From a virus: a stretch of DNA of 37,956 nucleotides. The notes under the pieces are model-generated. The model saw only the letters and a program-made list of their open reading frames with translations, was not told where the DNA came from and searched no databases. Positions 1-37,956 of this stretch are shown piece by piece (positions within the stretch are counted from its first letter, which is position 1; each line of letters begins with the position of its first letter). Made by a program: the position numbers and the translations under genes. The stretch is from positions 1 through 37,956 of the IMG/VR virus record IMGVR_UViG_3300009008_000107; one strand, 5' to 3'.

Positions 1-315
1 GTTACCTTAACCCATACAGAAGCTGTTAAGCTAACTGCTTCGTCAGGTTCTTATACTTTAACAGGTTCAGATACAACCCTTACCCATTTACAGATATTTG
101 ACTTAGAAGCTGAATCAGGTGCTTTTACAGTTCAAGGATCTGATATTAGTTTAACTCACGCAATAGGTGGGGAATATACCTTAGCGTTAGATACAGGTAC
201 TTATGCTATAACAGGTGGTACTACCAACTTAAACACAACAGCACAAGACGATACCAATACTTTAATATTAAAAGAACTTAGATACTTCCGTAGTTGGCTA
301 ATGGCTATGGGGTAA
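1..315 (+). CDS. C-terminal part of a repeat-containing fibre-like virion protein (5' end outside window)
   Basis: The frame is open from base 1 to a TAA at 313-315, giving 104 residues with no start in the window, so the gene is cut by the window edge. The visible part holds three tandem repeats of about 24 residues. Each begins LTH and ends in a beta-hairpin-like segment: GSYTLTGSDTT, GAFTVQGSDIS and GTYAITGGTT. A short charged tail (KELRYFRSWLMAMG) follows. Such Thr/Gly/Ser-rich beta repeats are typical of phage fibre or other surface proteins. The position just before two small membrane proteins and the terminase genes matches the tail-fibre slot (gene 17) of T7. The function is inferred from repeats and position; no catalytic motif is visible. 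Confidence 0.6.
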   Translation, partial: VTLTHTEAVKLTASSGSYTLTGSDTTLTHLQIFDLEAESGAFTVQGSDISLTHAIGGEYTLALDTGTYAITGGTTNLNTTAQDDTNTLILKELRYFRSWLMAMG

Positions 316-334
316 GGGGGGAGAGAAAAAGGAA

Positions 335-565
335 ATGGATCTAACTGTCTTTGCAAACACAATCATTGTAGCTTTACTAACCATTATAGTCTTTATGTTT
401 AAAAACTTAACTTCTAAATTAGAAGAGCATATTAAGGATTATAATAACTTTAGGGCAGGGGTTGCCTCAACCTATATCACTAAGCAAGAGATATCAGAGC
501 GTATAGATCGTTTATGTGCTAAGATGGATAGGTTGTTTGATACAATCCTAAATATGGAAAAGTAA
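335..565 (+). CDS. Small membrane protein with cytoplasmic helix (holin/spanin-like candidate)
   Basis: This 76-residue protein has one clear hydrophobic segment at about residues 6-23 (NTIIVALLTIIVFMF). A charged, probably coiled-coil helix with many Lys, Glu, Asp and Arg residues follows. The ATG is preceded by a purine-rich GAGAGAAAAAGGAA ribosome site. The gene is separated by only 5 bases from the next small membrane gene. In T7 the genes between tail fibre and small terminase encode lysis proteins (holin 17.5), so a lysis role is a reasonable guess from position and topology. No family was recognised from residues, so this remains a candidate only. Confidence 0.6.
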   Translation: MDLTVFANTIIVALLTIIVFMFKNLTSKLEEHIKDYNNFRAGVASTYITKQEISERIDRLCAKMDRLFDTILNMEK

Positions 566-570
566 GAGAT

Positions 571-999
571 ATGATATCTTCTCAACTAATAACTATGCTT
601 GGATCTGGAGTCTTAGGCGCTGTACTAAAATTATGGACTCAACATCAAGCTGACAAAGCTGAAAACCAGAAGCTTTTGATAGAGGGGTTACAGGCTAAAC
701 ATGATATAGTCCACCAAGTGAGAGAGTTTAATACTCCACAGGCAAACTATATGAGGAAGTTCTTAGTCTTCTGTATCCTTGGTATGGCTGTGTTCATACT
801 GGTGTATCCTCCTATCTTTGGTGAACATACTGTAATCCCAGTAGAGACCACAAAGGGGTTTAAGTTCTTGTTCTTTGATTTTACAAAGCAAGCAACTGAA
901 TGGGTACAACTGACCGGAGTTGTAAACCCACCTTGGCTAAGTGAATGTATCATGGCTATCTTTGGTTTCTATCTTGGATCAAATGGAGTGAAGAGATGA
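571..999 (+). CDS. Membrane protein, probable holin
   Basis: The protein has 142 residues. It has an amphipathic N-terminus (SSQLITMLGSGVLGAVLKLW), a charged helix at about 25-60, a hydrophobic segment at about 64-83 (FLVFCILGMAVFILVYP) and a final short hydrophobic segment ending FYLGSNGVKR. This topology and the ending resemble phage/gene-transfer-agent holins with two or three membrane segments. Its stop overlaps the start of the small terminase gene (ATGA at 996-999), which suggests translational coupling. The position directly before terminase matches the T7 holin-terminase order. The lysis role is inferred; no experimental homologue is identified by eye. Confidence 0.6.
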   Translation: MISSQLITMLGSGVLGAVLKLWTQHQADKAENQKLLIEGLQAKHDIVHQVREFNTPQANYMRKFLVFCILGMAVFILVYPPIFGEHTVIPVETTKGFKFLFFDFTKQATEWVQLTGVVNPPWLSECIMAIFGFYLGSNGVKR

Positions 1000-1526
1000 A
1001 GAAACTACCTTATAATAAGAAGGTATTTAAGAAGGGAAAGAAGTCTTTTATAGTATCTACCTTATTCTTTGATACACCACAGGTTAGGCAATATGGAGTA
1101 GATGAAAGGGCTTGTTTTAGTTTATATGAAGATGAAGATGTAACAGTTGATGGTAAGACTTACTATAGTTTAAGAAAGATATTCCTAAGCTGTTCTGATC
1201 CAACTGAGTATGTATTTGCTTCTACCTATCTATACAGTTGGGATCACTGGCTGAAGATGTTAGAAAATAAAATTGTATCTATTGAAGTAGAGAAATGGAG
1301 AGAAGAGTTACAGGTTAAGATTAGAGCTGAGGCAGTAGCTAAGTGCCTAGAAGCTTCAGAGGGTGGTAACTTCAATGCTGCTAAGTGGGTTGCAACTAAG
1401 GGTTGGGAAAATAAAAGAGGACGACCTACTAGGGCAGAAAAGGAAGGTAAACTTAACCAAGACAAGAGATTATCTAATCAAGTTAAAGAAGACATGGAAA
1501 GGTTAGGTATGGCGGTGGTTAAATAG
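996..1526 (+). CDS. terS: Terminase small subunit (DNA maturase A-like)
   Basis: The chosen start is the ATG at 996, which overlaps the previous stop (ATGA) and has AGTGAAGAG upstream. A longer reading from 945 would run far into the holin-like gene and has no ribosome site. The product is 176 residues. The C-terminal half contains an Ala-rich helix followed by AAKWVATKGWENKRGRPTRA, the segment I associate with small terminase subunits of podophages (AAK.L...GW...GRPs). It is followed by a basic, helical tail. Small terminase subunits recognise phage DNA and deliver the large subunit for packaging. The large subunit gene starts 4 bases downstream, as expected. Confidence 0.8.
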   Translation: MKKLPYNKKVFKKGKKSFIVSTLFFDTPQVRQYGVDERACFSLYEDEDVTVDGKTYYSLRKIFLSCSDPTEYVFASTYLYSWDHWLKMLENKIVSIEVEKWREELQVKIRAEAVAKCLEASEGGNFNAAKWVATKGWENKRGRPTRAEKEGKLNQDKRLSNQVKEDMERLGMAVVK

Positions 1527-1529
1527 TAT

Positions 1530-3065
1530 ATGGCTTCCCTAAAAGAAATTAGAGAAATAGCTGAGGGAGACCTTTTATCTTTCATTCGGCTAGTAGCCCC
1601 TCACAGGGTCTTAGGGGCTGTTCATGAGGAGTTAGTAAATTGGTGGTGTAGGAGTGAGGCAAGAGATTATCAACTTGTGTTGCTACCCAGAGCGCACCAG
1701 AAGTCTAGCCTTATAGCTTATAGGGTAGCTTGGGAGATAACCAAGAACCCTGCTATAACTATTTTATATGTATCAAGTACAGCAGGACTAGCAGAGAAAC
1801 AGCTTAAATCTATTAAAGATATTATCACATCTACTACCTATAGGCGTTATTGGCCTGAGATGGTTGAGAAGAATGAAGGTAAGAGAGAGAAGTGGACTCA
1901 TACAGAGATAGCAGTAGATCACCCCTTACGAAAAGAAGAGGGTGTCCGAGATGCTACAGTATTTACAGGTGGACTAACAACATCTCTTACAGGTTTTCAT
2001 TGTGACATAGCTGTACTAGATGATGTTGTAGTTCAAGAGAACGCATATACAGCAGAAGGTAGAGATCGAGTAAAAACACAATACTCTCTTCTTGCATCCA
2101 TCGAGAATCCAGAAGCTAAGGAATGGATTGTCGGCACTCGGTATCACCCGAAGGATCTCTACCAAGATATTATGGAAATGGAAGAAGAGATATATGATGA
2201 GGAAAATGATGAAATTGTTGGAACCAATTCAGTTTATGAAACATTTGAAAGGAAAGTTGAAGACAGGGGTGATGGTACTGGGGAGTTTCTTTGGCCTAGG
2301 CAGAGGCGAGCGGATGGTAAATGGTTTGGTTTCTCTCCCCCTATCCTTGCTAAGAAAAGGGGCCAGTATCTTGACAGGACACAGTACAGGGCGCAGTATT
2401 ACAACGATCCTAACGATCCTGATTCTTGTACTATTTCTAGTGATGTCTTTCAATACTATGACAGAAGATTCCTCCAGCAAACCGGAGGCTACTGGTACTA
2501 TAAGCAAAGTAGATTAAATGTTTATGCAGGTATTGACTTTGCTTTCAGTTTAAAGAAAGGAGCTGACTATACAGCTTTAGTAGTTATAGGTGTAGATCAA
2601 GACAATAACATATTTGTTCTTGATATAGACAGATTTAAGACCGATAAGATTCAAGCCTACTTTGATAAGATCCTCCATCTTAATATGAAATGGAACTTCA
2701 AGAAGCTCAGGGCTGAGGTAACTGTAGCTCAGAAGATGATTGTTAATGAGTTAAAGGAACGGATCAGACAGCACGGGTTAATGCTTTCTATAGATGAGCA
2801 TAGACCTACTAGGAGCCAAGGTAGTAAAGAAGAGCGGATGGCAGCTATACTAGAACCTAGATATGATAACTTGCAGATGTGGCACTACAGGGGTGGTAAT
2901 TGTCAAACCTTAGAAGAAGAACTTGTAATGTCTCATCCACCACATGATGATGTTAAAGATTGTTTAGCCTCTGTGATGGAGATAGCTATTAAACCAAGCT
3001 ATAGGCAAAAAAGAGACAGGGAAAAGAAAATTCTAACCCATGCAAGATTTGGAGGAGTATATTAA
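1530..3065 (+). CDS. terL: Terminase large subunit (DNA packaging ATPase/nuclease, T7 gp19-like)
   Basis: At 511 residues the protein is slightly shorter than T7 gp19. The ATPase domain has an atypical Walker A, LLPRAHQKSSL (51-61), as is usual for T7-type terminases. Walker B is IAVLDD (160-165), and a coupling motif IVGTRYHP lies near 200. The RNase H-like nuclease domain has its first acid in YAGIDFAFS (D336), a second strand FVLDIDRF (D365/D367) and a late acidic motif HPPHDDVKD. The enzyme translocates DNA into the prohead through the portal and cuts concatemers. The next gene, the portal, begins immediately after its stop codon. Confidence 0.95.
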   Translation: MASLKEIREIAEGDLLSFIRLVAPHRVLGAVHEELVNWWCRSEARDYQLVLLPRAHQKSSLIAYRVAWEITKNPAITILYVSSTAGLAEKQLKSIKDIITSTTYRRYWPEMVEKNEGKREKWTHTEIAVDHPLRKEEGVRDATVFTGGLTTSLTGFHCDIAVLDDVVVQENAYTAEGRDRVKTQYSLLASIENPEAKEWIVGTRYHPKDLYQDIMEMEEEIYDEENDEIVGTNSVYETFERKVEDRGDGTGEFLWPRQRRADGKWFGFSPPILAKKRGQYLDRTQYRAQYYNDPNDPDSCTISSDVFQYYDRRFLQQTGGYWYYKQSRLNVYAGIDFAFSLKKGADYTALVVIGVDQDNNIFVLDIDRFKTDKIQAYFDKILHLNMKWNFKKLRAEVTVAQKMIVNELKERIRQHGLMLSIDEHRPTRSQGSKEERMAAILEPRYDNLQMWHYRGGNCQTLEEELVMSHPPHDDVKDCLASVMEIAIKPSYRQKRDREKKILTHARFGGVY

Positions 3066-4835
3066 ATGGGAACCAAAGCTATAGAAGTTCAAAACCTAAT
3101 CAATAAGGATAGTTTAGCAGATAATATCTCTAACCTCTATCAGTCTTGGTCTAATTCAAGGCAAGAAAAGATAGGGGAAATTAAAGAACTCCGTAACTAT
3201 CTATTTGCTACTGATACAACCACCACCTCTAACAGTAGTTTGCCGTGGAAGAATAAAACTACACTTCCAAAACTTACTCAGATTAGGGATATCATTCATG
3301 CAAACTATATGAATGCTTTGTTTCCAAATGACAGGTGGTTGAAATGGGAAGGGTATAGTAGGGATGCAGTTGATAAGGATAAGAGACAGGCTATTGTTGC
3401 CTACATGGATAATAAACTCCGTGAGGGTAATTTTATTAATATAGTCTCTAATCTACTTTATGACTATATTGATTATGGTAATGTCTTTGCAGATGTAGAG
3501 TTTATAAAAGAATATAACACTTGTTCTGAAACTGGAGAGAAGACAGCAGGTTTTATTGGCCCTAAAGCAAAACGAATCTCTATCTATGACCATGTATTCA
3601 ACCCTTTATCTACCTCTTATGAAGATTCACCAAAGGTTACAAGGTACATTAAAACCCTTGGTGATTTAGAAGTAGAGATAGAAAAGAACCCTGAACTAGC
3701 TAAGATCAATAAAGATATTGTAGCTAAGTTAAGAAATAACAGACAAGCTCTCAAAGCCTATTCAACCAATGATGTTGACAAAGCTTTAGGGTTTCAGGTA
3801 GATGGGTTTGGTAATCTCTCTAGCTACTATGAGTCAGGGTATGTAGAGATATTACAGTTTGAAGGTAACATCTATGATGAAGATACTGGTAGCTTCTTAG
3901 AGAACAGGGATATATACATAGTAGATAGAGCTTATGTAATCTATAACGAGCAGATTAAATCATGGAATGGTAGATCAAATAAAGTCCATGGTGGGTGGAG
4001 AAAGAGACCTGATAATCTGTATGCTATGGGGCCACTTGATAATCTTGTAGGTATGCAGTATAGGATAGATCACCTTGAGAACCTTAAAGCTGATGCTATG
4101 GATCTAGCAGTCCATCCTCCTCTTGCAGTTCATAATATAGATGAGGACTTTGAATGGGGGCCGGGATCTGTTATTTATGTAGGAGATGAAGGTAACATCA
4201 CAGAGTTAGGTAAGTCCCTGCAAGGTGTAATAGCTGCTAACAATGAGATCCAGAGTCTTGAGTATAAGATGGAAGAGATGGCAGGTGCGCCTAGACAAGC
4301 AGCAGGTATCCGTACCCCTGGAGAGAAGACAGCTTTTGAGGTACAGAGCTTAGAGAATGCAGCAGGTAGAATCTTCCAACATAAAGTAAATCAGTTTGAA
4401 AGAGAGATCATTGAACCTCTTTTAAATAATATGTTAGAAGTAGCTAGGAGGAATATGGATACTAATGATATCATCAGAGTTCTTGATGATGATATAGGTG
4501 TTACATCTTTCATTGAGATTACAAAAGAAGATATTACAGCTAAGGGAAAACTTAGACCAATAGGTTCAAGGCACTTCTCTGCTAACGCACAACTGATGCA
4601 GAATATGACTCAGTTAGCTTCTACTGGTTTATTTCAGCAACCTGCTTTTGTAGCCCACTTCTCTTTTAAGAATATGGCTAGGCTAGTAGAAAACCTCTTG
4701 ACAGGGATAGAGAAATATGATATAGTATCAGATAATGCTCTGGTGTATGAACAAGCTGAAACCCAGAAGATTATGCAGGAAGCATCAGAGCAAGTTCAAC
4801 TTGAACAGATGGAGGAAGCTGAAATTGAGGAGTGA
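3066..4835 (+). CDS. Portal protein (head-tail connector)
   Basis: This 589-residue protein starts at the base after the terminase stop, with GGAGG upstream inside the terminase gene. The N-terminal part reads SLPWKNKTTLPKLTQIRD and then HANYMNALFPNDRWLKW, a pattern I associate with portals of marine podophages. It is followed by long helical and beta segments. A conserved GIRTPGEKTAFEVQSLE motif lies around residue 418, and the C-terminus is an acidic Gln/Glu-rich coil. The portal forms the dodecameric ring at the capsid vertex that terminase docks on and DNA passes through. Length and place between terminase and scaffold fit. The call relies on position and sequence style, as portals have no catalytic motif. 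Confidence 0.88.
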   Translation: MGTKAIEVQNLINKDSLADNISNLYQSWSNSRQEKIGEIKELRNYLFATDTTTTSNSSLPWKNKTTLPKLTQIRDIIHANYMNALFPNDRWLKWEGYSRDAVDKDKRQAIVAYMDNKLREGNFINIVSNLLYDYIDYGNVFADVEFIKEYNTCSETGEKTAGFIGPKAKRISIYDHVFNPLSTSYEDSPKVTRYIKTLGDLEVEIEKNPELAKINKDIVAKLRNNRQALKAYSTNDVDKALGFQVDGFGNLSSYYESGYVEILQFEGNIYDEDTGSFLENRDIYIVDRAYVIYNEQIKSWNGRSNKVHGGWRKRPDNLYAMGPLDNLVGMQYRIDHLENLKADAMDLAVHPPLAVHNIDEDFEWGPGSVIYVGDEGNITELGKSLQGVIAANNEIQSLEYKMEEMAGAPRQAAGIRTPGEKTAFEVQSLENAAGRIFQHKVNQFEREIIEPLLNNMLEVARRNMDTNDIIRVLDDDIGVTSFIEITKEDITAKGKLRPIGSRHFSANAQLMQNMTQLASTGLFQQPAFVAHFSFKNMARLVENLLTGIEKYDIVSDNALVYEQAETQKIMQEASEQVQLEQMEEAEIEE

Positions 4836-5070
4836 TTGGTTCAAAGGTAATAAAGATAATAAAGTCCAGATCAAATCTGAGTATGAAGCTTCAACTTTTA
4901 TCTTTGGGGTGTTAGACCAGATCCTCAAGGATAAGATTAATAAATCAAATAAAGAGATGAGAGACCCTGATATGATCCTAAGCCCAACATGGAGCGATCA
5001 GGTTCTCCATCATCTCGCCTATCAAAGAGCCTTGACAGAGGTTCAAGAACTTTTAAGGAGTAAAACATGA
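4825..5070 (+). CDS. Small protein between portal and scaffold
   Basis: The product is of unknown function, 81 residues from a TTG start at 4825. I chose TTG because GGAGGA lies at 4811-4816 with good spacing. The upstream in-frame ATG at 4735 would overlap the portal gene by 100 bases without a ribosome site. The protein is basic and helical, with a central segment EYEASTFIFGVLDQILKD. It overlaps the portal end by 11 bases and its own stop overlaps the scaffold start (ATGA at 5067-5070), so it belongs to the head operon. A head-assembly or connector role is only inferred from this position. Confidence 0.6.
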   Translation: MRSDWFKGNKDNKVQIKSEYEASTFIFGVLDQILKDKINKSNKEMRDPDMILSPTWSDQVLHHLAYQRALTEVQELLRSKT

Positions 5071-5810
5071 GTGAAGAAGTAAAAACTTCGGAGACCCCCG
5101 ATGAGACTATCTTTGGAGACCAGACTAAAGATAGCCAAGTAGAACCACCTGCATCAAACCCACTACCAGACGAGGTAACAGGATTGATTGGTGAAGGCAA
5201 GAAATACTCTACAACTGAGGAAGCTCTTAAAGCTCTATATCATTCCCAGAACCATATCTCTACTATTGAGGATGAGAACAGGAAAATGAGGGAGCAGATT
5301 AAGGAACAAGAATCAAAGAGAGAGTTTCTTGATAAACTGAAAGCCAGTAGTAGTGAGGGCGAGGCTAATCCTAATCTTGACCCAAACTCTATTAACCAGA
5401 TGATTAATGAGAACTTATCTCAGAGAGAACAGCAGAAAAAACTCACCGACAATATGCAATCTGTTGACAACCAGATGAAGCAAATGTATGGTAGTAAGGC
5501 GCAAGAGGTACTTGTTGCAAAAGCTACTGATCTCGGTATGACAATCGACCAGATGGCTAATGTAGCAGCTAACTCACCCTCTGCTTTCTTGAATTGGTTT
5601 GAACAGGTAAAACCAACTGAGACTCCTAATCTAACATCTAACCTGAACATGGACGGTACTACCCCTCAGAGTGGGGGGGAGGTTACACCGTTCTCTTACA
5701 AATATTTTCAAAACTTAAGAAAAGAAAATCCCTCTGAGTACATGTCTGAAAAGGTTCAGATACAGATGCACAATAAAATGCAGGAACTTGGAGAGGGTTT
5801 CTGGAGGTAA
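5067..5810 (+). CDS. Scaffolding (capsid assembly) protein, T7 gp9-like
   Basis: The product is 247 residues, acidic and hydrophilic. Its first third is disordered (MSEEVKTSETPDETIFGDQT). A KYSTTEEALKAL segment follows at about residue 46, then a long coiled-coil (HISTIEDENRKMREQIKEQE), more Gln-rich helices and a C-terminal helical segment ending QELGEGFWR. This low-complexity acidic and coiled-coil layout directly before the capsid gene is that of podophage scaffolds, which template the prohead and then leave or are recycled. The short basic C-terminal helix could be the capsid-contacting part. The capsid gene follows after 6 bases. Confidence 0.85.
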   Translation: MSEEVKTSETPDETIFGDQTKDSQVEPPASNPLPDEVTGLIGEGKKYSTTEEALKALYHSQNHISTIEDENRKMREQIKEQESKREFLDKLKASSSEGEANPNLDPNSINQMINENLSQREQQKKLTDNMQSVDNQMKQMYGSKAQEVLVAKATDLGMTIDQMANVAANSPSAFLNWFEQVKPTETPNLTSNLNMDGTTPQSGGEVTPFSYKYFQNLRKENPSEYMSEKVQIQMHNKMQELGEGFWR

Positions 5811-5816
5811 TATATT

Positions 5817-6803
5817 ATGGCTGGTATGACTACTACCCAGACTTCAACTCATCTCACCAGAGCTAATCTCTGGTCACAGCAGTTAAAAGATGTACTTGAA
5901 GATGAACTGATGGCAACTAAATATGTGGATTGGATGTCTGAGTTCCCTGACGGAACGACATTCAATGTCCCCACTATCAACCCTGCTGGTACTCCTGATG
6001 ATTATACTGAGGATCAGGCAGTAACCTATAATCAGCTTGGTACTGATAACTTTACTTTTGCTATTAACAAATACAAAAGTTCAGCTCATTACTTGACTCG
6101 GAAGGCTCTTCAGGATTCCTTCTATGGTAATAAACTTCTTGCAAGTTTTGTACCTAAAGAGAGTCGGGCTATCATGGAAGTTGTAGAGGCAGATGTACTT
6201 GCTACTCCTCTTCCATCTGTAACTGGTGGTCAGACTGTTGACGATCAGAACGCAGTTAATGGCGTAGATCACCGCTTTGTAGCTGGTGGCTCTGCTGCTA
6301 TCATGGCTCTGGCTGACTTTGCTTATGCTAAACTTGCTCTGAAGAAAGCCAATGTACCGATGAGTAACCTTGTTGCTATCGTTGATCCTTCAGTAGCTTA
6401 CACCCTTGAGACACTTTCTAATCTTGTAAGTGTGTCAAATAACCCACAGTGGGAAGGTATCGTATCTTCTGGTATCACTACTGGTATGAGGTTTATCAAG
6501 AATGTATATGGCTTTGATGTATATGAGTCTAACTACCTTGCTACCCCTGTAGATGCTACCACTGAAACCACTGGTGGCGTTGCTACTGATATGGCAGGTT
6601 TGACTACTCCAGTTCAGAACTTGTTCTTCTCTGCTGCTTCTGGTGTAGCCCCTATCCTCGGTGCTTGGCGACAGATGCCTACCGTTGATAGCGAGTTCAA
6701 TAAAGACTATCAGCGTGAAGAGTATATCACTACCTGTCGTTACGGTGTTAAACTGTATCGGCCTGAGAACATGGTATGTGTACTCTCTGAAGGTGCTGTA
6801 TAG
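5817..6803 (+). CDS. Major capsid protein (HK97-fold, T7 gp10-like)
   Basis: The protein has 328 residues, close to the usual size of podophage capsid proteins. Its ribosome site is strong (GGAGG 10 bases before ATG). The sequence is balanced, with many Ala, Thr and Val residues. It starts with an N-terminal arm (TQTSTHLTRANLWSQQLKDV), continues through strands such as FNVPTINPAGTPDDYTEDQA, and has a C-terminal half including VAIVDPSVAYTLETLSN and DVYESNYLA. It ends with a receptor-like strand KLYRPENMVCVLSEGAV. Codon choice is cleaner and richer in C-ending codons than in neighbouring genes, as expected for the most highly expressed virion gene. Tandem stops (TAG TAA) and a hairpin terminator follow. 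Identity rests on position after scaffold plus these traits. Confidence 0.9.
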   Translation: MAGMTTTQTSTHLTRANLWSQQLKDVLEDELMATKYVDWMSEFPDGTTFNVPTINPAGTPDDYTEDQAVTYNQLGTDNFTFAINKYKSSAHYLTRKALQDSFYGNKLLASFVPKESRAIMEVVEADVLATPLPSVTGGQTVDDQNAVNGVDHRFVAGGSAAIMALADFAYAKLALKKANVPMSNLVAIVDPSVAYTLETLSNLVSVSNNPQWEGIVSSGITTGMRFIKNVYGFDVYESNYLATPVDATTETTGGVATDMAGLTTPVQNLFFSAASGVAPILGAWRQMPTVDSEFNKDYQREEYITTCRYGVKLYRPENMVCVLSEGAV

Positions 6804-6815
6804 TAAATCTTAACT

Positions 6816-6859
6816 AACTTAGGGGAGGGGTAAAACCTTCCCTTAAGTTATCTTTTATT
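6816..6859 (+). terminator. Intrinsic terminator after the capsid gene
   Basis: A 14-bp stem pairs AACTTAGGGGAGGG (6816-6829) with CCTTCCCTTAAGTT (6836-6849). It includes two G-T wobbles and a 6-base loop, and the T-rich run ATCTTTTATT follows. It lies right after the tandem stops of the major capsid gene, the same place as the T7 late terminator. It would lower expression of tail genes relative to capsid. Confidence 0.8.
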
Positions 6860-6873
6860 AGGAGTGTAACAAA

Positions 6874-7494
6874 ATGCCTGAACATAAAAACCTATCAGAT
6901 TCAGCAGATCACTGTCATACCCCTCAGGGCTTTTCTTCTGCTTCTAATGACACAGTGTTAAGTAAGGACGGATCTGGTACTTTAGAATGGATCTCAACAC
7001 CTACAGTAGCAGAGAAAGCAAGGTGCTGTATGTACTCAGCAGATGTTTCCACAGCTACTACAGGGTTAGATGATACTTTCCAGTTAATAAATGAAGCTAC
7101 CTTAGGACCTAATACTCTTGCTTGGGTTGAGAAATTAGCCCTCCCTGTTTCTGAAATATCAACCTCACCTACTGATGGTTATATCAGGATAGATAAAACT
7201 GGTAACTTTCTCTTGACTGCAACTATCAATACTCATGCAGACGGTGGAGTTGATAATAACTATAGATTTACAGTAGGCAGGTATCTCCCTTCTACAGATA
7301 CAACTGTAGCTATGAATAATGTAGTCCTAGCTTACCATCAATCTACTGATACAAGGGTAAACAGTCAAACTCTTAATTGTGTTACTAATACTACTGAAAT
7401 AGGAGAACGATACTATCTCATGGTGGATCGGACTAGTGGAAGTGGCGAGATAGTTTTTGACCATATAAACTTTACTATGACAGAGGTATCTTAA
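6874..7494 (+). CDS. Head decoration / fibre-like protein with beta-sandwich domain
   Basis: The product is 206 residues with start ATG at 6874 and TAGGAG upstream. The N-terminus (LSDSADHCHTPQGFSSASND, then TVLSKDGSGTLEW) matches a common virion motif of the form 'H.P.G...A....V...DGSG...W' found in phage head-fibre and tail proteins. The remainder is beta-rich with a C1q/TNF-like look: YIRIDKTGNFLLTATINTH, YRFTVGRY and a final GEIVFDHINFTMTEVS strand. This suggests a trimeric jelly-roll displayed on the virion. The gene follows the capsid terminator and precedes a tailspike. A role in decorating the capsid or carrying a fibre is inferred. Confidence 0.65.
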   Translation: MPEHKNLSDSADHCHTPQGFSSASNDTVLSKDGSGTLEWISTPTVAEKARCCMYSADVSTATTGLDDTFQLINEATLGPNTLAWVEKLALPVSEISTSPTDGYIRIDKTGNFLLTATINTHADGGVDNNYRFTVGRYLPSTDTTVAMNNVVLAYHQSTDTRVNSQTLNCVTNTTEIGERYYLMVDRTSGSGEIVFDHINFTMTEVS

Positions 7495-7495
7495 T

Positions 7496-9178
7496 ATGAG
7501 TAAGGCAACCCTAACAGATATAACAACATCTCACGCTTCAGTCAATAGCTTGAATGATAACTTCCAAGCTATTGAAGAGGGGTTTGATAATACTATTAGT
7601 CGAGATGGTTCTGCTCCAAATGAGATGAAAGCTAATATTGATATGAATAATAACGAGATTATTAATATAGCAGCCCCAACATCTGATAGTTCAGCAGCCA
7701 GATGGGGTGATATAAGAGAAGTCACCAGTGTTGATATATCTCCGTCTATTTTAACTGGGGATGCCGGAAAAGTTCTTACTGTTAACCAAGGAGAAGATGG
7801 AGCAGTATGGGTGGAAAGTGAAGAGATACCTTTTTTATCTGAAATAGATAAAGGTAGGATATTAAAAGTAAACAATAGCGGAACAGTTGTTAGTTGGGAA
7901 GATAAAGATATTATCAATGTCAAAGACTTAGGTGCTATAGGTGATGGAGTAGCAGATGATACTTCTATTATTCAATCTGCTATCCTCACTCAAAAGAATA
8001 AAGGTGGGGGTAAGGTTTATATACCTAGTGGGGTATATAAAATTACCACACCTCTCATGTTACACAATGCAAGTGGTGTTTCTATTATAGGTGATGGTGG
8101 AGGTTGGGGTAAGTTTACAAATAAAACAACCTTTACAGCTCCTACGATGTTAAAAGCAGAAGCAAGTATAGGTGGTATTTTTTCTATCAAAACACATCAA
8201 GACTCTGATTATATTTCAAACTCAATAGAAATAGAAGGTATAGGTCTAAACTGTAATGATTTAGCAACAAATGGTATATGGATCCAATCTATATCTGGTT
8301 CTCAATTTACTGATATAACTATTATAGATTCTATTTCACATGGTATCCATTTATCTTGTCTTGATGATGAGCTTACCTATGATGCTGCTGATAATCAGGG
8401 TAATTATTTTCACAACATCACTATTGTAACAGAGCAAGGGAACTGTATCTTATTAGGTGGGAATAATGGAAATAGTTCCACAAGGGGGGCTAATACCAGC
8501 TTAAATCATTTTGAAAATATACATCTAAATATTAGAGATAATGATGGGTTTGTATTTGGTTATTCTGATGGTAATACCTTAACTTCCCTGTTTACATTTA
8601 GACCTAGTGGAAATATAGGGAAAGGGTTAGTATTCTTAGGTGATGATACTTCAAACGGTCTTCATACAAGACATAATATCTGTTATAATATACAAACAGC
8701 ACAAGCTGGAGTTTTAGCACAAGCTGGCACGAGTAGTAGCTCATCAAATAATTGTATCATAGGGTTTAACTTAGGAAATACAGGAATAAATAACCCACCT
8801 GAGATAGAGGATGGGGCAGAATTATCTTATATATCTCCTGATCTAATTAAGTATCTAGCAGGAAAGCATGTTTGTGTAGATGGGGTTAATGATACAGCTT
8901 TACATGCTAACGCACAAACTCAGATAAATAATATGGGAACGGAGAGTATTAGAGTTTTTAACGGTAGTAGTAATCACATGAGAATACTTACTGATACAGC
9001 AGAGTGGACTATCAGGATAGATAGTTCTTCTGGAGATTTAGATATTATAAGAACATCTGGCTCTGGCAAGTTAAGTATCCCAGGAACTGGTCAGTTAGAG
9101 ATTGGTTATAAACCTGTAACTTATGGATCTGTAGATTCTGGTGGGGCAGGTTATAAAGTATTAAGAGTACCAAATTAA
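7496..9178 (+). CDS. Tailspike/tail fibre with right-handed beta-helix (pectate lyase-like) domain
   Basis: The protein has 560 residues. The N-terminal ~70 residues (TSHASVNSLNDNFQAIEEGF, then NIDMNNNEIINIAAP) are of the type that attach fibres to podophage virions. Two short repeats follow, GKVLTVNQGEDGAVW (91-105) and GRILKVNNSGTVVSW (120-134). From residue 141 the motif NVKDLGAIGDGVADDT opens a pectate_lyase_3 beta-helix. It continues through stacked strands (GGGKVYIPSGVYKI; GVSIIGDGGG) to about 400, then a C-terminal trimerisation-like region. Beta-helix spikes bind and often cut host surface polysaccharide. Catalytic residues cannot be assigned by eye. Its place next to the capsid gene, not at the tail-fibre position, is unusual for a T7 relative. 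Confidence 0.85.
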   Translation: MSKATLTDITTSHASVNSLNDNFQAIEEGFDNTISRDGSAPNEMKANIDMNNNEIINIAAPTSDSSAARWGDIREVTSVDISPSILTGDAGKVLTVNQGEDGAVWVESEEIPFLSEIDKGRILKVNNSGTVVSWEDKDIINVKDLGAIGDGVADDTSIIQSAILTQKNKGGGKVYIPSGVYKITTPLMLHNASGVSIIGDGGGWGKFTNKTTFTAPTMLKAEASIGGIFSIKTHQDSDYISNSIEIEGIGLNCNDLATNGIWIQSISGSQFTDITIIDSISHGIHLSCLDDELTYDAADNQGNYFHNITIVTEQGNCILLGGNNGNSSTRGANTSLNHFENIHLNIRDNDGFVFGYSDGNTLTSLFTFRPSGNIGKGLVFLGDDTSNGLHTRHNICYNIQTAQAGVLAQAGTSSSSSNNCIIGFNLGNTGINNPPEIEDGAELSYISPDLIKYLAGKHVCVDGVNDTALHANAQTQINNMGTESIRVFNGSSNHMRILTDTAEWTIRIDSSSGDLDIIRTSGSGKLSIPGTGQLEIGYKPVTYGSVDSGGAGYKVLRVPN

Positions 9179-9187
9179 GAGGTTAAT

Positions 9188-9931
9188 ATGAAACTAACAC
9201 TACTAGACATGATCCAAAACATCTTATCTGATATGGATTCAGATAGTGTGAACAATATAGGGGATACACCAGAATCGTTACAGGTAGCTTCTATTATTAA
9301 AGATACTTATTATCATATCATTAATAATAGAATCTTTCCAACTGAAATGGAAGTAACTACTCTTAATTTTTCAGGTAGTACAGTTAACCCTACTAAGTTC
9401 ACCTTACCTGAATCAATCCAACAGGTTAAATGGATTAAGTATAATAACAAGGTTGAGGGATCTAATAAGTTAAAGTACACAGATATTACCTATCTGGAAC
9501 CGTCTGAGTTTCTTAGCTATGTACTGGACAGGGACTCTACAAATTCTAATACCTTAATAGTTGAAGATGGGGATATAACCTTACTGATTAAGAACAACAT
9601 TAACCCTACCTATTGGACTTCTTTTGATGATGAACATATCTTCTTTGATTCTTTCAATGTAGCTATAGGTGCTACCATGACCCAGAGTAACCTTATGTGT
9701 TATGTGGAGAAAGAACCAAGTTGGCAAACAATAGATACCTTCATACCTGACCTACCATCAAAAGCTTTCTCTTATCTATTATCAGAAGCTAAGTCAGCTT
9801 GTTTCATTAAGATCAAACAAGTAGCTAGTCAGAAAGATGAGCAGGTATCTAGGTTACAGAGGAATTATCTATATGGTGAGAAATATAGAACTGGTGGTGG
9901 TGTAGTTTACCCAAACTATGGGAGGAAGTAA
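9188..9931 (+). CDS. Tail tubular protein A (T7 gp11-like adaptor)
   Basis: The protein has 247 residues against 196 in T7. It opens with MKLTLLDMIQNILSDMDSD, then NIGDTPESLQVASIIKDTYY. This helix-rich start (hhL..hQ.hL..hgsd.VnsI.dt.Es.QVA.hl...Y) is characteristic of podophage gp11-type gatekeeper/adaptor proteins. The C-terminal part is helical and includes SEAKSACFIKIKQVASQKDE and an Arg-rich tail (SRLQRNYLYGEKYRTGG). The protein forms a ring between portal and nozzle. It is followed closely by the gp12-like nozzle gene, as in T7. Confidence 0.88.
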   Translation: MKLTLLDMIQNILSDMDSDSVNNIGDTPESLQVASIIKDTYYHIINNRIFPTEMEVTTLNFSGSTVNPTKFTLPESIQQVKWIKYNNKVEGSNKLKYTDITYLEPSEFLSYVLDRDSTNSNTLIVEDGDITLLIKNNINPTYWTSFDDEHIFFDSFNVAIGATMTQSNLMCYVEKEPSWQTIDTFIPDLPSKAFSYLLSEAKSACFIKIKQVASQKDEQVSRLQRNYLYGEKYRTGGGVVYPNYGRK

Positions 9932-9937
9932 GCAAGT

Positions 9938-10123
9938 ATGCCAAAGAAAAGAACTACATATAAAAAGACCGTAACAGTTATCCCAGTCCCCCAAACATCT
10001 TTAGTAAAGCTAAAGTTCAAAGGTGGTGGGGAGTTACCTAATAGGTTAAAAGGTAGCTTTACAACTAAGGAACTAGCCCTCAAAGCTTTTGAGAGGTACA
10101 AACTTAACAAAGGTATTAAATAG
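9938..10123 (+). CDS. Small basic protein between tail tube genes
   Basis: This 61-residue protein of unknown function is strongly basic: MPKKRTTYKKTVTVIPVPQT at the start, then KLKFKGGGELPNRLKGSFTT and ELALKAFERYKLNKGIK. The gene has AGGAAG upstream of its ATG, starts 6 bases after the gp11-like gene and ends 2 bases before the gp12-like gene. This shows it is translated as part of the tail operon. Its charge suggests DNA or acidic-protein contact, but no family was recognised. Confidence 0.65.
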   Translation: MPKKRTTYKKTVTVIPVPQTSLVKLKFKGGGELPNRLKGSFTTKELALKAFERYKLNKGIK

Positions 10124-10125
10124 CT

Positions 10126-12579
10126 ATGGGTAGAAAAGCTGGTACTAAAGAGTATAAAACTTTTGTTCAAGGTTTAATCACTGAGGCTAATGCCCTTACC
10201 TTTCCTGAGAACGCTAGTATTAATGAGGAGAACTTTGTTCTTAATCATGATGGTAGTAGAGAAAGACGGTTAGGGTTTGATGTAGAAACTAATAGCGATT
10301 GGCAATCTACTGGCTTCTCTTATACCAGCGAAGAAAGAAAAACTATATCTACTTTCGTATGGGCAAATGTAGCTAATAACGCAAATAAAAGCTTTTTAGT
10401 AGTACAGTATGGAACTAAGATATTCTTTTATGATATATCAGAGGACTCAACTAATATCTCTTCATCTTATGTAGCTTCCCTTACCTTAACAGAAAGGGTA
10501 GGAAGTACAGGTGGAGAAGAGTATGTAAGTTTTGCATCTGGTAACGGTATCCTTATTGTGACAGGTAGTGATCTTAAACCACAGTATGTATCATATGAGT
10601 CACCTAATGTTTTTAATAAAACAGAAATAAATATTAAGATAAGAGATTTCTGGGGTGTTGAGAACCTTAATCCTGCTCCTGGCTATGAAACACCTAATAT
10701 AGATACAAGACCTATAAGGTTAAACAAGTATCATAAATATAACCTTTTTAACCAAGGATGGGTGCTGAGTAAGATGATGAAATTCATATCTCATCACCCA
10801 TCTGTGGGTTATCAGGCAGCATTTTCAAACCTCACAGGAGACTACAACCCAAAGATAGGAGTTTATCCCTCAAATGCTGACATCCAACATCATGGTAACT
10901 ATACAAATGTAAGCTCTGGAAAAACTTCTTGGACTTCTTCAGAAGTTAAAGCCATGAACCTCGGTACTACTCCAGCTCCTAAAGGTAAATATATCATAGA
11001 TGCTTTTGAAAGGAGCAGTTCAAGAGAGTCAGAATCTGGTCTATCAGGTCTCACTTTGGATAAAGAAAAAGGAAGACCTTCAGTAGCCTGCTACCACTCT
11101 AGTAGGGTGTTCTACTCTGGTATCATCTCAGAACTAGAAGGGACTGAACCTAGAACCCCTAACTATAGTGGTATTATCTTCTTCAGTCCTACACTAACTA
11201 ATATAACTAAGATAGGTAACTGTCACCAAGAAGCTGACCCTACATCACAGGATATATCAGACTTAGTAGCTACTGATGGTGGTACGCTACTCCTACCTGA
11301 AGCTAATAAAATACTCCAACTGATATCTACTGGTTCTTCTATCTTTGTAATAGCAGATAACGGAATATGGGAGATCAGGTCTGGTGAATCAGGATTTGCA
11401 CCTGATGATTACCTTATATCTAAAGTATCAAATATAGGGGCTATAGGTAGGGACTCTATTATCTCAACTGAGATGGGGATCATGTATTGGTCTGATACTG
11501 GTATCTACATGATAACCCAACATGAGGTAACAGCAGAATACCATAGCTCTAATATATCTGAACAGAGTATTCAAACCTTCTTTGATTCAATACCTAATCA
11601 GAACAAGAAAAATGTAAAAGCTTTTTATGACCCCTCTGATAAGGTTGTAAGGTGGTTGTATAACTCTGACATATCATCAGATGGTATTAATTATAAGAAC
11701 AGGTATAACGCAGAGCTTATATTAGATATTAGATTAAAAGCTTTTTATAAAAACAAGATAGAAGAAAGTGAACCATATATAGCCTCTATTTTTAACACTA
11801 CACCTTTTAATACCTACACTGCACAAGCAACAGTAACAGACAACGGAGTTACTGTTGTTGACGGAGACTCTGAAGTAACTGATACTGTTACAGGTTTTAG
11901 GGGCAACACAGTACATAATAAATACCTGATATTTAAGAAGGTATTTAATAATAACACATACTCTACTGGTAATATACTAAGTGAGATAGGTGATATACTA
12001 TCTTCTGAGTATTTAGTACATACAGAGACATCTCTTGGTAATGTCTTATCTGAATCAGGTAACACCTTAACAACAGAGCTAGGGGATAACCTTACTTGGA
12101 CTGAGATAATAACAACTGAACATGAAGACCATATCAACAAAGAGGTTGTAATAGGTTATCAATGGTACTTATCTTTTGGGGAATACAACAACCTAGACTA
12201 TTTAGATTGGGATACTGAGAATTACAACTCTTATCTAATAACAGGCCATGACTTGTTTGAGAAGGTAACATCTACTAAACAGGTATCTTATATGTCTATG
12301 TTCTTTAATTATTTAGATAATTCAAGTTGTAAAGTAAGACCAAGGTGGAACTTCTCAGACCATGAGGACTCAGGTAAATGGGGTGAAGAGTTTGAAGGGT
12401 ATAAGCTTAAAGGTTTAGTTTTAGAAGACCCTGAGTATAACTATGGCTATTCAGTGGTGACAACTAAGAATAAACTAAGAGGGTCAGGGAAAGCTCTTAG
12501 TTTACATATCTCTTCAAGTGAAGGTAAACCTATGCACCTACTCGGTTGGTCTCTTGATATCCAAGGAACTACTATATGA
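10126..12579 (+). CDS. Tail tubular protein B (T7 gp12-like nozzle)
   Basis: The protein has 817 residues, close to T7 gp12 (794). The N-terminus KTFVQGLITEANALTFPENA followed by NEENFVLNHDGSRERRLGFD is the conserved opening of podophage nozzle proteins (f.qGlite...l.fP......E.N......G...rR.G.d). A beta-rich body follows, with GTTPAPKGKYIIDAFERSS and later FVIADNGIWEIRSG and GIMYWSDTGIYMITQ segments. The protein forms the hexameric tail nozzle that contacts the receptor and fibres. The last 4 bases overlap the next gene (ATGA). Confidence 0.92.
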   Translation: MGRKAGTKEYKTFVQGLITEANALTFPENASINEENFVLNHDGSRERRLGFDVETNSDWQSTGFSYTSEERKTISTFVWANVANNANKSFLVVQYGTKIFFYDISEDSTNISSSYVASLTLTERVGSTGGEEYVSFASGNGILIVTGSDLKPQYVSYESPNVFNKTEINIKIRDFWGVENLNPAPGYETPNIDTRPIRLNKYHKYNLFNQGWVLSKMMKFISHHPSVGYQAAFSNLTGDYNPKIGVYPSNADIQHHGNYTNVSSGKTSWTSSEVKAMNLGTTPAPKGKYIIDAFERSSSRESESGLSGLTLDKEKGRPSVACYHSSRVFYSGIISELEGTEPRTPNYSGIIFFSPTLTNITKIGNCHQEADPTSQDISDLVATDGGTLLLPEANKILQLISTGSSIFVIADNGIWEIRSGESGFAPDDYLISKVSNIGAIGRDSIISTEMGIMYWSDTGIYMITQHEVTAEYHSSNISEQSIQTFFDSIPNQNKKNVKAFYDPSDKVVRWLYNSDISSDGINYKNRYNAELILDIRLKAFYKNKIEESEPYIASIFNTTPFNTYTAQATVTDNGVTVVDGDSEVTDTVTGFRGNTVHNKYLIFKKVFNNNTYSTGNILSEIGDILSSEYLVHTETSLGNVLSESGNTLTTELGDNLTWTEIITTEHEDHINKEVVIGYQWYLSFGEYNNLDYLDWDTENYNSYLITGHDLFEKVTSTKQVSYMSMFFNYLDNSSCKVRPRWNFSDHEDSGKWGEEFEGYKLKGLVLEDPEYNYGYSVVTTKNKLRGSGKALSLHISSSEGKPMHLLGWSLDIQGTTI

Positions 12580-13034
12580 GTATAACTTATCAAGTTGAGA
12601 AACTAGTTAAGATATTACCAGAAGTAACTGAGCTTATAAAAGAACACTGGAAAGAGATAGCGCATGACCAAGATAAAATTAAACTTAATCCTAACTGGGG
12701 AAAGTATATAGAACTTGAACAACAAAACATTATTCATATCATAACAGTAAGAGAAAAGAGAAAGATTATAGGGTATAATTGTTTTATTGTGATGCCCCAT
12801 CTTCACCATAGGGATCATATCTTTGCAGTTAATGATGTACTTTTCCTAAAGAAAGAATATAGGAAAGGGATGGTAGGTATTAAACTAATAAAAAGATCAG
12901 AACAATACTTATCCTTACTTAATGTAAGTAAGATATACATAACAAGTAAGGTAAACACTACACTAGGTAAACTTCTCCCTAGATTAGGGTATGAAAAAGA
13001 AGAAGAGAACTATAGTAAATATATAGGAGATTAA
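12576..13034 (+). CDS. GNAT-fold acetyltransferase-like protein at the T7 gp13 position
   Basis: The protein has 152 residues. The central segment DVLFLKKEYRKGMVGIKLIK (about residues 87-106) fits GNAT motif A, with YRKGMVG at the acetyl-CoA phosphate-binding loop. A later NTTLGKLLPRLGYEKEEENY resembles motif B (N......LG F/Y). T7 gp13, an internal virion assembly protein lying in the same place between the nozzle and gp14 genes, also belongs to a GNAT-like family (DUF2833 type). It could therefore be a virion-assembly protein that has kept the fold, or an active acetyltransferase; sequence alone does not decide. It is coupled to the gp12-like gene by a 4-base overlap. Confidence 0.75.
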   Translation: MSITYQVEKLVKILPEVTELIKEHWKEIAHDQDKIKLNPNWGKYIELEQQNIIHIITVREKRKIIGYNCFIVMPHLHHRDHIFAVNDVLFLKKEYRKGMVGIKLIKRSEQYLSLLNVSKIYITSKVNTTLGKLLPRLGYEKEEENYSKYIGD

Positions 13035-13035
13035 G

Positions 13036-13641
13036 ATGGCAGGTGCAGCATTAGCGATAGGGACAATTCTAGGAGCTTCGGGTACAGCAGCTACTGCTCT
13101 TGGAGCAACAATGATAATTTCTGGTGGTTTAGCAGTGGGTTCTATGGCTATGCAGCATAAAGCTACAAGTAAAGCAGCTAAAGCCCAGAAGAAACAACTA
13201 CAGGCTAGTAACAGAATATCTAAGATCAAAGAGCGTAAGGCTAAAGTAAAACAAGTTAGACAAGAAAGAATCTCTAGGGCTTTAGGGTTTCAGAGGGCTG
13301 CAAGAGCTGGTGGTGGTACTCCGGGTCTTGTAGGTGCTTCAGGGTTCCAAGGTGCTATGGGTTCCTTAGCCTCTCAGACAGCTTCTAATATTGGTATGAT
13401 GGGTCAGATATCAAGAGAGCAAGATACAATGGTTGGACACCAGATGGATATGTATGAACACCAAAAAGATGCTTCTATGTGGGGAGCAGTAGGTCAACTG
13501 TCTGGTTCTATCTTTCAAAACTTAGGTGGTTTTGGTACGGTGGCTAAAGGCATGAAAACTCCTAAACCAAAACCAAGTGTCCCATGGGGGGGTAACTCCC
13601 TTGGTACAGGTACTTTTGGGTTTAAACCAATCACCCCATAA
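13036..13641 (+). CDS. Internal virion (ejection) protein, T7 gp14-like
   Basis: The protein has 201 residues. It has a hydrophobic Ala/Gly-rich N-terminal stretch of about 35 residues (ALAIGTILGASGTAATALGA), able to insert in membrane. A basic coiled-coil follows (KATSKAAKAQKKQLQASNRI, then KERKAKVKQVRQER), and then a Gly/Met/Gln-rich C-terminal part (GTPGLVGASGFQGAMGSLAS). This arrangement is that of gp14, the ejection protein that forms the outer-membrane pore during T7 DNA entry. The position before two giant internal proteins supports the call. Confidence 0.82.
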   Translation: MAGAALAIGTILGASGTAATALGATMIISGGLAVGSMAMQHKATSKAAKAQKKQLQASNRISKIKERKAKVKQVRQERISRALGFQRAARAGGGTPGLVGASGFQGAMGSLASQTASNIGMMGQISREQDTMVGHQMDMYEHQKDASMWGAVGQLSGSIFQNLGGFGTVAKGMKTPKPKPSVPWGGNSLGTGTFGFKPITP

Positions 13642-13674
13642 ATAGGGTAGGGTTAGATTAAAGGTGGATAATAT

Positions 13675-16600
13675 ATGAACTACTATGAAGAAACAGAGGC
13701 ATACCCAGATGAGATGTTATCTTTTGAAGAGAGCAGGGAAAGAGAAGTTCCTGACCAGATAGCTACTGATAGGGCTGCTTATTCCCTTTATCTCGAATCA
13801 GCAGAACAAGACCTTCCTATTGATGTAGCTAGTTTTGATAAAGAGGTAGAACTAAACAAAGAAGATGATCCCTCTTCAAAGTTTAACTCTTACGCTGATA
13901 TCTTGGTAGCTGAGTCTGAAGATAAGGTTTCAGAAGATATCTGGTTAGCTATGTCAACATCTTCTGAAGAGTGGAGTCCTGCACAAGTAGGTGCAGTCTT
14001 TGATAAGTTAGAAGCAGATAAGGAAGCCTACTGGAAAGAGAAGAAAGATGAGCATTTCAGAGATATTACAGAAGCTTATATGGAGCTTGGGGAACAAGGG
14101 TTCAAGGCTCCTCCCGTTGAACAGGCTTCTACTCTTGATGATATCCCCTTATCTGCTATACCATATATCCAACACCAAGGGGTGATAGATTATTATGATC
14201 TTCAATCCACTAAAGAGTCTCTTATAAAGGATCACCCACTTAGCTTCTATCAAGTAGTTAAAGGTTTACTTCAAGATATCACTCCCATAACGCCTTTCAT
14301 AAAGAGACATGGCCCTGCTAAAGTCTTAATGGAAGAGTTACAGAAAGACTACCCTGATCTTAAAGCCCCAAAGTTTGGGACTGGGAGGGTCTTATATGCT
14401 ATCAGAGATTATGCCAACAACTTACCAACCTTTAAAGAACAGAAAGATTTCCTTATCAAGGTATCTAATAAAATAAAAGAAGGTGAGGCTTGGTACAACT
14501 CTAGTCAGTGGCAACAGTGGGACTTTAACCATCAGATTCTTGAAGAGAGTGAAAACTGGGCTACAGCTAACAGGTGGTTGGAGAATACAGGTGAAGTCCT
14601 TGATGCTTTTATAGTAGGTGGTATATTAAAAGGGGTAGGTAAATCAATTAAACTTGGTCTTATGCCTAAGTTGTTTACAAAAGATATAATCACCAAACCT
14701 GTCCAAGCTCTCCATGTAATAAGAACTATTTTAGATGGTGGAGAGAACGCTGAACTGTTCATAAAAGCTACAGGTTTAGATCAGGAAACTATTCTAAAAT
14801 ATCTCCTACCTGATATTAAGAATGTAGATAAACAAGTACCACCTGATGTAACTAATCTTCTTGCAAGGTTAGCTCACAACGAAGCAGCCCTAGAGATTCT
14901 AAAAGAGGCGCAAAAGAAAGGCGGTATCTTTCAGGAAGAAGTTTATCAAGCTGTAGCAGAAAGACTTGTTAAGGAAGCCCCTGTTATTGGTAAGCTAGAT
15001 GAGGGTGGGTTCCAGTTAAACAGGACTATCCTTGACATAGATTATAATAAGGGTGAAATCAAGTATAATGGATATGTAGGTAAAGCTTTAGGCACTGAGG
15101 GGTTTAAAAACGAAGGTGCTGCTAGAATGTTTGGTAGTTTTCAAGATACTTTTGGTAAAGAAGGTAAGGATTGGTTTATTGAAGAGTTAGTTACAGGTAA
15201 CTGGTATATCAAGAAATCTTTTACTAGGGCTATCCTACCTGAAGATGTTGCACCTATCTCAGAGAAGATGATTGGTGGTGGTGGTATCTTCTTTGGTAAA
15301 TACTCTCATTTCTTTATGGATATAAATGCCCTTCGTAAGGGTACAGAGGGGATGGATATCTCAGCAGGGTGGGCAGGAGCTGAAGGTAAAGCACAGTTCA
15401 TCCAAGATAGATTTGAAGCTATTCTTAAACCTCTTGATAGGGTGAAAGGTAAAGCTAAACAAGCTCAAGTCACAGAAGTATTAAAGAGATGGGAAGAGGG
15501 TAGGTATGTAGATTGGAATGAGGTTTCTCATCTTGATGATGCACAGAAGGAAGCAGTGTATGCTATTAGAGATGCTTCAGATTTACAATACATTCTAAAC
15601 AACAGTATCCTTAGAGGTGATCTTGTCAAGGGTGGAGTGAAAGAGATCAGGAATACTAAAACTGGTCTAGTTGTTCTTGCTACTCCAATTAAGAAAGCAA
15701 GTGGGGTTAAGATAAAAAATGGTGATGGAACAGTATCTGTCTTTGATAGTAGAAAGTATGGTAAACCTGTTAATGGAAAGAAGGAGTTTGTAGAGGGTTT
15801 AGAGCCTGTATCTCGAATGAGTATGGAGGAGGTAAAGGAACTGTATAAAGAGGGCTTCTCTTTAGCAAGGGTATCTAAAGGTTTAGGGCAAGGTAAAGCC
15901 CCTTATATCCTTGTTAAGTCTTCTGATGGCGTTAGAGTTAAAGAGTTGCCACCTTTTGTACTGAACTACATACAAGGTTCTATTACTCGTAGATACAAGG
16001 ACAACTGGTTTGTTAAGATGGAAGAGTTTGATCCTGATAAACAGAAGTTTGTAGAGATTGAGACCTTATCTAGTCATAAAATGAGAGGGCAAGCTGCCCT
16101 TGAGGCTAAGAAACTAAATAGTGCAAATAAAGATTCTAATATAAAGTATATCCATAGGGAAGACATGAATATTAGATTAGCTGAAGGCTTATCTGAAGCT
16201 CGTAACTCATACCTAAAGAACACTGGTAGGTTATACTTCTCTAAAAGGAAAGAGGTGCAGTTAAAGAACTCAGTCACCCAAGACCCTTATGAGTCTATCA
16301 CTTCCTCTATCTTTGGTATTAGTAGGAAGGTAGGTATTCAACCCATGACTCAGAAAGAAAAAGCTAGGTGGATAGTATCATGGGGTAAAAGGTGGGGGAT
16401 GAAAGAGTTCCCTGTCACCTATCACCAGCTTCTATCTAAATTAGAAGGGGCTGTTAGTTTATCTGACCCTGTAGTAAAAAAAGCTATAGCTGATTGGGCT
16501 ATGATTAAACATACAGAGGAGATTGCAGATCCCTTTACTTTCAGAGTGAATAGGATTATAGAGAATATAGGTAACTCTTTATTTGACAAGGGGTGGAAGA

Positions 16601-18339
16601 GGACAGGTGAGTTTGTAGTAGATCACCATACAGCTTTTGAATCTGCTTGGTCAACAGCTAAGACTATTAACTTTATGAGATTCCTTGCTACTGCTCCTGT
16701 TAGACAGTTCTTTTTACAGGGCGCACAACCTTCTATCTTAGTTGCTATGGATCCAAAGTATATGCTTAGTGGTGGAGCTTTCAGGGACAATGTAGCTATC
16801 TGGTCTGTATTTAGGGCTATTGAGAGAGGAGAAGATGTTAAAGATATGAGTAAGGTACTCAGTAATGTAAGTACCTACACTCCTGAAGAGATAAAGATAA
16901 TGGGTGAAGCTTTCTACCAGACTGGTATTAAGCAAGGTGTATTCAAAAACTCAACTGTTACATCTCATATGAAGCTATCACAAGTACAAGCTTGGGGTGA
17001 TAGTACAATTAAGAAGGGGGTGAAAGGTGTTTCAAATGTTGTCACTTTTTTACCAAGGTTAGGGGCTAAAGGCTTTGAAGCTGGTGAGATGGCTAACATG
17101 ACTACTAACTGGTTACTTGCAATTAGAAGATACATGGGGGAGAATCCTAATCTTACTATCAAAGAGATATTCAAAGGTGAGAAAGCAGAAATCCACAAGA
17201 CTAAGATTATGGGTATCACTCGTGGTATCGGTCTGAACATGACTGAGATGGGGGCTATGGGGTGGCAAAAGGGAGCCTTCTCTTTAGCTACTCAGTTTCA
17301 AGCTATTAACGCTAAGACCCTCCTTGCTATGACAGGTAGGAACCAGTATATACAAGGTGCTAACCTCTTGAAACTATGGGGAGCTATGGTGGTAGAATAT
17401 GGGGCGCATGGGATTGGTGTTGGTAAACAAGTTAATAAGTTGATTGACTCTTATGAAGAACAACATGGGGAAGTATCCTCCGAGGTAAGATCGGTTCTTG
17501 TGGGTGGTCTTACTGACTTAATGTTCTTTACCTTAACAGGTGTTAATGCAGAGATGGCTAAAGCTTTCTCTCCATCTGGAGGCATGTGGTTTATGAATGA
17601 TATGCTTCGGGATGCAATAGGTACAGGCGAGTATGGGGATAAATCTTTCCTTCAGATATTAGCTGGCCCAACAGGACAAACCGCTAGTGATGTTTATAAC
17701 CTAAGAGGGGCTTTCCTTTATGGTATGAACCCTAACAACTGGAAGGGTGATGGAGGTATGGAGTCTGTAGTATGGGAGTTCTTAGATTTTGTACCACAAT
17801 TGAAAAGGATTGACCAGTATAGATTTGCAATGAAGAATGATAACTGGATCAGACAGTACGGATCTGATAAGCTACAACTCTCATGGAAAGAGTTTATGGT
17901 CAATGTTTTTTTAGGGATCAAGACTTATGACCAAAGTTTACTTGATAGAGTGAAACGATCTACCAAAGAAATAGAAACAGATTTTAGAGATGCAGTTAAT
18001 ATGTTTATAGATAGACAGAATAGGATAGTGAAAGAGAATATTATAGATGGAAAGTTAGTAGGTTCTCCTTCTCGTTTTGCTACTATCCTTGCTAACTCTA
18101 ATAAATTCTTAGCAACTTTTGAGGATGACCCTAAGACAAGAGAAGTGATATGGGGTATGATCTGGAGGAAAGCTAAGAATGAACCTGATAACTGGTTAAA
18201 CTATCTTGGCTACAATGCTATGAAAAATAGGTATGGGAGTTATTCGGATTATGTTTTAGATATAACTAATAGACTGAGAAAGCAAGGTGTATCAGAGGAT
18301 GAAATAAAAGAACTAGAAGGTATTATAGAGGAGAAATAA
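13675..18339 (+). CDS. Giant internal virion / DNA ejection protein (gp15/gp16-like)
   Basis: The protein has 1554 residues and the start has AAAGGTGGAT upstream. The N-terminus is acidic and helical (ETEAYPDEMLSFEESREREV), and long helical stretches make up most of the chain. Around 1000-1350 is a moderately hydrophobic region: MRFLATAPVRQFFLQGAQPS, NLLKLWGAMVVEYGAHGIGV and LTDLMFFTLTGVNAEMAKAF. This is the type of region seen in the large ejection proteins that build the channel across the cell envelope. No lysozyme motif was seen here; hydrolase activity seems to reside in the next gene. Size and order (gp14, giant, giant) follow the T7 core-protein pattern, though the exact equivalence to gp15 or gp16 is unclear. 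Confidence 0.8.
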   Translation: MNYYEETEAYPDEMLSFEESREREVPDQIATDRAAYSLYLESAEQDLPIDVASFDKEVELNKEDDPSSKFNSYADILVAESEDKVSEDIWLAMSTSSEEWSPAQVGAVFDKLEADKEAYWKEKKDEHFRDITEAYMELGEQGFKAPPVEQASTLDDIPLSAIPYIQHQGVIDYYDLQSTKESLIKDHPLSFYQVVKGLLQDITPITPFIKRHGPAKVLMEELQKDYPDLKAPKFGTGRVLYAIRDYANNLPTFKEQKDFLIKVSNKIKEGEAWYNSSQWQQWDFNHQILEESENWATANRWLENTGEVLDAFIVGGILKGVGKSIKLGLMPKLFTKDIITKPVQALHVIRTILDGGENAELFIKATGLDQETILKYLLPDIKNVDKQVPPDVTNLLARLAHNEAALEILKEAQKKGGIFQEEVYQAVAERLVKEAPVIGKLDEGGFQLNRTILDIDYNKGEIKYNGYVGKALGTEGFKNEGAARMFGSFQDTFGKEGKDWFIEELVTGNWYIKKSFTRAILPEDVAPISEKMIGGGGIFFGKYSHFFMDINALRKGTEGMDISAGWAGAEGKAQFIQDRFEAILKPLDRVKGKAKQAQVTEVLKRWEEGRYVDWNEVSHLDDAQKEAVYAIRDASDLQYILNNSILRGDLVKGGVKEIRNTKTGLVVLATPIKKASGVKIKNGDGTVSVFDSRKYGKPVNGKKEFVEGLEPVSRMSMEEVKELYKEGFSLARVSKGLGQGKAPYILVKSSDGVRVKELPPFVLNYIQGSITRRYKDNWFVKMEEFDPDKQKFVEIETLSSHKMRGQAALEAKKLNSANKDSNIKYIHREDMNIRLAEGLSEARNSYLKNTGRLYFSKRKEVQLKNSVTQDPYESITSSIFGISRKVGIQPMTQKEKARWIVSWGKRWGMKEFPVTYHQLLSKLEGAVSLSDPVVKKAIADWAMIKHTEEIADPFTFRVNRIIENIGNSLFDKGWKRTGEFVVDHHTAFESAWSTAKTINFMRFLATAPVRQFFLQGAQPSILVAMDPKYMLSGGAFRDNVAIWSVFRAIERGEDVKDMSKVLSNVSTYTPEEIKIMGEAFYQTGIKQGVFKNSTVTSHMKLSQVQAWGDSTIKKGVKGVSNVVTFLPRLGAKGFEAGEMANMTTNWLLAIRRYMGENPNLTIKEIFKGEKAEIHKTKIMGITRGIGLNMTEMGAMGWQKGAFSLATQFQAINAKTLLAMTGRNQYIQGANLLKLWGAMVVEYGAHGIGVGKQVNKLIDSYEEQHGEVSSEVRSVLVGGLTDLMFFTLTGVNAEMAKAFSPSGGMWFMNDMLRDAIGTGEYGDKSFLQILAGPTGQTASDVYNLRGAFLYGMNPNNWKGDGGMESVVWEFLDFVPQLKRIDQYRFAMKNDNWIRQYGSDKLQLSWKEFMVNVFLGIKTYDQSLLDRVKRSTKEIETDFRDAVNMFIDRQNRIVKENIIDGKLVGSPSRFATILANSNKFLATFEDDPKTREVIWGMIWRKAKNEPDNWLNYLGYNAMKNRYGSYSDYVLDITNRLRKQGVSEDEIKELEGIIEEK

Positions 18340-18340
18340 G

Positions 18341-21300
18341 ATGGGTTTATTTGATTTCAAAGTACCAGAACCTGAACTAGTGGGGAGGCAGATGCCTTCA
18401 AGACCAGTAGATTTAGAGGCAGATGCTAATCTGTTAAAACAGGTGGGCGGTTTAGGTATTGAAGCATGGGGTGCTAAGACAGCCGTAGATATGGGTGAAG
18501 ATTTAGTAGCTCTTGACCAGCCCCACCAAGAAGAGTTAGATAAAATCATGAAGAGTTTCAGTAATAAACTTATTGGTGTTGAAGAGATGAAGAAACAAAC
18601 AGGAATATCTTCAACTAAATATAACATCCAAAGAAACAAAATCATTAGAGAATATAAAACTAACTATCCCGGCTTCACAGAAGAGTTTAATAAGATCATA
18701 GCCTCTACAGCTCCTATTGGCTCTTCTAGTTCCTTTAGTGAGGGTGGTAGTATGGGAAAAATCTATGAGCATGATATAGAATATCATGAAGCCATCAGAG
18801 ATCAAACCTATGAAAGAGTTGCAGAGATGGCTAAAGGTTTAAAATGGGAACTACCTGCTGGATCTAAAGATGAACAGATTGAGTGGTTCAAGGCATCACT
18901 TGAAGCAGCTAACACCTATTTCTTATCAGCGAAAACCTATGTTCAAAGGATTAATTCAGGGAGTTTATTACCTTATGAAGAAGCAAAAACTATTAGAGAT
19001 TGGGACGGTATAGCTGCTCATACTATTGAAGCAGAGTTTGTGGAATATATTAAAGAGAAATTCCCTGAGTTTGAAGGGGAGTCTGTCCAAGATATACATT
19101 TTGATGATAGACCAGAAGCGTTAGAACATTGGAATATATTTTCTGCTAGTTATGTGAACGAGAATATAGGTTCAATGAGACATCACTCTCCTAAAGATTT
19201 GTATGGAACTGGTGGTCTCTTAAAAGGATTAGAAGGGGTAAATCATAAAATAAAACAAACCCTATCTACTGGTATAGATGAAGAAGATAAGACACGGAAG
19301 AGGGATAGGTTTTTTAAGGCAAAGTTAATTGATAAGTTAAGAGAGTCTGGTGATCCAGCTATTAAAGCTTACTTAGATGCTGATACTTTTGCTAGTGTAT
19401 TCAGTAGTTCTGGTGAAGAGTTAGCAGCGTTGTTTATGGAACAGGGTCAGATTGGAGTAGATGTTTTAAGGAAAGCTCTTGATAATAAAGGGGTGACTGA
19501 ATACTTAGATTATATCCGTTCATCTGGAAGACTTGGGGAAGAAGATGAAAGTGTTTTAGCTACTGATGTAGTTAATGTGATCTCTGGTATTACCTTGAAG
19601 ATAGACAGAGATCTAGATGATGAGTTTAAGGTGGGTAGATATATAGATGCTGTGAAAGGTGGTATGGATATTATGACATCCACAAAGGGAGATTTACCCC
19701 CTGAGACTGTCTTAAACTTCTATGACATACCACCTACTGTTAAAGATAAGTTACGGGAAGATCACCCAGATATATATAACGAGTTACAGGTTAATGCAAA
19801 CTCTTCCTTGAGTATGGTGTCTGGTAGATTAGCTGAAAACTTAGATAGGTTATTTGATCCAAAGACTATGGATTACTCTCCCCCTACCTCAGTTAATAAC
19901 TACCAAGCTTCTGTTTTTTGGAAGGATGGGGTAGTAACTGAAGAAGGTTTTGATATAGGATTAGGTAAGGGATTAGGTATAGAGAAGGTTGGAAGAAAGG
20001 TAACAACTGATAGACCTTCTACTGAATTTAAAAGACTTGAAAAGGTATTAGCTTTTAAGAATAAACTAGATCACCTCTTAGTTAAATGGAAAGAATCTTT
20101 AGGTGAAGCAGGAGATGTAAAGGCTTTCTGGAATACAAGAAATAGGTTAGATATTACAGACTATGTAGCTAATACTGTTGAGACAGAGGAAGAACCACCT
20201 AAAAAAAAATCTAAAATTACAGGGATAGGAGCTGAGGTAACAGAGGATCTCGCTACTGGATTGAAACAAGCACCACAAGATATAGCTACAGGTGTAAAAG
20301 GTTTCACTAAATCTATTGGAGAACTGAAAGATAGGATGGATGAGGCTGTCAAAGGTTCTATGAAAAATAAACTTGACAAAGGTATTATAGGTATTGAGTC
20401 TCTCTATGATATGATAGTACCTGATGCAGAAGGTGGAGAGCTTCCTCTGGTTGAGCAGTTGAAGATTGAGGGATCGGCTATTGTTGGTCAGGAACCAGAC
20501 GCTGAGACGATTGTTAAAATTGCAGGTGCAAAAAATCCAGCAGATGTAGCGTTCTCATATTTAGGGCTAGACGAAAACACTGAAGAAGGTGCTGATGCGA
20601 TTAGAGGTTTCTTTAATAATGCAGTTGGTGATTGGAACCCAGACAATCAAAACAATGAAGAGTTTGCAGCTTCTAAATATTGGTGTGCTGTATTTCTCGC
20701 ACAAGTATTAAAAGACTCTGGTATTGATACTGAGGAAGCATTAGGAGGAAAAGACCCATTTGATCAAATTCGAGCAATACCCTATCTAAAAATTGGTAGT
20801 CCTGTTGAGCCAGACCAAATTAAATCAGGCGATATTATGATTAAAATGCACAGCCCAGAAGAACGAGATGAGTTCAACTCAGGTGTGGCACATGTAGGTA
20901 TCGTTGTTAAGATAAAAGGTAAAGAAGTTTATTTTATTGGTGGCAATACTGGAAACAAGGTAGAGCTGTCTTCATATAATATGGATGAAAAAGATGTTAG
21001 GTTTAGGAGGATAAAAGGTGTAACTGATATACCAACAGAAAGCTTACCATCATTACTAAGACTGAGAGCTGGTAAATTTAGTAGGGAGATAAAAAATAAG
21101 CTTGTTTCAATGTATAATGATGTAAGACCACTTAGTAAACCACCCCTTGAAGATACCAAGAAGGTAGCTAAAGGGATTGCTGAGGAGATAGGAGAAGATG
21201 AAGGCGTTGTCCAGAAGATATTAGATTTTCTCCTACCTAATGCCGAAGCAGGTACTCTGTCTGCCTTAAAAGCCCTTACTAAGGTTAATAAAGGAAGGGA

Positions 21301-21853
21301 GGCAGCCGATATTTTAAAAGGGTTATCTGGGGAAATAAAAATTGCAAATAAAACTTCTCGGAACATGGGGGCTGTAGGGGCAAAAGCTATTACACCTAAA
21401 TATATTGAGAAAACCATATCAAAAGATAAATCAATTCTTGACTTTGGGGCTGGTAAAGATGCAGCTCATGCAGAACAATTAAAAAAGAAAGGATATGATG
21501 TGACAGCTTATGAGTTTGGTGATAATATTAACCCTGAACTCCATGATATTAATGCACTAAGCAAAAAGTATGATGTTGTATATGCTTCTAATGTTATTAA
21601 TACACAAGGTTCTGAAAGAATGTTAAATGCTACACTCGAACAGATAAGCAGTTCAATGGATGAAGGTGGAAAGGTTATACTTAATTTCCCACTAAGCCCA
21701 AGGAAAGGGGCTTGGTTGTTCCAGAAAGGTAGCTCTTTAGAACAAAAGAAACTTGATATAGATAATCTTGAACAAGTTTTAGGTAAGTATTTTAAGAACA
21801 TTAAAAGAATTGGGGGAGGAAAGTATGATCCTCTTTATGAACTAAGCAGATAA
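18341..21853 (+). CDS. Giant internal virion protein with CHAP/NlpC-like hydrolase and C-terminal methyltransferase domains
   Basis: The protein has 1170 residues; the start follows GAGGAGAAATAAG, one base after the previous stop. Residues 1-640 are helical, ejection-protein-like, with no motif. Residues ~760-900 form a cysteine hydrolase: YWCAVFLAQVLKDSG with Cys782, GDIMIKMHS, then AHVGIVVKIKGKEVYFIGGN with His851 and Asn869. This fits CHAP/NlpC-P60 peptidoglycan hydrolases and could open the cell wall at DNA entry. Residues ~1030-1170 form a class I methyltransferase: SILDFGAGKDAAHAEQLKKK (D1034), DVTAYEFGDN, YDVVYASNVINTQGS and SSSMDEGGKVILNFPLSP. That form resembles methyltransferases in phage and plasmid 'polyvalent' proteins. 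Similar linkers, VPDAEGG and LPNAEAG, flank the hydrolase. The methyl acceptor is unknown. Confidence 0.85.
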   Translation: MGLFDFKVPEPELVGRQMPSRPVDLEADANLLKQVGGLGIEAWGAKTAVDMGEDLVALDQPHQEELDKIMKSFSNKLIGVEEMKKQTGISSTKYNIQRNKIIREYKTNYPGFTEEFNKIIASTAPIGSSSSFSEGGSMGKIYEHDIEYHEAIRDQTYERVAEMAKGLKWELPAGSKDEQIEWFKASLEAANTYFLSAKTYVQRINSGSLLPYEEAKTIRDWDGIAAHTIEAEFVEYIKEKFPEFEGESVQDIHFDDRPEALEHWNIFSASYVNENIGSMRHHSPKDLYGTGGLLKGLEGVNHKIKQTLSTGIDEEDKTRKRDRFFKAKLIDKLRESGDPAIKAYLDADTFASVFSSSGEELAALFMEQGQIGVDVLRKALDNKGVTEYLDYIRSSGRLGEEDESVLATDVVNVISGITLKIDRDLDDEFKVGRYIDAVKGGMDIMTSTKGDLPPETVLNFYDIPPTVKDKLREDHPDIYNELQVNANSSLSMVSGRLAENLDRLFDPKTMDYSPPTSVNNYQASVFWKDGVVTEEGFDIGLGKGLGIEKVGRKVTTDRPSTEFKRLEKVLAFKNKLDHLLVKWKESLGEAGDVKAFWNTRNRLDITDYVANTVETEEEPPKKKSKITGIGAEVTEDLATGLKQAPQDIATGVKGFTKSIGELKDRMDEAVKGSMKNKLDKGIIGIESLYDMIVPDAEGGELPLVEQLKIEGSAIVGQEPDAETIVKIAGAKNPADVAFSYLGLDENTEEGADAIRGFFNNAVGDWNPDNQNNEEFAASKYWCAVFLAQVLKDSGIDTEEALGGKDPFDQIRAIPYLKIGSPVEPDQIKSGDIMIKMHSPEERDEFNSGVAHVGIVVKIKGKEVYFIGGNTGNKVELSSYNMDEKDVRFRRIKGVTDIPTESLPSLLRLRAGKFSREIKNKLVSMYNDVRPLSKPPLEDTKKVAKGIAEEIGEDEGVVQKILDFLLPNAEAGTLSALKALTKVNKGREAADILKGLSGEIKIANKTSRNMGAVGAKAITPKYIEKTISKDKSILDFGAGKDAAHAEQLKKKGYDVTAYEFGDNINPELHDINALSKKYDVVYASNVINTQGSERMLNATLEQISSSMDEGGKVILNFPLSPRKGAWLFQKGSSLEQKKLDIDNLEQVLGKYFKNIKRIGGGKYDPLYELSR

Positions 21854-21862
21854 GAGATAAAA

Positions 21863-21908
21863 GAACCCCATATATAGATGGCTTTATATATGGGGTTTCT
21901 CTTTTTAA
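21863..21908. terminator. Bidirectional terminator between convergent blocks
   Basis: A 14-bp stem (21863-21876 with 21885-21898) has core AACCCCATATATA and an 8-base loop GATGGCTT. On the plus strand the stem is followed by CTCTTTTTAA. On the minus strand it is followed by TTCTTTTATC. It lies exactly between the end of the last virion gene and the end of the replication block, so it can stop transcription from both sides. Confidence 0.85.
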
Positions 21909-22090
21909 TCTACACCTCTCAAGACCATATCATATTCTATATCCTCAAGAGTCCAAGGGTTAGCTATAATATCTTCAGATCCTCCACACCTATCACACAC
22001 CATCTTAGATAAGGGAACCTGAGTATTAAGCCAAGTGAACTTACATAAACCACAGTAGTATTTATATACCCCCTCTCCATTAGTCACCAC
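21905..22090 (-). CDS. Small zinc-ribbon protein
   Basis: The protein is hypothetical, with two knuckles, YYCGLC and MVCDRCGG, spaced by about 16 residues. It is most likely a single structural zinc ribbon, and an acidic tail (TLEDIEYDMVLRG) follows. I prefer the GTG start at 22090, which has AGAGGGAG eight bases upstream and gives 61 residues. An in-frame GTG at 22135 would give 76 residues but overlaps the previous gene by 56 bases with a poor ribosome site. It is the last gene of the minus-strand block. Function is unknown; a DNA, RNA or protein adaptor role is possible. Confidence 0.65.
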   Translation of the reverse strand: MVTNGEGVYKYYCGLCKFTWLNTQVPLSKMVCDRCGGSEDIIANPWTLEDIEYDMVLRGVD

Positions 22091-22286
22091 TAAAATCACT
22101 CCCTCTTTGGTAGCTATCTCTTTCCCAACAGTCACCTTTTAACTGGAAGGAACAGGTTGATACTTGTCTCTTTACTACACCATCACATAGTCCACATAAC
22201 CCCTTGGTGGGTTCGTTCCGTTTATCAACAGGTAGAGATCTCTCAAAGGTATCACCACAACCTTCACATCTATATTCATATAACAT
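22080..22286 (-). CDS. FmdB-like zinc-ribbon protein
   Basis: The protein has 68 residues. It opens MLYEYRCEGCGDTFERSLPV, then CGLCDG, and has a later FQLKGDCWERDSY motif. This order (YeY.C..Cg..FE...pv....P......C..C.......F.LkG..W..d.Y) is that of the FmdB/CxxC_CxxC_SSSS zinc-ribbon family, found in bacteria as putative regulators and also in phages. Four cysteines would bind one zinc. The gene overlaps the DUF3310 gene by 11 bases and the following zinc-ribbon gene, indicating one operon. Its target is not known. Confidence 0.75.
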   Translation of the reverse strand: MLYEYRCEGCGDTFERSLPVDKRNEPTKGLCGLCDGVVKRQVSTCSFQLKGDCWERDSYQRGSDFSGD

Positions 22287-22494
22287 TTCCTACCTCATAC
22301 ATAGAGATTAACTTTTCAAGATACCATTTAGCTTTCTTAAGATCCTCAGATCCATTCTTGAACCTATACCTAGTGATATATTTAATAACATTACCCTCTA
22401 AGTAATTCATATCGTGGTCTAGAATATAATCTATAGGTTCTATTGCACCTGTTGTATAATGTGATGGGTGGTTTATAGTACAGTTATTCTTCAT
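22276..22494 (-). CDS. DUF3310 protein (T7 gp1.7-like nucleotide kinase-related domain)
   Basis: The protein has 72 residues, nearly all conserved domain: INHPSHYTTGAIEPIDYILD, YLEGNVIKYITRYRFKNGSE and DLKKAKWYLEKLI. This matches DUF3310 (HY..G.iE.iD.i.......G.aiKYi.R...K....EDL.KA.wYL..li), a widespread phage domain. In T7 the gene 1.7 product containing such a domain is a nucleotide kinase. This protein is only the DUF3310 core, so kinase activity is uncertain. Neighbouring dUTPase, ThyX-like and ribonucleotide reductase genes make a nucleotide-metabolism role sensible. Confidence 0.85.
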   Translation of the reverse strand: MKNNCTINHPSHYTTGAIEPIDYILDHDMNYLEGNVIKYITRYRFKNGSEDLKKAKWYLEKLISMYEVGNVI

Positions 22495-22819
22495 CTACCC
22501 AACCTCCATGCAAAATACAGCTTTGAACTGTAACATAGTATCCATAGGGATAGTTATCCCTGTTATCCATTTTAGGACATGAACATTTAGGTACTTCCCA
22601 AAACTTAATATAGTTATCATCAAGTGGGAAACCCCATAATTCTTGTAATCTCCTTTCGTTATCTATGAACAAGGAGTAAAGGTCTCTTAGCTTCCAGTGA
22701 TCTTCTTCCTCTTCCATAGCTTTAAAGATACCATCCCTATACTCGTGAAGCTCATTAATCTCTTTCTCATTCTCTTCACTTACACCCATTTCAGCTAACA
22801 TCTTTTGATTAGCTACCAT
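22484..22819 (-). CDS. Conserved phage hypothetical protein with CSCPKMDN motif
   Basis: The product is 111 residues from the ATG at 22819, which has GGGAGGATAG upstream; an extended reading from a TTG at 22846 would overlap the reductase gene. The N-terminal two thirds are helical and acidic (SEENEKEINELHEYRDGIFK). The C-terminal third reads KFWEVPKCSCPKMDNRDNYP followed by SCILHG. This P.CsCP.MDN.D.yg.G....s..C.lHG signature recurs in phage proteins of unknown function and may be a small metal site (C-C...C-H). The stop overlaps the DUF3310 start. Confidence 0.75.
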   Translation of the reverse strand: MVANQKMLAEMGVSEENEKEINELHEYRDGIFKAMEEEEDHWKLRDLYSLFIDNERRLQELWGFPLDDNYIKFWEVPKCSCPKMDNRDNYPYGYYVTVQSCILHGGWVDEE

Positions 22820-22833
22820 TCTATCCTCCCTTA

Positions 22834-24684
22834 CTATATTTCGCAAGCACCACCAGAACAGGCAAACTCTCGTTTAGTGTCTGTATTATCTTCTTGTTCA
22901 TAAGCTGTAAGGCTTTCCCATGTAATAGAGAAGGGAAAGCTATCACTCATACTTTGATACTCATCTTCTGTAATAGGTACATAGGGAGAGTTCTCAAGTA
23001 CATGGTCAGAGAAAGGGAAGAAAGATATACCAGATATATCATCCCAATTATTCCAAACCCAATTAGTGATACCAATAAACTCATCATCATTATAATAAAT
23101 TGTTTGGCTAGGTTTATGTTCACACCAACAAGAGTTATATATCTGCCACAACCTGAGTTGCTCCATAGCACCAAGGTTTTCCTGAAGCTTTGCCTTATCC
23201 GGTGATTTACTAGGGAACTTAAAGTAATAGACATCGTTATCCTCTGTGAAAGGTACACCTTGATCTATCATCAACTGAGCTAGGGGATCTTTCTTATCAT
23301 TCTGTACGGTACGAGTATAGTATGGATAGATTCTAGGATGGATACCAGATGAAGAGTTAACTAATTGACTGACAGTACCGCTAGGTTTTATACAAGTGAT
23401 AGCAGTAGCAGGATTAATATCTAACTTCCTAGCCCACACCTTGTTGGTCTTAATAGCTACATCTTTCATATCCTTCAGGTATTGTCTAAGCTTCATTTCC
23501 CCCTTATCACCTCTAAGTACAGGGTGATCCATGATACCAGTAAGTGACACACCGAGTAAAGACTCCTCTTCTGTATTAACCTTCCACTTTCTCCTTAACC
23601 CTTTGAAATTTGTAAGAGTAGCTTGGAAAGTACCAAGGATGGTAGCCTTCTTAACCTTCTCTTTAAGAACCTCAAGCGTATCTTCATATCTAACAACCAC
23701 CTCTGTTAAGTTACAAAACTGAGCTGACCTGAGTATAATCTCTGAGCAAGGGTTGCATCCAAAATCATAGCAGGTATCTCTCCTACCTGACCTATTAGCC
23801 TGTTTGGTAGCAGCTACCCTATTAAAAATACCACGCTCCCCTGACTTAGAATCATACAAGGTCTTCATTTCTTTTAGGAAAGAAGTTATATCTGGTTTCT
23901 CTTGATAAGCAACTGAGTTATTAGAGAAGCTCCGTTCCTCTCTTTCGTTCCACCATTGCCCAAACTTAGCCTTCCTCATACGGTGATCTGATAAGTCAGA
24001 TAAGGAAAGGAGTGCTGATCTCCTGACCCCACCAACTATAATAGTCTTAGCTATCATACACATCAGATCATGGCACTCAAGAGATGTTAACCCCCTACCT
24101 GTAGCACCTTTGAAAGTTCTGATACAATAATCAAAAAGACCCCGAAGAGGATCGGGCCCAGAAGCACGACCACCAAAAGTGTGGAGTCTAGCTCCTGCTG
24201 GTCTGATTTTTGAATAGTCAATTTGGGGCTTTTGCCCTGCCCATAGTAAGGAAAGCAGAGTTCTGAAAGCTTTTTGCCAACCCTCTTTACTGTCTGCCAC
24301 AACGATTGTGCTTTCATCTTTGATAATCTCATCAGGTACATCAGGTAACTTTTTAACATACTCCTCCTCCACAGAGAACCCTATACCAGTACCGTGCATA
24401 AGAATATATAAGGTCTCATCAAATGCTCTAGGGTGATCTACTGCTACATAAGCACAGTTATACCCAGCTATGTTGTTCTGTTTAAGTGCCTTACCAGCAG
24501 TCATCATACACCGCATAGAAGGCATAACCTCCATATCTTTAATAGCTTTGTTAATGTATTTAGGGAGTGAGGGGAAGTAGTTAGTGAATCTGCTTACTGT
24601 CTCCTCCCAAGTCTCTCTTCTCCCTAACTCAGGTATCCACTTTGCATACCTGCTGATATGAATATACTTCTGGTAATCATCCAT
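22834..24684 (-). CDS. nrdJ: Ribonucleotide reductase, class II (adenosylcobalamin-dependent), monomeric type
   Basis: The protein has 616 residues. It reduces ribonucleoside triphosphates to deoxyribonucleotides, using coenzyme B12 to generate the thiyl radical, so it works without oxygen and without an NrdB subunit. The active-site loop NPCSEIILRSAQFCN holds radical Cys313, Glu315 and the redox Cys324. The partner cysteine is Cys77 in IAGYNCAYV. The C-terminal tail ACSGGACEI (Cys609/Cys614) is the swinging dithiol that takes electrons from thioredoxin. Other conserved parts are KPSGTVSQLVNSSSGIHPR and HGTGIGFSV. No nrdA/nrdB pair is present. It sits in a nucleotide cluster with dUTPase and a ThyX-like gene. 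The host must make or import B12. Confidence 0.95.
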   Translation of the reverse strand: MDDYQKYIHISRYAKWIPELGRRETWEETVSRFTNYFPSLPKYINKAIKDMEVMPSMRCMMTAGKALKQNNIAGYNCAYVAVDHPRAFDETLYILMHGTGIGFSVEEEYVKKLPDVPDEIIKDESTIVVADSKEGWQKAFRTLLSLLWAGQKPQIDYSKIRPAGARLHTFGGRASGPDPLRGLFDYCIRTFKGATGRGLTSLECHDLMCMIAKTIIVGGVRRSALLSLSDLSDHRMRKAKFGQWWNEREERSFSNNSVAYQEKPDITSFLKEMKTLYDSKSGERGIFNRVAATKQANRSGRRDTCYDFGCNPCSEIILRSAQFCNLTEVVVRYEDTLEVLKEKVKKATILGTFQATLTNFKGLRRKWKVNTEEESLLGVSLTGIMDHPVLRGDKGEMKLRQYLKDMKDVAIKTNKVWARKLDINPATAITCIKPSGTVSQLVNSSSGIHPRIYPYYTRTVQNDKKDPLAQLMIDQGVPFTEDNDVYYFKFPSKSPDKAKLQENLGAMEQLRLWQIYNSCWCEHKPSQTIYYNDDEFIGITNWVWNNWDDISGISFFPFSDHVLENSPYVPITEDEYQSMSDSFPFSITWESLTAYEQEDNTDTKREFACSGGACEI

Positions 24685-24695
24685 TCTATTTCACC

Positions 24696-24923
24696 TTATG
24701 ATAACATATCAAGACTAACTTTACGGTCATACAAGAACTCATATAGTTTTTCCCTAACCTCAAGTATCTCAATACTTTCCTTATCTTTGTACTTGTATTC
24801 AGCCCTTAACCATAGGTCAAAGTCAAAGATAGCAAAGTAAAAATCTCTAGCCCTGAGTATAAACTCCATATCTTCTTTTCCATAATCTCCACCCTCATCA
24901 TTAAACTCTATAATATATTTCAT
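24696..24923 (-). CDS. Small acidic protein between reductase and dUTPase
   Basis: The product is of unknown function, 75 residues and very acidic. A core ILRARDFYFAIFDFDLWLRA and a helical end (EILEVREKLYEFLYDRKVSL) recall small proteins seen beside nucleotide-metabolism genes in other phages (..F D.wLR ... E.vre.l...l...gv.l). The start ATG at 24923 follows GTAGGAGAGG directly. It lies 6 bases after the dUTPase stop and 11 before the reductase start, so it is co-transcribed with them. Confidence 0.65.
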   Translation of the reverse strand: MKYIIEFNDEGGDYGKEDMEFILRARDFYFAIFDFDLWLRAEYKYKDKESIEILEVREKLYEFLYDRKVSLDMLS

Positions 24924-24929
24924 CCTCTC

Positions 24930-25370
24930 CTACCTCCCTGTGGAACCGAACCCACCAGTTCCTCTATCCGAATCATCCAGTTCATATACATCTCTTAAGA
25001 CAATGATAGGTTGTTCAATGATTAACATCTGAGCTATACGATCACCACGCCTGATAGGATGAAAATCATAATGATAGACAGACCCTGAGTTTAGGTTATT
25101 AAGTAACACCTTAACCTCACCCCTATAATCTGAATCAACTACCCCTGCTCCTACCTCTAACCCTTTTAAGGCGAGAGAAGACCTACTCTTGATAACACCT
25201 ACATGCTTAGGTGGAATAGCTAACTTAATACCAGTCTTAATAAGCTTACTAGATCCAGGGTACACATCTACATCTTCTGTAGAGTATAGATCAAACCCAC
25301 CACTACCCTCTGTCTGATAGGTGGGGATAGGCAACCCATCATCTAGCTGTTCCACATCAACAAAAATCAT
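24930..25370 (-). CDS. dut: dUTPase (deoxyuridine triphosphatase)
   Basis: The product is 146 residues, standard length for a trimeric dUTPase. The five motifs appear in order: GSGGFDLYS (1), GVIKSRSSLALKG (2), GAGVVDSDYRGEV (3), RRGDRIAQMLI (4) and RGTGGFGSTGR (5, the C-terminal arm that closes over the substrate). It hydrolyses dUTP to dUMP and pyrophosphate, keeping uracil out of phage DNA and supplying dUMP for thymidylate synthesis. The adjacent ThyX-like gene would use the product. The start has GAGGAG upstream and overlaps the end of the preceding small gene. Confidence 0.96.
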   Translation of the reverse strand: MIFVDVEQLDDGLPIPTYQTEGSGGFDLYSTEDVDVYPGSSKLIKTGIKLAIPPKHVGVIKSRSSLALKGLEVGAGVVDSDYRGEVKVLLNNLNSGSVYHYDFHPIRRGDRIAQMLIIEQPIIVLRDVYELDDSDRGTGGFGSTGR

Positions 25371-25539
25371 CTTCTAACTCCTCCTCTTCAAATTTACTTA
25401 GATTATATATAACCTTATCTTCAAAAGCCTCTAACAACTCATAAGCTTCTATCTCTAATATCTCCACTAACTCCACTGCATCATGGTACTCACTCAACCT
25501 CTTGATTGTATTCTTTAACAAGACACTATCAACTATCAT
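25357..25539 (-). CDS. Small acidic helical protein upstream of dUTPase
   Basis: The product is hypothetical, 60 residues, mostly helix and strongly acidic (VELVEILEIEAYELLEAFED; ending EEEELEDDFC). The ATG at 25539 has GAGGAGG upstream. It overlaps the metallophosphatase end by 11 bases and the dUTPase start by 14 bases, so it is a translated operon member. The acidic end could mimic a DNA or ssDNA-binding-protein tail, but no family was recognised. Confidence 0.6.
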   Translation of the reverse strand: MIVDSVLLKNTIKRLSEYHDAVELVEILEIEAYELLEAFEDKVIYNLSKFEEEELEDDFC

Positions 25540-26302
25540 ATCGCCTCCTCAAATAATCTATATGAAGAAACTCAGGTTCTGCTTGTCCCATCTCTACATC
25601 ATGTAGGTAGATGAGACCACGCCAAAACCTATTGTTCTCTTTAGTGTAGTGTTCATCATAATCAAAATAACAACCAGTACATAACCCGAAGATGTTCCTA
25701 CCTAGGGCATTAGTAGTCTCCCAAAAACTACGCATATGGCTATGTCCTACAACACAAGAAGTAAAGTTCTTCTTAACTAAAGATGCTGCATGGTTCTCAC
25801 CCCCTATAGGTCTTCCCATTATGCCGGAAGTAAAGTAGTGTTTAAACACTATACCTTCATACTCGTAAGGATCAAGGAAAGGTATAACCTCCCACCCATA
25901 CTCTTCATATTGTAGGTCATCAATAGATAAGTGACCATGTAACCTTGGATCTTCTTCAGAAGCCCTGATAATCCTATGCTCATGGTTTCCTAAACAGATA
26001 ACCTTCTTAGGGTTATATTTTTTCTTCTTCCACACTCCACGCTTCTTGTTATAATCATCTATAGGTTTATTAAATCTCTGTGTAGCATCAATAGCTGAAG
26101 CTATATCGTCCCCATATCTCCTACCTTCTGCCTGTACCTTACCTACATCATAGGAAGATAGGGAGTGCATACTAGCCCTATCTCCTAAATCAATGATAAG
26201 ATCAGGTTTCCTGTGAAGGGCGAACTTACCAGCCCATTCCATCCTATCATTGTTATGTTCAGGTGTAGCATGGCAATCAGGTATGATTAAAACTTCTTTC
26301 AT
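25529..26302 (-). CDS. Calcineurin-like metallophosphoesterase
   Basis: The protein has 257 residues. The metallophosphatase signature is complete: IIPDCHATPEH (Asp9, His11), LIIDLGDRASM (GD at about 41-42), VICLGNHEHRI (GNHE at about 103-106) and TSCVVGHSHMR (GHSH near 193). These residues bind two metal ions. Family members cleave phosphoesters in nucleic acids, nucleotides or proteins. In marine T7 relatives such genes lie among replication genes as here, but the substrate is not known. It starts 3 bases after the ThyX-like stop. Confidence 0.85.
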   Translation of the reverse strand: MKEVLIIPDCHATPEHNNDRMEWAGKFALHRKPDLIIDLGDRASMHSLSSYDVGKVQAEGRRYGDDIASAIDATQRFNKPIDDYNKKRGVWKKKKYNPKKVICLGNHEHRIIRASEEDPRLHGHLSIDDLQYEEYGWEVIPFLDPYEYEGIVFKHYFTSGIMGRPIGGENHAASLVKKNFTSCVVGHSHMRSFWETTNALGRNIFGLCTGCYFDYDEHYTKENNRFWRGLIYLHDVEMGQAEPEFLHIDYLRRRYDS

Positions 26303-26305
26303 ATC

Positions 26306-26800
26306 TTAAGCCACCTCCCTTAACCCACAAGGTTTATCTTCATCGCACCTACCAAGGTACTCACAGTGGGGTTGGAGATGATTACATAGTGCAGGGTCAA
26401 CCTTCTTTAACTCCTTCTCTATCTTTTTAAACACCATGATAGTATCAGTATGGCTAAGGAAACACAACCTCTTCCAAGACATCTGGATAAGAGACATAGC
26501 GTTAACTAACATAGAGTGGTTAACTGGTGTATATCTATTCTCTTTACCTGTACCACCTCTATCATCCCTCTTGCTCTGGACGAAGTGCGTGACACCTACA
26601 TGGTGACGGCATAGATGGGTAGATACAAATGAAGGGATACCTCTCAGCTCAACCCAGAATAACTGAGTATAGATAGGGCTATGTTTACAGGTGTATATCC
26701 GATCAAGGGACATCTTAGACCAGACACCTTCAGGCATAGTAGCCTCACAAGCCTGTTGCATTATCCCTTCATCTGTTAATTTAGTTATCTTAACTTTCAT
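26306..26800 (-). CDS. ThyX-like flavin-dependent thymidylate synthase homologue (divergent)
   Basis: The protein has 164 residues from the ATG at 26800, whose ATGA overlaps the endonuclease stop with GAGGAG upstream. Features are FVSTHLCRHHVGVTHFVQSK (about 58-77) followed by RDDRGG, ENRYTPVNHSMLVNAMSLIQ, and a C-terminal four-Cys/His-like segment (LCNHLQPHCEYLGRCDEDKP). The first segment sits where ThyX carries RHRxxSxNxxSxR, but here it reads RHHVGVTHFVQSKR. Phage ThyX-like proteins of this form are usually annotated as FAD-dependent thymidylate synthases. It would methylate dUMP from the neighbouring dUTPase. A modified-pyrimidine reaction, such as hydroxymethylation, is an open alternative. 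Confidence 0.65.
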   Translation of the reverse strand: MKVKITKLTDEGIMQQACEATMPEGVWSKMSLDRIYTCKHSPIYTQLFWVELRGIPSFVSTHLCRHHVGVTHFVQSKRDDRGGTGKENRYTPVNHSMLVNAMSLIQMSWKRLCFLSHTDTIMVFKKIEKELKKVDPALCNHLQPHCEYLGRCDEDKPCGLREVA

Positions 26801-27201
26801 TTTGTCCACTCCTCTGGCACTTTCATAAACGCAAACTCAAACCCATTCTTCTCACACCAATCAGAGTACCTGTGCTTGTGCTTAGTTGTTATCCAGTTGT
26901 CTTTCATGAACAGCATACGGATATCAAGTTTAGGGTTTGAGTCTCTAACAGCTAACATCTTAGTTCTATTAGGTGCTGTGAACTTCCCCTTAGCTTCTAT
27001 ATAAACCCCATTAGATAGTAGAAAATCAGGTAGGTATTTATGTTTGGTGAATACATCTTTAGCACCGCAAACCCTACACACACCACCTGTTTTCTTCTTC
27101 CAATAGCAAAGCTTATGGGGTTCAAACTGAAACTTAACACCCCTTTTCCTAAGATTAGCTGCTATAGACCTTTCAAAATTCGATCTGTATTTATTCCTCA
27201 A
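26797..27201 (-). CDS. Endonuclease I (Holliday-junction resolvase, T7 gp3-like)
   Basis: The protein has 134 residues. The PD-(D/E)XK core fits T7 endonuclease I: Glu10 in RSNFERSIA, Asp59 in KYLPDFLL, and Glu69 and Lys71 in GVYIEAKGKF. The order and spacing match T7 E20, D55, E65 and K67. It resolves branched DNA before packaging and helps break down host DNA. A segment between core elements, CYWKKKTGGVCRVCGAKD, carries Cys32, Cys42 and Cys45 and is absent from T7 gp3; it may bind zinc. The only suitable start is TTG at 27201, overlapping the end of the exonuclease gene, with AAGGG upstream. Confidence 0.9.
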   Translation of the reverse strand: MRNKYRSNFERSIAANLRKRGVKFQFEPHKLCYWKKKTGGVCRVCGAKDVFTKHKYLPDFLLSNGVYIEAKGKFTAPNRTKMLAVRDSNPKLDIRMLFMKDNWITTKHKHRYSDWCEKNGFEFAFMKVPEEWTK

Positions 27202-27958
27202 AGGGTACCCTTAGTAGTTGTTTGGTTTCATTAAAGAACTTTTCCGCATAGTTCCCGAACCTCTGCTTGTATAAGTTAAAGCAATACTCGCTTCTTTCTT
27301 TATCAGATAAGAGGGGTAACTTCTTAACATGAGCTGACTTCTCACCTACACCGTATAATCCAAGGATATTATCTGACTTGTCACCTATTATTACCTGTGT
27401 CCAGAAGTTGATACTCCCTTGATCTTCATTGATCTTAATCCACTCTTGTTTATTCCAGTTATAGTGCCAACCTACTATCTGTAGTAAATCTTTATCAAGA
27501 CTACAGATAACTGTTTGATCTGTCTGGTATATCCCTAGTAAATCATCAGCCTCTAAACCTTTCTCACTTCTTGCTTGGTGATAATCTTTCATATATTCAC
27601 GACAAGCAGATAGGTGGTGGGGTTTTCTTAAACCCTCTCTGTTCCCCTTATATGGTAGGATAGTAGCTATACTATCTCTGATGTTTTCTCTACCAGATAG
27701 ATATATTTGATAGATAGGTAGATCAGTGTCATTGACAATATTGTCCAAGAACATATTAAGAGAGTGTTCAGTTTTTTCCCATGCTTCTGGTTCATATATT
27801 ACCTCTATGTTTTTTTCTTTATACCCTGTAGGTAGTTCATGTTTATATGAATACCTTTCCCCTTTATAGCTATAAAACTTACCATCACAGGCAGAGGATA
27901 CAGCATAAGCTACTATATCCCCATCAATTAAAGCTGTAGTCAGGTTGTCTTTATCCAT
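27191..27958 (-). CDS. 5'-3' exonuclease (T7 gp6-like, FLAP/PIN-type)
   Basis: The protein has 255 residues. Acidic metal-binding motifs appear in order: ALIDGDIVAY (Asp12/Asp14), KGLEADDLLG, VICSLDKDLLQ and IIGDKSDNILGLYGVGEKSA. The last is the helix-hairpin-helix-like end of the FEN/5' nuclease core. The middle segment RDSIATILPYKGNREGLRKP is the substrate-contacting part typical of T7 gp6. The enzyme removes RNA primers and degrades host DNA. Start ATG 27958 has GAGGAGAG upstream and overlaps the preceding small gene; its stop overlaps endonuclease I. Confidence 0.92.
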   Translation of the reverse strand: MDKDNLTTALIDGDIVAYAVSSACDGKFYSYKGERYSYKHELPTGYKEKNIEVIYEPEAWEKTEHSLNMFLDNIVNDTDLPIYQIYLSGRENIRDSIATILPYKGNREGLRKPHHLSACREYMKDYHQARSEKGLEADDLLGIYQTDQTVICSLDKDLLQIVGWHYNWNKQEWIKINEDQGSINFWTQVIIGDKSDNILGLYGVGEKSAHVKKLPLLSDKERSEYCFNLYKQRFGNYAEKFFNETKQLLRVPFEE

Positions 27959-28140
27959 TCTCTCCTCTTTGTTTTTTCAAGAGCTTCAAGGTGGGGTAAC
28001 GGTTTGTCAATATTCTTGTGACTCCATAACCAGTTATCTTCTTTTCTCTTTGTCCAACCCTTGCCCCAAAGATAAATACATTCTTCAAGATAGAGACCAA
28101 ACTCAAACTTCTCTGAGTTGTTAAAATGGAACCTCATCAT
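27940..28140 (-). CDS. Small conserved protein between ssDNA-binding protein and exonuclease
   Basis: The product is of unknown function, 66 residues from the paired ATG ATG at 28140/28137. A reading from an upstream TTG (28170) has no ribosome site. The core FGLYLEECIYLWGKGWTKRK followed by DNWLWSHKNID is aromatic-rich. The gene overlaps ssb by 20 bases and the exonuclease by 19 bases, so it is part of the early replication operon. It could assist recombination or exonuclease function, but nothing in the sequence proves this. Confidence 0.6.
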   Translation of the reverse strand: MMRFHFNNSEKFEFGLYLEECIYLWGKGWTKRKEDNWLWSHKNIDKPLPHLEALEKTKRREWIKTT

Positions 28141-28540
28141 TAAACTCTGTATCCTCTTCTTCAATCTCAAACTCTAAACCACCACCACCATATGGTATAT
28201 GTTCAACAACCTGAACAGCTACTAGATCAGCACCGATATAGTCATACTTCTTAGACTTCCATGTTTTATACTGTACTCGAACCTCTGATCCATTACCAAT
28301 AAGTTCATTAAAAGGTTTTCCTTTTGTATCTACTACAACAGGGGCTTTGTTTTTACCCTCTACCCCTTCTACTCTCCTACTAAACTTGAACCAACCATTC
28401 TTGTTTTTAGTAAGACCAGCCTTAAGTAAAGCTTTCTCATCACCATCAGATACCTCAAGATCAATACACCACTGGGGTTGAAATTTAGTATTAGGTGTTT
28501 GAACAGATGCCCAATTAGCTTTTCCAGATACAACACTCAT
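28121..28540 (-). CDS. ssb: Single-stranded DNA-binding protein (T7 gp2.5-type role)
   Basis: The protein has 139 residues. The OB-fold-like body starts SGKANWASVQTPNTKFQPQW and continues WFKFSRRVEG, PVVVDTKGKPFNELIGNGSE and VRVQYKTWKSKKYDYIGADL. This is the pattern of phage ssDNA-binding proteins annotated as DUF2815/gp2.5-like. The C-terminus is very acidic and ends FNDEVPF, the kind of acidic-tail-plus-Phe that recruits polymerase and helicase. The ribosome site is AAGGGAG, 8 bases before the ATG. A near-perfect sigma70-type promoter lies ~110 bases upstream, making this the first gene of the operon running to 21905. Confidence 0.85.
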   Translation of the reverse strand: MSVVSGKANWASVQTPNTKFQPQWCIDLEVSDGDEKALLKAGLTKNKNGWFKFSRRVEGVEGKNKAPVVVDTKGKPFNELIGNGSEVRVQYKTWKSKKYDYIGADLVAVQVVEHIPYGGGGLEFEIEEEDTEFNDEVPF

Positions 28541-28626
28541 AATAATCTCCCTTTTTTAATTAATAATCTTTTACCTGTTACCTTCTTTCTGTACCTTAGC
28601 ACCTCCTCTATATCTTCTATATATAT

Positions 28627-28655
28627 AGTATAACTATATTTAGATCGTTTGTCAA
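28627..28655 (-). promoter_or_regulatory. Strong sigma70-type promoter for the ssb operon
   Basis: On the minus strand TTGACA (28655-28650) and TATACT (28632-28627) are separated by exactly 17 bases. Transcription should start near 28620, leaving an ~80-base leader before the ssb ATG. The 128-base gap between polymerase and ssb genes holds this and no gene. It implies transcription by host RNA polymerase. Confidence 0.85.
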
Positions 28656-28668
28656 GAAAAATAATCTC

Positions 28669-30444
28669 TTAATGTGTATCAGACCATGTTTCCCCTATCT
28701 TCCCCTCAGCTTCTATCTTAACCCTGATCCCCATCTCCTCACCTGTAAGGGTAGCCTCCTTCTCTACCTGTTTCATTACCATGGCTGGAAACATACCACC
28801 TTGCACCTCAAACTGTAACTCATCATGGTAAGCTATTACCTGATGAGCTGGTATGTTATTATCCTTGATCCACTCATTACATCTTACCATCCACCTCTTA
28901 AAGATAACAGTAGCACCACACTGAAACAAAGAGTTAAGTAGTTTATGTTCTGATCTGATTACTATCTTCCTTTTATCTAACCCAGTAAGGTATCCCTTCT
29001 TTTTATACACCTCCTCTACCTTAGCTTTAAGTTCTTTGAGTGCAGGGTTTCCATTCCAAAACATATCTCTTAGCTTACCTCCTTCCTTAACTGGTTTACC
29101 AAGGGTATCAGCCAGCTTCTTAGCCCCTGCCCCATACATCAACGCATACAGCCCACCCTTAGCTGTGTTCCTTGTTACTCCCCATAGCCTTGCATTATGT
29201 TGGTGAAAATCCCCTTCCAGTACAAGCTCTGCTAATTCCTTACCACCCTTAAAAGGTAAGGAATAATGGCACATCACCCTTGCTTCTATGCCCGACAAAT
29301 CAATACCGACAAGTTGACTATCAGGTGGTGAAGAGAAGAGCGATCTTAACTCCTCACCATACAAAGTGCTTGGTCTTGGTAGGTTACAGACGGATCTTTG
29401 ATGCCGATACCTACCTGTCGGAGTACCACAAGTAACAGCCTCAGCAGGTACTCTTCCATCCTCTCTACAGGTAGCAATCATCCCCTTTGATTCATCCTTC
29501 TCATTCTTTACTATTCTCCTCCTATGGCTAATGATTTGTCTTTCAGCTATCAGCTTACCAGTATCTCCTTTAATTGTATTGAAGCTATCCTCTGTTAACT
29601 TAGGACTTGTCCTTCTCCAAGAACCATCCTGTTCCCTTACTACATTCCAATCTGTAGGTTTCCACCCTTCAGATAAGAGGTACTCTTTTAGTTTATGGGT
29701 TGAGTTAAGGTTAAATTTCTTAGGTTCTACCCTTGTAAACACCCCTTTAATTTTTGGTGTATCAAAACCCTTGAACCAATCCCTTACCGATTTACTAAGT
29801 TCTCCGTTCTTCTTATATGGTTTCTTAATAGGTACTGAGAAGGGGTTGTGGTACACAGAAGGTAACACTTTATATAGACTGTTGTCTATCTCCTTCCTTT
29901 TACTATCCAACTCTTTAACTAACCCTTCAGCTTTCTCCTTATCAAACCATACACCCCACTCTTCCTGTTCTTGGTGAATCTTAGCTACCTTATGCTCAAG
30001 CTCTATAGCCTCACCCCACCCCTTAATATCTCCTACTATTTTATTAAATAATTTAAGGTTGATCTTAACATCTTCCTCACACCTGTTCAAGATAGAGATA
30101 TTAAACTCAGACCAATCATGAATCTCTGGTTTCTTAGTACCTAATCTCTCACCCCAAACCTCAAGACTATGGCTACCTATATCAGGATACATTAACCTTG
30201 AACAGATAAGGGTATCAAGAACTATCCCTTGATACTCCCTACCTGTCAGCTTCTTAATAAGTGGAAGATCATAACCTATGATATTGTGACCTGCTAAACC
30301 ATCTTGATCCATTAGATAATCAACACCCCACCTGATATTAGTAGTCCACCCATACAAGTCTGTATCGGTATTGTACCAGCAGATAAGGTGTATCTTAGTA
30401 GCCTTATCTAATAACCCATCAGCTTCAATATCAAATATTAACAT
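28669..30444 (-). CDS. DNA polymerase, family A (T7 gp5-like)
   Basis: The product is 591 residues. I chose ATG 30444 (MLIFDIEADG, as T7 starts MIVSDIEANA) over an upstream TTG at 30462. The 3'-5' exonuclease domain has Exo I DIEADG (D5/E7), Exo II HNIIGYDLP (D59) and Exo III RCEEDVKINL (D125), but the usual Exo III Tyr is Arg121. Polymerase motifs: A LVGIDLSGIEARVM (D382); B RNTAKGGLYALMYGAG with Lys429 and Tyr433, the position equivalent to E. coli Pol I residue 762; C IAYHDELQ (H540, D541, E542). It replicates phage DNA with the primase-helicase encoded upstream. It overlaps the end of the preceding small gene, ahead of the ssb promoter. Confidence 0.95.
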   Translation of the reverse strand: MLIFDIEADGLLDKATKIHLICWYNTDTDLYGWTTNIRWGVDYLMDQDGLAGHNIIGYDLPLIKKLTGREYQGIVLDTLICSRLMYPDIGSHSLEVWGERLGTKKPEIHDWSEFNISILNRCEEDVKINLKLFNKIVGDIKGWGEAIELEHKVAKIHQEQEEWGVWFDKEKAEGLVKELDSKRKEIDNSLYKVLPSVYHNPFSVPIKKPYKKNGELSKSVRDWFKGFDTPKIKGVFTRVEPKKFNLNSTHKLKEYLLSEGWKPTDWNVVREQDGSWRRTSPKLTEDSFNTIKGDTGKLIAERQIISHRRRIVKNEKDESKGMIATCREDGRVPAEAVTCGTPTGRYRHQRSVCNLPRPSTLYGEELRSLFSSPPDSQLVGIDLSGIEARVMCHYSLPFKGGKELAELVLEGDFHQHNARLWGVTRNTAKGGLYALMYGAGAKKLADTLGKPVKEGGKLRDMFWNGNPALKELKAKVEEVYKKKGYLTGLDKRKIVIRSEHKLLNSLFQCGATVIFKRWMVRCNEWIKDNNIPAHQVIAYHDELQFEVQGGMFPAMVMKQVEKEATLTGEEMGIRVKIEAEGKIGETWSDTH

Positions 30445-30448
30445 CTTT

Positions 30449-30682
30449 TCATATCCAATCAACAGTAGTTTTTAGATCTGTCAACTTTCTCACCACCTCA
30501 ATACAGTGATCTACACTGTTACACTTCAACACCCAATCCTCTATTAATAACTCAAACATATATCCCCCAACCTGTTGTACCTTATCCCAATCCCAAGAAA
30601 TATGAAGCTCAACAATATGTCCCCTTAACTTATTACATAATACCAATTCATCTTCCAACTCTTTTAGGTTTACCATAACCAT
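30449..30682 (-). CDS. Small protein between primase-helicase and DNA polymerase
   Basis: The product is hypothetical, 77 residues. The start ATG 30682 has GAGAGG 8 bases upstream. It is helical at the N-terminus (NLKELEDELVLCNKLRGHIV), with aromatic-rich middle HISWDWDKVQQVGG and a C-terminal helical stretch ending DWI. The stop lies in the ribosome-binding region of the polymerase gene (30449-30451), so the two are probably translationally coupled. No family was recognised. It might modulate replication, judged from position only. Confidence 0.6.
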   Translation of the reverse strand: MVMVNLKELEDELVLCNKLRGHIVELHISWDWDKVQQVGGYMFELLIEDWVLKCNSVDHCIEVVRKLTDLKTTVDWI

Positions 30683-30719
30683 TCTAAAATCCTCTCTATT
30701 GTGTGATTGATTAGCTTCC

Positions 30720-30790
30720 CTTACCTACCCCTTACCTCTTACCTTATCGTTCCATAGCGTGCTTGTATGGAGCTAATAAGATATATCTTA
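30720..30790. promoter_or_regulatory. Structured intergenic region between primase-helicase and polymerase genes
   Basis: The 105-base gap holds three parts. A perfect 14-bp palindrome TAAGATATATCTTA (30777-30790) overlaps the primase stop. An inverted repeat TCCATA/TATGGA (30751-30756, 30766-30771) has a 9-base loop. Three GGTAAG copies lie on the minus strand (30720-30725, 30731-30736, 30738-30743). No T-run follows, so it is not a simple terminator. It may be a control site or a replication start. Confidence 0.45.
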
Positions 30791-32422
30791 GAAGTCTCCC
30801 TTGCCTGTTCCAAGCTCAAGCTCTTCAAGAGTACCTGATTCTTTATTGAAGAACAGTTCGAGAGTCCCTGTTTCACCTGACAACCTATTCTTTATTATCC
30901 GTAAGGTTACAGTGTTTCGATCCACTTCATCTTCAGCCTGTTGATCTCTCTCAAGTCCCCACATATCAGTTGACCACCGCCATAAAGCCCTACTACCAGT
31001 GAACTGACCACCTAATACCTTTGCCCCTGTAGCGTGATCTATATTAACTCCCTTTGGATTATTAAGATGGGATACAAGAAAGATGGTGATATCAAGAGAG
31101 ATGACAAGGGTAGATATATCAGCCATGATTTTATTTAATAGATCATTAGCTTCAGAGCTGGATAAGTGAGCTGTTAAGGCAGTCATAGGATCAATAAATA
31201 TCCACTTAATATTCTCACTTGCCATGTATCTTATAATATTAACTATATCCCCCCACTTTTTAAACCCTTGACTGTCATATAAAGATATATGAGGCGCAAC
31301 TTGGTTAAGAACTTCTTGTACCTCATCTTTATTATAGATGGTGTCAGGTAAATGAAGTCTTTTGTTTACTATACCCCCTATTAGTTTCTTCATTGTAAGA
31401 GCAGGGGATTCTTCGAGGCTGAAAATACCTACCTTTTCCTTGTGTTCAAAGATAAGGTGTTTAATTATCTCATTGATAAAGCAAGACTTACCAGCCCCAG
31501 GACCTGCCCCTATAGATATAATTTGCTGTGTTCTAAGTCCGTATGTTAACCTGTTCAAATCTTTAAATTTATAATCAAGTCCACTTTCTATTGGTTCAAG
31601 TACCCTCTCTTCCAGATCAAAGCCAGATACTATACCACTTGGTTTATAATCTCTTGCAGACCAGAAGGCAGATAAAAACTGTCTCTCCTTACCTTGTTGG
31701 TGCATGTCATTAACATCTTTCAGGGGTAGATGAATACGCTTTACTCCATCATATCCTAATAACTTAATAGTCTTCTCTGTTATTAAATCACCTGCCTTAT
31801 CCATGTCAAAGCAAAGCAATACCTCTTCATGGCTCTTGATGAACTCTATGTTGTCTTGAATAGATGCTATATCACCAGTACCATTGTTTAGGGATACCAC
31901 CGAGTGAGACCAAGTAGGGTACTTATCATTTAATATCTGATAAGCTGACATACAAGATAAGTGATCCTCACAAATAACTAACTTCTTACCTGATACTGAT
32001 AGGTCTTGACCAAACAACTGTCTCTTCTGTTTGGTGTTACCTATATTTATAAACCTCTTATTGTTTATATCTCTTCTATGATAACCCACCTGATTACCCA
32101 TGTTATCTTTAATGGGGAAGAACATAAACTCAGGGCTTCCATCTGTTTCTGAATAGGTTTCCCTACAACCATATCTCTCATAAACATCAGGGTTGATACC
32201 CCTATATTTATGCTTGACTTTATAACTCTCAATAGAATATTCCTCCTCTTGCTCACTCATAACCCCCCTTTCCTGTTCCTGTTCTTGTTTTTGTTTATCA
32301 ACCGGCACACTAAAAGAACATCTTGTGCAAAACCACTGGTTGCCATCTTCCATCAGGAACAGGTGGTCTCCAGTTCGATCCCTTCCATTCTTCCTGCATG
32401 ATGGGCAAGGTTTGTTCTTCAT
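30788..32422 (-). CDS. Primase-helicase (T7 gp4-like, bifunctional)
   Basis: The protein has 544 residues against 566 in T7. The zinc domain has Cys6, Cys9, Cys32 and Cys35 (PCPSC...FCTRC). TOPRIM primase: KKLVICEDHLS with Glu152, VLLCFDMDKAGD with Asp206/Asp208, and LKDVNDM at 234-240. RecA-type hexameric helicase: Walker A GAGPGAGKS (305-313), VGIFSLEES, and Walker B IKWIFIDPM with Asp411. Late motifs are GSRALWRWSTDMWGLERD and RIIKNRLSGETG. It unwinds DNA and makes primers for the family A polymerase. A promoter lies ~45 bases upstream of its ATG. A second in-frame start at Met55 has its own ribosome site. Confidence 0.95.
   Translation of the reverse strand: MKNKPCPSCRKNGRDRTGDHLFLMEDGNQWFCTRCSFSVPVDKQKQEQEQERGVMSEQEEEYSIESYKVKHKYRGINPDVYERYGCRETYSETDGSPEFMFFPIKDNMGNQVGYHRRDINNKRFINIGNTKQKRQLFGQDLSVSGKKLVICEDHLSCMSAYQILNDKYPTWSHSVVSLNNGTGDIASIQDNIEFIKSHEEVLLCFDMDKAGDLITEKTIKLLGYDGVKRIHLPLKDVNDMHQQGKERQFLSAFWSARDYKPSGIVSGFDLEERVLEPIESGLDYKFKDLNRLTYGLRTQQIISIGAGPGAGKSCFINEIIKHLIFEHKEKVGIFSLEESPALTMKKLIGGIVNKRLHLPDTIYNKDEVQEVLNQVAPHISLYDSQGFKKWGDIVNIIRYMASENIKWIFIDPMTALTAHLSSSEANDLLNKIMADISTLVISLDITIFLVSHLNNPKGVNIDHATGAKVLGGQFTGSRALWRWSTDMWGLERDQQAEDEVDRNTVTLRIIKNRLSGETGTLELFFNKESGTLEELELGTGKGDF
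32263..32274 (-). promoter_or_regulatory. Internal ribosome-binding site for a short helicase form
   Basis: Inside the primase-helicase gene, AGGAAAGGGGGG lies two bases before the in-frame ATG at 32260 (Met55), just after the zinc domain. Starting here would give a 490-residue protein without zinc fingers, like the T7 gp4B helicase made beside full-length gp4A. Confidence 0.6.
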
Positions 32423-32579
32423 TATAGATATGATCCTCCATGTTTTGTTTCAAGTCCTTATTTATATAGTATAACACCTCTCTTGTACTTTGTAAACACA
32501 AAAAACAATAATCTTGGGTAGGTTTCTTCCTCTTACCGCAGTAACAGTGGAATGTAGGGTTATATTTTTTTCTCATCAT
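32310..32579 (-). CDS. Small zinc-finger-like protein overlapping the primase gene
   Basis: The product is hypothetical, 89 residues. The N-terminal FHCYCGKRKKPTQDYCFLCL gives CxC...CxxC, a likely zinc site. The rest is helical and then Pro/Trp-rich. The paired ATGs at 32579/32576 have TAGGGGGG upstream. The last 113 bases overlap the primase-helicase gene in another frame, longer than other overlaps here, and the primase promoter lies within it. The conserved-looking part is the N-terminal half, so the C-terminal half may be incidental. It is probably real but uncertain. Confidence 0.5.
   Translation of the reverse strand: MMRKKYNPTFHCYCGKRKKPTQDYCFLCLQSTREVLYYINKDLKQNMEDHIYNEEQTLPIMQEEWKGSNWRPPVPDGRWQPVVLHKMFF
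32468..32496 (-). promoter_or_regulatory. Sigma70-type promoter for the primase-polymerase genes
   Basis: On the minus strand TTTACA (32496-32491) and TATACT (32473-32468) lie 17 bases apart, with the same -10 box as the ssb promoter. Transcription should start near 32461, ~40 bases before the primase-helicase ATG. It lies inside the small zinc-finger-like gene. Confidence 0.75.
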
Positions 32580-32588
32580 GGAGCCCCC

Positions 32589-32828
32589 CTAATAATCAAT
32601 AAGATATTCTTCCATCTCAAGCTCTGTCCCTATCTCTTGTAGATACCCATCTGCTATCCCCCAATATGTACCTGTTTCATAATCAAGATGGGGATCTAAA
32701 TACCCCATAGATATTAGTTTGTCTATAATAGCTGCATGTTTCAATTCCTCTTCATATTCTTGTGTAAGGTGTTGGTCAGTTTCTATACTTGATACACAAG
32801 GAAAACTACCATCTAATAAAGTTTTCAT
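32589..32828 (-). CDS. Small acidic hypothetical protein
   Basis: The protein has 79 residues and is acidic. The middle has a helical segment EYEEELKHAAIIDKLISMGY, then YETGTYWGIADGYLQEIGTE, ending EEYLIDY. The ATG overlaps the stop of the DUF1566 gene (ATGA at 32825-32828) and has GGAGG upstream inside it, so the two are coupled. No family was recognised. Confidence 0.65.
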   Translation of the reverse strand: MKTLLDGSFPCVSSIETDQHLTQEYEEELKHAAIIDKLISMGYLDPHLDYETGTYWGIADGYLQEIGTELEMEEYLIDY

Positions 32829-33136
32829 ATTTTTACCTCCCTTACGGCACGGACACAGTGGGAGTAGTCCTTATAACCGTAAAGCACATAGCCATTAAGG
32901 AAATATACGAGCCACACACTTTCATTTTCGTAAGCATAGGTAGTAGATGACCAATAATAGGAACTCTCAAGAAACCCCTTTACATGTGTTGCTGGGTTAT
33001 ACTCAGAATAATCTATTACACTAAATAGCTCTTCAATAGTTGGAAGCCTCCAACCGTCTCCTAAAGATTCACAATACTTAAGGGCTTCATCCCAAGTAAC
33101 ATCTTCCATTGTGTCTTTGTGCCATTCAAGTTTCAT
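32825..33136 (-). CDS. DUF1566 (Lcl C-terminal, lectin/sulfatase-modifying-factor-like fold) protein
   Basis: The protein has 103 residues and consists of one domain: VTWDEALKYCESLGDGWRLP, then TIEELFSVIDYS, SSYYWSSTTYAYENESVWLV and YKDYSHCVRAVRE. This pattern (W.eA..yC..l..gWRLPt..EL......yWSst........V......g......k.....vR.VR) is the DUF1566/Lcl domain, a C-type-lectin-like fold. Such domains usually bind ligands on cell surfaces. Here there is no signal peptide and the gene is in a cytoplasmic replication/modification block. It follows the ATP-grasp gene by 13 bases with GGGAGG upstream, so it may belong to the amide-bond cassette. Confidence 0.8.
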   Translation of the reverse strand: MKLEWHKDTMEDVTWDEALKYCESLGDGWRLPTIEELFSVIDYSEYNPATHVKGFLESSYYWSSTTYAYENESVWLVYFLNGYVLYGYKDYSHCVRAVREVKI

Positions 33137-33149
33137 GTTTTTACCTCCC

Positions 33150-33926
33150 TTACATCTCTTGTTTAATTGCAGTTACATAACTCTCAAGGGTTGTACCTGT
33201 CACCCCTGATGCTGTATTAGCTTCAAGAAAATACAACCTACCAGATTCTACCTCTAACATATCCAAGGAACAAAAGTCAAGGTTTAATTTACAGGCTATA
33301 TCAACACACCTTTGGTGCTGATCCTCTGTTATATTCACCCCTTCTCTTGCAAAGATATATCCGTTCTTATAGTTTCTGATCTTCTTGTTTAAGGTTATCC
33401 CCTCCTCTTCTCTTCTTCTTGGATTCATCTTTCTTTTTTCCTGTAAGTCAATCACATTTCCCCTGAACACATGAACCCTTATTTCTCTTTTAATATTTGG
33501 TGGTTCAATAGTATATAGTGGACTGTTTACAAGCTCTCCTATATCTTCAGCTACCACTATACCTTGTCCTTGTTTACCAGTTAATCTTTGTCTGCAATAA
33601 ACTGTTTCCCCTTGTTCAATAGCTCTTTGCGCCCCCTGTATAGTTCGGAGATAAGGTACTTGCCAACCGAAAGGCAAAGCCATAAAGCTAAAGAGTTTAT
33701 TTGTAGCTATCCTTACTGAACTTGGTTTGTTTAAGATACTTTGATCATCCCATGAAGGGCAAGTTGAGTTACCCCAATTAATTATTAGGTGATCTCTCTT
33801 TGGTCTATAGTTCTTATCAGGATAAACCCTCAAGGTTTGAACCCCCTCCTCTCTTAGTCTCTTTGCAAGTACCCTTGAACTCTTACTGGACATCTTGTAC
33901 GGATATAATCTAACTTTCTTTCTCAT
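33150..33926 (-). CDS. ATP-grasp ligase
   Basis: The protein has 258 residues. A pre-ATP-grasp domain contains HLIINWGNSTCPSWDD (46-61). The ATP-binding part has VYCRQRLTGKQGQGIVVAED (109-128), a lid-like Gly-rich loop with Arg113, and then Glu141 at the hinge (YTIEPP). REIRVHVFRGNVID (147-160) is followed by catalytic acids Asp222 (CSLDMLEV) and Glu235/Asn237 (YFLEANTASG). This E.N ending is the hallmark of ATP-grasp enzymes, which join a carboxylate (activated as acyl phosphate) to an amine or thiol. It lies directly downstream of an amidotransferase and an amidoligase, so an amide or peptide product is likely. The ribosome site is AGGAGGAGG. Confidence 0.88.
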   Translation of the reverse strand: MRKKVRLYPYKMSSKSSRVLAKRLREEGVQTLRVYPDKNYRPKRDHLIINWGNSTCPSWDDQSILNKPSSVRIATNKLFSFMALPFGWQVPYLRTIQGAQRAIEQGETVYCRQRLTGKQGQGIVVAEDIGELVNSPLYTIEPPNIKREIRVHVFRGNVIDLQEKRKMNPRRREEEGITLNKKIRNYKNGYIFAREGVNITEDQHQRCVDIACKLNLDFCSLDMLEVESGRLYFLEANTASGVTGTTLESYVTAIKQEM

Positions 33927-33934
33927 ACCTCCTC

Positions 33935-34789
33935 CTATAAGCAGGTTGTAAATTCATAGTAGTCTGAATAACTACTGTTTAATTGCTTGTTTATTTCTAT
34001 GACTGTAGAATCTCCCTTAACAGTCTTGAAACATGCATCACAACAAATAAAGGGTTCGTCATCTAAGAATATATCTTTTGCTTTATTCGCTCTGACTGTT
34101 CCATTACACCAATCACAGACCTCATATATCTCATAATAAGGGGTAGATTTTGGTGTCTTAACTGGTACTACCTTTTCATTCTTCGTGTTCCATTGAAAAT
34201 CTTGCCACTTATAATTATTTTTAGCAGGTGGAGTTATAGCTACAGGTGGAAGGTAAGATTTGTTACTGTACCAGTTATCACCATCCCATTCACCTTTATC
34301 AGGGTTGCATATCCTTATCTGATTCTTACTATCAAGGAACGCTAACTTGCTATACCCTATAAAACTACCCATCATTTTTAAGATAGATGGGTTTAAGTAG
34401 AAGTTATTGGGAAGTCCATGTAATACCTGTTCAATGAAGTGCCTTGTATCTGATTTACTCTTGTCCTTATCAGTCTTTACATTGTGAATAATACCATTAT
34501 GTATCATACATAGGTTGTTATTAATCTGGAAAGGGTGGCAGTTATCAATATCAATCTTTCCATGGGTTTTAATCCTAAAGTGAATAAGAAAATTAGAGCT
34601 TGGATTTTCTTTTTCTGCTGTTCTTAGTGCCTTATAAAAGGGAGTAAAGTGAAGATACTTCTCTATTTTAATCCTCCCTTTCTCTATATAAGCAAAGCCT
34701 GCTGAATCAGGATTAGCATCATAGCAAAGTTTTAATCTTTTCTTTGTGATATGTTTTCCTATTGGTTTCTTTACGATTGCAATACACAT
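33935..34789 (-). CDS. Class II glutamine amidotransferase (Ntn hydrolase) with C-terminal zinc ribbon
   Basis: The product is 284 residues. I chose ATG 34789 because the catalytic Cys must be residue 2 (MCIAIVKKP) and GGAGG lies upstream; a longer reading from 34837 would bury it. Class II GATase motifs follow: DSAGFAYI (28-35), FLIHFRIKTHG (67-77), DNCHPFQI (82-89), CMIHNGIIHN (94-103) and KSDTRHF (112-118). Such domains release ammonia from glutamine for a partner synthetase. No synthase domain is attached. Instead residues 225-253 (CDWC...CCDAC) form a zinc ribbon. The partner is probably the neighbouring amidoligase or ATP-grasp enzyme. Confidence 0.9.
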   Translation of the reverse strand: MCIAIVKKPIGKHITKKRLKLCYDANPDSAGFAYIEKGRIKIEKYLHFTPFYKALRTAEKENPSSNFLIHFRIKTHGKIDIDNCHPFQINNNLCMIHNGIIHNVKTDKDKSKSDTRHFIEQVLHGLPNNFYLNPSILKMMGSFIGYSKLAFLDSKNQIRICNPDKGEWDGDNWYSNKSYLPPVAITPPAKNNYKWQDFQWNTKNEKVVPVKTPKSTPYYEIYEVCDWCNGTVRANKAKDIFLDDEPFICCDACFKTVKGDSTVIEINKQLNSSYSDYYEFTTCL

Positions 34790-34793
34790 AGTG

Positions 34794-35885
34794 CTACACC
34801 TCCTTGAGTTGTTGTTTAATCTTTCTTCTACCATCATTCCAGAACTTATATATCTCTGGATATTTCTTCTTGTTATCTCTTAAAAATTTATCATAGCTTT
34901 CAATATCTCCTGAATCTTTCAGTCCTATGTTTGTTGTATAATCTAATACAGAATCAAGAAAGGTAAGGTTCTTTAATATTTCAAAATGAGACCTTGGTTG
35001 ACGAAACATTCTTACCTCAACAGTTGCTTTATTCTGAAGATTGATTCTCTGATACCTTGAAGATTGCCACCCCCTTTTTTCTTCTCTAATTTGCAGTGCT
35101 ATTTTTTTATTTTTATGACAATATGTAGTGTCTCTTCTACCTGCTACCCTATACAAGATGTCATCATTAGAGCAGATAAGGTTAGTAAATTTGTATAGGT
35201 GAAGAGACGAAACAAACCTACCTCTATCAACATGAATATGCATACCACAAAATTTTGAATACCTAATAAATTTACTATCTGTAATTCTTTTAGAGATTTT
35301 TTTGTTCTTTTCCCTCCAATGTTCAATAGATAAAGGGGGAAATACAACCTCAAAACCACCCTGTGGTAAACTTCCATCTTTCTTTATGAGTACCTCGTCT
35401 TCTGAAAATTCGCTTGCCAATATAGTAGAATTAAAACAATAATGATAACGCTCTCTTCTGGCTATCTCTATTTCAACTCCAAAGTCTCCATTCTGAATTG
35501 GGAATACCAACCATTTAGCATTATATACCAAAGGTTCTGATCGTGGCGCACACCTTGAACAAAAATCTCGACCATCGTCTCCTGTATGAGTTAATGGTAT
35601 GTTACAACAATCACATACCCTTATAAACTTTTTACAGCTTTGACAAATTCCACCTTCTTTCCGTACTTTTACATCTCCACATATCTTGCACATTGGGAAA
35701 GCGGAAAAGCAATCTCCACAAAAAGGTTCATGTTCAAGGTAAAAACTATCAAAATGTTTTTCGCCACATTCTCCGCATGATGAAAGAGAAATATAGCAAT
35801 TTGCACAACAATATCCCCCTTGAAATTTCTCTAAAACTTCCCTTGGTAGGAAAATATCACATCTCATACAGTTTGTACTATCCAT
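34794..35885 (-). CDS. Amidoligase (glutamine-synthetase fold, COOH-NH2 ligase) with N-terminal zinc-ribbon array
   Basis: The protein has 363 residues. Residues 1-112 hold eight Cys pairs (C6/C9, C27/C30, C37/C40, C56/C59, C66/C69, C81/C84, C91/C94, C109/C112), enough for about four zinc ribbons. Residues 134-320 match Amidoligase_2: DFGVEIEIAR (E138, E140), KKDGSLPQGGFEVVFPP (D170, E179), CGMHIHVDRG (H216, H218), RYQRINLQNK and ATVEVRMFRQP (E290, R292). These residues bind metal and ATP and activate a carboxyl group for amide formation. A basic helical tail follows. It is the first gene of a cassette with a class II amidotransferase and an ATP-grasp ligase. Inverted repeats lie just upstream. 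The substrate is unknown. Confidence 0.9.
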   Translation of the reverse strand: MDSTNCMRCDIFLPREVLEKFQGGYCCANCYISLSSCGECGEKHFDSFYLEHEPFCGDCFSAFPMCKICGDVKVRKEGGICQSCKKFIRVCDCCNIPLTHTGDDGRDFCSRCAPRSEPLVYNAKWLVFPIQNGDFGVEIEIARRERYHYCFNSTILASEFSEDEVLIKKDGSLPQGGFEVVFPPLSIEHWREKNKKISKRITDSKFIRYSKFCGMHIHVDRGRFVSSLHLYKFTNLICSNDDILYRVAGRRDTTYCHKNKKIALQIREEKRGWQSSRYQRINLQNKATVEVRMFRQPRSHFEILKNLTFLDSVLDYTTNIGLKDSGDIESYDKFLRDNKKKYPEIYKFWNDGRRKIKQQLKEV

Positions 35886-35903
35886 TTTTTACTCCTCTTT
35901 TTG

Positions 35904-35918
35904 TGTGGATGTTCCTCG
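35904..35918. promoter_or_regulatory. Inverted-repeat element, copy 1 (degenerate), before the amidoligase gene
   Basis: This reads TGTGGA-TGT-TCCTCG on the plus strand. The left arm and the flanking T-run and GAGGAG match the other four copies, but the right arm has lost its ACA. It lies between the probable -10 region and ribosome site of the amidoligase gene. Confidence 0.6.
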
Positions 35919-35935
35919 CTTTTTCTACAGTTTTC

Positions 35936-35958
35936 TTAATAGTAACTGTTACTATTAA
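35936..35958. promoter_or_regulatory. Perfect 23-bp palindrome (operator candidate) before the amidoligase gene
   Basis: Arms TTAATAGTAAC and GTTACTATTAA are exact inverted copies of 11 bases around a single central T. On the minus strand the right part gives TATTAA, which sits where the -10 box would lie for the amidoligase gene. A dimeric repressor or activator site is likely; it occurs only once in the window as far as I can see. Confidence 0.7.
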
Positions 35959-36002
35959 AAAAAAACAAAAAATAAAGGGGGATACTGTCCCCCCCCTTTA
36001 TT
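35957..36002 (-). terminator. Intrinsic terminator after the 147-residue gene
   Basis: The stem pairs AATAAAGGGGG (35971-35981) with CCCCCTTTATT (35992-36002), overlapping the stop codon of the gene at 36001. On the minus strand it is followed by TTTATTTTTTG and nine more T. It is closely similar to the two terminators further right. Confidence 0.85.
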
Positions 36003-36444
36003 AGTTTTTCCAGTGAATCTGGATTAATTCGTTTAACTTTTTACAGTCTGCGTCTTCAATATTTGCTATTATTAGTTTCTGTAGTTTATTAATAAATGAT
36101 ACTTCTTCTTTTATAGCTTGCAAGGCATATTGTTTTATCCATTTCCTGAAACCATCTACAACTTTTACATTGTTCATAATTTCTTTGGATTCAGCAAGCT
36201 TTCGGCATGCCGTTAAGCCTAAAGGTCTAACACCGTTTGTGTATTCCTTAACGCTCCAGGCCTCACCCCCGTACCTTATTTTTGCAATTAGAAAAGTTAC
36301 AGCTTCAGAGCTTGTAAAACCTTCAGGGTAATTGGTTTCGAGATCGGAAAGAAAAGATAAATAAATCTCTCCTCTTTTTGTTTTTGACACTTCTTCATCG
36401 TTACCCAATGTTCTTAAGATCGCCATTTGATTTTTGATTTTCAT
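36001..36444 (-). CDS. Hypothetical protein of the right-end gene series (147 residues)
   Basis: The product is of unknown function. The start ATG at 36444 has GAGGAGC upstream, preceded by inverted-repeat copy 2. The sequence is soluble and helical: an N-terminal MKIKNQMAILRTLGNDEEVS, a middle part TSSEAVTFLIAKIRYGGEAW, then RPLGLTACRKLAESKEIM, and a Lys-rich helical C-terminal half. No catalytic motif is apparent. The stop overlaps its own terminator. By eye it has more CG and more varied codons than the phage core genes, which suggests separate acquisition. Confidence 0.75.
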   Translation of the reverse strand: MKIKNQMAILRTLGNDEEVSKTKRGEIYLSFLSDLETNYPEGFTSSEAVTFLIAKIRYGGEAWSVKEYTNGVRPLGLTACRKLAESKEIMNNVKVVDGFRKWIKQYALQAIKEEVSFINKLQKLIIANIEDADCKKLNELIQIHWKN

Positions 36445-36466
36445 TTTTCTTGCTCCTCTTTTTTTG

Positions 36467-36482
36467 TGTGGAATATTCCACA
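36467..36482. promoter_or_regulatory. Inverted-repeat element, copy 2
   Basis: TGTGGAATATTCCACA is a perfect 16-bp palindrome, the most symmetric of the five copies. It is followed on the plus strand by GGTTTATAAT and preceded by T-run and GAGGAG (minus sense: TATAAACC, repeat, A-run, ribosome site). It lies between the stop of the 88-residue gene and the start of the 147-residue gene. Confidence 0.8.
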
Positions 36483-36485
36483 GGT

Positions 36486-36752
36486 TTATAATCTTTTATA
36501 TATTTTCATGTCATCACACCATCTCTCTACCTTTATCTTTAATACTTCAAAATATATTAAATCATATAATGCTTGCAGGTGATCATCTAATGTAAAACAA
36601 TCGTCCCAACTAATTACAAGCGAGCCGCTATAGAGCTCTTTTTCGTTTGCTTGTAATTCGTAAATGTAAAATTCACTATCATGTTCAATTTCAATTAATT
36701 TCATCTTGTCCTTTATGCTGTTAAACTGGTTTAACAGGTCAGTTGTACCCAT
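36486..36752 (-). CDS. Hypothetical protein of the right-end gene series (88 residues)
   Basis: The product is of unknown function. I chose ATG 36752 because GAGGAG lies upstream and the repeat element ends just before it; a longer reading from 36821 would run through the repeat and T-tract. The protein is acidic: MGTTDLLNQFNSIKDKMKLI, then EFYIYELQANEKELYSGSLV, and an end rich in Leu, Tyr and Lys (VLKIKVERWCDDMKIYKRL). The stop codon lies in the TATAAACC segment upstream of repeat copy 2, and no terminator separates it from the next gene, unlike the other units. Confidence 0.7.
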   Translation of the reverse strand: MGTTDLLNQFNSIKDKMKLIEIEHDSEFYIYELQANEKELYSGSLVISWDDCFTLDDHLQALYDLIYFEVLKIKVERWCDDMKIYKRL

Positions 36753-36774
36753 TTTTTTCACTCCTCTTTTTTTG

Positions 36775-36789
36775 TGTGGATATTCCACA
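36775..36789. promoter_or_regulatory. Inverted-repeat element, copy 3
   Basis: TGTGGA-TAT-TCCACA lies 22 bases upstream of the ATG at 36752. In minus sense the order is TATTATAAACA, repeat, A-run, GAGGAG, start, the same layout as copies 2 and 4. Confidence 0.8.
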
Positions 36790-36810
36790 TGTTTATAATA
36801 TTTTACATAT

Positions 36811-36856
36811 AAAAAAAACAAAAAATAAAGGGGGAGAAAACTCCCCCCTCTTTATT
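36811..36856 (-). terminator. Intrinsic terminator after the 104-residue gene
   Basis: The stem pairs GGGGGAG (36830-36836) with CTCCCCC (36841-36847) around AAAA. It is extended by AATAAA/TTTATT after a small bulge. On the minus strand TTTATTTTTTG and eight more T follow. It lies 7 bases past the stop codon at 36863. Confidence 0.85.
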
Positions 36857-36862
36857 CATTAG

Positions 36863-37177
36863 TTAAAAATTCGCAATAATAAAACGATCATCAGTAGAAT
36901 ACACCCTGCCGACAAGGATAACAGTGGTTTCATTTTCAATTTGCTCGATAGTTTGATAATCATTATTATATTGATTCTGAAAATCTTTTAAGTTTTCATA
37001 TTCTGTGAAGTCGCAACAAATTGCAATAACATCAAGCACTATATCTTTGCCGATGTCGTCGCTTAATTCTTCGAGGTGATCAAATAAAGCCGTTAAGCCG
37101 TCATAACTGAAGTTGTCAGGCCTTAACTGTTCAAATGCTCTACGAAAACTGTATTCATTCACTCTGTTTATTATCAT
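36863..37177 (-). CDS. Conserved hypothetical protein (104 residues)
   Basis: The product is 104 residues and acidic; ATG 37177 has GGAAGGG upstream. The sequence YSFRRAFEQLRPDNFSYDGL, ALFDHLEELSDDIGKDIVLD and VIAICCDFTEYENLKDFQNQ belongs to a pattern I recognise from phage and bacterial mobile-element proteins (FSy.gl.aLfeyLe.le...g.eieLDvIaiCCdftEy..l.ef...Y). No function is established that I know of. The strong acidity would also suit a DNA mimic, but that is speculation. It has its own upstream repeat (copy 4) and terminator. Confidence 0.75.
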   Translation of the reverse strand: MIINRVNEYSFRRAFEQLRPDNFSYDGLTALFDHLEELSDDIGKDIVLDVIAICCDFTEYENLKDFQNQYNNDYQTIEQIENETTVILVGRVYSTDDRFIIANF

Positions 37178-37197
37178 TTTTTCCCTTCCTTTTTTTG

Positions 37198-37212
37198 TGT
37201 GGAATATCCACA
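37198..37212. promoter_or_regulatory. Inverted-repeat element, copy 4
   Basis: TGTGGA-ATA-TCCACA lies 20 bases upstream of the ATG at 37177. Flanks are almost identical to copy 3: minus sense ATATGTAAAATATTATAAAC before the repeat, and an A-run with GGAAGGG after it. Confidence 0.8.
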
Positions 37213-37233
37213 GGTTTATAATATTTTACATAT

Positions 37234-37278
37234 AAAAAAAAACAAAAAATAAAGGGGGGAGAAAACCCCCCCTTTATT
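37234..37278 (-). terminator. Intrinsic terminator after the 75-residue gene
   Basis: The stem pairs AATAAAGGGGGG (37248-37259) with CCCCCCTTTATT (37267-37278) around a 7-base loop, overlapping the stop codon at 37277. On the minus strand TTTATTTTTTG and nine more T follow. It is a very strong intrinsic terminator. Confidence 0.88.
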
Positions 37279-37504
37279 AAATGTTTTTATTATGCTTTTC
37301 CAACACTTCTATTTCGATTTGCTCCAAAATATTGTCCCAATACCAATCAACATTTGTTTCCCATGGCATGGGAAGTTTCAGTTTCCCATGCTTTGCCCTG
37401 TTCAATCGATATAACATGTCAATTTCTGAATTTAGTAGCGGGATAGAGCAGTTACCTTCCAGTTTTTTTATTTCTTTCTTTAAAACATCTTTAATTTCAC
37501 TCAT
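37277..37504 (-). CDS. Hypothetical protein, first gene of the minus-strand block (75 residues)
   Basis: The product is of unknown function. ATG 37504 has GGAAGGTG upstream and repeat copy 5 before that. The sequence starts with a Lys/Glu helix (SEIKDVLKKEIKKLEGN), then SEIDMLYRLNRAKHGKLKLP, WETNVDWYWDNI and a helical end. As the gene nearest the right-hand control region it should be among the first expressed. Small first-expressed phage proteins often act on host functions, but nothing in the sequence identifies a target. Confidence 0.7.
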   Translation of the reverse strand: MSEIKDVLKKEIKKLEGNCSIPLLNSEIDMLYRLNRAKHGKLKLPMPWETNVDWYWDNILEQIEIEVLEKHNKNI

Positions 37505-37525
37505 CTTTTCACCTTCCTTTTTTTG

Positions 37526-37540
37526 TGTGGATGTTCCACA
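37526..37540. promoter_or_regulatory. Inverted-repeat element, copy 5
   Basis: TGTGGA-TGT-TCCACA lies 21 bases upstream of the ATG at 37504. The A-run and ribosome-site flank is shared with the other copies, but the TATTATAAAC flank is missing, replaced by an A-run and GGGTAATAGTGCCG in minus sense. Confidence 0.75.
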
Positions 37541-37576
37541 CTTTTTTTTACGGCACTATTACCCTTTGCCTTTATA

Positions 37577-37597
37577 TACTGCAGAGAGTATGCCAAA
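37577..37597. repeat. Direct repeat copy A
   Basis: TACTGCAGAGA, two variable bases, ATGCCAAA; preceded by TATA. Its partner lies 251 bases to the right (37828-37848) and differs only in the two middle bases. Confidence 0.75.
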
Positions 37598-37610
37598 CCA
37601 GACAAAAAAA

Positions 37611-37624
37611 ACAAGATATCTTGT
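37611..37624. promoter_or_regulatory. 14-bp perfect palindrome
   Basis: ACAAGATATCTTGT is self-complementary, an operator-like site. Its core AAGATATCTT resembles the palindrome TAAGATATATCTTA found after the primase-helicase gene. Confidence 0.5.
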
Positions 37625-37640
37625 AAAGCCTTATGGCTAA

Positions 37641-37695
37641 AGGCTTCCAGGCTTATGTTGTTTTTTACCTTATTTTTAGGCTTTGTTAGGCTATG
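37641..37695. repeat. AGGCT repeats (iteron-like)
   Basis: AGGCTT occurs at 37641, 37649 and 37678, and AGGCTA at 37688. The last two form a tandem decamer pair, TTAGGCTTTG then TTAGGCTATG (37676-37695). Inverse copies (AAGCC at 37626, ATAGCCTA at 37731) flank them. Confidence 0.5.
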
Positions 37696-37738
37696 TTATA
37701 TAACCCAATTTAATAACCCAATTGGGTTGTATAGCCTA
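37687..37738. repeat. Large imperfect inverted repeat
   Basis: Outer arms TAGGCTAT (37687-37694) and ATAGCCTA (37731-37738) enclose AACCCAATT (37702-37710) and its inverse AATTGGGTT (37720-37728). A second AACCCAATT forms the 14-bp palindrome AACCCAATTGGGTT (37715-37728), so two alternative hairpins are possible. Confidence 0.6.
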
Positions 37739-37818
37739 TTGGATAACTGATTGATGTAGTTTCGGTCTGTGCAGTTGTTAGGTATGGGTTATTTGACACA
37801 CTTATCCTGAAACCTTGC

Positions 37819-37847
37819 TATATAAGGTACTGCAGAGACCATGCCAA
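37819..37847 (-). promoter_or_regulatory. Candidate leftward promoter overlapping direct repeat copy B
   Basis: In minus sense TTGGCA (37847-37842) and TATATA (37824-37819) lie 17 bases apart, with the start expected near 37812. It would read towards the right-end gene series. The equivalent spacing at copy A is too short (12 bases), so this call is tentative. Confidence 0.4.
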
Positions 37848-37848
37848 A
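37828..37848. repeat. Direct repeat copy B
   Basis: TACTGCAGAGA, two variable bases, ATGCCAAA; preceded by TATATAAGG. It is 19 of 21 identical to copy A. Confidence 0.75.
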
Positions 37849-37956
37849 GGATATATATATATTTTACTGAGATTAAGTAATGTATAACAAAGTTAGCCAG
37901 ACCTAATAAAGTTAAATAGGGGTAAGGGGGGTAAGGGCGTCTTTTTATAAGTATTC

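Follow-up and report, generated by a model that had tools for sequence, protein, structure and literature searches.

Gene content and layout of the locus

The DNA analysed here (the window) is a linear record of 37,956 bases. Between positions 33150 and 35885 it carries three co-directional minus-strand ORFs, all confirmed at the place given in a preliminary description of this DNA. The features of the locus are:

34794..35885, minus strand: amidoligase with a GS fold (Amidoligase_2), 363 aa, assigned from Pfam profile, invariant residues and structural model
Amidoligase residues ~6-112: N-terminal array of CxxC zinc-ribbon-like motifs
Amidoligase residues ~131-350: GS-like domain
33935..34789, minus strand: class II (Ntn) glutamine amidotransferase, 284 aa, with an MCIAI start and a C-terminal CxxC...CxxC segment
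33150..33926, minus strand: ATP-grasp ligase of the ArgX/LysX/RimK type, 258 aa (phrog_2599, 1.9e-56)
30788..32422, minus strand: DNA primase/helicase downstream of the trio (phrog_239, 4.6e-153)
35884..35923, minus strand: leader repeat directly upstream of the amidoligase, a member of direct repeat family D1
35971..36002, minus strand: terminator-like GC hairpin with a T run, lying past the preceding ORF and ahead of the amidoligase

The layout is operon-like, with gaps of 4 nt between amidoligase and amidotransferase and 8 nt between amidotransferase and ATP-grasp genes. The sequence AAGAGGAG precedes the amidoligase start and TAGGAGGAGG precedes the ATG of the ATP-grasp gene. For the amidotransferase, a Shine-Dalgarno sequence, AAGGAGGT, lies ahead of an ATG at 34789, 4 nt past the amidoligase stop. 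Judging from this context, the true start is likely 34789 (MCIAI...) rather than 34837 as in the ORF list. Class II amidotransferases require a catalytic cysteine at position 2, and a start at 34789 makes the catalytic Cys residue 2.

The leader repeat is 40 nt long and occurs in five copies in the early region (35884, 36447, 36755, 37178 and 37506). The copies, spanning 35884-37545, contain a GTGTGGA...TTCCACA palindrome and mostly lie directly upstream of ORFs; D1 is a possible early-gene promoter or leader. The palindrome TGTGGAATATTCCACA was also considered as an element and set aside, having a single match even at 3 mismatches; the D1 leader repeat is the better description. Because the hairpin separates the preceding ORF from the amidoligase, the trio may form its own transcription unit, and hairpin and leader repeat together would fit early expression of the trio as a separate unit. 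Further similar GC hairpins with T runs at 36827-36850 and 37248-37278 are candidate terminator units. Terminator-like sites number 31, where 3.9 would be expected, and many of the 31 are overlapping versions of three hairpins.

The trio is co-directional with the minus-strand replication and early genes, whereas the plus strand carries the virion genes. Replication genes follow the cassette in relatives as well, in the same relative position in CW02, CVT22, T2S2 and MEP401/402. The window is from a marine-type, Zobellviridae/Cobavirinae-like podovirus, and its TerL protein is 64% identical to that of Celeribacter phage P12053L (Zobellviridae, Cobavirinae). No equivalent of the trio is annotated in P12053L, while Zobellviridae more distant than P12053L have one. 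Directly after the ATP-grasp gene lies a 103-aa Lcl_C domain protein (32825-33136; 84 bits), which has no relative beside the compact cassettes examined (see below).

Conserved catalytic residues and predicted folds

The amidoligase scores 31.5 bits against PF12224 (Amidoligase_2), above the curated Pfam cut-off of 22. Residues E138, E140, D170, H216, H218, E290 and R292 are kept at 97-100% in an alignment of 124 sequences, in which the majority of the N-terminal CxxC pairs are kept too. The predicted structure is of moderate confidence (pLDDT 73.4); in this model, residues 131-363 match YbdK, glutamine synthetase, plant glutamate-cysteine ligase and Dop with Z of 10-12 (YbdK 11.5-11.7, glutamine synthetases 10-11). 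Profile and model thus identify an amidoligase with a predicted glutamine-synthetase-like fold.

The amidotransferase carries the full GlmS-type motif set: Cys2, R..THG, NxHP, HNG and SDT. Among 134 sequences, Cys2, R72, T75, H76, G77, N83, H85 and P86 are kept at 89-100%, as are H97, N98, G99, S113, D114 and T115. NCBIfam glmS matches at 1.9e-10, and the PDB profile matches are GlmS/GFAT chains. The protein falls under the curated Pfam cut-offs, which are detection thresholds and not biochemical traits (GATase_4, 19.4 versus 23; GATase_6, 18.3 versus 27), and we therefore regard it as a divergent member of the class.

The ATP-grasp protein gave a confident model (pLDDT 94.8), which superposes on ArgX (3vpb) with Z 22.0 and 2.7 A across 238 residues, on LysX (3vpd) with Z 21.2 and on RimK (5zct) with Z 20.4. 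D-Ala-D-Ala ligases come next (Z 17-19), slightly behind these three. Residues K77, E148, R150, D222, E235 and N237, which we take from knowledge of the fold to bind ATP and Mg, are kept at 100% in 90 sequences. The model confirms an ATP-grasp fold of the RimK/LysX-like superfamily. The window protein shares this predicted fold with RimK, LysX and ArgX over its whole length (Z 19-22), but identity is just 13-18% and the curated RimK scores are not reached: Pfam RimK gives 16.5 bits against a cut-off of 21, and TIGR00768, the RimK equivalog for S6 modification, gives 23 against 143.4. The PHROG label of the family is S6 glutaminyl transferase. Between them, PHROG, NCBIfam and PDB profiles identify both this protein and the amidotransferase despite their low Pfam scores.

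The preliminary description had named these three enzyme classes, noted their full motif sets and linked them to the amidoligase work of Iyer and Aravind. Its assignments held up in profile and structure searches, the residues it listed are nearly invariant in the relatives aligned (n = 124, 134 and 90), and the link to the amidoligase work is upheld. We consider the enzyme set to be real, conserved and probably active.

The trio recurs in compact and long architectures

IMG/VR scans with the single window amidoligase or ATP-grasp sequence returned no relatives, and alignment-based queries were needed. These found 66 ATP-grasp loci, 59 amidotransferase loci and at least 80 amidoligase loci; the best 80 of the latter were kept, which biases co-occurrence counts taken from the amidoligase. 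Within the flanks fetched, both partners stand beside the ATP-grasp gene in 57 of the 66 ATP-grasp loci. In eight of the nine exceptions the contig breaks off within 2 kb of the gene, on the flank that would hold the partners. The adjacency noted at the outset is thus kept in relatives and, as it recurs in dozens of distant phage contigs, is not due to chance.

Two main architectures were observed. The long one comprises a class I amidotransferase, a class II amidotransferase, a COOH-NH2 ligase, the amidoligase and the ATP-grasp enzyme; 22 of 59 loci also have a cyclotransferase. The compact one, the form found in the window, is present in 22 other IMG/VR loci, 20 of which have the order amidoligase-amidotransferase-ATP-grasp; every gap lies between -20 and +43 nt in 13 of these 20. 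The count includes near-identical loci (L091-L093; L096/L141; L116/L118/L121). In an intermediate form (e.g. L018, L028 and L030) the gene order runs ligase, amidoligase, amidotransferase, ATP-grasp. Profile comparison shows homology between the compact and long architectures for their amidoligases (E 3e-12) and amidotransferases (E 3.7e-9), and the window ATP-grasp is 38% identical to those of CW02 and CVT22. In some long cassettes (L044, L045, L051, L055, L059 and L079), the class I and class II amidotransferase genes are separated by a second ATP-grasp gene of divergent sequence.

The gene content is nested. A profile search of the 22 whole records that have only the amidoligase-amidotransferase pair found an ATP-grasp of this family in none, and the same profile recovered 8 of 8 positive controls. 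The pair is often encountered without the ATP-grasp, the ATP-grasp hardly ever without the pair, which suggests that the pair is the core and the ATP-grasp an added step.

Members of the ATP-grasp family were found almost exclusively in viral sequence. The sole match from a scan of genome contigs with short patterns, which may miss relatives, lies on a possibly viral MAG contig of 5.8 kb and offers no useful bacterial context. In the ATP-grasp tree most members of compact trios group together with weak support (0.66), and we do not claim a single origin of the compact trio.

Relation to known phage cassettes

The same families were described together in a 5-7-gene "peptidoglycan modification" cassette of phages phiEco32, PhiRIO-1, LUZ24 and CW02 (Iyer 2009; Hardies 2013). 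The accounts of these two studies given in PMC5498523, PMC6256558 and PMC11945000 add PA11, CVT22 and PhiM6, and the function they relay is a putative modification of peptidoglycan that would stop superinfection or prepare lysis. One cassette holding these families is on record for many podoviruses, and for LUZ24-like phages the trio has already been listed. The novelty implied by the preliminary description was therefore overstated: the trio is already predicted in kind, and its compact form is the variant part.

The window resembles the phiEco32-type cassette in having the same amidoligase, class II amidotransferase and ATP-grasp families, co-directional in one cassette upstream of the primase/helicase. 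It differs in that its amidoligase bears zinc ribbons and its three genes are contiguous, and it has no match to profiles of the COOH-NH2 ligase, the class I amidotransferase or the gamma-glutamyl cyclotransferase. With these three components missing, the window is a compact relative and not the full cassette.

The amidoligase-amidotransferase pair has been reported in OM43 phages (PMC10580990). Methylophilales phages MEP401 and MEP402 and mycobacteriophage Marvin share with the window an amidoligase of the same profile with a short class II amidotransferase directly after it, but no ATP-grasp was found in their whole genomes; MEP401 and MEP402 have the closest relatives of the window amidotransferase among named phages (41-45% identity). 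Stenotrophomonas phage StenR_269 has a consecutive class II amidotransferase, annotated glutamine synthetase and related ATP-grasp (30%). Its gene order is different, however, and its middle protein is weakly comparable to the window amidoligase. Among the named phages examined, the compact trio is absent.

Proposed mechanism and candidate substrates

Our leading interpretation, which may prove wrong as readily as right, is that the trio represents, in compact form and in the early region, the phiEco32-/PhiRIO-1-/LUZ24-type cassette and acts most likely on a peptidoglycan precursor. We infer one shared pathway with the following order. The amidotransferase would hydrolyse glutamine through its N-terminal Cys2, releasing ammonia. 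With ATP, the GS-fold amidoligase would activate a carboxylate and couple it to this ammonia or another amine. The ATP-grasp enzyme would then activate a carboxylate of the same product and attach an amino acid, in the manner of RimK, LysX and D-Ala-D-Ala ligase. The first two steps would be the core and the third an extension, as the nested gene content suggests. The enzymes would most likely modify a peptidoglycan precursor in the cytoplasm, or its stem peptide, at an early stage of infection. The phage could benefit from the remodelled wall, for instance against superinfecting phages or in the action of its own lysis enzymes.

The muropeptide is our best guess for the substrate, and it leads because of the D-Ala-D-Ala-ligase-like and YbdK/GS-like folds and the published proposal. 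That proposal comes from comparative genomics and has been repeated in annotation papers; one paper gives wall modification by phiEco32 as fact, citing only Iyer 2009, a computational study. In the literature found, no paper tests the substrate of the cassette and no experiment backs a peptidoglycan substrate. Three observations count against the cell wall: the window is without three components of the cited pathway; the closest ATP-grasp folds (RimK, LysX and ArgX) act on proteins or carrier proteins; and the zinc-ribbon segments would suit protein or nucleic-acid binding.

The last two make a protein target almost as natural, and protein tailing is the main rival to the muropeptide. Amino acids would be added to a host or phage protein such as a ribosomal protein or RNA polymerase subunit, or the protein would be amidated, with the zinc ribbons aiding recognition. 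We regard this as possible but somewhat unlikely. The PHROG label and the retained CxxC motifs of the amidoligase agree with it, as does the early expression suggested by the leader repeat and the replication-gene neighbourhood, and phage ATP-grasp enzymes of the R2K clade have been proposed to act on host proteins. However, the fold match does not fix the substrate, as D-Ala-D-Ala ligases score nearly equally, and no conserved substrate gene stands beside the trio.

All three folds are known from small-molecule pathways, and the product could be a small metabolite containing an amide, such as a compound for signalling, counter-defence or nitrogen storage. Synthesis of a secondary metabolite has been proposed for Marvin, as repeated in PMC10580990 (primary source, Mageeney 2012), and cyclotransferase genes accompany some cassettes. 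A metabolite nevertheless appears unlikely to us: no gene for export, resistance or further tailoring was found beside the trio, the conserved neighbours are chiefly replication genes, and the ATP-grasp family was found almost exclusively in viral sequence.

A more far-reaching reading, which we think improbable, is that the compact trio is a self-contained and hitherto unknown peptide-tagging system, in which the zinc-ribbon amidoligase and the ATP-grasp enzyme would act early in infection to give a specific host protein a short amide-linked tail. Besides replication genes, no conserved neighbours were seen around the window trio and the compact loci, so that a co-encoded peptide substrate is unlikely.

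The preliminary description had also listed a DNA base among possible targets. A carboxylated or aminated base of phage DNA would be amidated, as CmoY does on 5-carboxymethylcytosine. For phage DNA, amide ligation driven by ATP has a solid precedent, and some homologues are predicted to use glutamine-derived ammonia. We consider this reading very improbable here, since CmoY is an asparagine-synthetase homologue, neither GS-fold nor ATP-grasp, and no CmoA, CmoX, carboxymethyltransferase, base hydroxymethylase or cytosine C5-methyltransferase was recognised in the ORFs scanned.

Least probable is a graspetide-like ribosomal peptide, with the ATP-grasp acting on a small encoded precursor. The ligases PsnB, AMdnB and MdnC are among the structural matches of the ATP-grasp, and many marine relatives have a small acidic zinc-ribbon ORF on the downstream side. 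The window, though, encodes nothing related to this ORF, which is also present in phages that have the pair and no ATP-grasp, and no other short ORF is common to the window and its relatives.

Many marine contigs, as well as MEP401/402, encode the small acidic zinc-ribbon protein (L089:10002-10223 and relatives) downstream of their amidoligase genes. We considered it as a LysW-type carrier and rejected it, as it is absent from the window, has a variable C-terminus and occurs without the ATP-grasp.

Cassettes of this type are found in phages of many hosts, and their substrate has been a mere prediction since 2009. With its catalytic residues intact, the three-gene form is the smallest set in which to look for the substrate; the pair and the ATP-grasp are separable in nature, which hints at the order of steps.

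Other genes of the window

Two observations concern the virion side of the window. A 1170-aa protein (18341-21853) has an endolysin-like stretch at residues 778-894 and, near its C-terminus, a methyltransferase domain (residues 1024-1121; Pfam, 33.3 bits versus 27). Amid the virion genes lies a GNAT-like protein (12576-13034), and P12053L has a GNAT gene at the matching place.
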